Of a stretch of DNA of 64,000 bases, positions 1 through 64,000 are shown piece by piece (positions within the stretch are counted from its first letter, which is position 1; the number at the start of each line of letters is the position of its first letter). The notes beneath the pieces are model-generated. The model searched no databases and had not been told where the DNA came from. It was given only the letters and a program-made list of their open reading frames with translations. The position numbers and the translations under genes are program-made. The stretch is from Planococcus sp. MB-3u-03 (lineage in GTDB: Bacteria > Bacillota > Bacilli > Bacillales_A > Planococcaceae), in NCBI RefSeq assembly GCF_002833405.1, contig NZ_CP025135.1, positions 2,089,501 through 2,153,500 of the forward strand, given 5' to 3'.

Positions 1-802
1 CCTGTCCTTCTTGAGCAACAGTTTCTGAAGGCGCAGCTTGTTCTTCCTGCATTGCAGCTACCCATGCATCAAAGTCTTCGCGATTAAGCGTTTTGACTTT
101 GAAATCCATCAAAGCGTGGGAAGGGCCGCAAAGCTCGGCACATTTACCGAAGTAAACGCCTTCTTCAAGTTCTGAAGATTCTTTATCGAATTCCAAATAG
201 AAGGTGTTGACGTTTTCAGGGTTGACGTCGAGTTTACCGCCAACAGAAGGAATCCAGAACGAGTGCTTAACGTCTGCAGCAATCAAATTGAAGTAGACGC
301 GTTCGCCAGTCGGGACGACCAGTTCCTGTGCAGTGATGATTTCCTGTTCAGGATACTCGAATTCCCACCAGTAAAGTTTCCCGGTTACATTGACCGTCAA
401 GTTTTCGGCCACGCCGTCTTCATCCTGTGCGTCCATCGCCGTGACATCAGCCAGGTCGAATGTTGAGTAGACCGTCGGAACAGCGAGGATCAAAAGCAGG
501 ACGATTGGAATTGCTGTCCAGATAAACTCAAGACGCGCGCTTCCTTCGACTTGTTCAGGGATCATGTCCTCCCCTACTTTTGAACGGCGGAATTTCACAA
601 TTGCCAATACATAGATGATAGTGACGACGACGATAACGAATAACATGACAATGGATGACAAAATCAGCAAGTTGAACTGATCTTGTGCAACCTTACCAGC
701 CGGTATCAGCGTCGAGATCTCTTCGCGCCCGCAGCCTGAAAGAAAAACAAGCAATGCGGTCATCAAGGCGAAGAGGCGCCATTTCTTAGGTCCTTTCATC
801 AT
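1..802 (-). CDS. ctaC: Cytochrome c oxidase subunit II (partial, C-terminus outside window)
   Basis: This is the N-terminal 267 residues of subunit II of a haem-copper terminal oxidase; the gene runs off the left edge. A lipoprotein signal with lipobox LSGC (Cys24) is followed by two membrane helices (about residues 44-66 and 82-105). The extracellular CuA domain has the His in KHSFW and the CAELCGPSH motif, whose Cys, Cys and His bind the binuclear copper centre that accepts electrons from cytochrome c. Start chosen at the first of two consecutive ATGs, preceded by GAGAGGGG. It lies 55 bp downstream of ctaB on the same strand, the usual ctaB-ctaC order. Whether it carries the fused C-terminal cytochrome c domain of Bacillus caa3 oxidases cannot be seen here. 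Confidence 0.95.
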   Translation of the reverse strand, partial: MMKGPKKWRLFALMTALLVFLSGCGREEISTLIPAGKVAQDQFNLLILSSIVMLFVIVVVTIIYVLAIVKFRRSKVGEDMIPEQVEGSARLEFIWTAIPIVLLLILAVPTVYSTFDLADVTAMDAQDEDGVAENLTVNVTGKLYWWEFEYPEQEIITAQELVVPTGERVYFNLIAADVKHSFWIPSVGGKLDVNPENVNTFYLEFDKESSELEEGVYFGKCAELCGPSHALMDFKVKTLNREDFDAWVAAMQEEQAAPSETVAQEGQ

Positions 803-857
803 AGCTTTTCATACCCCTCTCTGAATAAAATGTTTTACAGTTAAGTAAAAGAGAAAT

Positions 858-1775
858 TTAGACGAATACTGCAAAAATGATCATCGAGACAAATAGAATC
901 GTCATATAGTTCAACGAATAGATGAACATTTTCTTCGCCCATTTCAAATCATCAGCTGCTTTGAAGCCCCGGATCGCAAGAACAAGCCATCCGATATTCA
1001 ACGCTGTTGCTAAGATGATGAAGCCTATCCCAAGTTCCATAAGCAGGAACGGCAATGGGAAAAGCAGTAAAATCCATGCAAGCATCGATTTTTTTGTCCG
1101 GTGGAATCCTTTGACCACCGGTAGCATCGGAATATTTGCAGCCCGATACTCTTCCGTCCGTTTCATGGCAAGCGCATAAAAATGCGGCGGCTGCCAGATG
1201 AACATAATCAGAAACAGCGCCCATGCGCCCGTACCGAGCGCCGGCTCCACCGCAGCCCAGCCGATTAGCGGCGGGATTGCGCCGGAAATGCTGCCGACGA
1301 TCGTGTTGCCGACATGCCGTCTCTTCGACCACATCGAATAGAGAACAACATAAGCCAAGATGCCGGCGATTCCAAACAGACCTGCTGAAACAGAAGCGGA
1401 AAACAAAAAGAGTTCGCCTATAACGATGAAAGAAATGGCGAGTGCCAAGACAGCGGATGGCTTGAACCTGCCCGTAACTGTCGGACGGGCTCTCTTGCTG
1501 GCCATCAATGGGTCAATATCTGTGTCGATATAATTATTCATCGCCGCAGACCCCGCAATGATCAATGCCGAACCGACGATCGTGTAGACGAGAATATCCA
1601 TGTGATCAAGGAAATTCTTATCCGAAAACTGGAAAGCGAGCCACAGCCCCGTAAAGACGGTAATTAAATTGGAATTGACAATCCCAATCTTAATAAGTGC
1701 CAGAAAATCTTTAGTGAACGTGCTCGATTCTACAGCATCGGTCGGTTCTGCAGACAAAGACCGGCCGTTTGACAT
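858..1775 (-). CDS. ctaB: Protohaem IX farnesyltransferase (haem O synthase)
   Basis: UbiA-superfamily prenyltransferase of 305 aa that adds farnesyl to protohaem, giving haem O, the precursor of haem A for cytochrome oxidase. The family Asp-rich motif is seen as NNYIDTDIDPLMASKRARPT, with many hydrophobic helices after it. A longer frame opens at 1805, but ATG at 1775 (MSNGRSL) has a strong AAAGGAGGGAG site 6 bases upstream, so I chose it. ctaC follows on the same strand and ctaA (haem O to haem A) is divergent, the arrangement known from B. subtilis. Confidence 0.96.
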   Translation of the reverse strand: MSNGRSLSAEPTDAVESSTFTKDFLALIKIGIVNSNLITVFTGLWLAFQFSDKNFLDHMDILVYTIVGSALIIAGSAAMNNYIDTDIDPLMASKRARPTVTGRFKPSAVLALAISFIVIGELFLFSASVSAGLFGIAGILAYVVLYSMWSKRRHVGNTIVGSISGAIPPLIGWAAVEPALGTGAWALFLIMFIWQPPHFYALAMKRTEEYRAANIPMLPVVKGFHRTKKSMLAWILLLFPLPFLLMELGIGFIILATALNIGWLVLAIRGFKAADDLKWAKKMFIYSLNYMTILFVSMIIFAVFV

Positions 1776-2121
1776 ATAACTCCCTCCTTTCAAAGTTGTA
1801 AGCATATTCCGCTAACCATAACTATATCTAAATTCCAGCTTTTTTTCTACATATTACTGAAATTTCCTGATATAAATGATGATTTCACGCAATTGGTCTT
1901 ACAAATATTCATCTCTAATCATACAGTAGCCCCCTCGTTATTTTAAGATAGAAAAAACGCTGTTTTTGAACAGTTTGTGAAGGTCTCTATTATTATGTCC
2001 AATTCTTGAAAGTTTAAGCGAACACCCATTTCTCGTTGTATTTTAAACGCAGTTTCGCTATCATCAAGTATGCAGGTTATCGTTAACGCTAAAAGTTTTT
2101 CTAAAAAAAGTAGGTGGCATT
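1776..2121. other. ctaB-ctaA divergent intergenic region
   Basis: AT-rich region of about 345 bp between the divergent haem genes. It should hold both promoters, but I see no convincing -35/-10 pair on either strand. In B. subtilis ctaA is activated by ResD; I could not identify a ResD site by eye. No RNA gene or supportable small ORF was found. Confidence 0.5.
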
Positions 2122-3039
2122 TTGAAAAGCAACATTTATATAAAAATATTCGGGGTTCTTGCATCTGTCGGCATGCTGCTCATCCTCCTCGGCGGGGCTT
2201 TGGTAACCAAAACCGACAGCGGCATGGGCTGCGGTCGCAACTGGCCGGACTGCAACGGCAATTTAATTCCACGGGAAATCACCCCTGAAGTGCTGATCGA
2301 GTTCTCCCACCGCCTGGTGACGGGCGTGGTTGGAATTTTGATTGTGGTGTTAGCTGTATGGGCTTGGCGCAAGTTCGGCCATGTGCGGGAAACGAAGTTC
2401 CTTGCCTTCATGGCGGTCTTCTTCCTCGTGCTGCAAGCATTGATCGGGGCTGCTCAAGTTCTATGGGGCCAAGGCGATTTCATCCTCGCGCTTCACTTCG
2501 GGATTTCCCTGCTGTCGTTTGCCGCTGTCCTGCTGTTGACCTTGTTGATCTTTGAAGTGGATCGCAAGTTCGATGCGGACCGCGTGCAAATCGGCCGCAC
2601 ATTGAAATTCCACACGCTCGGCGTTGCGCTGTATTCTTATGTCGTCGTCTACACCGGCGCTCTTGTTCGCCATACGGAATCAAGCCTGATCTGCTCCGAT
2701 TGGCCGTTGTGCCGAAACGATCAGTTTGCGTTGCCAAGCAATATGTATGAATGGGTCCAAATGGGCCACCGCTTCGCAGCTGCGCTCATCGTTATCTGGA
2801 TCGGCGTTATCGCGCTGCATGCGTATCGCCATTACCGCGACCAGCGGGTCATCTATTGGGGCTGGCTCATCGCCTTTGCAATCGTGCTTCTCCAAGCCAC
2901 GTCCGGAATGCTCGTGGTCTTGACGAAGTTGAATCTGGCGGTTGCCTTGCTCCACTCCTTGCTTATCTCGATGCTTTTCGGATTGTTATGTTATATGGTC
3001 CTTCTCGTATCCAGAAGCAAGTTCATCAAATCCAAATAA
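2122..3039 (+). CDS. ctaA: Haem A synthase
   Basis: Eight-helix membrane enzyme (305 aa) oxidising haem O to haem A for cytochrome oxidase. Family features are present: TKTDSGMGCGRNWPDC near the first helix, conserved His in EFSHRLV and ALHFG in the N-half, a Cys pair in LICSDWPLC, and His in MGHRFAA and LLHSLL in the C-half. The N- and C-halves are internally similar, as in the family. The start is TTG, with AGGTGG five bases upstream. Divergent from ctaB; ends at a terminator shared with pyc. Confidence 0.96.
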   Translation: MKSNIYIKIFGVLASVGMLLILLGGALVTKTDSGMGCGRNWPDCNGNLIPREITPEVLIEFSHRLVTGVVGILIVVLAVWAWRKFGHVRETKFLAFMAVFFLVLQALIGAAQVLWGQGDFILALHFGISLLSFAAVLLLTLLIFEVDRKFDADRVQIGRTLKFHTLGVALYSYVVVYTGALVRHTESSLICSDWPLCRNDQFALPSNMYEWVQMGHRFAAALIVIWIGVIALHAYRHYRDQRVIYWGWLIAFAIVLLQATSGMLVVLTKLNLAVALLHSLLISMLFGLLCYMVLLVSRSKFIKSK

Positions 3040-3041
3040 AA

Positions 3042-3066
3042 AATCCGGTGCAATTTGCACCGGATT
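3042..3066. terminator. Bidirectional terminator ctaA / pyc
   Basis: Perfect hairpin built on CCGGTGCAA/TTGCACCGG, with A-rich and T-rich flanks, between the convergent ends of ctaA and pyc; it can end transcription from both sides. Confidence 0.9.
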
Positions 3067-3074
3067 TTTTTATT

Positions 3075-6000
3075 TTATTTTGATTCCATTTCAATGAGCA
3101 AGTCGCCCGTTGAAATGCCGTCGCCGGCTGTTACATAAATTTCCTGGATGGTACCGTCAAATGGCGCTTGAACTGTTGTTTCCATCTTCATCGCTTCTGT
3201 GACAAGAAGATGATCGCCGCGCTTCACTTTCAGCCCTTTTTCCCCGACTACTTTCAGGACAGTGCCAGGCATTGTCGCTGCAATATGATTTTCTTTTGTC
3301 GGATCGGCTTTCGGTTTTGCTGCTGAATCGGTTTCAACCGTCATATCCTGAATGCTGATTTCACGTGGTTGACCGTTCAATTCGAAATAGATGATGCGCG
3401 TACCGTCTTTTTGCGGTTCGCCTATGGATACCAGCTTGATCATCAAAGTCTTGCCTTTTTCGATCTCGACTTCGATTTCTTCGCTAAGACGCATGCCATA
3501 GAGGAAGGTCAAGGTATCAAGGACCGATACGTCCCCAAAGGTCTGGTTCGTCACGCTATACTCTTCGAATACTTTCGGGTACAGCGCATAGGCCAACACT
3601 TCGTGGCTTGTGACTGGGCGCTCCAGGCGTTTGAACAATGTATCACGGATCGCGTCGAAGTCAGCAGGTTCGAGCAGTTCGCCCGGACGCACTGTAATCG
3701 GCTCGCGTTCTTTCAAGATCACTTTTTGCAATTCTTTCGGGAAGCCGCCGTGCGGTTGGCCGATATAGCCTTCGAAGAACTCGATGACCGATTCAGGGAA
3801 ATCGATATTCTCTCCGCGTGTCAGCACTGTTTTTTCATCTAATTCGTTCTGGACCATGAACAAAGCCATGTCGCCTACGACTTTCGATGACGGCGTAACT
3901 TTCACGACATCGCCGAACAGCATGTTGACGCGGGAATACATTTCTTTCACTTCTTCCCAGCGCATGCCGAGACCGACCGCTTTTGCCTGCTGCTGCAGGT
4001 TGCTGTACTGTCCGCCCGGCATTTCGTGGACATAAATCTCGGAATGCGGGCTGTTCATGCCGCTTTCGAAGTCACTGTAGTACTTGCGGACATCTTCCCA
4101 ATAATGGGACATGGTCTCAAGAGACTCGATATCCGCTCTGATTTTCCGCTTGCCGCCGCTCATCGCATAATACAGCGAGTTGGCGCTTGGCTGCGATGTA
4201 AGCCCTGCCATTGTGCCAAGGGCCGTATCAACGATATCGACACCCGCTTCAATCGCTTTGGAATATAGGTAGATGCCGTTTCCGCTCGTATCATGCGTGT
4301 GCAAATGGATCGGCAAGGAAACCGTATCCTTCAGTTCAGAAACGAGGCGGTACGCAGCTTCCGGCTTCAATAGGCCGGCCATGTCTTTGATTGCCAGGAT
4401 ATGGGCGCCTGCTGCTTCGAGCTCTTTCGCCATATCCTTATAGTATTGAACCGTGTATTTATCGCGGCTCGGGTCAAGAATGTCTCCTGTATAGCAAATC
4501 GCTGCTTCTGCGACTTTGCCGGAGTTGCGGACTTCATCGATGGCAACTTCCATCCCTTTAATCCAGTTGAGGCTGTCGAAAATACGGAATACGTCGATTC
4601 CAGCTTCAGCCGATGTCCGCGCAAACTCGCGGATGACATTATCCGGATAGTTTTTATAGCCGACTGCATTCGCTCCGCGGAACAACATCTGGAACAAGAC
4701 GTTCGGAATGTCTTCACGCAATTTGATGAGGCGCTGCCATGGGTCTTCCTTCAAGAAACGGTAAGACACATCGAAGGTCGCCCCTCCCCACATTTCCATG
4801 GAGAACAAATCACTTTGAAGCCGAGCAGTTTCTTTCGCGACTGCAAACATATCGTGTGAACGCATGCGCGTTGCCAATAGCGATTGATGGGCATCGCGAA
4901 GAGTCGTATCCGTGAGCAGCACGTCATCTTGCTCGAGGATCCACTTCGTCAATCCTTCCGGGCCACGCTCATCGAGGATCTGTTTTGTGCCTTGTGGAAC
5001 TTCCGTGATGATGTCGATTTCCGGTTTGCGTGGTGCTGCATGGATCGGTTTCTTTTTCTTTTCGATTCCCGGGAAGCCATTGACCGTCACATTGCCGATA
5101 TAGGTGAGCAATTTCGTTCCACGGTCTTGGCGAACAGGGAATTTGAACAATTCCGGAGTACTGTCGATAAAGCTCGTGTCAAAATCTCCATTGATGAAAT
5201 TTTGATGTTTTACTACATTTTCAAGGAACGGGATATTCGTTTTGATGCCGCGGATACGGAATTCCTGCAAGTTGCGGTCCATCTTCGCTGCCGCTTCTTT
5301 GAACGTCGTTGCCCAAGTGGACACTTTAACGAGCAATGAATCGTAATACGGGGAAATGACCGCTCCCTGGAAACCGTTTCCGGCATCCAAGCGTACGCCA
5401 AATCCGCCGCCTGAACGGTAGACCATCAGTTTTCCGGCATCCGGCATGAAATCATTCAATGGATCTTCTGTTGTCACACGCGATTGAATCGCGAATCCGA
5501 ACAAAGGGATATCTTCTTGTTTCGGGATGGCGATCGTTTCACTATGCAGCATGTGCCCGCGGGCGATATGAATCTGCGCATGGACGATATCGATGCCTGT
5601 GACCATTTCAGTGATCGTGTGTTCAACTTGGATGCGGGGGTTTACTTCGATAAAGTAAAATTCATCTCCCGCCACCAGGAATTCAACTGTCCCGGCATTT
5701 ATGTAATCGATGTTTTTCATTAATTTTACGGCAGCATCGCAAATTTCGTTGCGCAATTTTTTGCTGATCGAGTTGGATGGGGCGATTTCCACGACTTTCT
5801 GGTGGCGCCGCTGAATGGAGCAGTCACGTTCATACAGATGGACGACATTTCCTTCTGCATCGCCGAGGATCTGCACTTCGATGTGTTTCGGTTTGTCTAC
5901 GAATTTTTCCACATACATTTCGTCGGAACCGAAGGCAGCTTTCGCTTCGGATTTCGCACGTTCGTAAGATGATGCCAGTTCACTGGCGTCTTTGACGATG

Positions 6001-6515
6001 CGCATGCCGCGTCCGCCACCGCCTAGTGATGCTTTGATCATCAATGGGAATCCGGCTTGTTCAGCAAATGCCTCTACTTCCGCCAATGATTCGACAGGGC
6101 CGTCCGTTCCCGGAATGACAGGGATGCCTGCAGCAATCGCCTGGTCACGGGCTTTGACTTTATCGCCGAACATATCGAGATGGCGGGATGTCGGCCCGAT
6201 GAATACGATGCCTTCTTCTTCACAGCGCCGCGCAAAATGCACGTTTTCGGATAAGAATCCGTACCCTGGGTGAATGGCATCCACTCCTGAGTCCTTGGCG
6301 ATGCGAATGATGTCTTCAATGTCCAAATAAGCATCGATCGGCTTTTTGCCTTTGCCGACTAAATACGATTCGTCAGCTTTGTAACGATGAAACGAACCGC
6401 TGTCTTCCTGCGAATAAATCGCAACTGTCCGAAGATTCAGTTCTGTACAGGCGCGGAAGATCCGAATTGCAATTTCTCCGCGGTTGGCTACTAAGATCTT
6501 GTTAATCTCTTTCAC
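3075..6515 (-). CDS. pyc: Pyruvate carboxylase
   Basis: Biotin enzyme of about 1146 aa making oxaloacetate from pyruvate, bicarbonate and ATP (anaplerosis). Domains in order: biotin carboxylase with ATP-grasp (about 1-450, begins ILVANRGEIAIR, glycine loop KASLGGGGRGMR), carboxyltransferase (about 530-830, LLTDTTLRDAHQSLLATR, metal-site HLHTHDTSG), allosteric linker, and C-terminal biotin carrier with EAMKMETTV, whose second Lys is biotinylated. A frame opens at GTG 6527, but that GTG abuts AAAGG; GTG 6515 is better spaced and gives KEINKILVANRGE, close to the B. subtilis N-terminus. Lies just downstream of ftsW. In B. subtilis, PycA is modulated by the c-di-AMP protein DarB, encoded here at 39.1 kb. 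Confidence 0.97.
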   Translation of the reverse strand: MKEINKILVANRGEIAIRIFRACTELNLRTVAIYSQEDSGSFHRYKADESYLVGKGKKPIDAYLDIEDIIRIAKDSGVDAIHPGYGFLSENVHFARRCEEEGIVFIGPTSRHLDMFGDKVKARDQAIAAGIPVIPGTDGPVESLAEVEAFAEQAGFPLMIKASLGGGGRGMRIVKDASELASSYERAKSEAKAAFGSDEMYVEKFVDKPKHIEVQILGDAEGNVVHLYERDCSIQRRHQKVVEIAPSNSISKKLRNEICDAAVKLMKNIDYINAGTVEFLVAGDEFYFIEVNPRIQVEHTITEMVTGIDIVHAQIHIARGHMLHSETIAIPKQEDIPLFGFAIQSRVTTEDPLNDFMPDAGKLMVYRSGGGFGVRLDAGNGFQGAVISPYYDSLLVKVSTWATTFKEAAAKMDRNLQEFRIRGIKTNIPFLENVVKHQNFINGDFDTSFIDSTPELFKFPVRQDRGTKLLTYIGNVTVNGFPGIEKKKKPIHAAPRKPEIDIITEVPQGTKQILDERGPEGLTKWILEQDDVLLTDTTLRDAHQSLLATRMRSHDMFAVAKETARLQSDLFSMEMWGGATFDVSYRFLKEDPWQRLIKLREDIPNVLFQMLFRGANAVGYKNYPDNVIREFARTSAEAGIDVFRIFDSLNWIKGMEVAIDEVRNSGKVAEAAICYTGDILDPSRDKYTVQYYKDMAKELEAAGAHILAIKDMAGLLKPEAAYRLVSELKDTVSLPIHLHTHDTSGNGIYLYSKAIEAGVDIVDTALGTMAGLTSQPSANSLYYAMSGGKRKIRADIESLETMSHYWEDVRKYYSDFESGMNSPHSEIYVHEMPGGQYSNLQQQAKAVGLGMRWEEVKEMYSRVNMLFGDVVKVTPSSKVVGDMALFMVQNELDEKTVLTRGENIDFPESVIEFFEGYIGQPHGGFPKELQKVILKEREPITVRPGELLEPADFDAIRDTLFKRLERPVTSHEVLAYALYPKVFEEYSVTNQTFGDVSVLDTLTFLYGMRLSEEIEVEIEKGKTLMIKLVSIGEPQKDGTRIIYFELNGQPREISIQDMTVETDSAAKPKADPTKENHIAATMPGTVLKVVGEKGLKVKRGDHLLVTEAMKMETTVQAPFDGTIQEIYVTAGDGISTGDLLIEMESK

Positions 6516-6530
6516 TCCGACGCACACCCT

Positions 6531-7693
6531 TTACTTTTTCGTTTTTTCGTATTTATTGAACATGGAAACATTCATTAATACTCCCATAGCTAACGATAAC
6601 AAAATTACCGAAGTTCCGCCATAGCTGATAAATGGAAGTGTCACCCCTGTCAGCGGGATGATGCCCGAAAGCCCACCCAGATTGACGAAAGACTGGATGC
6701 CGATCATGCTTGCGACACCTGCTGCAAGCATGCGCGCAAGTGGGTCGCTGGTGGTCATGGCGATCCACAACCCGCGCAGGACAACAAAGCCCAATCCGCC
6801 GATGACGACGAAGACGCCTAGAACGCCGAGCTCTTCAGCGATAACCGACATGATGAAATCGGTATGGGGCTCTGGCAAATAGCCGAGCTTCTGGATGGAC
6901 TGGCCAAGGCCGAGGCCACTAAGCCCCCCTGAGCCGATTGCCAAATAGCCGTTAACGATTTGGAAGCCGAACCCAAGCTCATCGGAAAATGGGTTGAAGA
7001 AGGCATCGATACGCCCTACCCGTTTTTCCGTGAAAATCAGGTCTTTGGCAAAAATCATTGCCGGGATAATGAATACCGCGGCAGCTGCAATGACGATGCC
7101 CGCCAATTTCACGAATGGCTTCAGGCGGACACCTGAAGCTGCCATCACTGACAAGCCGACTGCGCCGATGATGACCATCGAGCCCAAATCCGGCTCTAGG
7201 AAGACCAGCAGCAAAACAGCTGTCAAAATGATGACCGGCGGGATGATCGATTCGTTCAGTTTGTTGATGGACCCATTGCGGTATTTATTGGAAAACACGC
7301 CAGCTAAATAAAAGATCAAGCCGACTTTGGCGACTTCCGACGGCTGGATATTGGCGAAGCCGAGGCTGATCCAGCTTTTCGCGCCGCCTGCCGCAAATCC
7401 GATAAAGTGGACGAGGATAAGCCCGCAAAGATGACAGCGAGTACGGTCGCCATCATCCATTTTCTTGAAATGCTTATAGGGAACACGGCAGCGAGCAGGA
7501 ATACTGGATAAGCGATGGCCAAGTTGACTAATTGCTGTATGTAGAAACGGTCCGGGGAATCATTATAATAGTTCACGGACCAGGCCATGCTCGAGGAGTA
7601 AATCATGATCAGGCCAAAAATGGTCAGCGCCAGGTAGGCAAAGAGAAGCGGATAGTCTATGTACTTGCCGTATTTCTTGATGTAGGATTTCAT
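6531..7693 (-). pseudogene. ftsW: FtsW/RodA-family lipid II polymerase, split by a single-base frameshift
   Basis: SEDS-family septal peptidoglycan glycosyltransferase with about ten membrane helices. The N-terminal part (from ATG 7693, MKSYIKKYGKYIDYP) and C-terminal part are in different frames. The frame changes near 7421-7425, within GCGGGC on the coding strand; restoring one G or C rejoins AVIFAG to LILVHFIGFAAGG. The joined product is about 387 aa, close to B. subtilis FtsW. Family motifs are intact: GGAKSWISLG, QPSEVAK, FLEPDLG, PEPHTDFI, and the C-terminal GVTLPFISYGGTS. Position between pyc and ylaN matches B. subtilis ftsW, which is essential there, so an assembly error is likelier than a true pseudogene. 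Confidence 0.85.
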
Positions 7694-7733
7694 TGTTTTT
7701 ATACCTCATTCAATTGGATTCATTAGTAAAAAA

Positions 7734-7756
7734 ACTCAAACTGGAATCGTTTGAGT
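7734..7756 (-). terminator. Terminator of ylaN
   Basis: Perfect 8-bp stem ACTCAAAC/GTTTGAGT with a 7-base loop, followed on the minus strand by a long T run, just after the ylaN stop and before ftsW. Confidence 0.85.
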
Positions 7757-7762
7757 TTTGGA

Positions 7763-8044
7763 TCATTTATTTGTATACGCGTCATGGAGGATGGACAGTT
7801 TCTTCTCCAGCGTATCCATTAAATTTTTACCGGTCTCACGTTCGATCAGGCCGAGTTTGACGGCAAAATCGATTTCCCGTGATAAGCCAAACATTTGCGT
7901 ATCAAGAACTTCTTCATATAAAGGGCAGGAAGGCAATGTAAGATGATCCATCTGCACCTTGATCAATTGCTCAATTTTCTCTGCATCAGCTTTAAGGAGT
8001 TCCAGCGCTTTTTGTTGATAAGTCTGTTCTTCTGTATGTTCCAT
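7763..8044 (-). CDS. ylaN: YlaN family protein (DUF1507)
   Basis: Small acidic, all-helical cytoplasmic protein of 93 aa, the same length as B. subtilis YlaN. The characteristic core [21 protein letters not shown] is present. YlaN is reported to be essential in B. subtilis and to act with Fur in iron homeostasis; this is family knowledge and nothing in this sequence tests it. The neighbouring ftsW matches the B. subtilis order. Confidence 0.9.
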
Positions 8045-8208
8045 GAGGACTCCCCCATCACTTGTATTTCTGCTCCATTAGCCTGTTTAAAGTGTATCTT
8101 TTACGCTGTCAAATTGCAAGTCTCTCATGAAAGGGATTAAACCCTTTGGGAATTGTGGGCGAACAGTTATACTGAAGAAGAGAGATACTATAATGGAGGG
8201 TTTTATTT

Positions 8209-8715
8209 ATGGAATTCATCATACCGTTTAAAGGGGAAGTCACATACAAACTGACCTTGGATCCGACCGTGTGGATTTTCGACGACCGCAAACTGGATCT
8301 TAAGACATTCTTCACGGAAGAACATGTCGACAAGGATGATCTTGAAGAATACAAACGCGGCATGGGCGAACATTGGTCGCGTGAAATTATGGAAGGCGCC
8401 ACCGTTCCGCCAACCTTGAACTCCGAAAAGAAATACAAGCGCCAGGAAAAACAAGACATGCTGACGGGCACATTCGGCATGCGCTTCCAACCATTCCTCG
8501 ATAATGCAGAGCCGGCTGACGGCGCATCGAAAGTCGTGTTCGAAACCGCTTCAGGTGAACATGATTTCCCGATCGAAGATGCCAAGCAATTGATCTTTAA
8601 ATTCAGCCAGGACGGAAAGCCTCTTCGCGAAGACGGGCCGGTCCATATCCTGTTGCCGGACGGCTCGAATGCCGATCAGCCGATTACCCATGTCTCTGCC
8701 ATCCGGGTCGAATAG
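8209..8715 (+). CDS. YlaL-like conserved protein of unknown function
   Basis: Soluble acidic protein of 168 aa with no signal peptide or membrane segment. It begins with a short beta-rich part (MEFIIPFKGEVTYKLTLDPT, then VWIFDDRKLDL) and has a second half with GEHDFPIEDAKQL and PVHILLPDGSN. It resembles B. subtilis YlaL in position and, as far as I recall, in sequence. ATG has GGAGGG eight bases upstream. It begins a probable three-gene unit with the ylaI homologue (11 bp gap) and a membrane protein. No catalytic motif was recognised, so no function is assigned. Confidence 0.75.
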   Translation: MEFIIPFKGEVTYKLTLDPTVWIFDDRKLDLKTFFTEEHVDKDDLEEYKRGMGEHWSREIMEGATVPPTLNSEKKYKRQEKQDMLTGTFGMRFQPFLDNAEPADGASKVVFETASGEHDFPIEDAKQLIFKFSQDGKPLREDGPVHILLPDGSNADQPITHVSAIRVE

Positions 8716-8726
8716 GAGGAATAACT

Positions 8727-8930
8727 ATGCGTGTTCAATGTGTCATCTGCGATAAGATCGAAGAATTGGAAGACGATACGCTGCAAGCTAAGCGCCTGCG
8801 CAACCGGCCGATCCACACCCATATGTGCGAAGAATGCCACGACCGCATCACCAAACGGACCGAAGAACGCCTAGCGACGGGTCATTTCCATTTCTTCCGC
8901 AGCTCCCGCAGCATCGAGGATGATTTCTGA
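8727..8930 (+). CDS. ylaI: YlaI family small zinc-finger-like protein (DUF2197)
   Basis: 67 aa protein with two Cys pairs, CVIC near residues 5-8 and CEEC near 35-38, likely a zinc knuckle. The signature LQAKRLRNRPIHTHMCEECHDRI, here split by the second Cys pair, is typical of YlaI. Function unknown. Strong site GGAGGAATAACT before the ATG. Its TGA overlaps the ATG of the next gene, so the two are translationally coupled. Confidence 0.88.
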   Translation: MRVQCVICDKIEELEDDTLQAKRLRNRPIHTHMCEECHDRITKRTEERLATGHFHFFRSSRSIEDDF

Positions 8931-9379
8931 TGAAAATACTAAAAGGGTTATGGATCGGTTTTTGGAGCGGCCTCATTCTTGGATTGTTGCTGAAGTGGAT
9001 GCAGGCAGTAACCGGCGTCCGGAATTATGAATTGCTGTTGAATGTCGACTTTATCCCGCTAGTCAATCAAGTGAACTGGTCGGAGCTGACCGAGTTCGTA
9101 TTTCATTTGATCATCTCGCTGGTGATCGGTATCGTCTATGTGTATATTGCCAAACGCCGCAACTATACATTCGGTCAATTGACGATCATTAGCTTGGTGC
9201 TAACCTTGCCGACCTACATCCTGTTTTTCCCGCTGGCCATCTTGGCGGTGGAAGCCGATGTCCCGGAACCGACCGATATGGGTGCGTTCCTGTATTGGAT
9301 CTTGGCACATCTGACATATGCACTGCTCTTGCCGATCCTTTATAAAACATTTGAACGCAAAAACGCTGCCTCTCATTGA
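8930..9379 (+). CDS. Predicted four-helix membrane protein, function unknown
   Basis: 149 aa hydrophobic protein with about four membrane helices (near residues 5-25, 55-78, 84-106 and 118-138) and a short basic C-terminus. No family was recognised. It overlaps the ylaI stop by one base (TGATG). At its other end it overlaps the convergent ylaH-like gene by 7 bp, and its last codons form one arm of a terminator hairpin. Confidence 0.75.
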   Translation: MKILKGLWIGFWSGLILGLLLKWMQAVTGVRNYELLLNVDFIPLVNQVNWSELTEFVFHLIISLVIGIVYVYIAKRRNYTFGQLTIISLVLTLPTYILFFPLAILAVEADVPEPTDMGAFLYWILAHLTYALLLPILYKTFERKNAASH

Positions 9380-9391
9380 GAAGCAGCGTTT
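9361..9391. terminator. Terminator hairpin within overlapping convergent gene ends
   Basis: Near-perfect inverted repeat AAACGCTGC-C-TCTCA / TGAGA-A-GCAGCGTTT lying inside the last codons of both convergent genes. The T-rich flanks are short, so it may act in both directions with moderate strength. Confidence 0.7.
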
Positions 9392-9702
9392 TCGCGTTTT
9401 TCGCGCCATAGGCGGATTTTATAAAGGATAAGAATCAATGCGGCAATGACCAAGCCTTCGACGACGGGCAGGAAAAAGGCCAGGAATGTCAGGCCTAACC
9501 CTCCCGCAGCCAAGAACAAGATGATGACTGCATTTTTTCCGATCGATAATTTTTTGGCAAAGCCCAGTTTATACACGAGTGCCGATAACAGGAAGATGAC
9601 GGCAAACAGTGCATATCCCGCCACATCGAAATTCGGCATGTTCTGGTAAAGAACCCGGGCTACCGGATACATATTTTCATAGACAAAAGCCTGCTCGTCC
9701 AC
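9373..9702 (-). CDS. ylaH: YlaH-like membrane protein
   Basis: 109 aa protein with three predicted membrane helices (about residues 27-47, 57-74 and 78-97) and a basic tail. GYALFAVIFLLSALVYKLGF and the FLPVVEGLVIAALILILYK segment match YlaH as I remember it. Starts at GTG with GGAAGG 11 bases upstream. It lies 23 bp downstream of typA on the same strand, as ylaH and ylaG/typA are neighbours in B. subtilis. Molecular role unknown. Confidence 0.8.
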   Translation of the reverse strand: MDEQAFVYENMYPVARVLYQNMPNFDVAGYALFAVIFLLSALVYKLGFAKKLSIGKNAVIILFLAAGGLGLTFLAFFLPVVEGLVIAALILILYKIRLWREKRENAASQ

Positions 9703-9725
9703 GGATTATACATCCTTCCAGTTGT

Positions 9726-11573
9726 TTATTCTTCGATGGCTACTTTCTTTTTCTTCGCCATGCGTTCGCGTTCATTCTTATCAAGAATTTTCTTACGCAA
9801 GCGGATCGACTGAGGAGTGATTTCGCAGTACTCGTCATCGTTCAAGTATTCCAAAGCTTCTTCAAGGCTCATAAGACGCGCTTTTTTCATAGTTGTCGTC
9901 TGGTCTTTGTTGGCAGAACGGATGTTTGTCGCCGCTTTGATTTTGACGATATTGACCGTCAAGTCGTTGTCGCGGTTATGTTCACCGACGATCATGCCTT
10001 CGTAGATTTCAGTACCGACTTCAACGAATGAAGTTCCGCGGTCTTCGATGCCCATCAAGCCGTAAGTTGAAGATTTGCCGCGTTCCATAGAAACGAGCAC
10101 GCCTTGGCGACGGCCGCCTACGCGTCCTGATGCAACTGGCTGATAGCTGTCGAATGTGTGGTTGATGATTCCGTATCCGCGTGTTTGCGTCAGGAATTCA
10201 GTTGTATAACCGATCAATCCACGTGCAGGGACATTGAATACTAAACGTACTTGTCCGCTTCCGTTGTTGATCATGTCGAGCATTTCACCTTTGCGTTCAC
10301 CAAGTGATTCGATGATCGCGCCAGTGTATTCTTCAGGAACATCCACTTGAACGCGTTCAACTGGTTCACAGCGGACGCCATCCACCATGCGGACGATAAC
10401 TTCAGGTTTTGACACTTGAAGTTCGAATCCTTCACGGCGCATGTTTTCGATCAAGATCGATAGATGCAGCTCCCCGCGGCCCGAAACGACCCATGCGTCA
10501 GGAGAATCAGTAGGATCGACGCGCAAGGAAACGTCTGTCTCCAATTGGGCATCCAATCTTTCCTGAATTTTTCTTGATGTGATGAACTTGCCTTCTTTAC
10601 CGGCGAACGGGCTGTTGTTGACAAGGAACGTCATTTGCAGCGTCGGTTCGTCGATGCGGAGAATCGGCAATGCTTCCGGATGGTCTTGTGGGCATACGGT
10701 CTCGCCGACGTTGATGTCTTCGAGGCCAGAGATTGCGATCAAGTCGCCTGCTTCGGCTTTTTGGATCTCAATACGCTTCAAGCCCATGAATCCGTGGATT
10801 TTCGTGATACGGAAGTTTTTGACAGAGCCATCCAGTTTCATCAAGGAAACGGATTGTCCGACTTCGATCGTGCCGCGGAATACGCGTCCGATACCGATAC
10901 GGCCGACATAGTCGTTGTAATCAAGAAGTGCCACTTGGAATTGCAATGGCTCTTCACGGTTATCGATCGGTGCCGGTACGTGGTCCATGATTGCATCATA
11001 GATGACCTGCATGTTTTCTTCCTGGTCAGCTGGGTCAGATGAAAGACTTGCCGTTCCGTTCATGCCTGATGCAAAAATGACCGGGAATTCCAATTGGTCG
11101 TCGTTTGCTTCAAGTTCGATGAACAATTCGATGACTTCATCGACAACTTCATCCGGACGCGCGAAATCGCGGTCGATTTTGTTGACGACTACAATCGGCT
11201 TGAGGTTTTGCTCAAGCGCTTTTTTCAAGACAAAGCGTGTCTGTGGCATACAGCCTTCGTAAGCATCGACAACGAGCAAGACACCATCAACCATTTTCAT
11301 GATGCGCTCCACTTCGCCGCCGAAATCGGCGTGTCCAGGAGTATCCAAAATGTTGATTTTAGCGTCTTTATATTGAATCGCGGTGTTTTTCGCTAGGATT
11401 GTGATTCCGCGTTCTCTTTCAATGTCGTTTGAGTCCATCGCCCGCTCATCAACATGTTCGTTTGATCGGAAGATTCCTGATTGCTGAAGCAACTGATCCA
11501 CCAATGTCGTTTTGCCGTGGTCAACGTGTGCGATAATTGCAATGTTTCGTAAATCGTTTCTAAGGTTAGTCAT
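9726..11573 (-). CDS. typA: Ribosome-associated translational GTPase TypA/BipA
   Basis: 615 aa translational GTPase, close to the roughly 612 aa of B. subtilis TypA. G1 is [11 protein letters not shown]3 [15 protein letters not shown]4 NKID. EF-G-like domains II, III and V follow, with a BipA-specific C-terminus. Implicated in ribosome assembly and growth at low temperature or under stress. The frame opens further upstream, but ATG 11573 ([10 protein letters not shown]) has GGAGTG five bases before it and matches the family start. Confidence 0.96.
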
Positions 11574-11609
11574 ACTTTCACTCCAATATTCTTTTTTCGA
11601 GCCTATAAC

Positions 11610-11626
11610 TGTGCTAGTATAGCACA
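11610..11626. promoter_or_regulatory. Palindrome overlapping divergent typA and ylaF promoters
   Basis: Perfect inverted repeat TGTGCTA-GTA-TAGCACA between divergent typA and ylaF. On the minus strand it contains TGCTATACT, an extended -10 about 40 bp upstream of the typA start; on the plus strand TGCTAGTAT could serve ylaF. No good -35 boxes are visible. It may be a promoter pair, an operator, or both. Confidence 0.5.
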
Positions 11627-11681
11627 TATAGGGGAAAAACCCTACGATTTTATTTCATGCGTATGCAGGAGGTTAGATGGT

Positions 11682-11891
11682 ATGAAAGAAGCGATCATAG
11701 AATCATGGCATAATATAAAATGGATTTTTGTACTATATTCATTGGCGGCAATTGGAGCAATGGTGCTCATCGGCGTCGCAGTGGCACTTCGCAGCGTAAC
11801 CGGTATTTTTCTCTCCATCCTATTATTATTGGTCATCATGGGCTTTGGATTCAAACGCAAAAAAGAAATGCGCGAAGCTGGCGCATTATAA
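11682..11891 (+). CDS. ylaF: YlaF-like small membrane protein
   Basis: 69 aa protein with two adjacent membrane helices (about residues 13-35 and 38-55) and a basic C-terminal tail FKRKKEMREAG. Its divergent position beside typA matches ylaF of B. subtilis; the sequence match is from memory. AGGAGG lies 8 bases before the ATG. Function unknown. Confidence 0.7.
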   Translation: MKEAIIESWHNIKWIFVLYSLAAIGAMVLIGVAVALRSVTGIFLSILLLLVIMGFGFKRKKEMREAGAL

Positions 11892-11902
11892 ACACAAAAA
11901 AG

Positions 11903-11931
11903 AGGCCGGGATATCCCGGCCTCTTTTTTGT
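11903..11931. terminator. Bidirectional terminator ylaF / suhB
   Basis: Perfect stem GAGGCCGGGATATCCCGGCCTC flanked by A6 and T6, between convergent ylaF and suhB. Boundaries are approximate by a few bases. Confidence 0.9.
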
Positions 11932-11937
11932 GATGGA

Positions 11938-12735
11938 TTATGTGTGCTTCGGCTTGATATAGTCCTGAAGCAATTTCCCATGAATGGATGGATTGGCGGC
12001 TACGAAGGTGTCTGATTTCAGCAGGTTTGCCGGCTGCCCTGAAAAATTGCTCGCAACAGCGCCCACTTCGTTTGCCATTACCAAGCCACCGGCAATATCC
12101 CATGGCGATAGCCGCATGGAAATATAGGCGTCGATGCGTCCGCTCGCAAGATAAGCCAGTTCAAGCGCAGCCGAACCGTAAGAACGCATGCCGCGTGCCT
12201 CATGGACGAGGCGTATCGTCGCTTCATGCTCTACGTGCCGGTTCGGTGTTGCCCACATGGCATTCATGCCGATGATCGATTCGCTGATGTCGGTCTCAAT
12301 CAGTGGCTGCAGCCGTTCATCGTTATAATAAGCGCCGCCGCCTGCTATTGCATGATAAAGATCGTCATTGACGACGTCATAGATATAGCCCATCTTGCCG
12401 ACACCATCTTCATAGATGCCGAGCGAAATGGCAAAATTGCGTCGTTGGTGCACGAAATTCATAGTGCCGTCGATCGGGTCGAGCATCCATACCGTGCCGC
12501 TTAATTCTTCGATTGTGTCTCCAAATCCTTCTTCGCCGAAAACGCGGTGGCCCGGAAAATCTTCCCGGATATGGTGGATGAAGAACTTCTCCACTTCCTT
12601 GTCCACATTGGTGACCAAGTCATTTGCGTGGGCTTTCGTATCCACCGAAATGTCGCTAAGAAATGAATTGCGTATCCGGTGCCCCGCTTCTTTGATCATC
12701 GATTTTATGTAACGGTCCATTGCGTGCTGGTCCAT
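11938..12735 (-). CDS. suhB: Inositol monophosphatase family protein
   Basis: Mg-dependent sugar phosphatase fold, 265 aa, counterpart of B. subtilis YktC. Metal-site motifs: VFGEEGFGD (Glu), WMLDPIDGTMNF (the DPIDGT loop) and WDIAGGLVMANEVGA. It likely hydrolyses inositol monophosphate or related phosphates such as NADP or AMP derivatives; the true substrate is not shown by sequence. ATG preceded by AAGGGGGAG. It lies downstream of a small ykzI-like gene on the same strand, but a terminator separates them. Confidence 0.92.
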   Translation of the reverse strand: MDQHAMDRYIKSMIKEAGHRIRNSFLSDISVDTKAHANDLVTNVDKEVEKFFIHHIREDFPGHRVFGEEGFGDTIEELSGTVWMLDPIDGTMNFVHQRRNFAISLGIYEDGVGKMGYIYDVVNDDLYHAIAGGGAYYNDERLQPLIETDISESIIGMNAMWATPNRHVEHEATIRLVHEARGMRSYGSAALELAYLASGRIDAYISMRLSPWDIAGGLVMANEVGAVASNFSGQPANLLKSDTFVAANPSIHGKLLQDYIKPKHT

Positions 12736-12775
12736 GTATGAGCTCCCCCTTATTTCTTTCCATTATAACGAAAAA

Positions 12776-12805
12776 AGCATCCACTGTCTTTAGCCAGCAG
12801 ATGCT
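12776..12805 (-). terminator. Terminator of the ykzI-like gene
   Basis: Imperfect hairpin AGCATC...GATGCT with an inner CTG/CAG pair, followed on the minus strand by T6. Confidence 0.7.
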
Positions 12806-12825
12806 TCTACGGTATGGTCGTCTGT

Positions 12826-13020
12826 TTACAATGCATGAAGAGCCTCCAGTTCTACTTGTATTTCTGCCAGCCGTTTCTTGCTCTTGTCCTTTTGGCTGCT
12901 GTCATTTTGCTGCATTGCATCATACAAGGTGGCCAATTCGTAATCAAGCTCCAGCTTCAAGGTATTGATATACTCTTTTTCTACATCCGCTTTCCGGATA
13001 ATCTGTATCATCTGCTTCAT
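12826..13020 (-). CDS. Small helical protein, YkzI-like
   Basis: 64 aa, highly charged, predicted to be one long helical hairpin or coiled coil (heptad-like spacing in ADVEKEYINTLKLELDYELA and RLAEIQVELEAL). Position between suhB and yktB suggests B. subtilis YkzI, whose role is unknown. A GGGGGG site lies upstream of the ATG. Function not assigned. Confidence 0.65.
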   Translation of the reverse strand: MKQMIQIIRKADVEKEYINTLKLELDYELATLYDAMQQNDSSQKDKSKKRLAEIQVELEALHAL

Positions 13021-13043
13021 AAGTGAGCCCCCCCTTCCCTCAT

Positions 13044-13061
13044 AATCGGAATATTCCGATT
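13044..13061. promoter_or_regulatory. 18-bp perfect palindrome between divergent genes
   Basis: AATCGGAATATTCCGATT is a perfect palindrome in the 150-bp space between the ykzI-like gene (24 bp upstream of its ATG) and yktB. Symmetry and position suggest a dimer-binding operator. No T-rich flank supports a terminator. Regulator unknown. Confidence 0.45.
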
Positions 13062-13170
13062 GCGATGTTTGTTACACATCTTTACCCCGTTTTTCTCTCC
13101 TGAAAACTTATTTATATTCATTCTTCTCAAACTTCGTTAAAATAAAAACTAATGATTATTTAAGGAGGGG

Positions 13171-13821
13171 ATGTCCGTGAATCCATACTGGACTGAACAG
13201 GATTTTGAAGTATTCGAAACCCCAGGCCTCGAAGCGCGCATGGAAGCATTATCGACGCATGTGCGGCCAAAATTCGAAGCATTGGGCCAAGACTTTTCCG
13301 CTTATTTCTCTGGGGAAACCGGGGATGAATTTTTCCCGCATGTCGCGAAACATATGCGCCGGACTGTCAATCCACCAAATGACAGCTGGGTGGCATTTGC
13401 ACCTTATAAACGCGGCTATAAAGCCGTCCCCCATTTCCAGGTCGGGCTATGGGAAAGCCACGTTTTTGTCATTCTAGCTGTCATTTATGAAGCGCCCGGC
13501 AAACCGCAAATGGCGAATCAACTAATTTCCACTGGGGCTTTAGCCGAACTGCCAGCCGAATTTGTCGTTTCGGGCGATCATATGAAGCCTGAAGCCGAAA
13601 CCATCGCATCGCTCGGCGAAGAGGGCATCGAAAAGCTGCTCACGCGCCTGCGTGATGTCAAAAAAGGGGAACTCGTCATCGGCAGGCATTTGGCACGTGC
13701 TGATGCTGCTGCGCTCGATAAAGACGGATTCTATGCTTTTGCAGAAGAAACATTCCGCGAGCTGCTTCCGGTTTACCGGAATTTGCTTCAAGCAAACGAA
13801 AAAACCGCCGTTCATCGCTGA
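13171..13821 (+). CDS. yktB: YktB family protein (DUF1054, UPF0637)
   Basis: 216 aa soluble protein. The conserved N-terminus (FEVFETPGLEARMEAL) and central VAFAPYKRGYKAVPHFQVGL are typical of the DUF1054 family. Function unknown; the family has a solved fold but no proven reaction that I know of. ATG 13171 lies very close to GGAGGGG; GTG 13177 (VNPYW) has better spacing and may be the true start. Its stop codon lies inside the terminator hairpin. Confidence 0.9.
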   Translation: MSVNPYWTEQDFEVFETPGLEARMEALSTHVRPKFEALGQDFSAYFSGETGDEFFPHVAKHMRRTVNPPNDSWVAFAPYKRGYKAVPHFQVGLWESHVFVILAVIYEAPGKPQMANQLISTGALAELPAEFVVSGDHMKPEAETIASLGEEGIEKLLTRLRDVKKGELVIGRHLARADAAALDKDGFYAFAEETFRELLPVYRNLLQANEKTAVHR

Positions 13822-13830
13822 ACGGCGGTT
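13803..13830. terminator. Bidirectional terminator yktB / yktA
   Basis: Stem AACCGCCGTTCA/TGAACGGCGGTT flanked by A6 and T6, between convergent genes; overlaps the yktB stop codon. Confidence 0.9.
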
Positions 13831-13834
13831 TTTT

Positions 13835-14110
13835 CTATCTTTTGATACGGATCAATTCATCGTCCGAAGCTTCTTTCATCTTCTTAACGACCGTAAAACT
13901 GACATAGCCGCTTTCTTCTTCGAACTCACGGAAGTATGTTTTTTCTTCCGCCATCGATGGCACCACTTTTTTAAACTTACGGTATTTGTCCATCAGTTCC
14001 TGACGTTTGACCCCTTTTTCATAAGCTTTTTCTATCGCTTCGAAAAATTCCACGACATCGACGATCTCATCGGTTGTCCAATCGATAGAAAATGGATATG
14101 AATATTCCAT
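13835..14110 (-). CDS. yktA: UPF0223 family protein YktA
   Basis: 91 aa acidic helical protein; the pattern YPFSIDWTTDEIVDVVEFF and KYRKFKKVVPS is the UPF0223 signature. Function unknown. The frame opens at GTG 14119, but ATG 14110 (MEYSYPF) matches the B. subtilis start and has AGGTGAAGG upstream. It lies 10 bp after the nitronate monooxygenase gene on the same strand, likely co-transcribed. Confidence 0.9.
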   Translation of the reverse strand: MEYSYPFSIDWTTDEIVDVVEFFEAIEKAYEKGVKRQELMDKYRKFKKVVPSMAEEKTYFREFEEESGYVSFTVVKKMKEASDDELIRIKR

Positions 14111-14119
14111 GGCCTTCAC

Positions 14120-15091
14120 CTACTCTCTTTCAATAATCCCCCAGCGTTTGCGGATTTCTTCAGTTTGCTGGATCATTCGGTCGAACAATTCCTGGACAGT
14201 CGGCACATCCCGGATCAAGCCCGTCACTTGCCCTGCCCAGCCGAACCCTTTTTCTTGTTCGCCCTCATAGATATAGCGTTTATTGGCGGTTCCGCTGATA
14301 TAATCTTTCAGCGCTTCGTAGCTCGGCGTCTCTTTTTCGATCTCCAAGATCCGATCCGTCCATGCATTCGACAATGTACGGGCCGGTGCACCGATGCTGC
14401 GCTTGATAATTACTGTATCGTTTTCCGTGCTGTCAATCAACTGCTGCTTATACAGCTGGGACGCATGAATGCATTCTTTCGTTGCAATGAAGCGCGTTCC
14501 CATTTCAATTCCCTCTGCTCCAAGCGCCTGCGCCGCCATCCAGCCGCGGCCATCGCCAATGCCGCCAGACGCAATCACGGGAATCGATACAGCATCAACC
14601 ACTTGCGGAATCAGGACCATTGTTCCGATATCATCACGGCCGAGGTGGCCACCACCTTCATGCCCGACGACCATAACAGCATCCGCCCCAAGTGTCTCTG
14701 CCTTTTCAGCTTGGCGTCTTGCTGCCACCAACACCAATTTCTTAATATCGGTGCCTTCCAATTGTTCAAAGATCGGCGTCGGATTACCGCCAGTCATCGA
14801 TACCACAGGCACCCGTTCTTCGATTGCTACATCGAGCATATGCGAAAATGCCCGTCCATGCTCACCGATCGCAAAGTTTACGCCGAATGGCTTATCTGTC
14901 AATTCGCGGACTTTGCGGATTTCTACACGCAACTCATCAGGCCCCGGAAGGCTCATCGCCGTAATCTGCCCAAGCCCTCCGGCATTTGAGACCGCTGCCG
15001 CCAGGTCCGCATAAGCTAAATATGCCAGGCCTCCTTGGATGATCGGATAGTCGATTCCAAGCAGTTCCGTGATTCTTGTCTTAAATGCCAT
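14120..15091 (-). CDS. Nitronate monooxygenase (2-nitropropane dioxygenase family)
   Basis: FMN-dependent TIM-barrel enzyme of 323 aa that oxidises alkyl nitronates such as propionate-3-nitronate. N-terminal YPIIQGGLAYLAYADLAAAVSNAGG binds FMN (seen here in two parts around QGG and SNAGGLG). VVGHEGGGHLGRDD carries the family His region, and IPVIASGGIGDGRG the phosphate-binding loop. FabK enoyl-ACP reductases share this fold, so that alternative is not excluded, but the motif set favours nitronate monooxygenase. AAAGGAGTG precedes the ATG. Confidence 0.88.
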   Translation of the reverse strand: MAFKTRITELLGIDYPIIQGGLAYLAYADLAAAVSNAGGLGQITAMSLPGPDELRVEIRKVRELTDKPFGVNFAIGEHGRAFSHMLDVAIEERVPVVSMTGGNPTPIFEQLEGTDIKKLVLVAARRQAEKAETLGADAVMVVGHEGGGHLGRDDIGTMVLIPQVVDAVSIPVIASGGIGDGRGWMAAQALGAEGIEMGTRFIATKECIHASQLYKQQLIDSTENDTVIIKRSIGAPARTLSNAWTDRILEIEKETPSYEALKDYISGTANKRYIYEGEQEKGFGWAGQVTGLIRDVPTVQELFDRMIQQTEEIRKRWGIIERE

Positions 15092-15230
15092 AATCCCACT
15101 CCTTTTTTGTTCTCTATTTGTCTATTCGCTTCAATTTCAAAATTCCCTTTTCAATGTATGCAACTTGTTCCGCGCGGACGAAAATAAGTCAGACATCCAC
15201 GCTATAAGTGTAGTAACGAGGCGCCTTGCA

Positions 15231-15239
15231 TGCTATAAT
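15231..15239 (+). promoter_or_regulatory. Probable extended -10 promoter of speA
   Basis: TGCTATAAT, a consensus extended -10 element, lies 42 bp before the speA TTG start, giving a leader of about 35 nt. The -35 region (around GTAGTAA) is poor, which extended -10 promoters tolerate. Confidence 0.6.
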
Positions 15240-15280
15240 TTCTCTTGTTTTCATTTTGATAAAGTGAGGTGCACGTCCCA

Positions 15281-16750
15281 TTGTCACAACTCGAAACTCC
15301 GCTCTTTGATGCTTTATTGAAGCATCGGAACCGTCATCCTATACAATTTCACATTCCGGGCCATAAAAAAGGCCAAGGGGTCGATCCCGCTTTCCGGGAA
15401 TTTGTCGGCGATAATATCCTGTCAATCGACTTGATCAATATAGCGCCACTTGATGATCTGCATTCCCCAAAAGGCGCTATTAAACAAGCGCAGGAATTGG
15501 CAGCGCAAGCATTCGGTGCAGACCATACCTTCTTCTCGGTCCAAGGAACGAGCGGCGCTATCATGACGATGATTTTGAGTGTCGTCGGGCCGAACGATAA
15601 AATCCTCGTCCCGCGCAATGTCCATAAGTCCATTATGTCCGCCATTGTTTTTGCCGGCGCCATCCCTGTCTTTATCCATCCGGAAGTCGATCCGGAACTT
15701 GGCATCTCCCATGGCATTTCGCCTGAATCGGTGGAGAAAGCCTTGATCGAATATCCCGATGCCAAAGCGGTGCTCGTCATCAACCCGACATATTTTGGCG
15801 TGGCCGCTGATTTGAAGCGCATTGTCGATATCGCCCATGACAAATCCATTCCCGTGCTTGTCGATGAAGCGCATGGCGTCCATATCCATTTCCATAAATC
15901 CTTGCCGGTTTCCGCGATGGCTGCAGGAGCGGACATGGCTGCCACATCCGTTCATAAACTGGGCGGTTCCATGACACAGAGTTCTGTGCTGAATGTGCGT
16001 GAAGGCTTGGTGTCGCCGAAGCGTGTCCAGGCAACTCTATCCATGCTTACGACGACATCCACTTCCTATCCGATATTGGCATCGCTCGATACGGCACGGC
16101 GCCAGCTCGCGATCCACGGCTTTGACCTGATCGATCAGACAATCCGGCTGGCACAGGATGCACGCAAGCGGATCAATAAGATTCCGCATCTATTATGCGT
16201 CGGGAAAGAGTTGCTCAATTCTTCCGCGACATATGATATGGACCCGACCAAATTATTGATCAGCGTCAAAAACCTTGGCATCACCGGCCACCAGGCGGAA
16301 GAATGGCTGCGCGAGAACGCCAATATCGAAATTGAACTGTCCGATTTGTATAACATCCTCTGCCTTGTCACGCTCGGCGACAGCCGGAAAGAAATCAATT
16401 TGCTTGTCAATGCCTTGCAGCGCATGAGCGAAGCCTTGGAGACCGAGCACGCGGTTTCAGAACCGATTGTCTTATTGCCGGAAATTCCACGGCTTGCGAT
16501 GACGCCTCGCGATGCTTTTTACGCAGAGACGGAAATCATTCCGATCGATGAAGCGGTAGGACGCATCTCGGCCGAGTTCATCATGGTCTATCCACCGGGC
16601 ATTCCGATTTTCATTCCGGGGGAAATCATTACAGAGGAAAACATTTCCTATATCCACACGAACGTCAAAGCCGGGCTGCCGGTGCAGGGGCCTGAAGATG
16701 ATTCGCTCCAAACGCTTCATGTCATCAAAGAACATCATGCATTCCGTTAA
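15281..16750 (+). CDS. speA: Arginine decarboxylase (PLP, Orn/Lys/Arg decarboxylase family)
   Basis: 489 aa fold-type I PLP enzyme, first step of polyamine synthesis: arginine to agmatine. Nearly the same length as B. subtilis SpeA, with the same blocks: FHIPGHKKG, VQGTSGAIMTMI, VLVDEAHGVHIHF, PLP lysine in SVHKLGGSMTQSS, and the C-terminal AEFIMVYPPGIPIFIPGE. The frame opens at GTG 15269, but TTG 15281 (SQLETPLFDAL) is spaced correctly from GAGGTG and matches the family start. A lysine decarboxylase role is possible in this family; synteny favours SpeA. The window also carries the potABCD polyamine importer. Confidence 0.92.
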   Translation: MSQLETPLFDALLKHRNRHPIQFHIPGHKKGQGVDPAFREFVGDNILSIDLINIAPLDDLHSPKGAIKQAQELAAQAFGADHTFFSVQGTSGAIMTMILSVVGPNDKILVPRNVHKSIMSAIVFAGAIPVFIHPEVDPELGISHGISPESVEKALIEYPDAKAVLVINPTYFGVAADLKRIVDIAHDKSIPVLVDEAHGVHIHFHKSLPVSAMAAGADMAATSVHKLGGSMTQSSVLNVREGLVSPKRVQATLSMLTTTSTSYPILASLDTARRQLAIHGFDLIDQTIRLAQDARKRINKIPHLLCVGKELLNSSATYDMDPTKLLISVKNLGITGHQAEEWLRENANIEIELSDLYNILCLVTLGDSRKEINLLVNALQRMSEALETEHAVSEPIVLLPEIPRLAMTPRDAFYAETEIIPIDEAVGRISAEFIMVYPPGIPIFIPGEIITEENISYIHTNVKAGLPVQGPEDDSLQTLHVIKEHHAFR

Positions 16751-16765
16751 CGATATACAATAAAA

Positions 16766-16794
16766 AGGATCCAGCGCTGATAGCGCTGGATCCT
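16766..16794. terminator. Terminator speA / polysaccharide deacetylase
   Basis: 13-bp perfect stem AGGATCCAGCGCT/AGCGCTGGATCCT with loop GAT between convergent genes, flanked by A5 and a T-rich stretch. Confidence 0.9.
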
Positions 16795-16801
16795 ATTTTA
16801 T

Positions 16802-17680
16802 TTAGGGTTGGATTCCTTCTATTTCATCCGGATCTACAAATTCATAGCCTTTGTCGCGCAGCCCTTCGATAATTTGCGGCAGCGCTTCATTTGTCCACTC
16901 CCTGTCATGCATCAGCAAGTTTCCGCCGCTATTGAGTTCAGGGGCGTTGACCATAATTTCCGTCAAAGCTTCCGGTTCCATATAGCCCTGCATGAAGTCA
17001 TAGCCGTAGGTCCAGTTCATGCGCACCATGCCCTGTTCTTGGGCAAGCGCTTTACTGAACTCGGTGTTTACGCCAAACGGGGCACGGAAAAACTTCGGCG
17101 CCTCCCCGATGATCGCTTCCACGCGCTCATTGAGCGACACGATTTCATCTTGCTGGACGCTTTCTGTGGACTGTTTCAAGTTGACATGGGTGTTTGTATG
17201 GTTGCCGATCGCAAAGCCCATATCATGAATTTCAGACAAGGTCTGTTGTTCTTCATCTGTATCGAGGAAATGCCCGTTGACGAAAAAGATAGCCGGTACA
17301 TCGAGTTCTTTCAAGGTTTCGGCCATTTCAAGCGAATATGTATCCGGTGCATCGTCGATTGTGATCAAGACCGCTTGTTCGTTCGCATCCCTGATCGCTT
17401 CGACTTTCGAGTTTTGCGGATTGATGCGATAGCGCGGCTCTGCTGCCTGTTCGGCGTCTTGTTCTTCCGGCTCTTGCTCTTCAGCGTTTTCCTGCTCTTC
17501 TACTTCTGCTTGATCTGATTGCTCACTTGCGGATTGCTCTGATGCCACATCTTCCTCGACATCATCCGTTTGCGCTGATTGTTCCTGTGCTGTATCTTCC
17601 GGCTCCTGGGCAGTTTCATCTGAACAAGCCCCAAGCAGAACTACCGCACATGCTGGCAGCAGCCAATTTTGTTTTTTCAT
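16802..17680 (-). CDS. Lipoprotein polysaccharide deacetylase
   Basis: 292 aa exported lipoprotein. Signal peptide with lipobox LLGAC is followed by a long Glu/Gln/Asp-rich linker (about residues 22-85), then a NodB-type deacetylase domain: AVLITIDDAPDTYS (motif 1, catalytic Asp), FAIGNHTNTHVNL (motif 2, metal His in HTNTH), RAPFG (motif 3) and LLMHDREW (motif 5 His). It likely removes acetyl groups from cell-wall or matrix glycans. ATG 17680 is preceded by AAGGAGG. Ends convergent with speA. Confidence 0.9.
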   Translation of the reverse strand: MKKQNWLLPACAVVLLGACSDETAQEPEDTAQEQSAQTDDVEEDVASEQSASEQSDQAEVEEQENAEEQEPEEQDAEQAAEPRYRINPQNSKVEAIRDANEQAVLITIDDAPDTYSLEMAETLKELDVPAIFFVNGHFLDTDEEQQTLSEIHDMGFAIGNHTNTHVNLKQSTESVQQDEIVSLNERVEAIIGEAPKFFRAPFGVNTEFSKALAQEQGMVRMNWTYGYDFMQGYMEPEALTEIMVNAPELNSGGNLLMHDREWTNEALPQIIEGLRDKGYEFVDPDEIEGIQP

Positions 17681-17738
17681 AATCAACCTCCTTGTGTAAA
17701 ATTTTAACATACGCAGGACGCACAAAGCATAGAAAAAA

Positions 17739-17757
17739 GGACCGCATTTTGCGGTCC
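17739..17757 (-). terminator. Terminator of the pdhABCD operon
   Basis: Stem GGACCGCA/TGCGGTCC followed on the minus strand by T6, just after the pdhD stop. Confidence 0.9.
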
Positions 17758-17769
17758 TTCCAAAACTAT

Positions 17770-19179
17770 TTATTTGATGATATGAATCGGCGTGCCTAAA
17801 GCCACTTCTGCCGCTTCCATTGTGATCTCAGCCAAAGTCGGGTGAGCGTGGATTGTCATCGCGATGTCTTCCACAGTCATGCCCGCTTCGATGGCCAAGC
17901 CAATTTCTGCAACCATATCGGAAGCGCCTGCTCCGACGATTTGCCCGCCTAATAGCAACCCATCTTCTTTACGAGAGACAAGTTTCACGAAACCTTCTGC
18001 AGCGTTCAGTGACAAAGCACGGCCGTTTGCGCCGAATGGGAATTTAGCAGCTGTTACTTCAAAGCCTTCTTCTTTTGCCTGCTCTTCAGTCAAACCAACA
18101 CTTGCAAGTTCAGGGTCTGTGAAGCAAACCGCTGGAATTGCCAAGTAATCGACTTCTGATTTTTCGCCGGCAATCGCTTCAGCAGCGATTTTACCTTCGT
18201 ATGAAGCTTTATGCGCCAATTGAAGTCCTGCCACAATATCACCGATCGCATAAATGTTCGGGATGCTTGTACGGCATTGCTTGTCGACTTCGATAAGGCC
18301 GCGCTCGCCCATTTTGATGTTGAGCTCTTCAAGGCCCATTTCATCCGTGTTCGGACGGCGACCGACAGTAACCAATACATAGTCCGCGTCGATTGTTTTC
18401 TCTTCGCCGCCAGCTTCGTATGAAACCGAAACGCCTGAATCTGACTCTTCTACGCCTTTAGCTGACGCTTTTGTGATGACTTCGACGCCTTTTTTCTTCA
18501 AGCCTTTTTTGACAATTGATGTCATTTGCTTTTCGAATCCGGCAAGGATATCCGGTGCACCTTCAAGGATTGTCACTTCAGAACCCATGTTCGCATAAGC
18601 CGTTCCAAGCTCAGTCCCGATATAACCGCCGCCAATGACAACAAGTTTTTTCGGAACTTCTTTCAACGCAAGGGCGCCTGTTGAATCGATGACGCGCTCT
18701 GAGTATTTGAATGTTGGGATTTCAACCGGGCGTGAACCCGTTGCGATAATCGCGTTTTTGAACTTATACGTTTGGGCAGAGTCCGCGTCCATGATGCGAA
18801 CAGTGTTCTCGTCCACGAAATATGCTTCGCCGCGTACGATTTCCACTTTATTGCCTTTTAGCAAAGATTCGACGCCGCCAGTCAATTTCTTGACGACGCT
18901 ATCTTTGAACGCTTGTGCTTTTTCGAAGTTCAAGGAAACTTCTTTTGCCACGATGCCCATCTCATCGGAATGCTGGGCTTCTTCAAAACGGTGGCCGACA
19001 GAAATCATCGCTTTTGAAGGGATACAGCCGACGTTCAAACAAACGCCGCCGATGTATTCTTTCTCAACGATGGTAACTTTTTGGCCAGTCTGTGCTGCAC
19101 GGATAGCTGCGACATAGCCGCCAGGGCCTGAGCCGATGACGAGCGTGTCTGTTTCGATTGGGAAATCTCCTACTACCAT
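17770..19179 (-). CDS. pdhD: Dihydrolipoyl dehydrogenase (E3 of pyruvate dehydrogenase)
   Basis: 469 aa FAD flavoprotein that reoxidises dihydrolipoamide on E2 with NAD+. FAD-binding [17 protein letters not shown], redox disulfide [16 protein letters not shown]-binding [12 protein letters not shown], second FAD motif IYAIGDIV, and the C-terminal catalytic His/Glu in IHAHPTLAE. Last gene of pdhABCD, five bases after pdhC, with GGAGGCG before the ATG. Confidence 0.97.
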
Positions 19180-19184
19180 AAGTT

Positions 19185-20579
19185 TTACGCCTCCATTAAT
19201 AGTAATTCTGGTTCACTTAACAAACGCTTGATGTGATTTAATGCGTGTTGTGCGGTTGCTCCGTCGATCATGCGGTGATCGAAGCTCAATGATAATGCTA
19301 ACACAGGAGCTGCTACAATTTCACCATTTTTCACTACCGGTTTTTCAGCAATGCGCCCGATGCCCAAGATAGCAACTTCCGGGTGGTTGATGACTGGCGT
19401 GAACCATTGGCCGCCTGCAGATCCGATATTCGTGATCGAGCATGAAGCGCCTTTCATTTCAGCAGATGACAATTTGCCATCACGCGCTTTCGTTGCAAGC
19501 TGGTTGATTTCATCGGAAATGGCGAAGACGGATTTGCGGTCAGCATTTTTAACGACTGGAACCATTAAGCCTTTTTCCGTATCTGCAGCGATACCGATAT
19601 TGTAATAATGCTTTTGGATTACTTCACTCGTTTCATCGTCGAAAGATGTATTGAGTGCCGGGAATTCACGCAATGTGCTGACCAATGCCTTGACCACGTA
19701 CGGCAAATACGTCAGCTTGATTTCTTTTTCGGCTGCGATGTCTTTGAACTTTTTGCGGTGTGCGACAAGTTCGGTCACATCGACTTCGTCCATCAATGCG
19801 ACGTGAGGAGCCGTATGTTTCGAATGCACCATCGCTTTGGCAATTGCTTTGCGGATAGGTGACATTTTTTCGCGTGTTTCCGGGAAGTCGCCTTGTGGAG
19901 CTGCTGATGCTGCAGGAGCTTCTTGTGTTTCCTGTGTTTCTTGTGGAGCTGTTTCCTGCTCTGCTGCAGGGGCTTCTTGTTCCTGTCCACCGTCCAAGAA
20001 CGCTTCGATATCTTGTTTCATGATACGGCCGTTGTCTCCAGACCCTTTGACTTTCTTGATATCAACTTCTTTTTCACGAGCGAATTTACGCACAGATGGC
20101 ATCGCGATGACGCGTTTATTCGGATCGCTGTCTGCTTCATCTGCTTGCGGCTGGTCGCCTGCGCCGGTTTCGCCTTCTGGCTTGCTTTCCGGAACCGGCT
20201 CTTTATCGACATTTTCACCAGATTCAGCTGTTCCTGATTGGACCTGTTCTTCTGTTTCTTCCTGCGTTTCCTCTTGTTTTGCTTCAGGGGCAGGTTTTTC
20301 TTCGTCGTCTTTTCCACCTTTGAAGTGAACGTCATCCGCATCCGGAGAATCGATTTTCACGAGTACATCTCCGACGACTGCGACTGTTCCTTCTTCTACG
20401 AGTACTTCCTCGATGGTTCCTGAAACAGGAGACGGGATTTCTACGACCGCTTTATCATTCTGTACTTCACACAGAATATCATCTTCTTCGATCGTGTCTC
20501 CGGCCTTGATAAACCATTTTACTATTTCACCTTCGTGGATACCTTCACCGATATCCGGCAATCGAAATTCAAAAGCCAT
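19185..20579 (-). CDS. pdhC: Dihydrolipoamide acetyltransferase (E2 of pyruvate dehydrogenase)
   Basis: 464 aa core of the pyruvate dehydrogenase complex. One lipoyl domain (about 1-76, lipoyl Lys43 in QNDKAVVEI), an acidic Glu/Gln-rich linker, an E1/E3-binding domain ([16 protein letters not shown]), a second Ala/Gln/Glu-rich linker, and the catalytic acetyltransferase domain ending with [13 protein letters not shown], with the active-site His and Asp. The frame opens at 20621; ATG 20579 ([13 protein letters not shown]) is the family start, with AAAGGGTG upstream. Separated from pdhB by 172 bp containing a hairpin. Confidence 0.97.
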
Positions 20580-20653
20580 TCTAGTCACCCTTTCTATTGT
20601 ACATTCGATACGGCGCGCCATATGGAATGCTGCTGTTATAGCAATGATTCAGC

Positions 20654-20680
20654 ACCGGCTTTCATTATGCGAAAGCCGGT
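20654..20680. other. Stem-loop between pdhB and pdhC
   Basis: Perfect 10-bp stem ACCGGCTTTC/GAAAGCCGGT with a 7-base loop in the unusually long pdhB-pdhC spacer. No T run follows on the minus strand, so it looks like an mRNA-stabilising or processing structure rather than a terminator. Confidence 0.6.
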
Positions 20681-20751
20681 TAAGCTGAATTCAGGCTGTT
20701 TTTCTGATTTCGCGCTGGAACGAGCGGTGTCTCAATGCCGCTATCCGGAAA

Positions 20752-21729
20752 TTAGAAATTCAGTACTTTTTTCGCTGTTTCTACTATATCCTTTGCATTC
20801 GGCAGCCAAACTTGCTCAGCTTGCGAGAATGGGAAGACAGAGTCCGGTGCTGTTACGCGGAGTACTGGAGCTTCAAGGCTCAAGATTGCGCGGTCGTTGA
20901 TTTCAGCTACGACATTCGCTGCAATTCCAGCTTGTTTTTGAGCTTCCTGTACAACGATTGCACGGTTCGTCTTTTCAACGGATGCGATAATCGCTTCGAT
21001 ATCAAGCGGCTGAACTGTGCGCAAATCGATGACTTCCACTGAGTGGCCATCTTTTTCCAATTCTTCAGCTGCTTTCATGCTCTCTTGCACCATAGCACCG
21101 TAAGTGATGATGGAAAGGTCTGTACCTTCACGTTTCACATCTGCTTTGCCGAGTGGGATTGTATATTCTTCTTCCGGCACTTCTTGGCGGAAAGAACGGT
21201 ACAATTTCATATGCTCCAGGAAAATGACCGGGTCGTTATCGCGGATTGCAGAGATCAACAAGCCCTTCGCATCGTATGGTGTTGCTGGGATGACTACTTT
21301 CAAACCAGGCTGTGAAGTCATGAGCCCTTCCAATGAATCAGCGTGCATTTCCGGCGTGTGTACGCCGCCGCCGAATGGTGAACGGATTGTCACCGGCGAT
21401 GTCAACGTGCCACCGCTGCGGTAGCGCATACGCGCCATTTGGCCGCTGATGGAGTCCATTACTTCGAAAACAAAGCCGAAGAACTGGATTTCCGGTACCG
21501 GGCGATAGCCTTGCAATCCAAGACCGATCGCTAGGCCGCCGATTCCTGATTCAGCGAGTGGCGTATCGAATACACGATCTTCGCCGAATTCTTTTTGCAA
21601 ACCTTCAGTTGCGCGGAATACACCGCCGTTATTACCTACGTCTTCACCGAAAACAAGAACATTTTCATCGTTTTTCATTTCTGTTTTCAGAGCGTCCGTA
21701 ATCGCTTGGATCATCGTCATTTGTGCCAT
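20752..21729 (-). CDS. pdhB: Pyruvate dehydrogenase E1 component, beta subunit
   Basis: 325 aa, transketolase-like beta subunit of the thiamine-diphosphate E1 enzyme that decarboxylates pyruvate. Begins [26 protein letters not shown] and the [15 protein letters not shown] loop are typical, and the C-terminal domain carries [17 protein letters not shown]. It lies 3 bp after pdhA, with AAAGGAG overlapping the pdhA stop. Confidence 0.97.
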
Positions 21730-21732
21730 GGC

Positions 21733-22860
<1,128 letters not shown>

Positions 22861-23082
22861 TTATCTGTATTAAAATTTTAACACTAGCTTAGTGATACAA
22901 TCGCCACATTCTTTTTCAGTATACGCCACCACAATATTACGGTCAATCATAGAAGAACAATACATTATACGTGTATACCCGTTTTGGCAGATCTTAAAAA
23001 TAACTGTAACTGTACTACAAAGAAAACACCACCTGTATTATAATACACCATCATTCCGCCGGACTTTTATAGCACAGAAAAA

Positions 23083-23101
23083 AGCAGCCACAGCGGCTGC
23101 T
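23083..23101 (-). terminator. Terminator of the ykyA-like gene
   Basis: Stem AGCAGCC/GGCTGCT followed on the minus strand by T6; it reaches the last base of the coding region. Confidence 0.8.
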
Positions 23102-23745
23102 CAGTCGTTTTCTGCATTCATTTTTTCAATGGTTTCGTTTTTCAGCTCATTGAACTGTTCCGTTTGTTCGTTGAAGGCTGTTACGGCTTCTTGGACCAAC
23201 TCATTCTGCTCATTCACTTCATTGGTCTTGTCTTGAAGAGTGGCAAGATCCATATCTTCTTCCGCCACCATCGCATATAATTCTTTCTGGTGTTCGATCA
23301 GTGTCTGGTAGGCATCCATAAATTCACCATGTTTCGCGAAGCGCTCATCCATTCGCTCTTTCAGCGCTTGGAGATCCGACTTGACGGCTTCCTCTTCCGT
23401 TTCTTCAATCAATTCGTCAATTCCAGTGAATTCTTCAGCAGCGCTTTGCATCGATTCGCGTTCCGTCTCCAATAAGTCAAGCCGCTCATCGGCAGAAGCG
23501 ACTGCTTCCTGAGACTTCTCTTCCACTTCTGCCTGCTGCTCTTTGGTCAAGGCCATGATCGATTCGAAGATCTCTTGCTCGTTCTGTTCACGGCTCTGCA
23601 ATTCGCTCTGCACATCCCGGTACTCGGCTTCCTCTTCGAAAGTCGTCTCCAAGATTTCGTTCAGCTGCTCCTCTGTCGATGCCCCTGAACATGCCGAAAG
23701 AAAGAGAGTGCCGGTCAAAACCGTGGCGATGGCTAGTTTCTTCAC
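23101..23745 (-). CDS. ykyA: YkyA-like cell-wall-associated lipoprotein
   Basis: 214 aa lipoprotein: signal KKLAIATVLTGTLFLSAC with lipobox LSAC, then a long, very acidic, Glu/Gln-rich helical region with coiled-coil character. Composition, length and position between pdh and def match B. subtilis YkyA. GTG 23745 has GGGGG eight bases upstream; the upstream in-frame ATG lacks a site. Role unknown. Confidence 0.8.
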   Translation of the reverse strand: MKKLAIATVLTGTLFLSACSGASTEEQLNEILETTFEEEAEYRDVQSELQSREQNEQEIFESIMALTKEQQAEVEEKSQEAVASADERLDLLETERESMQSAAEEFTGIDELIEETEEEAVKSDLQALKERMDERFAKHGEFMDAYQTLIEHQKELYAMVAEEDMDLATLQDKTNEVNEQNELVQEAVTAFNEQTEQFNELKNETIEKMNAEND

Positions 23746-23891
23746 AATAAAGTCCCCCTTGATTTCCATGAATTAACTATAGAATGAATATCGGAAAAAT
23801 ACAATAACGGGAAGAGCTTTTTCTTTTTTCAAAAATGCGATCATACGCTACAATAGGGATACTAGTGAGAACCATGAAAGGATGAACATAC

Positions 23892-24464
23892 GTGATTTTG
23901 ATGAATGACATTATCCGTGAAGGGCACCCCACTCTTCGCCAGAAAGCCGAAGAGGTCAAGCTCCCGCTTTCCGCAGAAGACCGCAAGCTCGGTGAAGAGC
24001 TTTTGGAATATGTAAAGAACAGCCAGGATGACGAGCTGGCGGAGAAATACGATTTGCGTCCGGGCGTCGGGATTGCCGCCCCCCAGATCAATGTCTCCAA
24101 ACGGATTTTCGCTTTGCATTTTGACGAACATTCCGGCGAGAATTTGAGCTTGGTCGCAGTGAACCCGAAAATCGTCAGCCATTCTGTCGAGAAAGCTTAT
24201 TTGTCCGGCGGAGAAGGCTGCCTGTCCGTCGACCGTTCAGTTCCGGGCTATGTTCCGCGTTATGCCCGCGTCACCGTCAAAGGCTATACGCTTTCCGGTG
24301 AAGAGTTCAAGATGCGATTGAAAGGCCTTCCAGCCATCGCCTTCCAACACGAACTCGATCATTTGAATGGCATCATGTTCTACGATCACATCAACCCGAA
24401 TGACCCGTTCAAGGAAGTCGAAAATGCTTCTGCCATCGACCTTCAGACTGAAACGGTGGAATGA
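23892..24464 (+). CDS. def: Peptide deformylase
   Basis: 190 aa metalloenzyme removing formyl from N-terminal Met of new proteins. All three motifs are present: GVGIAAPQ (I), EGCLSVD (II, metal Cys) and QHELDHLNG (III, HExxH-type HELDH). The insertion-bearing Gram-positive type II form fits the length. Starts at GTG 23892 or ATG 23901; AAAGG lies upstream. A plausible promoter is TTTTCA-17-TACAAT, ending near 23855. Confidence 0.95.
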   Translation: MILMNDIIREGHPTLRQKAEEVKLPLSAEDRKLGEELLEYVKNSQDDELAEKYDLRPGVGIAAPQINVSKRIFALHFDEHSGENLSLVAVNPKIVSHSVEKAYLSGGEGCLSVDRSVPGYVPRYARVTVKGYTLSGEEFKMRLKGLPAIAFQHELDHLNGIMFYDHINPNDPFKEVENASAIDLQTETVE

Positions 24465-24465
24465 C

Positions 24466-24497
24466 AAAACCCCGCCCCAATTTTGGGGACGGGGTTT
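24466..24497. terminator. Terminator def / HAD phosphatase
   Basis: Strong hairpin AAAACCCCG..CCCCAATTTTGGGG..CGGGGTTTT between convergent genes, one bulged base. Confidence 0.88.
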
Positions 24498-24535
24498 TTC
24501 TATGGGAATTGAAAACTCCTGGACTGGCTAAAAGA

Positions 24536-25309
24536 TTAACGGCTCAGGCCGAGGAACTCGAATGCGCTGGCAAGCCCACCTTCGTCTACATGACCTGTGA
24601 TGTGGTTTGCGCGTTTCTTCGTTTCTTCGTGGCCGTTCGCCATCGCAACGCTGAAGCCGGCGATTTCCATCATTTGAAGATCGTTCAATCCGTCGCCGAA
24701 TGCAATCGTATCTTCCAGGCGATGGCCAGTCGCGCGAATCAATTGCTTGATGCCTTCCGCTTTGCTGCCGCCTTTCGGAAGAATGTCGCACGATACACGG
24801 TGCCAGCGGACAAAATCCACGTTTTGAAATTCTTCATGGTATTGACTCTCTTCATGCTCTTCACAAAACACCAGCGCCTGGTACACATCATTCGTGCGAT
24901 AAAAGTCTTTGTCCATTTCCGGATGCGGGAACTTCAAGCTCTTGATGCTTTCGTCGATGTCCGGATGAAAATCGATGGAAGAGACCATCTTATGCTCGTT
25001 CAAGAAAACCAAGGGATGGTCGCGCTGCTCTGCAAATGCCAGCACTTTTTCCAAAGTCTCGGAATCGATGGCCTGTTTATGCACCGCTTCGTTTTCAAAG
25101 GCAATGTATTGGCCATTGAACGTAATATACGTATCAATCGATAATTCCTCAAGCAACGAACCGATCATAAACGGCGCACGGCCCGTCGCAATGGCCAACT
25201 GGTGCCCGTTCGCGCGAGCTGCAATCAATGCTTGTTTCGTAGCTTCCGGCAATTGCTTGTTCGTATCGAGCAAGGTGCCATCGATATCCAATAATAATAA
25301 TTTCGACAT
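24536..25309 (-). CDS. Cof-type HAD hydrolase (YkrA-like phosphatase)
   Basis: 257 aa HAD-superfamily class IIB phosphatase. Motif I LLLDIDGTLLDT, motif II IATGRAP, motif III Lys in LPKGGSKAEGI, and motif IV FGDGLNDLQMMEIAG. The cap domain lies between motifs II and III. Likely dephosphorylates sugar phosphates or cofactors; substrate unknown. ATG 25309 has GGAG eight bases upstream. Length and position match B. subtilis YkrA. Confidence 0.9.
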   Translation of the reverse strand: MSKLLLLDIDGTLLDTNKQLPEATKQALIAARANGHQLAIATGRAPFMIGSLLEELSIDTYITFNGQYIAFENEAVHKQAIDSETLEKVLAFAEQRDHPLVFLNEHKMVSSIDFHPDIDESIKSLKFPHPEMDKDFYRTNDVYQALVFCEEHEESQYHEEFQNVDFVRWHRVSCDILPKGGSKAEGIKQLIRATGHRLEDTIAFGDGLNDLQMMEIAGFSVAMANGHEETKKRANHITGHVDEGGLASAFEFLGLSR

Positions 25310-25402
25310 ATTCCTATCTCCAATCTTTTGGGGCATTTCTTAATACGCCCTCTTTGCTTTTGTCAGAAAAAACAGTATACTATACATAAGGAGTAGTGAG
25401 CC

Positions 25403-25474
25403 ATGCTGAAACGGTTGAAACGTAGACTACTCAGACAGCTCAACGGTATTATGAACAAAAAGAAGATAGCATAA
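25403..25474 (+). CDS. Possible 23-aa basic peptide
   Basis: Short frame starting MLKRLKRRLL, rich in Lys/Arg/Leu, with an excellent AAGGAG site nine bases upstream and a terminator-like hairpin 12 bp downstream. It sits alone between the divergent HAD gene and rpoY. I recognise no family; it could be a leader peptide, a small amphipathic peptide, or chance. Confidence 0.3.
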   Translation: MLKRLKRRLLRQLNGIMNKKKIA

Positions 25475-25485
25475 GGTTTGTTTCG

Positions 25486-25509
25486 GCCCTTCTTAATAAA
25501 TAGGAGGGC
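25486..25509 (+). terminator. Hairpin after the 23-aa frame
   Basis: Stem GCCCTTCT/AGGAGGGC with one G-U pair and an 8-base loop, followed by TATTCTTTATTTT; a moderate terminator upstream of rpoY. Confidence 0.55.
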
Positions 25510-25588
25510 TATTCTTTATTTTAAAACAATGACATGATAATATAAAGAAAGTGCATTTATATTGAACGTGGAAAAAGGAGAGCAAAAT

Positions 25589-25804
25589 ATGATTTTTAAA
25601 GTATATTACCAAGAAAACCGTTTTGAAGTACCAGTTCGCGAAAACACACAAAGTTTGTATGTAGAAGCTTCCACCGAGCGGGAAGTCCGTTACCACCTGA
25701 AGGACCGCAACTTCAATATCGAGCTCGTGCAGCTTTTAGAAGGCCAGCACCTCGAATATGAACAAGCCTCCCAAGATTATAAAGTGGAGTCTATCGACGC
25801 ATAA
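25589..25804 (+). CDS. rpoY: RNA polymerase epsilon subunit
   Basis: 71 aa small accessory subunit of Firmicute RNA polymerase (DUF1447, YkzG). [19 protein letters not shown] and the [19 protein letters not shown] segment are characteristic. ATG 25589 chosen because AAAGGAG lies eight bases upstream; the frame opens at 25562. TAATG overlap with rnjA, the conserved rpoY-rnjA arrangement. Confidence 0.93.
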
Positions 25805-27471
25805 TGAAATTCGTGAAAAATGATCAAACAGCTGTTTTCGCGCTCGGCGGACTGGGCGAAATCGGCAAAAACACTTATGGTGTCCAATTCCAGGATGAAA
25901 TCATCCTCATTGATGCCGGCATTAAATTCCCGGAAGACGATTTGCTCGGAATCGATTACGTCATTCCGGATTACACTTATCTAGTCAAAAACGCCGATAA
26001 AATCAAAGGCCTCTTTGTTACCCATGGCCACGAAGACCATATCGGCGGTATCCCTTACCTGCTCAAGCAAGTGAACATGCCAGTCTATGGCGGTAAGCTA
26101 GCACTTGGCTTATTGCGTAAAAAACTGGAAGAGCACGGCTTGCTGCGCCAGACAAAAATGATCGAAATTGAAGAGGAAGATGTCATTAAATTCCGCAAAA
26201 CTTCGGTCAGTTTCTTCCGCACGACCCACAGTATCCCGGATTCTTTTGGCGTAGTCGTCAAAACACCACCCGGCAGCATCGTCCACACGGGTGACTTTAA
26301 ATTTGACTTCACTCCAGTCGGTGAACCGGCCAATCTCTTGAAGATGGCCCAAATCGGCAGTGAAGGGGTATTATGCCTATTGTCCGACTCGACCAATGCT
26401 GAAATCCCGAATTTCACCATGTCCGAACGCAAAGTCGGCGAAACCATTAAAGAAATCATGCGGAAAGTTGAAGGGCGTTTGATTTTCGCCACTTTTGCTT
26501 CCAATATTTACCGTTTGCAACAAGTAACTGATGAAGCTGTGCGCCAAGGCCGCAAAATCGCCGTTTTCGGCCGCAGCATGGATAATGCCATGACGATTGG
26601 CCGTGAACTCGGCTATATCACGGCTCCCGAAGATGCGTTTATCGATACGCAAACCTTGAACCGGGTGCCTGCCGATAAAGTCGTCATCCTATGTACAGGT
26701 TCACAGGGCGAACCGATGGCTGCACTGTCACGGATCGCTAACGGTACACATCGTCAAATCCAGATCCAGCCGAACGATACGGTCGTCTTCTCGTCTTCCC
26801 CGATTCCGGGCAATACGAGCAGCGTCAACCGCACGATCAACCTATTGTTCCGTGCAGGTGCTGATGTCATCCATGGCTCATTGAATGATATTCATACATC
26901 CGGGCATGGTTCACAAGAAGAAAACAAATTGATGCTGCGCTTGATCAAGCCGAAATACTTCATGCCGATCCACGGCGAATACCGGATGCAGGCTCAACAC
27001 GCAGAACTCGCAGTCGACTGCGACGTTCCGCGCGAAAATACCTTCATCATGGAAAATGGCGATGTCTTGGCGCTTGGCCAAGACGAGGCTTCTGTTGCGG
27101 GCCGCATCCCTTCCGGCGATGTTTACATTGACGGCAGCGGAATCGGTGATATCGGCAACATCGTCCTTCGTGACCGCCGCGTGCTGTCTGAAGAAGGACT
27201 GGTCATCGTCGTCGTCAGCGTCGACAAGAAGAAAAGCCGCATGGTGTCAGGACCTGACCTCATTTCACGCGGGTTCGTCTATATGCGCGAATCCGGCACG
27301 ATGATCTACGAGGCTCAGCAGATGCTGAACCGCCACTTGAACAAAAAAATTCACAGCAAAAATACCGACTGGGCTGAACTGAAGACCGAAATTTCAGATG
27401 TCCTCGGGCCGTATCTTTACGAAAAAACGAAACGCCGCCCGATGATCCTCCCAGTGATCATGGAAGTATAA
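25804..27471 (+). CDS. rnjA: Ribonuclease J1
   Basis: 555 aa metallo-beta-lactamase/beta-CASP 5'-3' exo- and endoribonuclease, same length as B. subtilis RNase J1; central in mRNA decay. Zinc motif [12 protein letters not shown], then HTGDFKFD, beta-CASP region with the SGHGSQEE loop and PIHGEYRM His. Translationally coupled to rpoY. Confidence 0.97.
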
Positions 27472-27476
27472 AAAAA

Positions 27477-27494
27477 GAAGCCCTTAGCGGCTTC
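27477..27494. terminator. Terminator rnjA / ktrC
   Basis: GAAGCC/GGCTTC hairpin followed by T10 on the plus strand and preceded by A7, between convergent genes. Confidence 0.88.
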
Positions 27495-27511
27495 TTTTTT
27501 TTTTGCTTTAC

Positions 27512-28171
27512 TTAGTTCATGACTTTCTTTTCGAAACGGTTGATATCAGCATCGGATCCGATGATGATCAGAATATCGTCCCGCTCGATTTCCATATCCG
27601 CTTGCGGAGATACAATGATATCGTCGCCTCTTTTGATTGCGACGATATTGATGCCGTATTTTGCACGGATGTCCAATTCAATCAAGGTATAACCCGCAAG
27701 TTTATCGTTCGCTTTGATCTCCATGATCGAATGCTCGTCAGATAGCTCTAGATAATCGAGCACATTGTTCGATAGGATATTATGGGCGATCCGAATGCCC
27801 ATATCGCGCTCCGGATGCACGACTTTGTCCGCCCCGATTTTGTGCAGCACTTTGGCATGGTAATCGTTTTGGGCTTTGACGGTGATTTTCTTGACGCCGA
27901 TTTCCTTCAGCATGAGCGTCGTCAGGATACTCGCTTGGATATTTTCACCGATTGCGACGATGACCTGCTCAAAATTGCGGACCCCGAGGGATTTTAATAC
28001 CGATTCGTCTGTTGTGTCGGCAACGACAGCTTGCGTTGCGATCGAAGCGAATTCATCCACCCGCTCATGATCTTTATCGATGGCCATCACGTCAGCGCCT
28101 TGTTCGATCAGTTCCCGGACGATGCTTCCGCCGAAACGCCCTAAGCCTATTACCACGAATTCCTTTTTCAT
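27512..28171 (-). CDS. ktrC: Potassium uptake regulatory subunit (RCK protein) KtrC
   Basis: 219 aa cytoplasmic gating ring subunit of a Ktr potassium channel. N-terminal Rossmann RCK_N (VIGLGRFGGSIVREL, ADTTDESVLKSLG) binds ATP/ADP or NAD(H); C-terminal RCK_C (about 135-219) is the domain that binds c-di-AMP in B. subtilis KtrC. Start at ATG 28171, six bases after GGGGG. It lies convergent to rnjA, as in B. subtilis. The likely membrane partner, ktrD, is encoded at 44.4 kb. Confidence 0.94.
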   Translation of the reverse strand: MKKEFVVIGLGRFGGSIVRELIEQGADVMAIDKDHERVDEFASIATQAVVADTTDESVLKSLGVRNFEQVIVAIGENIQASILTTLMLKEIGVKKITVKAQNDYHAKVLHKIGADKVVHPERDMGIRIAHNILSNNVLDYLELSDEHSIMEIKANDKLAGYTLIELDIRAKYGINIVAIKRGDDIIVSPQADMEIERDDILIIIGSDADINRFEKKVMN

Positions 28172-28234
28172 GTCCATCCCCCATCTTCTTGTTTGCTCTT
28201 CTTCATCATATCCTTCTTTCGCCCATAAAAAAAG

Positions 28235-28252
28235 CCCCGCTTATTTGCGGGG
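28235..28252 (-). terminator. Terminator of the zinc-ribbon gene
   Basis: Stem CCCCGC/GCGGGG followed on the minus strand by T7. The gene's stop codon lies in the loop. Confidence 0.85.
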
Positions 28253-28702
28253 ATCGAGCGGCCGTTCAGGACGATTCTCGCAGTATTCGCAGCTGATGTC
28301 ACTGCAGCGCTCCTCGCGCCACTCGTTGCAGCTTGCGCAATAGCTTGCGTCGAATTCATTGTCGAAAGTCAGTGGGTCCATGCACGTATGGCAAAACGTG
28401 TGGACGTCCATCCAATTGATGAACTTCTTGTCGGCTAATAGATAAAGCCCTTTTTCGTCTTGTTTATAATTCATAATTGAGGGTTTTTGCGCTACCCGGT
28501 TTTTCGGGTCGAGGAAAAAATTCATCTTTCCGTTCAAGTTGATCACTCCCGTAGTTGGTTGGGCTTTTATATCCCTGTCATCTGTCAATTTTGCACAACC
28601 GAAAACTTCTATATCAGTCTTTGTGGACTTTTTGGCTTTTGCACTTTCTCTATAATAGTAATTGCCCTTGCTGATTGCAATAGATTCGGATTCATTTTTC
28701 AA
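28241..28702 (-). CDS. Hypothetical protein with C-terminal zinc ribbons
   Basis: 153 aa; no family recognised. The first half is Lys-rich with a single Cys; the last 50 residues hold three CxxC pairs (CHTC, CASC, CEYC) plus an extra Cys, suggesting one or two structural zinc sites. TTG start with AAGGGG eight bases upstream. The -35 box of the divergent XRE promoter overlaps this ribosome site, so expression of the two may be linked. Confidence 0.7.
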   Translation of the reverse strand: MKNESESIAISKGNYYYRESAKAKKSTKTDIEVFGCAKLTDDRDIKAQPTTGVINLNGKMNFFLDPKNRVAQKPSIMNYKQDEKGLYLLADKKFINWMDVHTFCHTCMDPLTFDNEFDASYCASCNEWREERCSDISCEYCENRPERPLDPRK

Positions 28703-28714
28703 AGTTTTTTCCCC

Positions 28715-28742
28715 TTGAATTTCAACGCAGGTTTTGTATAAT
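28715..28742 (+). promoter_or_regulatory. SigA-type promoter of the XRE-cupin / pot operon
   Basis: TTGAAT at 28715-28720, 16-bp spacer, consensus TATAAT at 28737-28742. It lies about 165 bp upstream of the regulator ATG and is followed by AT-rich repeated motifs that may be its operator. Confidence 0.65.
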
Positions 28743-28756
28743 GAATAAATACTTTA

Positions 28757-28787
28757 ACTAAACTAAAAGTATATTTTTACTAAACTA
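28757..28787. promoter_or_regulatory. Putative operator: ACTAAACTA direct repeat
   Basis: Two copies of ACTAAACTA at 28757-28765 and 28779-28787, exactly 22 bp apart (two helical turns), starting 15 bp after the -10 box. A dimer of the downstream XRE-cupin protein could bind here and autoregulate. Confidence 0.45.
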
Positions 28788-28907
28788 CCCTCTCTTCATT
28801 CAACCATTCAAGCCATTTGCATTTATTTCATCTGAATGATGGGGTTCGCACCACCTATCGCAATTTCTTTCTATATTGTACCACTACTGAAGAATCGAGG
28901 AGACTGT

Positions 28908-29447
28908 ATGGAAATCGGCAAAAAGATCAAGAATCTGCGGCTGAAGAACGGATTGACACAAGAAGAGCTCGGCTCGAGGACGGACTTGAGCAAAGGATTC
29001 ATTTCACAGCTTGAACGCGACATGAACTCCCCTTCCATCGAAACGCTATTTTCGCTTCTTGAAGTCCTTGGAACGACTCCAAAAGAATTTTTCACGGATG
29101 CCGAAGAGGCAAAGCTCGTCTTCAAGGAAGAAGATCATACGGTCCATATCGACCGTGAAGCTGGCTATGAAATCGATTGGCTCGTGCCGACATCCAATAA
29201 GAAGCAAATGGAACCGGTTTACCTGACCTTGGAAGCATCGGGGCATTTTAAAACTTTTGAGCCCTCGGCATCCGAAACTTTCGTCTATGTCCTAAAAGGT
29301 GAAGTTCGCCTGGATATTGGCAGCCGGTCCTATACGGCTAAAGCCGGCGATTCCATCTACTATAGCGCGGACCATGAACACCAATTAGCGAACCATTCGA
29401 CGGGCCGTGCAGAAATGATCATCGTCGCGACGAAATCTTATTTATAA
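28908..29447 (+). CDS. XRE-cupin transcriptional regulator of the polyamine importer
   Basis: 179 aa, N-terminal helix-turn-helix (about 4-60, IKNLRLKNGLTQEELGSR and GFISQLERDMNSPS) and C-terminal cupin (about 105-175, ETFVYVLKGEVRLDIG, AGDSIYYSADHEHQLANH), the PuuR-like architecture that senses small metabolites. ATG chosen for GAGGAG five bases upstream. It lies 15 bp before potA on the same strand, so it likely controls potABCD, perhaps with a polyamine ligand; the ligand is inferred. Confidence 0.88.
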   Translation: MEIGKKIKNLRLKNGLTQEELGSRTDLSKGFISQLERDMNSPSIETLFSLLEVLGTTPKEFFTDAEEAKLVFKEEDHTVHIDREAGYEIDWLVPTSNKKQMEPVYLTLEASGHFKTFEPSASETFVYVLKGEVRLDIGSRSYTAKAGDSIYYSADHEHQLANHSTGRAEMIIVATKSYL

Positions 29448-29462
29448 TCCAGGAGGTATATT

Positions 29463-30566
29463 ATGACGGACCAAGCGATCATCCGCTTTGATAAGGTTGT
29501 CCAAACTTTCGAAGGCGCGGGCAATGTATTGAACAATATCAGTTTTGAAATGGAAAAAGGTAAATTCTACACATTGCTCGGCCCTTCCGGTTGCGGCAAA
29601 ACGACGATTTTGCGATTGATTGCCGGATTCAATCAGCCAACAAGCGGCGACATCTATATCAAAGGCAAGAAAGTCAATAAAATCCCGGCAAATGAGCGGC
29701 AAGTGAACACGGTATTCCAGGATTATGCACTGTTCCCTCATTTAAATGTATTCGAAAATGTCGCATTCGGCTTGCGCATCAAGAAAATCAAAAAAGCGGA
29801 AGTCGAGCGCCGCGTCAAAGAAGCTTTGGCATTCGTCAATTTGAGCGGCTATGAAAACCGCGAAATTCATGAAATGTCCGGCGGCCAGCGCCAACGCGTC
29901 GCCATCGCACGCGCCATCATCAATGACCCGGAAGTAATTCTGCTCGATGAACCGCTGTCCGCACTCGACTTGAAGCTGCGCACTGAAATGCAATATGAAT
30001 TGCGCGAGCTGCAGCAGCGGCTCGGCAAGACTTTCGTGTTCGTCACGCATGACCAGGAAGAAGCACTCGCGATGTCCGATGAAATCTTCGTCATGAATGC
30101 CGGGGAAATCCAACAGAGCGGCACGCCGATGGATATTTACGACGAGCCGATCAACCGCTTTGTCGCCGATTTCATCGGGGAATCGAATATCGCTGAAGGC
30201 GTCATGGTCGCTGATTACCGCGTGCGCTTTGCCAATAAGGAATTCGAATGCGTCGATAAAGGCTTGAGTCCAAATGAACAAGTGGAAATCGTCATCCGCC
30301 CGGAAGATTTGGAGATTACCAAGCCGGAAACCGGCAAAATGGCGGTGCATGTCGATAGCCAATTGTTCCGCGGCGTCCATTACGAAATCTCCACTTACGA
30401 CGAAACGGGCAACGAATGGCTGGTGCATTCGACTAAACGCGTGGAAGTCGGCGCACAGATCGGCCTCGATTTCGATCCGGAAGCGATTCACGTCATGCGC
30501 TTGAACGAATCCGAAGAAGCGTTCGATGCAAGGCTTGAGTCTTACGGAGCCGGTTCCAATGACTAA
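29463..30566 (+). CDS. potA: Spermidine/putrescine ABC transporter ATPase
   Basis: 367 aa. Walker [11 protein letters not shown]-loop FQDYALFPH, signature [14 protein letters not shown], Walker [14 protein letters not shown]-loop [10 protein letters not shown], and a C-terminal TOBE-type regulatory domain (about 250-350). It energises polyamine import by PotBC. AGGAGG precedes the ATG; its end overlaps potB by 8 bp. Confidence 0.96.
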
Positions 30567-31383
30567 TCGTTCAGCACGCCCATGGTACCTGGCGACTTAT
30601 TATATATGGATTTTGTTATTCGTCATCGCCCCGATCGCACTCGTCGTCTATTTTTCTTTTCTTGATTTAGCCGGTGATTTCACTCTGGAAAACTACGCGA
30701 ATTTCTTTTCATCGACGTATTTCCGCATGACGCTCAGCTCGTTCTGGTACGCCTTCCTCATTACCTTCATTTCGGTGCTGATTGCCTACCCGACAGCTTA
30801 CTGGCTGACGAAAACAAAGCATAAGCAATTATGGCTGCTGTTGATCATCATCCCTTCATGGATCAACCTGTTGCTCAAAGCCTATGCGTTCATCGGCATT
30901 TTCGGGCTGTACGGGCCTGCCAACCAATTGATCCAATTTTTCGGTGCGGGACCGCTTCAGATCCTGTTCACCGATTTCAGCTTCGTTTTTGTCGCAGTTT
31001 ATATTTTCATCCCGTTCATGGTGCTGCCAATCTTCAACTCGCTCGACAAAATCAATCCGGCTTTGATTGATGCATCACGCGACCTCGGCGCATCCCAGTG
31101 GACGACATTCCGCCGCGTCATTTTCCCGCTGGCGATCAATGGCGTCAAATCCGGCGTGCAAGCCGTCTTCATCCCGGCCTTGTCCTTGTTCGTCATTACA
31201 CGGCTTATCGCCGGCAATAAAGTAATCACGCTCGGTACTGCAATCGAACAGCAATTCCTGGTTACGCAAAACTGGGGCATGGGTTCGACAATTGCCGTGT
31301 TCTTGATCTTGTTCATGATCATCATTATGCTGCTCACAGGCCCGAAAGAGAAAGGAGGGGCATTGAATGGCAAAGTTAAGTAA
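30559..31383 (+). CDS. potB: Spermidine/putrescine ABC transporter permease PotB
   Basis: 274 aa inner-membrane permease with six helices and the coupling (EAA-like) loop [22 protein letters not shown]. Start ATG 30559 overlaps the potA stop (ATGACTAA), so translation is coupled. Its end overlaps potC by 17 bp. Confidence 0.95.
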
Positions 31384-32173
31384 ACCCGCCAAAATCTATT
31401 TGGCATTCGTCTTTTTTATTCTCTATGCCCCGATTTTCTATTTGATTTTCTATTCCTTCAATAGTGGCGGCACCATGTCCGGCTTTGAAGATTTCACGTG
31501 GGAGCATTATGCGGCTGTATTCAATGACACGCGCCTGCTCATCATCGTCTTGAACACCGTCATCGTCGCTTTGCTGTCAGCGCTCATCTCGACAGCGATC
31601 GGCGTGCTCGGCGCGATCGGCATTATTTTCCTGCGCAACCGAAAAATGCGCAGCGCCGTACTGTCCTTGAACACGGTGTTGATCGTCAGCCCGGATGTCA
31701 TCATCGGGGCATCGTTTCTGATCCTCTTCACGATGGTCGGCGTCAAGCTCGGCTTCGCGTCGGTCCTGGTGTCGCATATCGCCTTCAGCATCCCGATCGT
31801 CGTCATCATGGTCTTGCCGAAACTGCAGGAAATGAGCTCAAGCTTAATTGATGCGGCGACGGACCTCGGGGCATCGCAGCGTGATATTTTGACACGCGTC
31901 ATCATCCCTTACATCAAACCGGGGATATTCGCCGGCTTTTTCCTGGCGCTGACGTATTCACTCGACGATTTTGCCGTCACGTTCTTTGTCACCGGCAACG
32001 GCTTTGCGACATTGTCCGTTGAGATCTACTCGATGGCGCGAGCAGGCATCACGCTAACCATCAATGCCTTGTCCGCTTTGATTTTTGTCGTGACGCTCGG
32101 CCTTGTCCTCGGATACTATTTCTTTAATCAGCGCTCCGGGACGAACGCTGGAACAGGAGGGACACGACCATGA
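31367..32173 (+). CDS. potC: Spermidine/putrescine ABC transporter permease PotC
   Basis: 268 aa, six membrane helices, coupling loop DAATDLGASQRDILTRVIIPYIKPG and the PotC-type SLDDFAVTFFVTG segment. AAAGGAGGGG lies inside the potB end. Overlaps potD by 4 bp (ATGA). Confidence 0.95.
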   Translation: MAKLSKPAKIYLAFVFFILYAPIFYLIFYSFNSGGTMSGFEDFTWEHYAAVFNDTRLLIIVLNTVIVALLSALISTAIGVLGAIGIIFLRNRKMRSAVLSLNTVLIVSPDVIIGASFLILFTMVGVKLGFASVLVSHIAFSIPIVVIMVLPKLQEMSSSLIDAATDLGASQRDILTRVIIPYIKPGIFAGFFLALTYSLDDFAVTFFVTGNGFATLSVEIYSMARAGITLTINALSALIFVVTLGLVLGYYFFNQRSGTNAGTGGTRP

Positions 32174-33246
32174 AAGGCATCATTAGAGCTAGTGCAGCCA
32201 TCGTAATCATTTCCGCCGTCCTGTTCTATGCCGTGCATCTGTTGGAGAGCAGTTCTGCCACCAGCGGCAGCGGCTCGATTTCGGTCTATAACTGGGGCGA
32301 ATACATCGATCCCGAACTGATCAGCCAATTTGAAGAAGAAACCGGCATCCAGGTCATCTACGAGACATTTGATTCGAATGAATCGATGATGACAAAAATT
32401 GAGCAGGGAGGAACGTCTTATGACGTCGCCATGCCGTCGGAATACGCCATCGAAAAAATGAAGGAAAACGATTTGCTGTTGCCGATCGACCAAAGCAAGA
32501 TCCCGAATCTCGAAAACATCGATCCGTATTTCTTGGATTTGCCGTTCGACCCGGGCAACGAATATTCCATCCCGTATTTCTGGGGAACCGTCGGCATCGC
32601 CTACAACCCCACACTTCTCGAAGGGCAGACTTTCGAAAGCTGGGATGACCTGTGGAATCCGACCCTCGAACAGGAAGTGATCCTGGTCGACAGCGCCCGT
32701 GAGGTCATCGGCATGGGCTTGAACAGCCTCGGCTATTCGCTGAACTCCACCGATCTTGGGGAATTGCGCGAAGCTACCGATAAACTGAAAACACTCGGGC
32801 CCAACGTCAAAGCGATTATCGGCGATGAAATCGTCGAAATGATGCGCCGCGAGGAAGCGGCAGTTGCCGTCACTTGGTCGGGGCAAGCTGCGGATATGAT
32901 GTGGATCAATGAAGACATCGATTATGCAGTGCCGGAAGAAGGCTCCAATCTTTGGTTCGATAACATGATCATCCCGTCGACAGCCGGCAATGTCGACGGC
33001 GCACATCAGTTCATCAATTTCATGCTCGATGCTGAAGTAGCTGCGCAAAATGCGGATTATGTCGGCTATTCTTCCCCGAATGCAGCCGCACTCGAGTTGA
33101 TGGATCCTGAAGTGACAGGAGATGAGCGCTTCTATCCGACAGAAGAAATGCGCGACCGCCTCGAAGTCTATGAAAACCTCGGGCTCGAAATGCTCGGCGT
33201 CTACAATGAACTGTTTTTGGAATTCAAGATGGATATGGAAAAATGA
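32170..33246 (+). CDS. potD: Spermidine/putrescine-binding protein PotD
   Basis: 358 aa extracellular solute-binding protein; ISVYNWGEYIDPELISQFEEETG is the polyamine-binding family start, and YSIPYFWGTVGIAYNP and PSTAGNVDGAH are conserved. The N-terminus is a single hydrophobic segment without a lipobox Cys, so it is probably anchored by an uncleaved helix instead of lipid. Last gene of potABCD. Confidence 0.94.
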   Translation: MKGIIRASAAIVIISAVLFYAVHLLESSSATSGSGSISVYNWGEYIDPELISQFEEETGIQVIYETFDSNESMMTKIEQGGTSYDVAMPSEYAIEKMKENDLLLPIDQSKIPNLENIDPYFLDLPFDPGNEYSIPYFWGTVGIAYNPTLLEGQTFESWDDLWNPTLEQEVILVDSAREVIGMGLNSLGYSLNSTDLGELREATDKLKTLGPNVKAIIGDEIVEMMRREEAAVAVTWSGQAADMMWINEDIDYAVPEEGSNLWFDNMIIPSTAGNVDGAHQFINFMLDAEVAAQNADYVGYSSPNAAALELMDPEVTGDERFYPTEEMRDRLEVYENLGLEMLGVYNELFLEFKMDMEK

Positions 33247-33266
33247 CAGGCAGAACTTCTGCCTGT
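33246..33266 (+). terminator. Terminator of potABCD
   Basis: ACAGGCAGAA/TTCTGCCTGT hairpin followed by T7, immediately after the potD stop. Confidence 0.88.
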
Positions 33267-33353
33267 TTTTTTCCGTTTAAATAAGGTATAGTAAATAAGT
33301 TCATAATACCGAAATTTAGCCACACGAAATAATAACGAGGGAAGGTTAGGCTC

Positions 33354-34543
33354 ATGGCCGTCAAATCAACTAAATTCGCCTTATATATACTCATGTTCAA
33401 TATGTTCATCGCCATGAGCGGAATCGGCCTCATCATCCCGATCATGCCCGCTTATCTAGAAACATTCGGCGTCGCAGGCCAAGCGCTCGGCACCTTGATC
33501 GCCACTTTCGCTTTTGCCCAATTTCTATTTTCGCCGATTTCCGGAGAACTCTCCGATAAATACGGGCGCAAAAACTTGATCATTTTCGGCCTGGTCGTAT
33601 TCGGTTTGTCGCAGCTGCTCTTCGGCATGGCAACCGAATTGTGGGTCCTCTATCTCGCACGCTTCTTCAGCGGCGTCGGCGGCGCATTCCTGATCCCGCC
33701 GATGATGGCATTTGTGGCCGATATCACAACTTACGAAGAACGGGGCAAAGGAATGGGGTTGCTCGGCGCTTCGATGTCTCTCGGTTTCATGATCGGGCCG
33801 GGCATCGGCGGCTTCCTCTCCGAAGTCAGCCTGCAATTCCCGTTTTATGTTGCGACCTCTGTCGCTTTGCTGTCCGCCTTGCTCTCCTTCTTCGCCTTGC
33901 CGAATGTCAAACCGGCCGTGCAGGCTGTGGACTATAAACGAGAGAATTTGTACCAGCAGATGAAACGCTCTGTCTACACCGTATTTTGTCATGCTGCTTG
34001 TCATGTTCATCTTTGCGTTCGGCCTGTCGAATTTCCAATCGACAATCGCTTTATATGTCGATAAGCAATTCAATTCACGCCGAAGGAAATCTCGGTTGTC
34101 ATCACTGTCGGCGGTTTTGTCGGCGTCATCGTCCAAACTTTCGTCATCGACAGTTTGTTCAAGCGTTTCGGCGAGATGCGCGTCATCCTCGTCAATCTGC
34201 TCATTTCAGCCGCTGCAATGATTGGCATTCTCTTCGTCAATACATTCTGGACGATCCTATTCGTGGCAGCTGTCTTTTCACTGCCGCCTCCCTCCTGCGC
34301 CCGGCAATCAACACACTCATTTCAAAACTCGCCGGCGACTCGCAAGGATATGCGGCTGGGATGAACAATGCTTACATGAGCCTCGGGAATATGATCGGGC
34401 CTGCACTTGCCGGGATTCTGTTCGACATCGACATGAGCTTCCCGTACATCACAGGAACCTTCATCCTGCTCGTCTGCTTCTTCATTGCCTTTAACTGGTC
34501 GACACGAAGAAAAGAACTGTTGCAGGAAAGCCGCAGCAGCTGA
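33354..34543 (+). pseudogene. MFS drug-efflux transporter broken by three indels
   Basis: Twelve-helix MFS (DHA1, Bmr/NorA-like) of about 395 aa. The N-half is intact (IIPIMPAYLETFG, motif A GELSDKYGRKNLI, motif C GFMIGPGIGGF). The frame then changes near 33972-33981, at 34074-34075 and at 34275-34278. The last two are repaired by adding one T to a TT and a TTTT run, giving QFNFTPKEISVV and FFTAASLLRPAINT. The rest (SLGNMIGPALAGILFDI) reads to 34543. GAAGG lies upstream of the ATG. Sequencing error is likelier than decay because residues stay conserved between the shifts. Confidence 0.8.
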
Positions 34544-34566
34544 ATCAACAGTTAACCAACATAAAA

Positions 34567-34591
34567 GCGAGATGCCATAGCGGCATCTCGC
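34567..34591 (+). terminator. Terminator of the MFS gene
   Basis: Perfect stem GCGAGATGCC/GGCATCTCGC with T5. Nearly identical in sequence to the hairpin at 34838-34863, with a compensated base-pair change. Confidence 0.88.
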
Positions 34592-34683
34592 TTTTTCAGA
34601 GTGTTGAAGAAGTCTATTAATCCATAACGAACTAGAATGGAGTCATTTTTCTACATTCAATTATCAATGATCTTTCTAAGTAT

Positions 34684-34807
34684 TTGGAGAAGCGTTCGCT
34701 CGACTCCTGTGGATTAGCGAGACGACCGAGACCCCGCAAGGCGCAAAGCGACTGAGGAGGCTTGGGCGCGAGCCCACGGAAAGCGAGCGATAAGCTTCGG
34801 AAAATAC
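34684..34807. repeat. Dispersed intergenic repeat-like block
   Basis: GC-rich block of about 120 bp in an AT-rich gap, with GAGAAGCGTTCGCTCGACTC, GACGACCGAGACCCCGCA and GAGCCCACGGAAAGCGAGCG. This composition recalls an abundant intergenic repeat I know from Bacillaceae/Planococcaceae genomes. CGCTCG and CGAGCG near its ends could pair, so it may fold. No convincing ORF. Only one copy is in the window, so repeat status is inferred. Confidence 0.55.
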
Positions 34808-34837
34808 GATTTCTTAGCTTTCTCGACAGCCTGAAAA

Positions 34838-34863
34838 GCGAGACGCCAATAGCGGCGTCTCGC
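34838..34863. terminator. Terminator of dapL
   Basis: Perfect stem GCGAGACGCC/GGCGTCTCGC, T5 on the plus strand and T4 on the minus strand, adjacent to the dapL stop codon. Confidence 0.8.
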
Positions 34864-34866
34864 TTT

Positions 34867-35975
34867 TTAACGTTGCTTGAAATACTCATAGAGAAACTTC
34901 GGCATGAACGACAGAAGCCGCTCATCCGGCGCCAGCTTGGCATGATGCAAGCCGTAATCGGAGCCGGCCCCTGCCCAAAACATCAAAGCCGGCAGCCGTT
35001 CGGTGAAATAACCGAAATCTTCACCCGTCATGGCGGCTTTGCTGCGGACAGCCTGTATGTCCGGAGCATCCTGTGCATAACGCAAAACGACTCAGCAAGC
35101 TGTTCGTCATTGTCCACTTGGCGATAGTTCGCTCCATAATCGATCGACACTTGGCATTCATAGCCTTCTTCGATCGACCGGCACAGCGATTCGACGCGTT
35201 TTTCACGCTTTCCATCGACTCAGGCGTCAAGGTGCGGATTGTCCCTTCCAGGCGTGCCCGCTCAGCGATAATGTTCTGCACAGTGCCGGCAGACATCTTC
35301 CCGACCGTCAAAACGGCCGAATCCATCGGGTCGACATTGCGGCTAACGACGGTCTGCAATTGCATCAATAAAGCCGCTGCTGCAACCGCCATATCGCGCG
35401 TCTGATGCGGGTAAGCGGCATGGCCGCCTTTGCCGTGCAGATCGATGAACAATTCCGATGTGTTGGCAAAGAGAAGACCAGGCTTCGTCGCTACAGTGCC
35501 GACCGGCAGTTCAGGTGCAATGTGCAAGGCGAAAAGTTCATCCGGCAAAGATCCGGACGCTCTTTTCGAGCCATTGAAGAAGCGGCTGTGCGCCGCCCGG
35601 CCCTCTTCGGCAGGTTGGAACAAGATCACTACATCGTTATCCAGCGGATGTTCAAGCAACTGTTCCAGCAAGCCGAGCGCGACTGCCATATGGATATCGT
35701 GCCCACATGCATGCATGAACCCTTCGTGACGAGAAGCGAACGGCAAGCCGGTTTCCTCAGGATCGGCAAACCGTCGATATCCGTGCGCCAGCCGATTGTT
35801 TTCGCGGGCGAACGGCCCTTAACTTTGACCACAAGGCCCGTGCGCCATTCAACCAGCTCGATGCGACCCGGAGCCATTTGGGAAATGATCTCTTTAAATA
35901 GCTTTGCGTTTTAAATTCCTGAAACCCGATTTCCGGAATTTCATGAAGCTCTCTCCTGATTTGAATAAGATCCAT
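34867..35975 (-). pseudogene. dapL: N-acetyldiaminopimelate deacetylase (M20 family), broken by four indels
   Basis: M20 amidohydrolase removing acetate from N-acetyl-LL-DAP in lysine synthesis, counterpart of B. subtilis YkuR. From ATG 35975 ([20 protein letters not shown]) the frame shifts at 35893-35895, 35760-35761, 35199-35203 and 35084-35087; each is repaired by adding one base to a homopolymer. The joined product is about 370 aa, near YkuR length, with [29 protein letters not shown] and MTGEDFGYF intact. dapH lies 11 bp upstream on the same strand, the expected pathway pair. Errors are likelier than loss because lysine/DAP is needed for the wall. Confidence 0.85.
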
Positions 35976-35986
35976 AAAAAGGCCTC

Positions 35987-36700
35987 TTACAGCTGGCGGA
36001 GTTCTTGCTTGATTTCCGTTTTCGAACGGGTTTTTTCGTCCATCAGTTTCAACACGCGTGCTGGCGTACCGCCGACGACTGCGTTTTCAGGCACATCTTC
36101 GATAACAACAGCTCCTGCAGCGACGACAGAGCCTTTGCCGATGCGGACGCCTTCCAATACCACTGCGTTCGCGCCGATCATGACATCGTCCTCCACGATT
36201 ACCGGTGTAGCAGATGCAGGCTCGATTACGCCTGCCAATACAGCGCCAGCGCCGATATGGCAGTTTTTCCCGACTGTCGCGCGGCCGCCCATAATGACGC
36301 CCATGTCGATCATCGTGCCATCGCCGATGACAGAACCGATGTTAATGACAGCGCCCATCATAATGATGCAATTGCTGCCGATTTCCACGTTCTCGCGGAT
36401 AAACGCGCCTGGTTCGATGCGCGAATTGATGTTCTTCAAGTCAAGCATCGGAATCGCCGAGTTTCTGCGATCGTTTTCCACTACGGAATCTTCGATGACT
36501 GAAGCGTGCTGTTCAAGTGCTTTTTCCACTTCAGCCCATTCGCCGAATACTGTTGCATGATTGCCTTCTCCGAATACTTTCGAGCCTTCGCCAAAATTAA
36601 GCGCAGCTACGCCTTCACCTTTGACGTATACTTTTACAGGCGTCGATTTCTTCGCATTCTGTATGTACGAAATAATTTGATTTGCATCCATTTGTTCCAT
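35987..36700 (-). CDS. dapH: Tetrahydrodipicolinate N-acetyltransferase
   Basis: 237 aa left-handed beta-helix acyltransferase, first step of the acetyl branch of DAP/lysine synthesis. [20 protein letters not shown] is the DapH N-terminus, followed by hexapeptide repeats ([40 protein letters not shown]). ATG 36700 is preceded by AGAGG. Co-directional with dapL. Confidence 0.95.
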
Positions 36701-36766
36701 TGATCAAAACCTCTTTCTCTCGTGTAATGGTGTTATTATATCTGATTCAGTATAATAATACATCCT

Positions 36767-37642
36767 TTAGCTTAACAGAGTGGCATGTTTTTTGACAATA
36801 TCGACAAATGCCTCGACCTGCCGAAGTTGGAAAGACGATTCATAGCCGATCAGCCACGTATCCCGGGTCAACTCAAGTTCCTGTTCGCTATTCGTCAGCG
36901 GCATCGTATGGACATCCTCTGCACCTGTCAAGGTAATGGACGGCAAGATTGCATAGCCGATGCCATTGACTGCCATCTGCTTGCAGGTCTCGATCTGGTC
37001 TACCGTGATTTGGCGTTTGGGGTTGGAGGCAAAATGCTTTTGCCACCATTGCTGAATTTCCTCATAATAGGTAGAATCGCTTTTGAATTGGATGAACGGC
37101 CGTTCGGTCTTCATCACCTCTTCCAGCGAACTGATTTCTTTATCAACCAAATACAAAGTGTCTTTGAATAAATGGATCTTCGGGCCTTTCCAATCGGTCT
37201 GTCCCCGGACGATGCCGATATGGGCTTCACCGTCGTACAAAGCACGGACAATTTCAGAGCTCCATCCGGTGATCAATTGCACTTTCGCTTCCGGATACAG
37301 GGTAATGAAATCTTTCAACACTTTCGGGAGCCAGTTCTGGCCGATGATCGATGCGCAGGCGATTTTCAAGGTGCCGTGCACTTTTTCGCTTAAGGTATGC
37401 AGCTGTTCGAAAATTTCCTCCCTGCGCATCACGGCTTCTTTTGCGTATTGAATGACCAATTCACCGGCTGGAGTCGGCGTCAGCCCTTTTTGGGAACGCA
37501 CGAACAATTGCTGGCCCCATTCTTTTTCAATGGATTGCAGCCGCTGGGACAAAGCAGGCTGCGACAAGAAAAGCCGCTCTGCCGCTTTTCGCATATTGCC
37601 TTCTTCAGCGAGTACTTTAATGATCATTTCTTCATTTGACAT
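36767..37642 (-). CDS. ccpC: LysR-type regulator CcpC
   Basis: 291 aa LysR protein: winged helix (about 1-60, NMRKAAERLFLSQPALSQRLQ) and a C-terminal effector domain. WLPKVLKDFITLYPEAKVQL, RPFIQFKSDSTYYEEIQQWW and IETCKQMAVNGIGYAILPS closely match B. subtilis CcpC (YkuM), which represses citB and citZ in response to citrate. AAAGGAG nine bases upstream of ATG 37642. Its start overlaps the stop of the upstream MFS gene. Confidence 0.9.
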   Translation of the reverse strand: MSNEEMIIKVLAEEGNMRKAAERLFLSQPALSQRLQSIEKEWGQQLFVRSQKGLTPTPAGELVIQYAKEAVMRREEIFEQLHTLSEKVHGTLKIACASIIGQNWLPKVLKDFITLYPEAKVQLITGWSSEIVRALYDGEAHIGIVRGQTDWKGPKIHLFKDTLYLVDKEISSLEEVMKTERPFIQFKSDSTYYEEIQQWWQKHFASNPKRQITVDQIETCKQMAVNGIGYAILPSITLTGAEDVHTMPLTNSEQELELTRDTWLIGYESSFQLRQVEAFVDIVKKHATLLS

Positions 37643-37741
37643 CGGGTTTCACTCCTTTCAAACCGCGCAGTCCGAAAATCAGCAGGAAACTGATCAAGGC
37701 GCAGAGAAATGCAATGCTGTAAACGTTGCGCAGCCCGAAAG
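37632..37741 (-). CDS. C-terminal fragment of the MFS transporter cut by the adapter
   Basis: Open frame ending GAT GTC AAA TGA, coding 35+ residues with a last membrane helix (SIAFLCALISFLLIFGLRG) and a basic tail. It has no start and reads into the adapter at 37742. Direction and character fit the missing C-terminus of the MFS gene beginning at 39084. Stop overlaps the ccpC ATG by 11 bp, as expected for an MFS-ccpC coupled pair. Confidence 0.75.
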
Positions 37742-37774
37742 CTGTCTCTTATACACACTCCGAGCCCACGAGAC
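37742..37774 (+). other. Nextera (Tn5) sequencing adapter embedded in the assembly
   Basis: CTGTCTCTTATACACA is the Tn5 mosaic end as used in Nextera libraries; it is followed by CTCCGAGCCCACGAGAC, the Nextera read-2/i7-side adapter. One T is missing relative to the standard 34-base sequence. The next seven bases, TAGGCAT, also match the start of an i7 index as I remember it (N706). It interrupts an MFS gene in which both flanks code in different frames. Artefact, not biology. Confidence 0.95.
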
Positions 37775-37776
37775 TA

Positions 37777-39084
37777 GGCATTCGAGTTGACGGATTCCAG
37801 TGATAAGCTATTGCCCGAATCATCCAGCCGGTTCAATAGCGAGCTGTTCAATATGCTGCCGAGAAGCGCCACGCCGATTGTGCTGCCAAGGTTGCGCATG
37901 AACATATTTGAAGCGGTTGCCGCTCCCCGCTTATCGTACGACACTGCCGATTGGATCGATACGATAAAGGCGGTACTGGTCAATCCCATGCCGACACCGA
38001 CGAAGAAACTCGACATCCCTGCCCACAGTGGCCCAAAGCCGGGTTGCATCGCAACAAACAATACGGTTCCGAGCAGCAGGAACGATCCACCAAGAAGCGA
38101 GGTGCGGAAATACCCGATGCTGATCAAGAGCCTTCCTGACAAGACGGAAGCAATCGGCCATCCGATTGACATGGTCGTCAACGTGAAGCCAGCGATGGCT
38201 GCTGGCTGTTCCATGACGCCAGTTACATAAGCCGGCAAATAGCTGGAAATGCCGATCAAAATAATCCCCGTCGCGAGCGAAACCAAATTCGCATAGAGAA
38301 TCGCACGGTTTTGCCAAATTTCAAACGGCATCATCGGATCGTCTGACGCGCGCTCTGCTTTGACAAACCAAAACATGAACAAAGCGCCGAAAATGGCAAG
38401 CAAATAAGAAGGAGCCGAGAGCCAGCCAAAAGACACGCCCCCTTCGATAAGCAGATACAAGACGCTGCTAAGTGCAATCGTCAAAAACAAGGCGCCCCTA
38501 TAATCGATTTTCGCCCGCTCCATGCGCACCGGTTCTTTCAAATAAATCAGGATGCCAAGCAGCGATAAAATCCCGAGCGGCAAGTTGACCCAGAAAACAT
38601 ATTGCCAGCCGATCGTCGCCACTAGAACACCGCCGATGGCAGGGCCGGCGATGGCCGAAATGCCCCATACGCTGGACAAATATCCTTGGATCCTCGCCCG
38701 TTCTTCAGGAGAATAAATATCCCCCACGATCGTCGAGGCGATTGGCATGATAGCCCCCGCTCCCGCCCCTTGGATAAAGCGGAAAGCGATCAACTGTTCC
38801 ATCGAATCCGCTAAACCGCATAACCAGGAACCAATTAAAAACAGCAGCATGCCGAAAGTGAAGATCGCTTTCCTGCCGACAAGATCCGCTAATTTGCCGT
38901 ATAACAACACCGTCACCGTACTCATCAGCAAATAAGCGGAAAACACCCAACTGTATTTCGAAAATCCACCGAGGTCTGCAGCAATGCTCGGCATCGCGGT
39001 CGAGACAATGGTCGCTTCGACCGCGGAAACGAACATCGCCAGCATGACTGCGATCAAGATGAGCGGGCGTTTTGTTTGTTCCAT
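37777..39084 (-). CDS. MFS multidrug transporter (DHA2-type), 3' end lost at the adapter
   Basis: 436 residues with about 13 membrane helices of a 14-TM DHA2-family drug:H+ antiporter, like B. subtilis YkuC. AVEATIVSTAMPSIAADLGG is the family start; motif A is GKLADLVGRKAIFTFG and motif C region GISAIAGPAIGGVL. ATG 39084 has GAAGGG seven bases upstream. The apparent stop (TAG at 37774-37776) is formed by adapter sequence. An unknown stretch, perhaps 100 bp or so, is missing before the C-terminal fragment at 37632-37741. Confidence 0.85.
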
Positions 39085-39116
39085 ATCGATCCCTTCTTTC
39101 AACCAGCAGAAAAAAA

Positions 39117-39135
39117 GGCCTCAATGGATGAGACC
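39117..39135 (-). terminator. Terminator of darB
   Basis: GGTCTCA/TGAGGCC stem with one G-U pair, followed on the minus strand by T7. Confidence 0.8.
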
Positions 39136-39148
39136 TTTTTCAGGGTAA

Positions 39149-39592
39149 TTATCGTTTGAACTGGTAAAGTTGTTTTTTCAATTGCTTCAAGACGATCCGT
39201 CTTGTCAAAATCCCCATGAACATTCCATCGTCATCTACTACACAAAGGAAATTCTGGTCGATCACCAAATCCAAAGCTCTTTGGAAGCGGTCATTCAAAT
39301 GGATCAGCGGCAGGTCGGTCTGCATAATTTCCTCGACTCGAATATCGCCTAGTTTCTCGTACTCTATATGGTCCATTCCAAGAATGGCGTCTGTGATGCG
39401 CTGGGCATTAATCAAGCCGTGAAACCGGTACTTCGCATCCAAAACCGGGATGGCTGAATAGCCGGTCTTCGTCAAAACCAATAAAGCATGTTCGGCGCTA
39501 TTGCCGATTTGGACATGTGCTACTTTTTCGGACGAGATGACAAATTCTTCGATCGGGGTTTCAAGAAAATCTTTGCTCGGTAATGAAATCAT
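39149..39592 (-). CDS. darB: c-di-AMP-binding CBS protein DarB (CbpB, YkuL)
   Basis: 147 aa made of two CBS domains (about 18-75 and 85-147). KVAHVQIGNSAEHALLVLTK, TGYSAIPVLDAKYRFHGLI and FMGILTRRIVLKQL closely match B. subtilis DarB. There, apo-DarB stimulates Rel (ppGpp synthesis) and pyruvate carboxylase, and c-di-AMP reverses this. pyc is in this window. An ATG start with GGAG upstream. Sits between the MFS gene and fadH. Confidence 0.88.
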   Translation of the reverse strand: MISLPSKDFLETPIEEFVISSEKVAHVQIGNSAEHALLVLTKTGYSAIPVLDAKYRFHGLINAQRITDAILGMDHIEYEKLGDIRVEEIMQTDLPLIHLNDRFQRALDLVIDQNFLCVVDDDGMFMGILTRRIVLKQLKKQLYQFKR

Positions 39593-39692
39593 GTGCTCTA
39601 CTCCTTTTGCATCGCATGGTCTGATGCCGAAACACTTCGATTACATCATAACATAACACGTTTCCCGAAACTATTTAATTGGGGATTTTGGC

Positions 39693-40460
39693 TTAAAAAG
39701 GGAATTTATTCAACCATTGTCCACCGTCTAAGGTCACGATTTCCCCATTCATATAAGCCGCTTTCTCTGACATGATGAACGCTGCCAGATCTGCCACTTC
39801 TTCCGGTTTTCCAAGCCGGCCTAAAGGAACAGATTTCAAGGTCCGCTGCATCGCTTCTTGAGACTCAAAAAGTTTATCTGCGCCCCCAGTGCGTTCGATC
39901 GGGCCAGGAGCGATCCCGTTGACACGAATGCCATATTGCGTTCCCCATTCCACTGCTAGCGTCCGGGTCAGCGACATGACCCCGGCTTTAGCGGCGGCGG
40001 AATGAGCGACACCGGCTCCGGCATTCCAGGCATACGTTGCCAGCATATTAAGTATATTCCCTTTTGTGCCATTTTCAATCCAATAATTGCCCACGGCATG
40101 AGAACAAAAGAAAGTCCCGTTCAAGACGATATCAATAACAGAGCGCCATCCATTCGGCGATAATTTTTCAGCATGGACGATGAAATTCCCTGCTGCATTA
40201 TTGACAAGGCCATCGATCCGGCCGAATTTCTCATGTGCGAAATTGACCATCGCCTTGGCGTGTTCAGGTTCACGCACGTCCATCTGGAACGCTTCCGCCT
40301 GTCCCCGCAGCCCGGACAATTTCGTCAATGACTCATTCAACTTTTCCATATCCCGCCCTGTAATGATGACGTTCGCCCCTTCAGCGGCAAACTTTTCTGC
40401 CATATGAAAGCCCATCCCACTGGAGCCTCCGGTCACGATTATTGTTTGTTCACTCAACAT
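39693..40460 (-). CDS. fadH: 2,4-dienoyl-CoA reductase (SDR family)
   Basis: 255 aa short-chain dehydrogenase, used in beta-oxidation of unsaturated fatty acids. Gly-rich VTGGSSGMGFHMAEKFA, NNAAGNF, GTFFCSHAVGNYW, and the C-terminal GIAPGPIERTGGADKLFES motif is that of FadH/YkuF. The frame is open to 40622, but ATG 40460 has AAGGGG upstream and the family start MLSEQTIIVTGG. Confidence 0.9.
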   Translation of the reverse strand: MLSEQTIIVTGGSSGMGFHMAEKFAAEGANVIITGRDMEKLNESLTKLSGLRGQAEAFQMDVREPEHAKAMVNFAHEKFGRIDGLVNNAAGNFIVHAEKLSPNGWRSVIDIVLNGTFFCSHAVGNYWIENGTKGNILNMLATYAWNAGAGVAHSAAAKAGVMSLTRTLAVEWGTQYGIRVNGIAPGPIERTGGADKLFESQEAMQRTLKSVPLGRLGKPEEVADLAAFIMSEKAAYMNGEIVTLDGGQWLNKFPF

Positions 40461-40588
40461 CTCAACATCCCCTTTTTTTGGATCATTTCCTGCAGCTCGG
40501 CACTGGATTCGGTTTATGTACAGTGACTGAAAATTTTGATATGATGAACAAAGACTGATCAATCCATTATTGCGAAAGGAATGAGCCC

Positions 40589-41050
40589 ATGTCCTTGACG
40601 ACGAAAGATTCGGAAATCGCACAAGCTATTTTCACTGTCAACCGCCACGCTAAGACTGCTCCTGACAATCAATTTCTGTATGCATTAAAAAAGCAAGCAT
40701 TGAATCTGATGATTCAACAAAAACGGGCGCAAAAACTGGGCCTGCACTTCAGTAAAAACCCCCGAAAAAGCCAACAACAATCATCTGTCCTCGTGAAATG
40801 CGGCAATTATTATTTCCACATGCTCCCCAAAAAGGAAGATTTCCATTCGCTTGAGCATTTTGGAGACTTGGATGAATCCTATCGCAATCCACCGAGCCGC
40901 ATGAACTTGAAACATGCCAAAGAATTGCTTCAAAATTACACCGGGCTGGAGGCGCCGGATAAAAAGCCTGCCATCCCGGCTTTTTCCAAACGCTACGAAC
41001 CGAAAGAAATGAATCGTTTCTATTCACCGAAAAAATCCTATTTTGATTGA
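40589..41050 (+). CDS. ykyB: YkyB family protein
   Basis: 153 aa soluble basic protein. IAQAIFTVNRHAKTAPDNQF, GLHFSKNPRKSQQQSSVLV and YYFHMLPKKEDF match B. subtilis YkyB, a conserved protein of unknown function in the same neighbourhood as fadH. AAAGGAATG precedes the ATG. Confidence 0.88.
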   Translation: MSLTTKDSEIAQAIFTVNRHAKTAPDNQFLYALKKQALNLMIQQKRAQKLGLHFSKNPRKSQQQSSVLVKCGNYYFHMLPKKEDFHSLEHFGDLDESYRNPPSRMNLKHAKELLQNYTGLEAPDKKPAIPAFSKRYEPKEMNRFYSPKKSYFD

Positions 41051-41054
41051 TCCG

Positions 41055-41078
41055 GCCGGCGGTCCTGCACTGCCGGTT
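41055..41078 (+). terminator. Terminator of ykyB
   Basis: CCGGC...GCCGG hairpin followed by T7 just after the ykyB stop; position approximate by a few bases. Confidence 0.65.
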
Positions 41079-41087
41079 TTTTTCTGC

Positions 41088-41954
41088 TTATTTTTCCGCA
41101 AAATCGAAATGACGGATCAATGCTTGGGTGCCCAGGTCCCCATCCCCTGCACGTTCCAATTCCTCATAAATCCCGAGCGATAATTTCAGCCCTGGAAGGT
41201 CCAGGCCCCATCGCTCGGATTCTTCCACCGCTATTTTCATATCCTTGATGAAATGCTTGATGTAAAATCCTGGACGGAAATCGCCTTCGATCATTTTCGG
41301 GGCTAAATTCGACAATGACCAAGAGCCGGCTGCGCCAGCCGAGATGGAGCGCAATACGTTTTCTGGATCGAGTCCTGCTTTTTTCGCGTATATAAGGGAT
41401 TCACAGACGCCCAGCATATTATTCGCGATATTGATCTGGTTGCACATCTTTGTATGCTGACCGGAACCCGCTGGACCTTGCAAAATGATATTGCCCGCAA
41501 ACAAGCGAAACAGCGGAAGCAAGCGATTGAAAACCTTCTTCGCCGCCGACCATGACAGACAGAACACCATTTTGGCGCCGATATCCCCTCCAGAGACTGG
41601 CGCATCCAGCGCATGCAAGCCTTTTGCCCGTGCAGCGTCCGCAATTTCCTGCGCAAGCTTAGGCTGGGAAGTAGTCAAATCGATGAGCACCGTTCCTTCG
41701 GCGGCATTTGCCAGCAATCCGTTTTCCCCGAAATAGATTTCCTGCACGTCGGATGGGTAACCGACCATCGTAAAGATCACTTCCGCATCTGCCGCCAGTT
41801 CCTTCGGATTGTTTTTCCAGGACGCACCTTGTTCAAGCAAATCCTCAGCTTTCTTGGCCGTTCTCGTAAATACGGAAAGTTCATGGCCGCCCTCCAGCAA
41901 ATGGCGTCCGATGCTATTACCCATGACCCCGGTACCGATAAATCCAATTTTCAT
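41088..41954 (-). CDS. Beta-hydroxyacid dehydrogenase (YkwC-like)
   Basis: 288 aa member of the 3-hydroxyisobutyrate/6-phosphogluconate dehydrogenase family. Rossmann KIGFIGTGVMGNSIGRHL, substrate loop LDAPVSGGDIGAK, catalytic Lys region GSGQHTKMCNQINIA. Same length as B. subtilis YkwC. Likely reduces or oxidises a small beta-hydroxyacid with NAD(P); substrate unknown. AAAGGAGG before ATG 41954. Confidence 0.9.
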   Translation of the reverse strand: MKIGFIGTGVMGNSIGRHLLEGGHELSVFTRTAKKAEDLLEQGASWKNNPKELAADAEVIFTMVGYPSDVQEIYFGENGLLANAAEGTVLIDLTTSQPKLAQEIADAARAKGLHALDAPVSGGDIGAKMVFCLSWSAAKKVFNRLLPLFRLFAGNIILQGPAGSGQHTKMCNQINIANNMLGVCESLIYAKKAGLDPENVLRSISAGAAGSWSLSNLAPKMIEGDFRPGFYIKHFIKDMKIAVEESERWGLDLPGLKLSLGIYEELERAGDGDLGTQALIRHFDFAEK

Positions 41955-42030
41955 TTTATTGCCTCCTTTATATTTCCATAATAGCAAAAATGGTCAGTCT
42001 ATTCACTCTTCTTTTTTGGCATAAAAAAAA

Positions 42031-42053
42031 GGCCGGTCCATATAGGGCCGACC
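42031..42053 (-). terminator. Terminator of the 62-aa gene
   Basis: GGCCGGTCC/GGGCCGACC stem with one mismatch and one G-U pair, followed on the minus strand by T8. Confidence 0.7.
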
Positions 42054-42182
42054 ACAAAAGGGGGAAATGAGAATGTTGCTGTGTTCAAGTATACTATGCC
42101 CCCTCCAAACATAGGATAAACCTTTTTCTCAAAAAAAAATTTCATTGCGTGATTTTCCGGCACCGCCCATCATGCTGTGATT

Positions 42183-42371
42183 TTATTTGGACGGTTCTAC
42201 CGTATATTCATATTGCGTCTTGCCGTGATGGAAAGCCGTCCCCCTGAAATGTTTAAAATCTTCCCGTTCAGTCAATATCTCGCGGAACTCAAGAAATTCG
42301 TCTTTTGGAATATCCAGCGTGTCGATCTCGCCATTTTTCAATCGCTCCAGTTCGTTAGCATAATCAGTCAT
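42183..42371 (-). CDS. Small acidic protein of unknown function
   Basis: 62 aa, soluble, acidic; segments LKNGEIDTLDIPKDEFLEF and FKHFRGTAFHHGKTQYEY. No family recognised with confidence. An excellent AAAGGAG site eight bases before the ATG and a terminator downstream support a real gene. Confidence 0.7.
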   Translation of the reverse strand: MTDYANELERLKNGEIDTLDIPKDEFLEFREILTEREDFKHFRGTAFHHGKTQYEYTVEPSK

Positions 42372-42508
42372 GAAATGTTCTCCTTTCCTTTCGTTTTGTT
42401 AAAATCCTTCTGTTATAATACTATACGGACGAAACCATACCCGTCCAGCCACATTGCGCATTGCCCCTCATCCGGGCAGCCTTTGTTGATTTTAGGAGGA
42501 TTTTTTTT

Positions 42509-43123
42509 ATGCTTACTCTATTAAAGCGCCATACGCTTATCTGGTTATTGCCGCTTTCTCTTTATTTGTACCATTTGGCTTTCGAAAACACCGCTATCTT
42601 CTGGTATATGTACACATTTTCCATTTTGGTGCTGATGTCGATCGCGCTCGTCAATTACTCTGTATTCGACGAATTGAAAACCTGGAAATCATTAGTATAC
42701 GGCGTGTTGTTCGGCAGCCTTATCTACGCCGTCCTGGCACTCGGCTACCTATTCTTCGATCTCCTACCACTTAATGTGGAAGGCCCGGTCTCTGCCATTC
42801 AAACCTTATTTGCGCCAACCAGCATCTGGCATTACCTATTATTGATGTTTGTCATCGTTCCAGGCGAGGAGCTTTTCTGGCGCGGTTATATCCAGCAGCA
42901 GTTGAAAAAATACATGAAGCTGCCGTTTGCCATTCTGGGCGCTTCTCTCTTATTCGGCATCGCGCTTGCCTTCAGCGGCTTTTGGCCAGGCATTGTAGCC
43001 GGTATTGTAGCAGGAGCATTGCTAGGCATTCTGTATGAATGGAAGCGCAGCATGCCGCTGTTGATCATCACTCATTTGATTGTCCTGGTGCTCTTGTTCA
43101 TCGTCATGCCGCTGCCGGTTTAA
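42509..43123 (+). CDS. CPBP-family intramembrane metalloprotease
   Basis: 204 aa with about six membrane helices. The CPBP (Abi) motif EELFWRGYIQQQL supplies the two Glu and the Arg; a His in IITHLIVLVL would be the other ligand. The middle motif (FSGFWPGIVAGI) lacks the usual His, so activity is uncertain. Members process membrane substrates or act in bacteriocin immunity; role here unknown. ATG 42509 preceded by AGGAGG. Confidence 0.85.
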   Translation: MLTLLKRHTLIWLLPLSLYLYHLAFENTAIFWYMYTFSILVLMSIALVNYSVFDELKTWKSLVYGVLFGSLIYAVLALGYLFFDLLPLNVEGPVSAIQTLFAPTSIWHYLLLMFVIVPGEELFWRGYIQQQLKKYMKLPFAILGASLLFGIALAFSGFWPGIVAGIVAGALLGILYEWKRSMPLLIITHLIVLVLLFIVMPLPV

Positions 43124-43222
43124 GCTAAATGCCGGTTTCGCACAAATGGCCTTAGCGAACTGCTTGAAACATTCCCTCCTTCTGCCCATCTAATTGGGAA
43201 ATTGGAAGGAGGAATTCAACTC

Positions 43223-43861
43223 ATGAAAAAGAATGCCTTATTCATTCCAGATATCCTCACTGCCGGGATCCTGCTCGCAGGCTGCGGTACTGCAGACCTC
43301 GCAGAAGAAGAGCCTGAGACGGAACCAGCCGAGACAACCGAGGAAGAAAGCAGCGACACGACACAAGACATGGAAACGCCTGAAGAAGCACCTGAAAAGA
43401 CTGAAGGCAGTTCCGGCAACGAACATAGCGAAACTTCTCAAGGCGAGCTGACGATGAGCGATAACCAGGCTTATCAGCTCCATGTGCTGGATGGCTATGA
43501 GTTCACTGCAGAAGAACCGAACCGCGACGTCATCTTCCTGCAGGAAAACGATGCCGTCTTCATGCGTGTTGAAACTTATTACCCGAATGATATCGATTTC
43601 GATGAGCTCGTTGCCACTACACAACAGACCGTACAGGCATCCAACCCCGACGGTGAACTGACGGAGTTTACCGACTATGACAGCTCTGCATTCGATAATT
43701 CAGCCGCTTATGAAGTCGCAACGCCTGAGGGCCATGTGACCGGCATGGCGTTCGAATCCGATAATATCGTCGTTCGGGTGACCATTTTCGACCATAGCAC
43801 AGTCGAAGCGAGAGGCGATTTCATCCAAATGGCCCAAACGATCGAACGTGTGCAGAAATAA
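43223..43861 (+). CDS. Hypothetical lipoprotein
   Basis: 212 aa; signal peptide with lipobox LLAGC, then a Glu/Thr/Ser/Pro-rich linker (about 25-75) and a small folded domain (YQLHVLDGYEFTAEEPNRDV, VFMRVETYYPNDIDFDELV, VTIFDHSTVEARGDFIQMA). No family recognised. AAGGAGG ten bases upstream of ATG 43223. Confidence 0.75.
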   Translation: MKKNALFIPDILTAGILLAGCGTADLAEEEPETEPAETTEEESSDTTQDMETPEEAPEKTEGSSGNEHSETSQGELTMSDNQAYQLHVLDGYEFTAEEPNRDVIFLQENDAVFMRVETYYPNDIDFDELVATTQQTVQASNPDGELTEFTDYDSSAFDNSAAYEVATPEGHVTGMAFESDNIVVRVTIFDHSTVEARGDFIQMAQTIERVQK

Positions 43862-43867
43862 AAAAAG

Positions 43868-43888
43868 ATCCTCCTTTTGGGAGGATTT
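43868..43888. terminator. Terminator lipoprotein / marR
   Basis: ATCCTCC/GGAGGAT stem flanked by A7 and T8 between convergent genes. Confidence 0.88.
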
Positions 43889-43891
43889 TTT

Positions 43892-44335
43892 TTAATAGGA
43901 CAAATCTTTGATCGATAAGCCGATTTTCTTCATCAATTCAATGGCCTGCTCTTTTTCATCCGAAGATAAAGCAGCTGTCAGTTCATGAATTTTTTGCTCG
44001 TGCGCCGGGAAGATGTCTGCCATGAATGCTTCCCCTTCTTCCGTAATTTCCGCATAGGTAATGCGGCGGTCGGTCGGGCAATTGACGCGCGTGATAAACC
44101 CGCGTTTTTCCAGCTTATCGATGACATAAGTAATGGACCCGCTGGCCAGCAGGATTTTGCCACCGATTTTCTGCAGCGGCTGGCGTCCTTTATGATAGAG
44201 CAGCTCCAACACGGCAAACTCTGTCGGATTGACGCCATTCTCCTGGAAAAATTGATTGGTTTGTTCCGAAATCGCTTTATGCGCACGGGACAAAACGATA
44301 AACAGTTTCAATGACTGTTTGATGTCTTCATTCAT
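43892..44335 (-). CDS. MarR-family regulator (MhqR-like)
   Basis: 147 aa winged-helix repressor; NPTEFAVLELLYHKGRQPLQ, ASGSITYVIDKLEKRGFITR and the wing TDRRITYAEITEEG. It resembles B. subtilis MhqR (YkvE), a repressor of quinone-detoxification genes, but no such target gene is next to it, so the specific role is open. It contains one Cys (VNCPTD). Confidence 0.85.
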   Translation of the reverse strand: MNEDIKQSLKLFIVLSRAHKAISEQTNQFFQENGVNPTEFAVLELLYHKGRQPLQKIGGKILLASGSITYVIDKLEKRGFITRVNCPTDRRITYAEITEEGEAFMADIFPAHEQKIHELTAALSSDEKEQAIELMKKIGLSIKDLSY

Positions 44336-44408
44336 TTTCGTTCACTCATTTCCGCTATGATTACTTCAATTATATCCCTTTGATGGCCGAATAGCACGTG
44401 CAGTCGAC

Positions 44409-45758
44409 TTATCCGATGATGACGCGTTCTTTCGGATAATGGAATTTCGTCGGGTCTGTCTTGCCGCCGATGGTGAACAGGAAAGAAATCAAGCCGACTC
44501 GCCCGATGAACATCAGGACCATGACGATCACTTTCCCGATCGAGGATAATTCACTCGTCAGCCCGAGCGACATTCCGCACGTACCGAACGCTGACGTGAT
44601 CTCAAAGAGGATTTCCACGATGGATGCATTTGGTTCAGTGATGATTAGCAGCATTGTCGCGACGATGACCATTGTGCCTGCAAGGAACAGGACCGCAAAC
44701 GACCGGAACACATCAATCAATTCGATTTCACGATTGAAAATCTGGATCGTGTTCTTGCCTCTCGCGAAATTGATCAAAAATAGGATGGCAATCGCAAAGG
44801 TAGTCGTCCGGATACCGCCGCCTGCCGAACTTGGCGAGGCTCCGATGAACATGAGCGCACTCATGAATACATTGGTCGCGTCGCTGAATTGGGTGATATC
44901 GATGGTGACCAATCCGCCGGAGCGGGATGAGACTGAATGGAACAATGCCCCGAACAAAGTCTGATGCCATGACATCCCTTTAAACGCATTGACCGACTCC
45001 AAAATCAAGATGCCGACCGTACCGACAACCAAGAGCATGCCGAAGATGCTCGTCGTAATTTTGGTGAACAACGAGAACCGGAAATTCTTTGTCTCGTTAG
45101 ACAGGAATTCCTTCAATTCGATCAATACCGGAAAACCGATCGCCCCGAGGATAATCAACAGCATATTGACGATTTGGACAAAATAGTCGTCGACATAAGG
45201 CTGCAGGGACGCTCCAGTGATATCGAATCCGCCGTTGGTCGTGGCCGTGACCGCGCCGAAAACGCCGTGCAATAAAGCTTCGCTGAAAGTATAGAAGTAC
45301 TGCGTGAAATAAACGGTCAAAATAAGCGCGCCGATCGCTTCGATCAACAACAGGATCTTGACGATTTCAGTGATCAATTTAACGACGCCTGCCATGCTCG
45401 ATTGGTTATGGTCGACCATGATCAATTGGCGCTCTCTCAGCCCGATCCGTTTGCCAAGCAGAATCCAGAAAAATGTCCCGATCGACATGATGCCGATGCC
45501 ACCGAATTGCAGGATGACCATCAACACGATGATGCCAAACACCGATAATGTCTGCGACACATCTATGACGGTCAGGCCGGTGACGCTGACGGCGCTGACG
45601 GCAGTAAATAAAGTGTCGATATAGGTCATGCTTACCCCAGGCTGCAGGACTCCGGGAAGCCGCAGGAGCAAAAAGGAAAAAGCAATCGCCACGAAATAAT
45701 ACGCCACGATTGCCTGTGCAGGTGTAAGATTTCGGACACGTTGAAATGATTTGTTCAT
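44409..45758 (-). CDS. ktrD: Potassium uptake transporter membrane subunit KtrD/KtrB
   Basis: 449 aa TrkH/KtrB-family channel with four M1-P-M2 repeats. The selectivity-filter segments are visible: TAVSAVSVTGLTVIDV, VTATTNGGFDITG, SVSSRSGGLVTID and SAFGTCGMSLGLT. It works with an RCK ring; ktrC is at 27.5 kb. Length equals B. subtilis KtrD as I recall. ATG 45758 (MNKSFQRVRNLTPAQ) chosen; the upstream extension lacks family similarity. The site GGAAGGG is rather far (about 13 bases). Confidence 0.92.
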   Translation of the reverse strand: MNKSFQRVRNLTPAQAIVAYYFVAIAFSFLLLRLPGVLQPGVSMTYIDTLFTAVSAVSVTGLTVIDVSQTLSVFGIIVLMVILQFGGIGIMSIGTFFWILLGKRIGLRERQLIMVDHNQSSMAGVVKLITEIVKILLLIEAIGALILTVYFTQYFYTFSEALLHGVFGAVTATTNGGFDITGASLQPYVDDYFVQIVNMLLIILGAIGFPVLIELKEFLSNETKNFRFSLFTKITTSIFGMLLVVGTVGILILESVNAFKGMSWHQTLFGALFHSVSSRSGGLVTIDITQFSDATNVFMSALMFIGASPSSAGGGIRTTTFAIAILFLINFARGKNTIQIFNREIELIDVFRSFAVLFLAGTMVIVATMLLIITEPNASIVEILFEITSAFGTCGMSLGLTSELSSIGKVIVMVLMFIGRVGLISFLFTIGGKTDPTKFHYPKERVIIG

Positions 45759-45865
45759 AGGCGTAAAATTCCCTTCCGCAACTGACTCTCTTCCCATTCT
45801 ATGTAAAGTACAGTGAAAAGAAAAGGGCTTTTTTGTAAAGCACCATCCGCTGTAACTATTCCAAT

Positions 45866-45896
45866 GGAAAAGAGCCTCTTTTCCTGCCTTTTTTTT
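45866..45896 (+). terminator. Orphan terminator-like hairpin
   Basis: GGAAAAGA-GCC-TCTTTTCC stem, then TGCC and T8 on the plus strand, upstream of ktrD, where no plus-strand gene is seen. Confidence 0.4.
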
Positions 45897-45904
45897 AAAT
45901 GCCA

Positions 45905-45971
45905 CAGAATAAGCGCTTATTCCTCTAGTGTGCTCCGCTGAATGCGGAGCTGAAGGAATAAGCGCTATTCA
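45905..45971. repeat. Nested palindromic element between rsgI and ktrD
   Basis: GAATAAGCGCTTATTC (perfect 16-bp palindrome, 45907-45922) and GAATAAGCGCTATTC (45956-45970) flank an inner CTCCGC/GCGGAG stem (45933-45949). The outer arms also pair with one bulge, so the whole can form a long hairpin. No T run follows on either side. Confidence 0.6.
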
Positions 45972-45981
45972 CGGAAAAGCA

Positions 45982-47354
<1,373 letters not shown>

Positions 47355-47355
<1 letters not shown>

Positions 47356-48101
47356 CAGTTCAACCGCTCCTTTAAATAATCTTTTAAGTAATGCAACTCG
47401 CTCATCATCAATAGCGACATTGCGATTATGTATTTCCGATTTCTCTCAATGGTTTTTCTCGAGACCTGGACAAGTTCCTCGATATGCTTGACCGGAAGTT
47501 TTTTCTTATCAAGCAAGAATTGTTTGTATTCATCCGTTTCCGCCACCAATTGAGCGATTTGGATTGCATTTCTCCTGGCATCTTCATGTGCAGGAGAAAC
47601 TTTGGCGATCATTTGGAAAGATAAGCCGAACTCTGAGAGCATTTCCTCGAATTGGACAATCTCTTCACGCCGCTTGGTAATCTGCTCCTGTTCCGAATGG
47701 AAAGCCGATGATGCCCGGTCGCCGATATGGTTATGATGGTCTTCATTCGGCGAGGCTGTGAAATCGTGGCTGAATTCCAGCCGTTTGCTTTCCTTCCGGA
47801 TATGGTCGATTACCCTCCGCCTGATGACCATATGCGCGAAAGTCAAAAATGAAGCATCATGTCCCGGACGGTACTGGCGTATCGCTTCGTGAAATGCCAA
47901 GAGTGCAATGCTGAATTCATCCTGATTATCATCGATGAATCGTTTGCATACTTGTGCGGCGGTTTTTTTCACGAACGGGATATGTGAGGAAATCAATTGT
48001 TCTTCGGCGTCTTCATCACCTTGTTGTGCGAGCTTCACTAATGTTTCAGCGGGCATTTCCGCTCCATATCCAAACAAACCGCCCAAAGCAGTCAATAGCA
48101 T
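47355..48101 (-). CDS. sigI: RNA polymerase sigma factor SigI
   Basis: About 248 aa sigma-70-family factor for heat and envelope stress. Region 2 has QDEFSIALLAFHEAIRQY and ASFLTFAHMVIRRRVIDHIR; the C-terminal region has LPVKHIEELVQVSRKTIERN, the SigI helix-turn-helix block, then RKYIIAMSLLMMSELHYLKDY in two parts. GTG 48110 opens the frame, but ATG 48101 is better spaced from GGGGTG. Coupled to rsgI. Confidence 0.93.
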
Positions 48102-48240
48102 GCAACTCACCCCATTTCAATTCCTATTTCTCTATTGTAGCTTTCAGTCCAGGAATTTGGAAGATTGAGGCGGCCCTGCTGAGTATTACATTCGTGTTAC
48201 AGTGAGTGTTTGTGTCCGTCCATTTGATGATTGCATAAAA

Positions 48241-48273
48241 ATAGCCTTGCGGAGAAATGCTCCGCAAGGCTAT
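48241..48273 (-). terminator. Terminator of the TerC gene
   Basis: 14-bp perfect stem ATAGCCTTGCGGAG/CTCCGCAAGGCTAT with a 5-base loop, followed on the minus strand by T5. Confidence 0.92.
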
Positions 48274-48292
48274 TCGACTATTGTTAATTCAC

Positions 48293-49051
48293 TTAAGCGT
48301 TTTGTTCTTTATTCTTTTTAATGCCCGTAAACACTCCGGTCAAGACGATGCCTAAAAGCACAAGCCAGAATGTGATCGTCCACGGCGTCGAATGCGGAAA
48401 ATCATGCGGCAGGACACCCAATTTTTCGTGGGATAAAGTCAAAACGACCAATTTGACCCCTACCCAACCGACCACGACAAATGCTGCTGTTTCAAGCTGC
48501 GGATACTTTTCCAACAGCCGGACGAATTTATGCGCAGCGAAACGCATGATGATCACACCGATCAACCCGCCAGCCAGCATCACGCCAAACTGGCCGCCAT
48601 TGATGCCGCCGATGTCGAAATCGCCGAGATGCGGCAATGTCACCGCGAGCGCAACGGCCGCGAGCATCGAATCGATGGCAAAAGCGATATCTGCCAGCTC
48701 CACTTTCAATACGGTCATCCAGAAACCGGATCCTTTTGTCGTTTCCGGTTCTATTGTATGTTCTTTGCCTTTGCGCTGGTCATAGATGTGCTTAACCGCG
48801 ATAAACAGCAGATAGGCGGCTCCAAGTGCCTGGATCTGCCAAATGTTCACCAGGAACGTAATCATGAACAAAGCGGCGAAACGGAAGATAAAAGCGCCTG
48901 CCAAACCATAGAACAAGGCTTTCTTCTGCTGGGGCTTCGGCAAATGCTTGACCATGACAGCCATGACCACCGCATTATCTGCTGCAAGCAAACCTTCCAG
49001 CCCGATAAGCACAAGCAGCACCCATGCGTATTCCAATAAGATAGTATCCAT
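48293..49051 (-). CDS. TerC-family metal exporter (YkoY-like)
   Basis: 252 aa, seven or more membrane helices. LEGLLAADNAVVMAVMV and VELADIAFAIDSMLAAVAL are the two TerC acidic motifs. B. subtilis TerC proteins YkoY and YceF aid Mn(II) efflux and metalation of exported enzymes. A yybP-ykoY Mn riboswitch directly precedes it. ATG 49051 with GGAGGG five bases upstream. Confidence 0.93.
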   Translation of the reverse strand: MDTILLEYAWVLLVLIGLEGLLAADNAVVMAVMVKHLPKPQQKKALFYGLAGAFIFRFAALFMITFLVNIWQIQALGAAYLLFIAVKHIYDQRKGKEHTIEPETTKGSGFWMTVLKVELADIAFAIDSMLAAVALAVTLPHLGDFDIGGINGGQFGVMLAGGLIGVIIMRFAAHKFVRLLEKYPQLETAAFVVVGWVGVKLVVLTLSHEKLGVLPHDFPHSTPWTITFWLVLLGIVLTGVFTGIKKNKEQNA

Positions 49052-49080
49052 AATTTCCCTCCTGATTTTGCCCGACAAAA

Positions 49081-49112
49081 AAGACCCATGCCTAATAAAA
49101 GGCAAAGGTCTT
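49081..49112 (-). terminator. Expression-platform terminator of the Mn riboswitch
   Basis: AAGACC(TTTGCC)...(GGCA)GGTCTT hairpin plus T6 on the minus strand. Its 5' arm shares bases 49107-49108 with the aptamer P1 stem, so aptamer folding and termination exclude each other. Confidence 0.85.
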
Positions 49113-49206
49113 GCTAAGCGTCGTAATATGCCGCTATCACAACCGATGGCCAGAAGCCACGTCTTGACGACTGTGAAATAGGTTTCCCTATAGCTACTCC
49201 CCTTTG
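49103..49206 (-). ncRNA. yybP-ykoY manganese riboswitch aptamer
   Basis: On the minus strand CAAAGGGGAGTAGCTATAGG opens the aptamer, TCGTCAAGACGTGGC and GGCCATCGGTTGTGATAGCG form the middle, and GCTTAGCAAGACCTTTG closes it; CAAAGG (49206-49201) pairs with CCTTTG (49108-49103) as P1. These are the conserved blocks of the yybP-ykoY class. Mn(II) binding should stabilise P1, block the terminator and switch the TerC gene on. Confidence 0.93.
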
Positions 49207-49268
49207 TCGAGAGTTTGTATTATTGGTCTGTAGATGTATTATAGCACTTGTGCCGGAACTGTAAACAA

Positions 49269-50348
49269 TTAGGCAATCGTCACGTGGTATTTCTGTTCTA
49301 CCTTATGTTCGTTATAGTACGCCACCATTGCCGGCATCGTTTCCAGAAAGTCTGCTGGCCGGATGTCGCTTCCTGCCAATAAAGATTGGGCGTTTTGCGT
49401 ATCGAATTGCGCTGGCCAGTCCATATAATCCAAAGTCTCGGCTTCAACGCCGAGATATTTGCGGATCGCCGGCACCTTCATCGATAGCGCCGCAAGTTTT
49501 TTCGGGATCCTGCCTTTAGGATACTTTCCGGTCATTTCATGGACCATTGCCCGGTATACTTCTTCTACTGGATGGGGATTGGGGTCGGTCAAATGGACGG
49601 TTGCCGACTCGGCTTGTTCGAGCCCGCTCAAATAAACGGAAGCTTCCAGGATATAATCGACCGGTACGACATTGATGGTTGAATGTGAACGCCCGATATA
49701 CGGAATGGCAGGCAAATGCTTCATCCGGTCAATCATATTCAAAAAGAAATACGGGCCATCAAATTTAGAGGTCTCGCCACTTGCTGAATGGCCCCTGACA
49801 ATTCCTGGACGGATGATGGTCGTCGGTACTTGCTGTTTTACTTGTTGGACGAGCAATTCCGCTTCGAACTTCGTTTCTTCGTAATGGTTCTTGAATGCCT
49901 GTGGACGGATAAGTTCGTCTTCGAGCAATAAACCTTCTCTTTTGCCTGCTACATACGCCGTACTGAAATACATATAGCGCTCCAGCTGATCAAGTGTTTT
50001 GACCAAATCGTTGACGTTTTGTGTGCCTAGGATGTTGACTTTTTTCGCAATATCCTCCGGCACCGCCAAATCATAGATCGCCGCCAAATGCCATAAGACA
50101 AGCTTGTGTTTTCCAAGCCAGGACCGGTCTTCCCGTGAAAGCGCCAAGCCTTCTGCCGTGATATCTCCCGGCAGCAACCGGATCGGCACGCTGCCTGTCT
50201 TTTCCTCAATACTGATTGCCTGCTTTTGCGCTTTTTCCATTTCACTGGGCAGAACAATTGCCGCCAAACCCCAACCTTTCTGGGCACATGATTCCATCAA
50301 ACGTGTTGCGATAAATCCGGGAAACCCGGTAAACACCATCATCTTCAT
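49269..50348 (-). CDS. SDR-family protein, fatty acyl reductase-like (NAD-binding 4)
   Basis: 359 aa extended SDR. N-terminal TGFPGFIATRLMES replaces the usual GxxGxxG; LAAIYDLAVPEDIAKKVNILGTQN spans the Rossmann core; YMYFSTAYVAG and YEETKFEAE give the catalytic Ser/Tyr/Lys set. This layout is that of thioester or acyl-CoA reductase domains and related epimerases. Substrate unknown. Its partners on either side are unrelated. Confidence 0.8.
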   Translation of the reverse strand: MKMMVFTGFPGFIATRLMESCAQKGWGLAAIVLPSEMEKAQKQAISIEEKTGSVPIRLLPGDITAEGLALSREDRSWLGKHKLVLWHLAAIYDLAVPEDIAKKVNILGTQNVNDLVKTLDQLERYMYFSTAYVAGKREGLLLEDELIRPQAFKNHYEETKFEAELLVQQVKQQVPTTIIRPGIVRGHSASGETSKFDGPYFFLNMIDRMKHLPAIPYIGRSHSTINVVPVDYILEASVYLSGLEQAESATVHLTDPNPHPVEEVYRAMVHEMTGKYPKGRIPKKLAALSMKVPAIRKYLGVEAETLDYMDWPAQFDTQNAQSLLAGSDIRPADFLETMPAMVAYYNEHKVEQKYHVTIA

Positions 50349-50417
50349 CCACTCACACCCCTTTTCTGTATTCTACTAAAAAATGGATAGCTGCGCCCAT
50401 AAAACTAATGCAAAAAA

Positions 50418-50445
50418 ATCCTGTGCAGAATCATCTGCACAGGAT
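50418..50445 (-). terminator. Terminator of the RND gene
   Basis: 11-bp stem ATCCTGTGCAG/CTGCACAGGAT followed on the minus strand by T7. Confidence 0.9.
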
Positions 50446-50448
50446 TTG

Positions 50449-53400
50449 TTATTCCTCGGTTTTTGCTTGTTTTCTCTTCTTGCTGTTCATGAACCGTGTT
50501 TCCCGGTCAAATAAACTGTAGACGACTGGCACGACATATAAAGATAAGAAAGTCGAACTGATCAGTCCGCCGATGACAGCAATCCCCATCGGCTGGTTGA
50601 TTTCCGTTCCTTCACCGATGCCAATGGCTAACGGCAAGAGGCCTAGGATCGTCGTCAGGGCTGTCATCAGGATCGGCCTTCTCCGGTCATGGACTGCCGT
50701 TACAATCGCATCAAAGGAACCTAATCCATCCGCTTTGCGCTGATTGATATAATCGACGAGCACAATCCCGTTATTGACGACAATCCCGACGAGCACCAGC
50801 ACGCCGATGACAGCAGTAATGCTGATCGGTGTCTGTGTCACAAATAGCGCGATAGAAACACCGATGACCATCAATGGCACCGTGAACATGATGACCAATG
50901 GGTATTTGAACGATTCAAACTGTGCTGCCATAACGATGTAGACGAGAACAATCGCCAATACGACTGCGAGCAGCATATCATCGATCGCATCATCGAACAG
51001 CTCTCGGTCTCCTCCGAACGAGACTTCCGTCTGTTCCGACAAATCAAGATCCGCTATAGCTGTGTCGACAGCAGTCGACATATCGCCCAAAGTTTGGTCG
51101 GATGGATATTGCAGTGTAAAGGATACACTTTCCGCTTGGTCGACGCGGCTGATCGAAACAGGCCCTTGTGCGACTTCGATGTCCGCCAGTTCCTGCAGTT
51201 CGACGAATGCACCGGACGGCGTGCGAAGCGTCAACTCACGCAAGCTGTCTACGCTGTTTCGCTGTTGTTCGTCATAGGAGACGAACACGCTGAGTACTTC
51301 ATCCTGTTCGTCGATGACTTGTGTCGCAAGCACGCCACGCGTAATGTTATTGACCGTCTGAGCAATTTGTGCGGGTGCCAGATTATTTTCAGTCGCCGCT
51401 TCCCGGTCGATCGTCAGTTGGATTTCATCGATTGTCTCCTGGCGGTCATTGGTCAATTCGACCACATTCTGCAGACTCGACAATTCTTCATCGATTGCAG
51501 CTACGGCTTCATCTAAGCGCTGCTTGTCCGTATCAGTCACGGTAAAGCTTAATGTGTTCGGTGTAGAGCCGGCAGCTGTCTGGAGATTAAAGCTGACGAG
51601 TGCATCGTCGCCGATTTTCTCCAGTACTTGCGGCTGTACATCATCCACAAATTCGAAAACCGAACGATCACGTTTATCCAGCGACAATAATTTCACGTAA
51701 ATTTCTGCCGTATTGGATTCCGCACTGCCTTGTGCCTGTCCTTGTTGAGTCGTGCCGATTAAGCTGACATACACATCAACATCTTCTTCAGCCTTCAGCT
51801 CTTCTTCGATGCTCTGGACCACTTCATTGGTCGCGGCCGTAGAAGAACCATTTTCAAGTTCAACAGTTACGCTGACAAAGCCCTCATCCGTCGCCGGCAG
51901 GAACTCAGTGCCCACTTGGGAAACGCCGAATGCGCCGATTCCGAGGAATACGAGTGCTGTCACAAGCACCAAAATTCGGTGGCGCAGGGCCCATAGCACA
52001 CTCTTCTCAAAGCGCTGCACGCCTTTTGAATCCGCCCTCACCGGTTTTGGTTTGCCGTCTTTTTGGCCGAGCATCCTTGAAGCCATCATCGGGATAACGG
52101 TCAGGGCGACAGCGAGCGAAGCGATCAAGCTGAACGAAATCGTCAACGCGAATTCGAAGAAAATTTCCCCAATCAATCCGGAGATGAAAATGACAGGCAC
52201 GAATACGGCAATGGTCGTCAAGGTCGAAGCGGTAATCGCCCCAGCTACTTCACGAGAACCATCGGATGCCGCTTTTTTCGGTTTTTTACCCATCGCCAAA
52301 TGCCGTTCGATGTTTTCGATGACGACAATGGCATTATCGACGAGCATCCCGATGCCAAGCGCCAAAGCACCGAGCGTCAAGATATTCAAAGCGAAATCGG
52401 CAAAGAACATCAATACGAAGGTCACGATCACTGAATAAGGGATCGCTACGCCGATGATGATCGGGCTCTTGATCCCGCGAAGGAAGAAGAACAACACCAG
52501 CATTGCAAAAATACCACCAAGAATTAAGGTCTGCCCGATATTATTGATCGCCAGTTTCACGTAATCTCCCTGGTCGAATAGGATATCGGCTTCTACTGCC
52601 GAAAAGCGCTCTTCGGCAAGCAATTCATCAAGGCGCTCCTGGAAGGCAGTCGAGACGTCTGCTGTATTGCCTCCAGACTCCTGAAGCACCGACAGCAAAA
52701 CGGCAGGTTCTTCATTGGCACGGGTTTCGCTATTGGTCTCCCGTTCTGTCACCGCTACTTCAGCGACGTCAGCCACGGTCACATTGTCGCCAGACATCGG
52801 GTCGACCGTGACGATCAGGTCTTCAATGTCGTCCACACTTTCCAACGTGCTGACGATGCGCGTCGTTAAATTGCGCCCGTCTTCCGTTTCAATCGGGTCT
52901 CCCGGCAAGGATATATTGTTCGCTTGGATCAGCTGGACGATATCCGCCTGCTGTAAGCCACGCTCTTCCAATTCTGCCGGGTCCAGCTGGATCGAAATAT
53001 CTTCGATCAATGAGCCCGAAACATTTACGCTCGCCACGCCATCCGTCTGGCGCAGCTGTGTTTCCAATTCCTCTGCAATGACCCGGACGTCCTGCTGTGC
53101 ATCAGTCGCCCGCAAGGACAATTGAATGATCGGGAATTGCGAAGGGTCGAACTTCAAAAAACGAGGGTCGTTCGAGTCGTCAGGAATCGGCGTCTGGTCG
53201 ATTCGCTGCGTGACTTCCGCCTGGACATCATCAATATCCGTATCCCATCCGAACTCCAGCAGGATGAAGTTCGATCCTTCCTGGCTGTTCGACTGAATTG
53301 ATTCGATTCCCGGCAATGTCGCCAAGCTTTCTTCCAGCGGTTTTGTCACTTTTTCGTTCACTTCCGTCGGGCTTGCCCCTGGATAGTTTGTGACTACAAC

Positions 53401-53535
53401 GCCAATCGGCGGATTCAATTCTGGAATCAAGGTGACAGGTATGCGGAGAAATGACACTGCCCCTAAAATGATGACCAACAGCATCGTGACAATAGTCAGT
53501 ACTGGTCGTTTGATGGAAAAATCGCTTAATTTCAT
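50449..53535 (-). CDS. RND-family efflux transporter (SwrC/AcrB-like)
   Basis: 1028 aa, 12 membrane helices with two large extracellular loops. KLSDFSIKRPVLTIVTMLLV is the N-terminus; GMLVDNAIVVIENIERHL carries the family Asp pair of helix 4, and VGIVVNNGIVLVDYINQ is its helix 10 mirror. Proton-driven export of lipophilic compounds or surfactant-like lipopeptides, as for B. subtilis SwrC. No membrane-fusion partner is next to it. ATG 53535 preceded by GAGAGGG at some distance. Confidence 0.92.
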   Translation of the reverse strand: MKLSDFSIKRPVLTIVTMLLVIILGAVSFLRIPVTLIPELNPPIGVVVTNYPGASPTEVNEKVTKPLEESLATLPGIESIQSNSQEGSNFILLEFGWDTDIDDVQAEVTQRIDQTPIPDDSNDPRFLKFDPSQFPIIQLSLRATDAQQDVRVIAEELETQLRQTDGVASVNVSGSLIEDISIQLDPAELEERGLQQADIVQLIQANNISLPGDPIETEDGRNLTTRIVSTLESVDDIEDLIVTVDPMSGDNVTVADVAEVAVTERETNSETRANEEPAVLLSVLQESGGNTADVSTAFQERLDELLAEERFSAVEADILFDQGDYVKLAINNIGQTLILGGIFAMLVLFFFLRGIKSPIIIGVAIPYSVIVTFVLMFFADFALNILTLGALALGIGMLVDNAIVVIENIERHLAMGKKPKKAASDGSREVAGAITASTLTTIAVFVPVIFISGLIGEIFFEFALTISFSLIASLAVALTVIPMMASRMLGQKDGKPKPVRADSKGVQRFEKSVLWALRHRILVLVTALVFLGIGAFGVSQVGTEFLPATDEGFVSVTVELENGSSTAATNEVVQSIEEELKAEEDVDVYVSLIGTTQQGQAQGSAESNTAEIYVKLLSLDKRDRSVFEFVDDVQPQVLEKIGDDALVSFNLQTAAGSTPNTLSFTVTDTDKQRLDEAVAAIDEELSSLQNVVELTNDRQETIDEIQLTIDREAATENNLAPAQIAQTVNNITRGVLATQVIDEQDEVLSVFVSYDEQQRNSVDSLRELTLRTPSGAFVELQELADIEVAQGPVSISRVDQAESVSFTLQYPSDQTLGDMSTAVDTAIADLDLSEQTEVSFGGDRELFDDAIDDMLLAVVLAIVLVYIVMAAQFESFKYPLVIMFTVPLMVIGVSIALFVTQTPISITAVIGVLVLVGIVVNNGIVLVDYINQRKADGLGSFDAIVTAVHDRRRPILMTALTTILGLLPLAIGIGEGTEINQPMGIAVIGGLISSTFLSLYVVPVVYSLFDRETRFMNSKKRKQAKTEE

Positions 53536-53685
53536 CTGTTCAATCCCTCTCTATGCCTGGTCCCTTTATCATAAGAAAAAATACCTTATACCGCAAACTT
53601 GAGGCCGTGTGTTCACAAGAACGCCATGTTTTTCCTGTTCCATGGAAAGCATGCGAATATTGGCAAGTTATTCGTTAAACGAAAA

Positions 53686-53713
53686 AACAGCCTGCCGTAA
53701 AAGGCAAGCTGTT
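53686..53713 (-). terminator. Terminator of prfC
   Basis: AACAG..GCC/GGC..CTGTT hairpin followed on the minus strand by T6. Confidence 0.82.
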
Positions 53714-53727
53714 GAAGATTCCGCTTA

Positions 53728-55296
53728 TTAAAGCAAGCTGTACAGGCGGATTTCAGGGTTCTTATCCTGGAACCAACGCGTTGCAAAATCATTTTCGAAC
53801 AAGAATACCAAATTGTCGTAGCGGTCTTTGACCAGCATCGAGCGGCCGCTCGACATCGACTCTTTGACGTCTTCTTCGTTCTCGATCCAGCGTGCAATTT
53901 TATTGCCGACTGGCTCCATTCTTACATCGACATTGTATTCGTTTTTCATCCGATGCTCGAATACCTCAAACTGAAGCTGGCCAACCGCACCGAGAATGAC
54001 TTCTTCGAGATGCAGCGTTTTATAATATTGGATCGCGCCTTCTTGCACCAACTGCAGAATCCCTTTATGGAAATGCTTTTGCTTCATGACGTTTTTCGCC
54101 GTGACTTTCATGAACAATTCCGGGGTGAATTGAGGCAAGGCTTCAAATTCGAATTTCTTGCCGCTCGTAATGGTATCGCCGATCTGGTAATTTCCGACAT
54201 CGTGCAGGCCGATAATATCGCCGGCGACGGCTTCGGATACCATTTCCCGGTCATCCGCCAAGAATTGCGTCGTTTGGGACAGCTTGAACGATTTACCGGT
54301 TCTCGACAGGGTGACGTTCATGCCGCGGTCGAATTTCCCTGAGACGATCCGGACGAAAGCGATGCGGTCGCGGTGCGCCGGGTTCATATTGGCTTGGATC
54401 TTGAAGACGAATCCGGAAAACGGCGTTTCTACCGGGTCCACGATATCTTCTTCTGTCGTCAAGCGAGGCTGCGGCTGCGGCGCAAATTGCAGGTAAGTCT
54501 CCAGGAAAGTTTCCACTCCGAAATTGGCCAGTGCGGATCCGAAGAAGACCGGCGTCAATTCCCCTTTTTTCACGCGATCGATGGAAAAGTCGTTTCCTGC
54601 TTCTTCCAATAACTCGATATCTTCAAGTGCTTGTGTATAATAAGAAGTTTTTGTCATTTCATGTTCACCGGCAAGGTGCCCGTTTTCATCGAGTTCCATG
54701 AAACGGCCGTCTTCAGAGCGGAATGGTTCGATGCGCTTATTATAGCGATCGTAAATTCCCATGAATTCTTTCCCCATGCCGATTGGCCAGTTCATTGCGT
54801 AGGACTGGATGCCGAGCACTTCTTCCAACTCTTCCATCAACTCAAGCGGCTCTTTTCCTTGACGGTCCATTTTGTTGATGAACGTGAAGATAGGAATGCC
54901 ACGCATTTTACAGACTTTGAATAATTTCACGGTCTGTGCTTCGATCCCTTTGGCGACATCGATGATCATGACGGCACTGTCGACCGCCATCAGCGTCCGG
55001 TACGTGTCTTCACTGAAATCTTGGTGCCCAGGGGTATCGAGAATGTTGACGCGGTGCCCTGAGTAATCGAATTGCATAACGGACGATGTAACGGAAATAC
55101 CACGCTGCTTTTCGATCTCCATCCAGTCGGAAGTGGCGAACTTGCCGGTCTTTTTCCCTTTGACCGTCCCGGCATCGCGAATTGCGCCGCCGAACAACAA
55201 GAGTTTCTCGGTCAAGGTCGTTTTCCCGGCATCCGGGTGGGAGATGATGGCGAAGGTTCTTCTGCTTTCAATTGCTTGTTGTAATTGGTCTGACAT
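53728..55296 (-). CDS. prfC: Peptide chain release factor 3
   Basis: 522 aa class II release factor GTPase that recycles RF1/RF2 after termination. G1 [22 protein letters not shown]3-specific [21 protein letters not shown]3 [16 protein letters not shown]4 NKMDR, then domains II and III. Its neighbour upstream on the same strand is murE, as in Staphylococcus aureus. Confidence 0.96.
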
Positions 55297-55405
55297 TGTA
55301 TACGCTCCTTTAATTTCCTCTCTCTATCTTAGAGAAGGGACGTGCAAAAAACAAGAACTATCGCCTGAAGTTGCGGAAAGCGACACCGGCAAAAACGCAA
55401 AAATG

Positions 55406-55437
55406 AACGGAGAAAAATGCTTCGATTTTTCTCCGTT
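55406..55437 (-). terminator. Terminator of murE
   Basis: 13-bp stem AACGGAGAAAAAT/ATTTTTCTCCGTT with loop GCTTCG, followed on the minus strand by CATTTTTG. Confidence 0.85.
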
Positions 55438-55442
55438 CCATT

Positions 55443-56906
55443 TTATGATCCGAATTTACGCTGGGCTTCCTGTTCTGCTATTTCTTTATCGCTATGCGGA
55501 TATTTCGTATTTTCGATAATCTGGTAATCTTCATGCCCTTTGCCGGCCAAAATGATGATATCGCCTGCTTGCGCTTGCTGCACTGCGTGGCGCACCGCTT
55601 GTTCACGGTCCCCGATGCACGCATATTGGTCATGCTGCATGCCGGCTGCCAAATCATTTAAAATGCTGCCATACGGTTCATAGCGAGGATCGTCTGTCGT
55701 CAACACGACGTAATCTGCGACCGAAGCTTTTTCTGCCATGATTGGCCGCTTCGTCTTATCGCGGTTGCCTCCCGTACCGACTAAGAAAATAAGACGGCCG
55801 GTCTTGAAATCCTCAACAGCGGCAATGGCTTTCTCAATCGCATCCGGTGTATGTGCATAATCGATGAAGACCGATACCGGGGCATCGATTTCCGCTTTTT
55901 GCATGCGGCCTTCGACTGGCGAAATGGCTTCGAGTGCTGCAATCACCTGTTCAATCGGATAGCCTTCTGCAGACAATGCGGCAATAGCCGCCAGTGCATT
56001 GTAGACGTTGAAATGGCCAAGCAATTTCATCTCAACCGAAAATTCACCATGCGGGCATAATAATGTAAAGGACGTCCCTTTCGCTTCCAAGCGGATGTCA
56101 GCGGCACGGAACATCGCTTCATTTTCCAAACCGTAGGTAAAGACGGGAAAAGGCGTCATGGCTGCAAACTTCTCTGACCATTCATCGTCTGCATTCAGCA
56201 CCGCCCGCTTGTTCTGCGTCAAATCCTGTCCAAGCTGTGAAAACAGCAGCCCTTTGGCGTGTCCATATTCCTCCATCGTTCCATGGAAATCCAGGTGGTC
56301 ATGCGTCAAGTTCGTGAAAATTGCGGTATCGAACTCGACACCGGCCAAGCGGCCCAAGACGAGCCCGTGGGAAGAAACTTCCATCGTCATATGGGAACTG
56401 CCCGCCTCTAAAGCGCGGCTGATCATTTGCTGGGTGGTCAATGCATCGCTCGTCGTATTCGCCGACGGGTGCAATTCCCCGTTTAAATTAAAGCCGATCG
56501 TTCCGGTTAAAGCCGAGGTTTTGCCAAGCTCCATGAGCATCGCGTGCAGCATGCCCGCAACGCTTGTCTTTCCGTTCGTCCCCGTCACGCCGATCATATT
56601 CAACTTCTTGGAAGGGTGCCCGTAAAAACGAGCTGCCAAAATGCCGAGCGCACGGCTCGTATCGGCTACCGTGACGACAACTGCCCCTTCTATAGCCAGC
56701 GGTTTTTCCGCCAATATGACCGATGCGCCCTGGTTTACCGCTTGTTCGGCGAAATCATGCCCGTCGACTGTATAGCCTTTAATGCAGACAAAAAGAGAGC
56801 CTTGGACAATTTCCCTGGAATCCATTGTCATATGGGAAATGGATTGAGGCAATTCTCCTTTTATGGATGAAATTGGAATATTAAAAAATAGTTGCTTGCT
56901 GTCCAT
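55443..56906 (-). CDS. murE: UDP-MurNAc-L-Ala-D-Glu ligase MurE (probable L-Lys-adding type)
   Basis: 487 aa Mur ligase adding the third stem-peptide residue. N-terminal UDP-binding domain (TMDSREIVQGSLFVCIKG), ATP P-loop GVTGTNGKTSVAG, central MEVSSHGL and TNLTHDHLDFHGT, C-terminal FIDYAHTPDAIEKAI. The substrate-loop motif reads TTDDPRYEP rather than the DNPR of DAP-adding enzymes. That change and its prfC neighbour suggest an L-Lys type; this is inference. ATG 56906 has AGGAGG upstream; the frame extends to 57197 without family similarity. Confidence 0.93.
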   Translation of the reverse strand: MDSKQLFFNIPISSIKGELPQSISHMTMDSREIVQGSLFVCIKGYTVDGHDFAEQAVNQGASVILAEKPLAIEGAVVVTVADTSRALGILAARFYGHPSKKLNMIGVTGTNGKTSVAGMLHAMLMELGKTSALTGTIGFNLNGELHPSANTTSDALTTQQMISRALEAGSSHMTMEVSSHGLVLGRLAGVEFDTAIFTNLTHDHLDFHGTMEEYGHAKGLLFSQLGQDLTQNKRAVLNADDEWSEKFAAMTPFPVFTYGLENEAMFRAADIRLEAKGTSFTLLCPHGEFSVEMKLLGHFNVYNALAAIAALSAEGYPIEQVIAALEAISPVEGRMQKAEIDAPVSVFIDYAHTPDAIEKAIAAVEDFKTGRLIFLVGTGGNRDKTKRPIMAEKASVADYVVLTTDDPRYEPYGSILNDLAAGMQHDQYACIGDREQAVRHAVQQAQAGDIIILAGKGHEDYQIIENTKYPHSDKEIAEQEAQRKFGS

Positions 56907-56923
56907 CTGAAATCCTCCTAGTA

Positions 56924-57973
56924 TTATGACCCGAGCGGTGAATTGATATACGCATGAAGAAGCGCTGCCGTCGCTTTCAATGAATCGGTATGCGTTCGCT
57001 CGTACGCATGGGACGCTTCGATTCCAGGGCCGAACAAGGCGTGTTTCACATCTGCCCCTGCCCCGATTGCTGCAGAAGCATCGGATCCATAATACGGATA
57101 AATATCCACTTTGTAATCGATGTCCTGTTCTTTCGCCAATGCGATCAATTGGCGTGTCAGCCCATAGTGGTAAGGCCCGCTTGAATCTTTTGCGCAAATG
57201 GAGACCGTGAATTCATCGGAAGCCTGCCCGTCTCCAATCGCCCCCATATCGACAGCAATGTATTCCTCTGTCTCCACCGGAATATTGGAATTGCCGCCAT
57301 AGCCGATTTCTTCATTATTGGAGATATAGAAATGGGTCGTCTGCGGCAAGGATTCGCCGTTTGCCGCCTGCTTCGCCAATTCCAGCAAAAGTGCCGTACT
57401 CGCCTTATCATCCAAATGGCGTGATTTGATAAATCCGCTTTCCGTTTTCGTGAAGCGCGGGTCGAATGAGACGAAATCGCCCACTTCGATGCCCTGATTG
57501 CGGACATCCTCTGCGGAATTGCATTTGATATCCAAGCGCACTTCCATATTGTCGGCCGAGCGTTCCGCTGTACCGGAATCACGATACACATGGACAGTCG
57601 TCTGATGAAGCAGGATCGTGCCGGTGATCGTTTCGCCGCTGGCTGAATGGATCAGGCAATTCTCGCCTTCGATGGCATTGAATTTGAATCCGCCGACAAG
57701 CGATAGCTTTAAGCGCCCCGATGGTTTGATTTCTTTCACCATCGCACCGAGCGTATCGACATGTGCCGTGAGCAAGCGGTGGCGCTTGTCGTCCTGTCCT
57801 TTGATCGTGGCAATGACGCCGCCTTTATTGCTGATTATGTATGGAATAGTTGCCTGGTCAAAAAAATCCGTGACGAAATCCATCACTTGCATCGTGTAGC
57901 CGGAGGGGCTTGGAATGTTCACCAGTTTCTCCAAGGTGCTGATCGTTTCTTGTTCTTTCCAGTTAAAAGCCAA
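56924..57973 (-). CDS. M42-family metallo-aminopeptidase
   Basis: 349 aa co-catalytic metallopeptidase. IPSPSGYTMQVMDFV, LLTAHVDTLGAMV (metal His and Asp), SRHLDDKASTALLLELAKQA, ISNNEEIGYGGNS (catalytic Glu pair) and EASHAYERTHTDSL match the family. Members act as glutamyl aminopeptidases or endoglucanases by old naming. GTG 57982 lies against AGGGA; TTG 57973 is spaced correctly and chosen. murE follows 17 bp later, probably one unit. Confidence 0.9.
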   Translation of the reverse strand: MAFNWKEQETISTLEKLVNIPSPSGYTMQVMDFVTDFFDQATIPYIISNKGGVIATIKGQDDKRHRLLTAHVDTLGAMVKEIKPSGRLKLSLVGGFKFNAIEGENCLIHSASGETITGTILLHQTTVHVYRDSGTAERSADNMEVRLDIKCNSAEDVRNQGIEVGDFVSFDPRFTKTESGFIKSRHLDDKASTALLLELAKQAANGESLPQTTHFYISNNEEIGYGGNSNIPVETEEYIAVDMGAIGDGQASDEFTVSICAKDSSGPYHYGLTRQLIALAKEQDIDYKVDIYPYYGSDASAAIGAGADVKHALFGPGIEASHAYERTHTDSLKATAALLHAYINSPLGS

Positions 57974-58076
57974 TCTAATCACTCCCTGATTTTTTAATCA
58001 TATCAAAAACTGCCATTTTCGCACAGTCCCGACTATAGTAAGATGAGTAAGACTCTTAGCATGATGAGGTGCAATT

Positions 58077-59647
58077 ATGGAACGCTCACTGACAACCCGC
58101 AAGCGCAATCAATTATTTATCCATCTGTTCGGCTTTGGCAGCCTTGCCCATTTGGTGCTCAATTATTTCGTCGACTTCAACGCTTCCATTATAGCGCCGA
58201 TCTTCGGCATGCTCGCCTACTCGGTACTCTTCACTCTACTATATACGAAATTACCCCCTTCACGGTTGCGTTTTGCCATATTGTTTGCGTTAAATGCCTA
58301 TATTTTAATTCTGCAATTCGAATCGCTGTCATTTGTCACGGCCATTTACTTCATCATACCGATCGTTGCGGCTTCCCTTTACAACGATACACGGTCCATC
58401 ATCGCACTCTCGCTCCTGACCATCATCGAAGTGGCCCTTCTGACATTTGTCTTCGGCCGCTTTCAAACGAGCGGTTCATTGGAGTATATCCATGTGTCGA
58501 TGCTGATGTTTTTCGGCCTGGTAATGCTGCTGACGATTTTGCATAGCTTTTATTTCAGCAATTATTGGCGACAACTGGAATTGCGCAATGCATCGATGGA
58601 AAAAGCGCTCACTTCAAAAGAAGGCTATCTGGACTTGTTCTTCCAAGCCGCAAAAGACGCGATCGCCGTATTTGATTTTGAAGGGCGCATCATTGCGATC
58701 AACCCCGCTTTTGTCCAATTATACGGCTGGACTGCAGAAGAATGCCTGGGAAAAGTACTTGCGCTTTATCCGCCGGAACACGCGGAAGCGGCGGAATTGC
58801 GAGCCGAAAAAGTGCGGCAAGGCGAAAGTTTCACGCTCGAAACGGACGATGTCAAAAAAGATGGCACCCGTTTCCCGGCACAAATCACGCTGTCACCGAT
58901 TTTCGATTCACAAGGACAGGTCATCGCGACGTCTGTTATTTCCCGAGACATCAGCTACCGGAAGGAAACAGAACGGATGCTGTTGCAAACGGAAAAACTG
59001 AAAATGGCGGGTGAAATTGCCGCCGGGGTGGCACATGAAATCCGCAACCCGATGACAGTCATTTCAGGTTTTGTCCAAATGATGCATAACGACCCGAACC
59101 ACCGCTACCCGAGCTATACATCATTGATGCAATCGGAACTCGACCGCATCAATTTGATCATCAGCGAGTTCCTGATCCTTGCAAAACCGCAAGCGCCTCA
59201 AAAGAAACAACTCGATATCGGGAAAATTCTCGATGAATGCATTTTCCTGTTCGGGCCGGAATTCGTGCTCCATGATATTTCAGTCAAAACGGAAGTCTCA
59301 GGCCCTTATAATGCGGAAGGCGAAGAACATCACTTAAAACAAGTGTTCATTAACTTATTGAAGAACGCAATTGAAGCTATGGAAGACGGCGGCACCTTGA
59401 GAATAACTGCCATTCGCGATGCAGCGAAGCTGAAGATCCATTTCAAAGACGACGGTCCCGGCATCCCGCCTCAACTGGCGGAACGTGTATTCGAACCATT
59501 CTATACGACGAAAGCTACAGGAACCGGCCTCGGCTTATTGATTTCCCAAAAATCACACAAGAACATGGCGGCAGCTTAGCGATCGACAACACGGAAGAAC
59601 GAGGCGCATGCGTCATCGTCACTTTGCCACTATTGCCGGAACAATGA
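58077..59647 (+). pseudogene. PAS-domain sensor histidine kinase, frameshifted at the last 30 codons
   Basis: About 522 aa: five or six membrane helices (about 15-165), PAS domain (about 190-300, AVFDFEGRIIAINPAFVQLY), HisKA with phospho-His in GVAHEIRNPMTVISGFVQMM, and HATPase (NLLKNAIEAMEDG, KDDGPGIPP, GTGLGLLIS). This is the sporulation-kinase type (KinE-like) without an adjacent regulator. A run of five A at 59548-59552 should be six; adding one restores QEHGGSLAIDNTEERGACV and the stop at 59645. GAGGTG precedes ATG 58077. Shortened or not, the G2 box is complete, so function may survive. Confidence 0.85.
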
Positions 59648-59656
59648 AAACCTAAA

Positions 59657-59688
59657 AACCTCCCGCCTGATTTTTAGGGCGGGAGGTT
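59657..59688. terminator. Terminator kinase / PepSY gene
   Basis: AACCTCCCGCC/GGCGGGAGGTT stem followed by T6, between convergent genes. Confidence 0.9.
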
Positions 59689-59702
59689 TTTTGGTTCTTA
59701 TA

Positions 59703-60206
59703 TCAATCATCATCGTCGTCATTGTCGTCGTCTTCGTCTTCGTCATCGTCATCGTCGTTATCGTAGCGGCTATCATCATCATCATCATCATCGTTGTCGT
59801 CATCGGCTTCTACCGACACCACAGTCCCATCCGCAGCATCCACAATGACATCGTAATCGGTTTTTCCATCTTCAAGCTCTACTTCGTAATACACCCAGCC
59901 GTCATCATCCTCACGCTCTACCTCTTCCACTTTTCCTGGAGCTGCGCTTTGTGCTGCTTCGATCGCTTGCTGTTTTCCGATGAACGCCTGGCCATTTGTT
60001 CCGGCTTGTTCTTTGGCGCTAGCTTCTGCTGGCGCAGCGTCATCTGCCGATTGCCTATTAGAGCGATCATCTGAATCCTCGAATAGCTGTTCACCTTGGA
60101 CATTTTGCGTCTTCAACTTCGCTCCTGTGTCGTCTGTATCTGCAAGAACAGTCCCGCCGAATGCCAAAATTCCTGCCGCTGCTGAAACATAGATTAATTT
60201 TTTCAT
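59703..60206 (-). CDS. Secreted PepSY-domain protein with poly-acidic tail
   Basis: 167 aa: Sec signal peptide (KKLIYVSAAAGILAFGGTVLA), a disordered acidic part, one PepSY domain (about 80-138, IGKQQAIEAAQSAAPGKVEE, then WVYYEVELEDGKTDYDVIVD), and a tail of almost only Asp and Glu. PepSY domains are thought to inhibit peptidases; the tail may bind cations. AGGAGGAG upstream of ATG 60206. Confidence 0.85.
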   Translation of the reverse strand: MKKLIYVSAAAGILAFGGTVLADTDDTGAKLKTQNVQGEQLFEDSDDRSNRQSADDAAPAEASAKEQAGTNGQAFIGKQQAIEAAQSAAPGKVEEVEREDDDGWVYYEVELEDGKTDYDVIVDAADGTVVSVEADDDNDDDDDDDSRYDNDDDDDEDEDDDNDDDDD

Positions 60207-60398
60207 CTTAATCTCCTCCTGTTCTGTTGTTACTTTGAATATAACCACCAAAGCTTAAGCTGCGCTTAGACCAAGATGAGAAATTCATGAGAACAGGCGG
60301 ATTCAGCACAATCTATTCAAAAAACCGTTTTCAGCTCCAATCATAACTGATTTGCCATCAGCTCCGACTGCATGAAAACGGTTTTCATTCAATTTTTC

Positions 60399-61115
60399 TC
60401 AATCATCCCATTCCACTGTCATCGTCTCTCCCCGAATCGCGTGGATTTGGATGGTCGCTTCCCGATCGGATGCGTCGTCATCCATTTCAACCAAATAATA
60501 ACCGCCGTCCGTTGTCTGGGCAAATTCGACTTCATCGACCGTCCCGTTCAAGGTCTCACGTGCGATAGCGACTGCCGCATCCTGGCTGATGATGCGTTCC
60601 GGTTCTTGTTCTGCAGGCGTTGAATCCGGTTCAGGCTCGGATGGGGGTTCCAGCGATTCTGTTTGGACATCCAGCACTTCCCCGGACTCTGCAGAAATGG
60701 CCAGGATTTTCCGTTCCGTTTCGCTATGGATTTCCACTTCGTACCGATTTCCATTTTCCATATATTGGATTTCTTTTATTTCTCCTGGCTCTGCTGCTGA
60801 GGCTGCTTCGCTTGCTTGCTCTTCAGAAAGCACTTTTGCAGGACCAGTTTTCTCCAGTAATTCAAGCGATTCAACCTGTCCATCGGAACGGTTGATGGCT
60901 GCTAAATACGTTCCATCGTCTCGCTTGAATTCGATCTGGTAAAACCCTTCTGTTTCAGTTGCATTTTCAATCGCACCGCCGTAAAGCTGTTCAATCGATT
61001 GTGCCGCTTCATCCATCGTTACGGAATCGGCAGCCGTTCTCGGAAACAGGAAAAAGGCCAGCGCCGCGATGGAAAATACGGTGATGACTATTCCGATAGC
61101 CCACCATTTTCGCAT
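60399..61115 (-). CDS. Membrane-anchored double-PepSY protein (YkoI-like)
   Basis: 238 aa: N-terminal membrane anchor (about 5-24), a PepSY-like domain at about 32-80 and two further repeats around 88-145 and 170-238 (EEQASEAASAAEPGEIKEIQ, SQDAAVAIARETLNGTVDEV). ATG 61115 chosen since AGGAGGG is six bases upstream; ATG 61121 would abut it. Coupled to the kinase gene, matching the B. subtilis ykoG-ykoH-ykoI module. Confidence 0.82.
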   Translation of the reverse strand: MRKWWAIGIVITVFSIAALAFFLFPRTAADSVTMDEAAQSIEQLYGGAIENATETEGFYQIEFKRDDGTYLAAINRSDGQVESLELLEKTGPAKVLSEEQASEAASAAEPGEIKEIQYMENGNRYEVEIHSETERKILAISAESGEVLDVQTESLEPPSEPEPDSTPAEQEPERIISQDAAVAIARETLNGTVDEVEFAQTTDGGYYLVEMDDDASDREATIQIHAIRGETMTVEWDD

Positions 61116-61117
61116 GA

Positions 61118-62488
61118 TCATCCCTCCTGCCCTGATTGTAACTGCCCAACATTAAAATTCCCTGAGAAAACGATCGTTACCGTCGTTCCCAATTGTTCAA
61201 TGCTGTCGATCTCGAGTTGAAGGTGAAGCGAATCAGCCAATTCCTTGGCGAGTGAGAGGCCAAGCCCAAATCCGCCTGTCTCGCGGCTTCTCGCTTTGTC
61301 GACGCGGTAAAAGCGTTCAAACACATGAGGCAGGGATTCTTTCGGGATGCCGACGCCATAATCACGGATTTTGATATATACCGCACCGTCCGTCCCCGCC
61401 TCCATATCAACGCTGGCTTCGCTATACTTGCGGGCATTGTCCAGGAGAATATAAAGCAATTGCTTGAGTTGCTGGACGTCGGTTTCGACAATCAGCGACT
61501 GCTGCGCCTGCAATCGAAATTCTCTGTCATAGGAAGCGTTCATTGCCGTCATGACTTGGCGGAGAACTGGTTGTAAATCAGTTTTTTGCCAATCCATTTG
61601 GGCTTGGCTGCGCCGTGCGATATGCAATAATTGTTCTATCAGCTGGCGCATTCGTTCCGTTTCGTTGCGTATGGCCGTCAAGGCTTCTTCCTGTAGCGCT
61701 GGGTCTTGCGAACCCCTGCGCTGCAATAAATCAGCATAGCTTGAAATGACCGTCAGCGGCGTTTTCAGTTCATGGGAGGCATTGGAAACGAATTCTTCCT
61801 GTTTGCGGTAGTTTTCTTCCAATAAACCGATCATCTCGTTAAAAGTGACGCCCATTTGGCTCAATTCATCCCGTGACTCTCCCGCTATGGGCAGCTTCTC
61901 AAAAGATCCGTCGCGCTGGATGCGGCGCATCGTCCCAGTAAGTCCCTCGATCGGGCGGGTCAACACGCGCCCAAGCAATGCACTCGATAGGAAAATCGGG
62001 ATCATCGAGAGCAGCGTGACGGAGATGAGCACGAGCCGCAACGTCGCGAGGTTTGCCGTCACTTCCCTGAGCGACTGGGCAACGATCAATTCCACTACTT
62101 CACCGCCTGGCCAGATGACCGGTGCCGTTACGTATGCAAATTGCTCGCCTTCAACGGCCATTCTTCCCGAAGCGCCTTTGACATCATTTGGAAACTCTAC
62201 ATTGACAGATGGATCCTGGATAATTGTATTCAGCAAGCCGCTGCTTCCATTTTTCTCTTTAATCAAGCCATCGACCGGCACGTAGGCGCGCAAAATATTA
62301 TCCGGCAATTCTTCATTATTATTGGCATTGAACTTCGCGACCATCACTTCCACTTCAGCTTCTAGCCGTTCGACTTCCGTTTCGTACGCCAGGCTGCTGA
62401 AGGAATAGTAAATGACGACTGCTAAAATCAGCAGCACGAAGAACATCAACAAAGTCGAGGACAAATGAATTTTATGCTTGAGCTTCAT
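61118..62488 (-). CDS. OmpR-type sensor histidine kinase (YkoH-like)
   Basis: 456 aa: two membrane helices (about 8-28 and 150-172) bounding an extracellular sensor, HAMP, HisKA (SNASHELKTPLTVISSYADL, phospho-His), N box LLDNARKYS, G1 DYGVGIP and G2 GGFGLGLSLAKEL. Partner of the overlapping response regulator (17-bp overlap). Signal unknown; the PepSY partner suggests envelope sensing. Confidence 0.9.
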   Translation of the reverse strand: MKLKHKIHLSSTLLMFFVLLILAVVIYYSFSSLAYETEVERLEAEVEVMVAKFNANNNEELPDNILRAYVPVDGLIKEKNGSSGLLNTIIQDPSVNVEFPNDVKGASGRMAVEGEQFAYVTAPVIWPGGEVVELIVAQSLREVTANLATLRLVLISVTLLSMIPIFLSSALLGRVLTRPIEGLTGTMRRIQRDGSFEKLPIAGESRDELSQMGVTFNEMIGLLEENYRKQEEFVSNASHELKTPLTVISSYADLLQRRGSQDPALQEEALTAIRNETERMRQLIEQLLHIARRSQAQMDWQKTDLQPVLRQVMTAMNASYDREFRLQAQQSLIVETDVQQLKQLLYILLDNARKYSEASVDMEAGTDGAVYIKIRDYGVGIPKESLPHVFERFYRVDKARSRETGGFGLGLSLAKELADSLHLQLEIDSIEQLGTTVTIVFSGNFNVGQLQSGQEG

Positions 62489-63167
62489 GCGGCTGCTCCT
62501 TTAAGACATACCCGACGCCACGCACGGTCTGCAGGTAAGTGGCATCTTCGCCGAAATCGATCTTTTTGCGCAAATAACGGATATAGACATCGATGACATT
62601 CGTATCGCCGTAATAATCATAGCCCCACACCGCATTCAGCAATTGTTCACGGCCGAGCACTTGCTTCGGATGGCGCATCAGATACAATAGCAAATCGAAT
62701 TCACGAGGCGTCAATTCGATCTGCCGCCCCGCTCTTACGACTTCCCGTGTGCTTTCATTAAGCGTGAGCTCTTCAAAACGGTGCAAATTTTCATCAGCTG
62801 GATTTTTCACCCTTAAGTTGGCGCGGATTCTGGCAAGCAGCTCCTCGATTTCAAACGGTTTCGTTACATAGTCATTGGCACCCAGGTCAAGCCCCGCCAC
62901 TTTATCTTTGACATCGTTTTTAGCGGTCAGCAAAATGACCGGCAACTTAGCATCAGATGCACGGATCCGTTTCAGGACATCGAGGCCGTGGATTTCCGGC
63001 AGCATTAAATCGAGCAGCACCAAATCCCATTCCTGTTCCCTGAAATGGATCAGGGCTTCGGAACCGGTCAAAGCGACCCCCGTATCATAGCCTTCGAATT
63101 TCAGTTCCAGTTCCAAGACGCGGGCGATGCTTTTTTCATCTTCCACAATCAATATGCGCTGCGTCAT
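62472..63167 (-). CDS. OmpR-family response regulator (YkoG-like)
   Basis: 231 aa: receiver domain (phospho-Asp in LVLLDLMLPE, Thr/Ser switch VILLTAKND, Lys in DYVTKPF) and a winged-helix DNA-binding domain (ELTPREFDLLLYLMRHPKQV, TVRGVGYVLK). First gene of a three-gene unit with the kinase and double-PepSY protein. AGGGGGTG precedes the ATG. Confidence 0.93.
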   Translation of the reverse strand: MTQRILIVEDEKSIARVLELELKFEGYDTGVALTGSEALIHFREQEWDLVLLDLMLPEIHGLDVLKRIRASDAKLPVILLTAKNDVKDKVAGLDLGANDYVTKPFEIEELLARIRANLRVKNPADENLHRFEELTLNESTREVVRAGRQIELTPREFDLLLYLMRHPKQVLGREQLLNAVWGYDYYGDTNVIDVYIRYLRKKIDFGEDATYLQTVRGVGYVLKEQPHEAQA

Positions 63168-63212
63168 CTGCGCACCCCCTTTTTCTTAATCATAGCAGGT
63201 TCAAAAAGAAAA

Positions 63213-63232
63213 AAGCGACCTAAAGGCCGCTT
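63213..63232 (-). terminator. Terminator of the aldehyde dehydrogenase gene
   Basis: AAGCGGCC/GGTCGCTT stem with a G-U pair, followed on the minus strand by T6. Confidence 0.78.
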
Positions 63233-63233
63233 T

Positions 63234-64000
63234 CTACTTCAATACTGTCCGGATCCATTTCGCCCGGTTTTTATAAGGGGGATACGTCAGATTGGTCGAT
63301 AGTTTCGTTGACTTCTTGACGATCGATTTGGCATGTGTAAAAGTTTCAAAGCTTGCTTTGCCATGATAGGAATTCATTCCGGACGGGCCCACTCCACCGA
63401 ATGGCAAGTAATGGCTGCCGACATGCGAGACGGTATCGTTGATGCAGCCGCCGCCGAATGGCAATTGGTCCAGGAAGAATCGGACAGCCCGGTCGTTCTC
63501 TGAGAACAAATAAGCAGCAAGCGGCTTCGGCAAGCGCCGGATGTCCCGCAACAATTGCGGCAAATCGTTGTAAGTGATGATCGGCAAGACCGGCCCGAAC
63601 AATTCATCTTCCATCGATGGGCTGTCCCAGTGTATGCCATCGAGCAAGGTAGGCTCGATATAGCGGTCGGCGCGGTCAAAGTCGCCGCCGTAAACAATAT
63701 GGCTTCGTTCCTTATTCAGGATTTCCGTCAGCCGGTCGTGATGTTTTTCATTGACGATGCGGCCATAATCGGGACTGTCTTGTGCATTGTCGCCGTAAAA
63801 TTTGCGGATTGTCTGGATAAAGATTTTCATGAAGTCTTCTTTCACGGACTCATGGATACAAAGATAATCCGGCGCTACGCAAGTTTGTCCAGTATTCATG
63901 AATTTCCCCCAGGCAATACGTTTTGCCGCAAGCTCCAGGTTAGCGGTCTGGTCGACGATTGCCGGGCTTTTGCCGCCGAGCTCCAAGGTAATCGGGGTAA
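63234..64000 (-). CDS. Aldehyde dehydrogenase, C-terminal part (gene runs off the window)
   Basis: 255 residues of an NAD(P)-dependent aldehyde dehydrogenase. LELGGKSPAIV (catalytic Glu), FMNTGQTCVAPDY (nucleophilic Cys), EDELFGPVLPIITY and the C-terminal LPFGGVGPSGMNSYHGKASF place it in the class-3-like subgroup acting on fatty or aromatic aldehydes. The N-terminal NAD-binding half lies beyond 64000. Confidence 0.93.
   Translation of the reverse strand, partial: TPITLELGGKSPAIVDQTANLELAAKRIAWGKFMNTGQTCVAPDYLCIHESVKEDFMKIFIQTIRKFYGDNAQDSPDYGRIVNEKHHDRLTEILNKERSHIVYGGDFDRADRYIEPTLLDGIHWDSPSMEDELFGPVLPIITYNDLPQLLRDIRRLPKPLAAYLFSENDRAVRFFLDQLPFGGGCINDTVSHVGSHYLPFGGVGPSGMNSYHGKASFETFTHAKSIVKKSTKLSTNLTYPPYKNRAKWIRTVLK

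What the first reader, a model, noticed from the sequence alone, without database searches (positions are those of the whole stretch)
37742..37774. Nextera/Tn5 sequencing adapter embedded in a chromosomal gene
The 33-base segment is the Nextera mosaic end plus the i7-side adapter with one T missing, and is followed by seven bases matching the start of an index. It cuts a DHA2 MFS gene into 37777-39084 and 37632-37741, in different frames. The contig is therefore a false join here, with an unknown stretch of the gene missing.
Basis: partly seen in the sequence, partly recalled or inferred. Interest (0 to 1): 0.85.

Follow-up and report, generated by a model that had tools for sequence, protein, structure and literature searches.

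The report
Sequencing adapter left in a chromosome
A short piece of laboratory sequencing adapter was left inside this bacterial genome assembly, where it stands in place of a small piece of a transporter gene; it is a data error, not biology.

Summary
Window 37742-37774 is the Nextera Read-2 (i7-side) adapter, exact but for one missing T, followed by seven of the eight bases of index TAGGCATG. It is an artefact. The six nearest same-genus genomes found carry the transporter gene intact, with 66 native bases where the window has 40 (33 adapter, 7 index). So native sequence is replaced, not merely interrupted, and the gene is frameshifted.

Two parts of the reading change. The flanks are colinear with relatives, so this is not a misjoin of distant loci. 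The missing stretch is about 66 bases (22 codons), not unknown.

It is also not alone. The same 3.38-Mb contig has two further, error-ridden adapters: one with the best-fitting same index in a DeoR-family regulator gene, one Read-1-side in a spo0A-like gene. At each, six of six relatives have native DNA. The window also has about three times as many private 1-2-base indels as two relatives, clustered, although it has the fewest private substitutions. I infer a long-read backbone with poorly corrected patches, into which single untrimmed short-read tails were written. Raw reads were not available, so that last step is inference.

The parts
37742..37774 (+). Nextera Read-2 adapter read outward from the insert: mosaic end plus i7-side adapter, 33 of 34 bases (one T absent)
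37775..37781 (+). First seven bases of i7 index TAGGCATG
   Evidence: 7 of 8 fit, next best index 3 of 8; the octamer stands in that place in 11 of 91 public adapter matches
37777..39084 (-). N-terminal piece of a DHA2-type MFS transporter gene (the last codons before the stop are index and adapter sequence)
   Evidence: relatives intact
37632..37741 (-). C-terminal piece of the same gene, in another frame
   Evidence: read; left flank aligns to 6 of 6 relatives up to 37741
35088..35898 (-). Cluster of private small deletions in an amidohydrolase gene beside dapH; further clusters at 7425-7481 (ftsW-like gene), 33975-34274 and 41534-41569

Best explanation
Assembly artefact. In a Nextera (Tn5 tagmentation) library with i7 index TAGGCATG, some inserts were shorter than the read, so reads ran through the native end at 37741 into adapter and index. 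The reads were not trimmed. Short-read depth here was so low that one such tail was taken as sequence. The tail stands where about 66 native bases should be, and native sequence resumes at 37782. The result is a transporter gene that lacks 22 codons and is frameshifted in the file only. Shown: adapter, index, replacement, colinear flanks, two further adapter sites, excess of clustered small deletions. Inferred: a long-read backbone, a short-read depth near one, and that a polishing, gap-filling or bridging step wrote the tail in.
For: Adapter plus index, E = 1.5e-12 in the whole assembly. Six of six closest genomes have 66 native bases there. Two further adapter sites in the same contig, E = 4.0e-7 and 3.5e-4, each with native DNA in 6 of 6 relatives; the one with an index place fits the same index best (6 of 8). 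Length changes are small (-26, -6, +9), as if a backbone set the spacing. Site 2 has 9 errors in 49 bases, eight of them A or G read as T, which suggests a single poor read tail; the erroneous bases do not lean towards the native ones (3-4 of 9, against 17-18 of 40 at the correct adapter bases). The window has 28 private 1-2-base indels against 8 and 9 in two relatives though it has the fewest private substitutions (1953 against 2322 and 2099). Shortened homopolymers stand beside site 2 and near L002.
Against: No reads, platform or assembler record were seen, so the step that wrote the tail in is not shown. The nearest indel clusters lie about 1.8 kb or more from 37742, and no non-triplet indel shared by at least half of the relatives was reported next to site 1 outside the adapter, or at site 3, so only site 2 has the two error types side by side. 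Site 3 is the weakest match (E = 3.5e-4, 26 bases).
Confidence: 0.93

Rival explanations
1. False join in the strict sense: two contig ends, one with an adapter tail, were joined by an assembler or scaffolder without evidence for spacing, with an arbitrary loss of sequence.
Against: Flanks are colinear and the length changes are only -26, -6 and +9 at three sites; arbitrary joins would lose varied lengths.
Confidence: 0.2
2. A real insertion in the strain: natural Tn5/IS50 or a laboratory construct left the sequence in the chromosome.
For: The mosaic end is that of Tn5 (recalled).
Against: Only one mosaic end in the window; native bases are replaced rather than interrupted; artificial adapter and index follow the mosaic end; two more copies in the assembly carry read-like errors.
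Confidence: 0.01
3. Chance resemblance.
For: Weak partial matches do occur: ten 2-3-mismatch hits to the 19-base mosaic end lie in 7 of 22 other genomes, and one 14-base match in this genome (L002) proved native in 6 of 6 relatives.
Against: At 37742 the match is 33 bases plus 7 of index; about 3e-12 exact 33-mers with any one base left out are expected in this genome, and relatives differ exactly there.
Confidence: 0.001

Closest known systems
Nextera adapter read-through contamination at contig ends in public assemblies
   Same: Same adapter, same orientation (mosaic end next to native DNA, index outward), same index set.
   Different: 117 of 120 public stretches have it within 60 bases of a contig end; here it lies inside a 3.38-Mb contig, lacks a T (0 of 129 public matches do, with a pattern that allowed it) and native DNA follows.
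Adapter inside deposited plasmid and phage records
   Same: The 34-base adapter is found in 9 of 72,556 plasmid and 41 of 50,697 phage records, some listed hits well inside the record.
   Different: Those were found only because at least 28 bases are exact; I did not compare their flanks with relatives, so whether native DNA is replaced there is unknown.
Natural Tn5/IS50 end
   Same: Shares the mosaic-end bases (recalled).
   Different: No second end in the window, no inserted element, artificial adapter and index follow.

Membership tests
Nextera Read-2 (i7-side) adapter read-through | Mosaic end followed directly by the artificial i7-side adapter | tested here: met
   33 of 34 bases, one T absent
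Nextera Read-2 (i7-side) adapter read-through | An i7 index of the kit follows | tested here: met
   7 of 8 bases of TAGGCATG
Nextera Read-2 (i7-side) adapter read-through | P7 flow-cell sequence after the index, if the read is long enough | tested here: inconclusive
   Absent at 37782, where native DNA resumes; at site 2 the match extends to query base 49, that is seven bases into P7
Nextera Read-2 (i7-side) adapter read-through | The library was made with Nextera chemistry and reads clip at the site | not testable with these tools
   no reads or library record
Misjoin of distant loci | Flanks come from different places in relatives | tested here: not met
   Flanks adjacent in 6 of 6 relatives; alignments cross the site in G018 and G010
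Tn5/IS50 insertion | Two inverted ends around an element, native target otherwise kept | tested here: not met
   One mosaic end in the window; 66 native bases replaced

The most novel reading that the evidence does not exclude
Adapters that survive into long, apparently finished bacterial contigs are mostly degraded ones: single low-quality read tails with deletions and substitutions, which stand in place of native DNA, break genes, and slip under exact or near-exact adapter screens. Here 3 of 3 sites found in one assembly are imperfect, and each lies in a gene that is whole in the relative examined. If general, some species-specific pseudogenes in public genomes would be this artefact.
Probability: 0.4. 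Interest if true: 0.35.

Novelty: not a real feature. Interest (0 to 1): 0.12.

Why it matters
It matters for the data, not for biology. An annotation of this genome would be likely to call the transporter, a DeoR-family regulator and a spo0A-like gene broken, and probably an ftsW-like and an amidohydrolase gene too. The adapters and the indel clusters say that these should not be read as gene loss without checking. If degraded adapters inside long contigs prove common, error-tolerant screens would be worth running on public genomes.

Tried and rejected
L002 (C13:1130547-1130562, 14 exact mosaic-end bases) looked like a fourth adapter. Rejected: the stretch is native in 6 of 6 relatives, with small differences.

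A search for the missing 66 bases elsewhere in the assembly, with a relative's 351 bases as query: apart from the site itself, only 27 short pieces with E of 1.1 or more.

By recall the genes look like Planococcus; no call names it. Paper searches on that guess (listings) and passages of PMC8933910 and PMC6399143 gave two short-read Planococcus drafts, of 34 contigs and 3,488,448 bp and of 43 contigs and 3,220,000 bp; neither has this assembly's size or contig number. A search on adapter contamination and one on adaptor screens were seen as listings only and gave nothing that I use.

Mixture of adapter and native reads as the cause of the site-2 errors: not supported. The assembly's base equals the native base at 3-4 of the 9 adapter mismatches in each of six relatives, and at 17-18 of the 40 adapter matches.

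A longer branch of this species as the cause of its private indels: not supported, it has the fewest private substitutions of the three genomes.

Not run: the search for homologous proteins, the search for related loci, structure prediction, viral-contig scans; they would hardly bear on an adapter.

Full report
WHAT IS THERE. Window 37742-37774 is the Nextera Read-2 adapter in the orientation seen when a read runs out of a short insert: mosaic end, adapter, index. It equals the 34-base adapter with base 17, a T, left out (adapter string recalled, not taken from a call). The last 17 bases are exact, and the mosaic-end pattern with up to 3 mismatches is met by 0 of 100 shuffles of the window. 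The next seven bases are TAGGCAT. Among 12 i7 indices that I recalled, this place fits TAGGCATG at 7 of 8 bases and no other at more than 3. The octamer is also seen without memory: of 129 adapter matches in 120 public stretches, 91 are followed by eight bases and then ATC, and in 11 of the 91 those eight are TAGGCATG.

WHAT IT REPLACES. The gene is a DHA2-type MFS transporter (MFS_1 9.6e-52; best NCBIfam model TIGR00711 at 3.2e-63, below its curated cut-off, for the N-terminal piece). Next on the same strand come a ccpC gene and a dapH-type gene. A search of 40 genomes, the own one included, found relatives of the protein in 40 of 40; the six closest others match at 95-97% and have open frames of 503-504 residues. 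In these six the native flanks reach the same points, 37741 and 37782, and 66 bases lie between them where the window has 40 (gaps of 66, 68 or 70 with the right-hand match starting at 37782, 37784 or 37786, which comes to 66 in each; a stricter anchor test gives 66 in 5 of 6 and finds no anchors in one). So 22 codons are replaced and the frame is lost. The missing stretch has no second copy in the assembly: beyond the site itself a relative's 351 bases gave 27 short pieces with E of 1.1 or more. The flanks are colinear: one alignment to G018 covers 34834-43123 and one to G010 covers 34836-64000.

NOT ALONE. The assembly has 3,614,431 bases in 13 contigs; the window lies in C13, of 3,378,540 bases. 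A search with adapter + index + P7 gives four matches, two of them significant: the window's (E = 1.5e-12) and C13:1737702-1737750 on the plus strand (E = 4.0e-7). The second has 9 mismatches in 49, eight of them A or G read as T, and its index place is closest to the same index (6 of 8, next 3 of 8). A search with the Read-1-side adapter gives five matches, of which C13:1595587-1595612 on the minus strand is significant (E = 3.5e-4). At both places 6 of 6 relatives have other, native DNA. The length changes are -6 (alignment with all six; 65 against 59 in the 3 of 6 with strict anchors) and +9 (31 against 40 in 6 of 6). Site 2 lies in a DeoR-family regulator gene, whole in G018 (250 residues), and site 3 in a response-regulator gene with a Spo0A C-terminal domain, whole in G010 (260 residues); the pieces left in this assembly match only parts of the family models. 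That site 3 lies inside the G010 frame is worked out from the match coordinates. A further look-alike, L002, is native.

CONTROLS. The 19-base mosaic end with up to 3 mismatches occurs 13 times in 23 genomes, 3 of them in this one; the other ten are in 7 of 22 genomes, one with two mismatches and nine with three. Partial likeness to the mosaic end alone is therefore weak evidence; what counts is the adapter beyond it and the difference from relatives. One of the ten, in G012, is a 16-base mosaic-end stub about 20 bases from a contig start, the usual kind of place.

THE STATE OF THE ASSEMBLY. In a three-way comparison over about 62.8 kb, the window has 28 private indels of 1-2 bases, 24 of them deletions, against 8 (6 deletions) in G018 and 9 (4 deletions) in G010. 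Inside frames of at least 150 residues the counts are 17, 3 and 5. This is not a matter of a longer branch: private substitutions are 1953, 2322 and 2099. Of the 17, 15 lie in four clusters at 7425-7481, 33975-34274, 35088-35898 and 41534-41569. The first breaks an ftsW-like gene, the third an amidohydrolase gene beside dapH. FtsW is essential in most bacteria (recalled), so the breaks are more likely in the file than in the cell; whether the genome has a second, intact copy was not tested. Shortened homopolymers beside site 2 and near L002 are of the kind that long-read assemblies show (recalled). Against a tight link: around sites 1 and 3 one search reports no non-triplet indel outside the adapter that at least half of the relatives share.

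HOW IT MOST LIKELY AROSE. Shown: adapters at three places, native DNA replaced at each, small length changes, colinear flanks, an excess of small deletions. Inferred: a long-read backbone; local short-read depth near one, since a deep consensus would hardly keep 9 errors in 49 bases, and those errors do not lean towards the native base; and a polishing, gap-filling or bridging step that wrote the untrimmed tail in. The missing T is not explained in detail: 0 of 129 public matches lack it, although the pattern allowed for it. It splits the adapter into exact runs of 16 and 17 bases, which would hide it from a screen that needs long exact words; the searches, which need 28, would have missed it.

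HOW COMMON. In other collections: 0 of 20,395 E. coli records, 9 of 72,556 plasmid records, 41 of 50,697 phage records. An adapter in the middle of a megabase contig is thus, in this sample, the less usual form of a well-known artefact.

VERDICT. Observation confirmed; artefact reading supported; 'false join' and 'unknown stretch' corrected. Ordinary in kind, useful as a warning about this assembly.

Noticed in passing
G000:C13:1737702-1737750 (L004) and G000:C13:1595587-1595612 (L003): Two further, error-ridden Nextera adapters in the same contig, in a DeoR-family regulator gene and a spo0A-like gene.
   Followed up: yes
window 7425-7481, 33975-34274, 35088-35898, 41534-41569: Clusters of private small indels relative to two relatives; the first breaks an ftsW-like gene, the third an amidohydrolase gene.
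   Followed up: partly
window 34597-34833: About 237 bases with no alignment in G018 or G010 at this place, lying between two near-identical hairpins that look like terminators; perhaps a small interspersed repeat.
   Followed up: partly
G012:C5:17-35 (L178): A relative's contig starts with a 16-base mosaic-end stub followed by about 19 other bases: probably the same artefact at a contig end.
   Followed up: partly
Plasmid and phage records listed: 9 of 72,556 plasmid and 41 of 50,697 phage records hold the Nextera adapter; some listed hits lie well inside the record and under annotated genes.
   Followed up: no
G000:C13 near 1130500 (L002): Several shortened homopolymers relative to six relatives within about 130 bases, without an adapter.
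   Followed up: no
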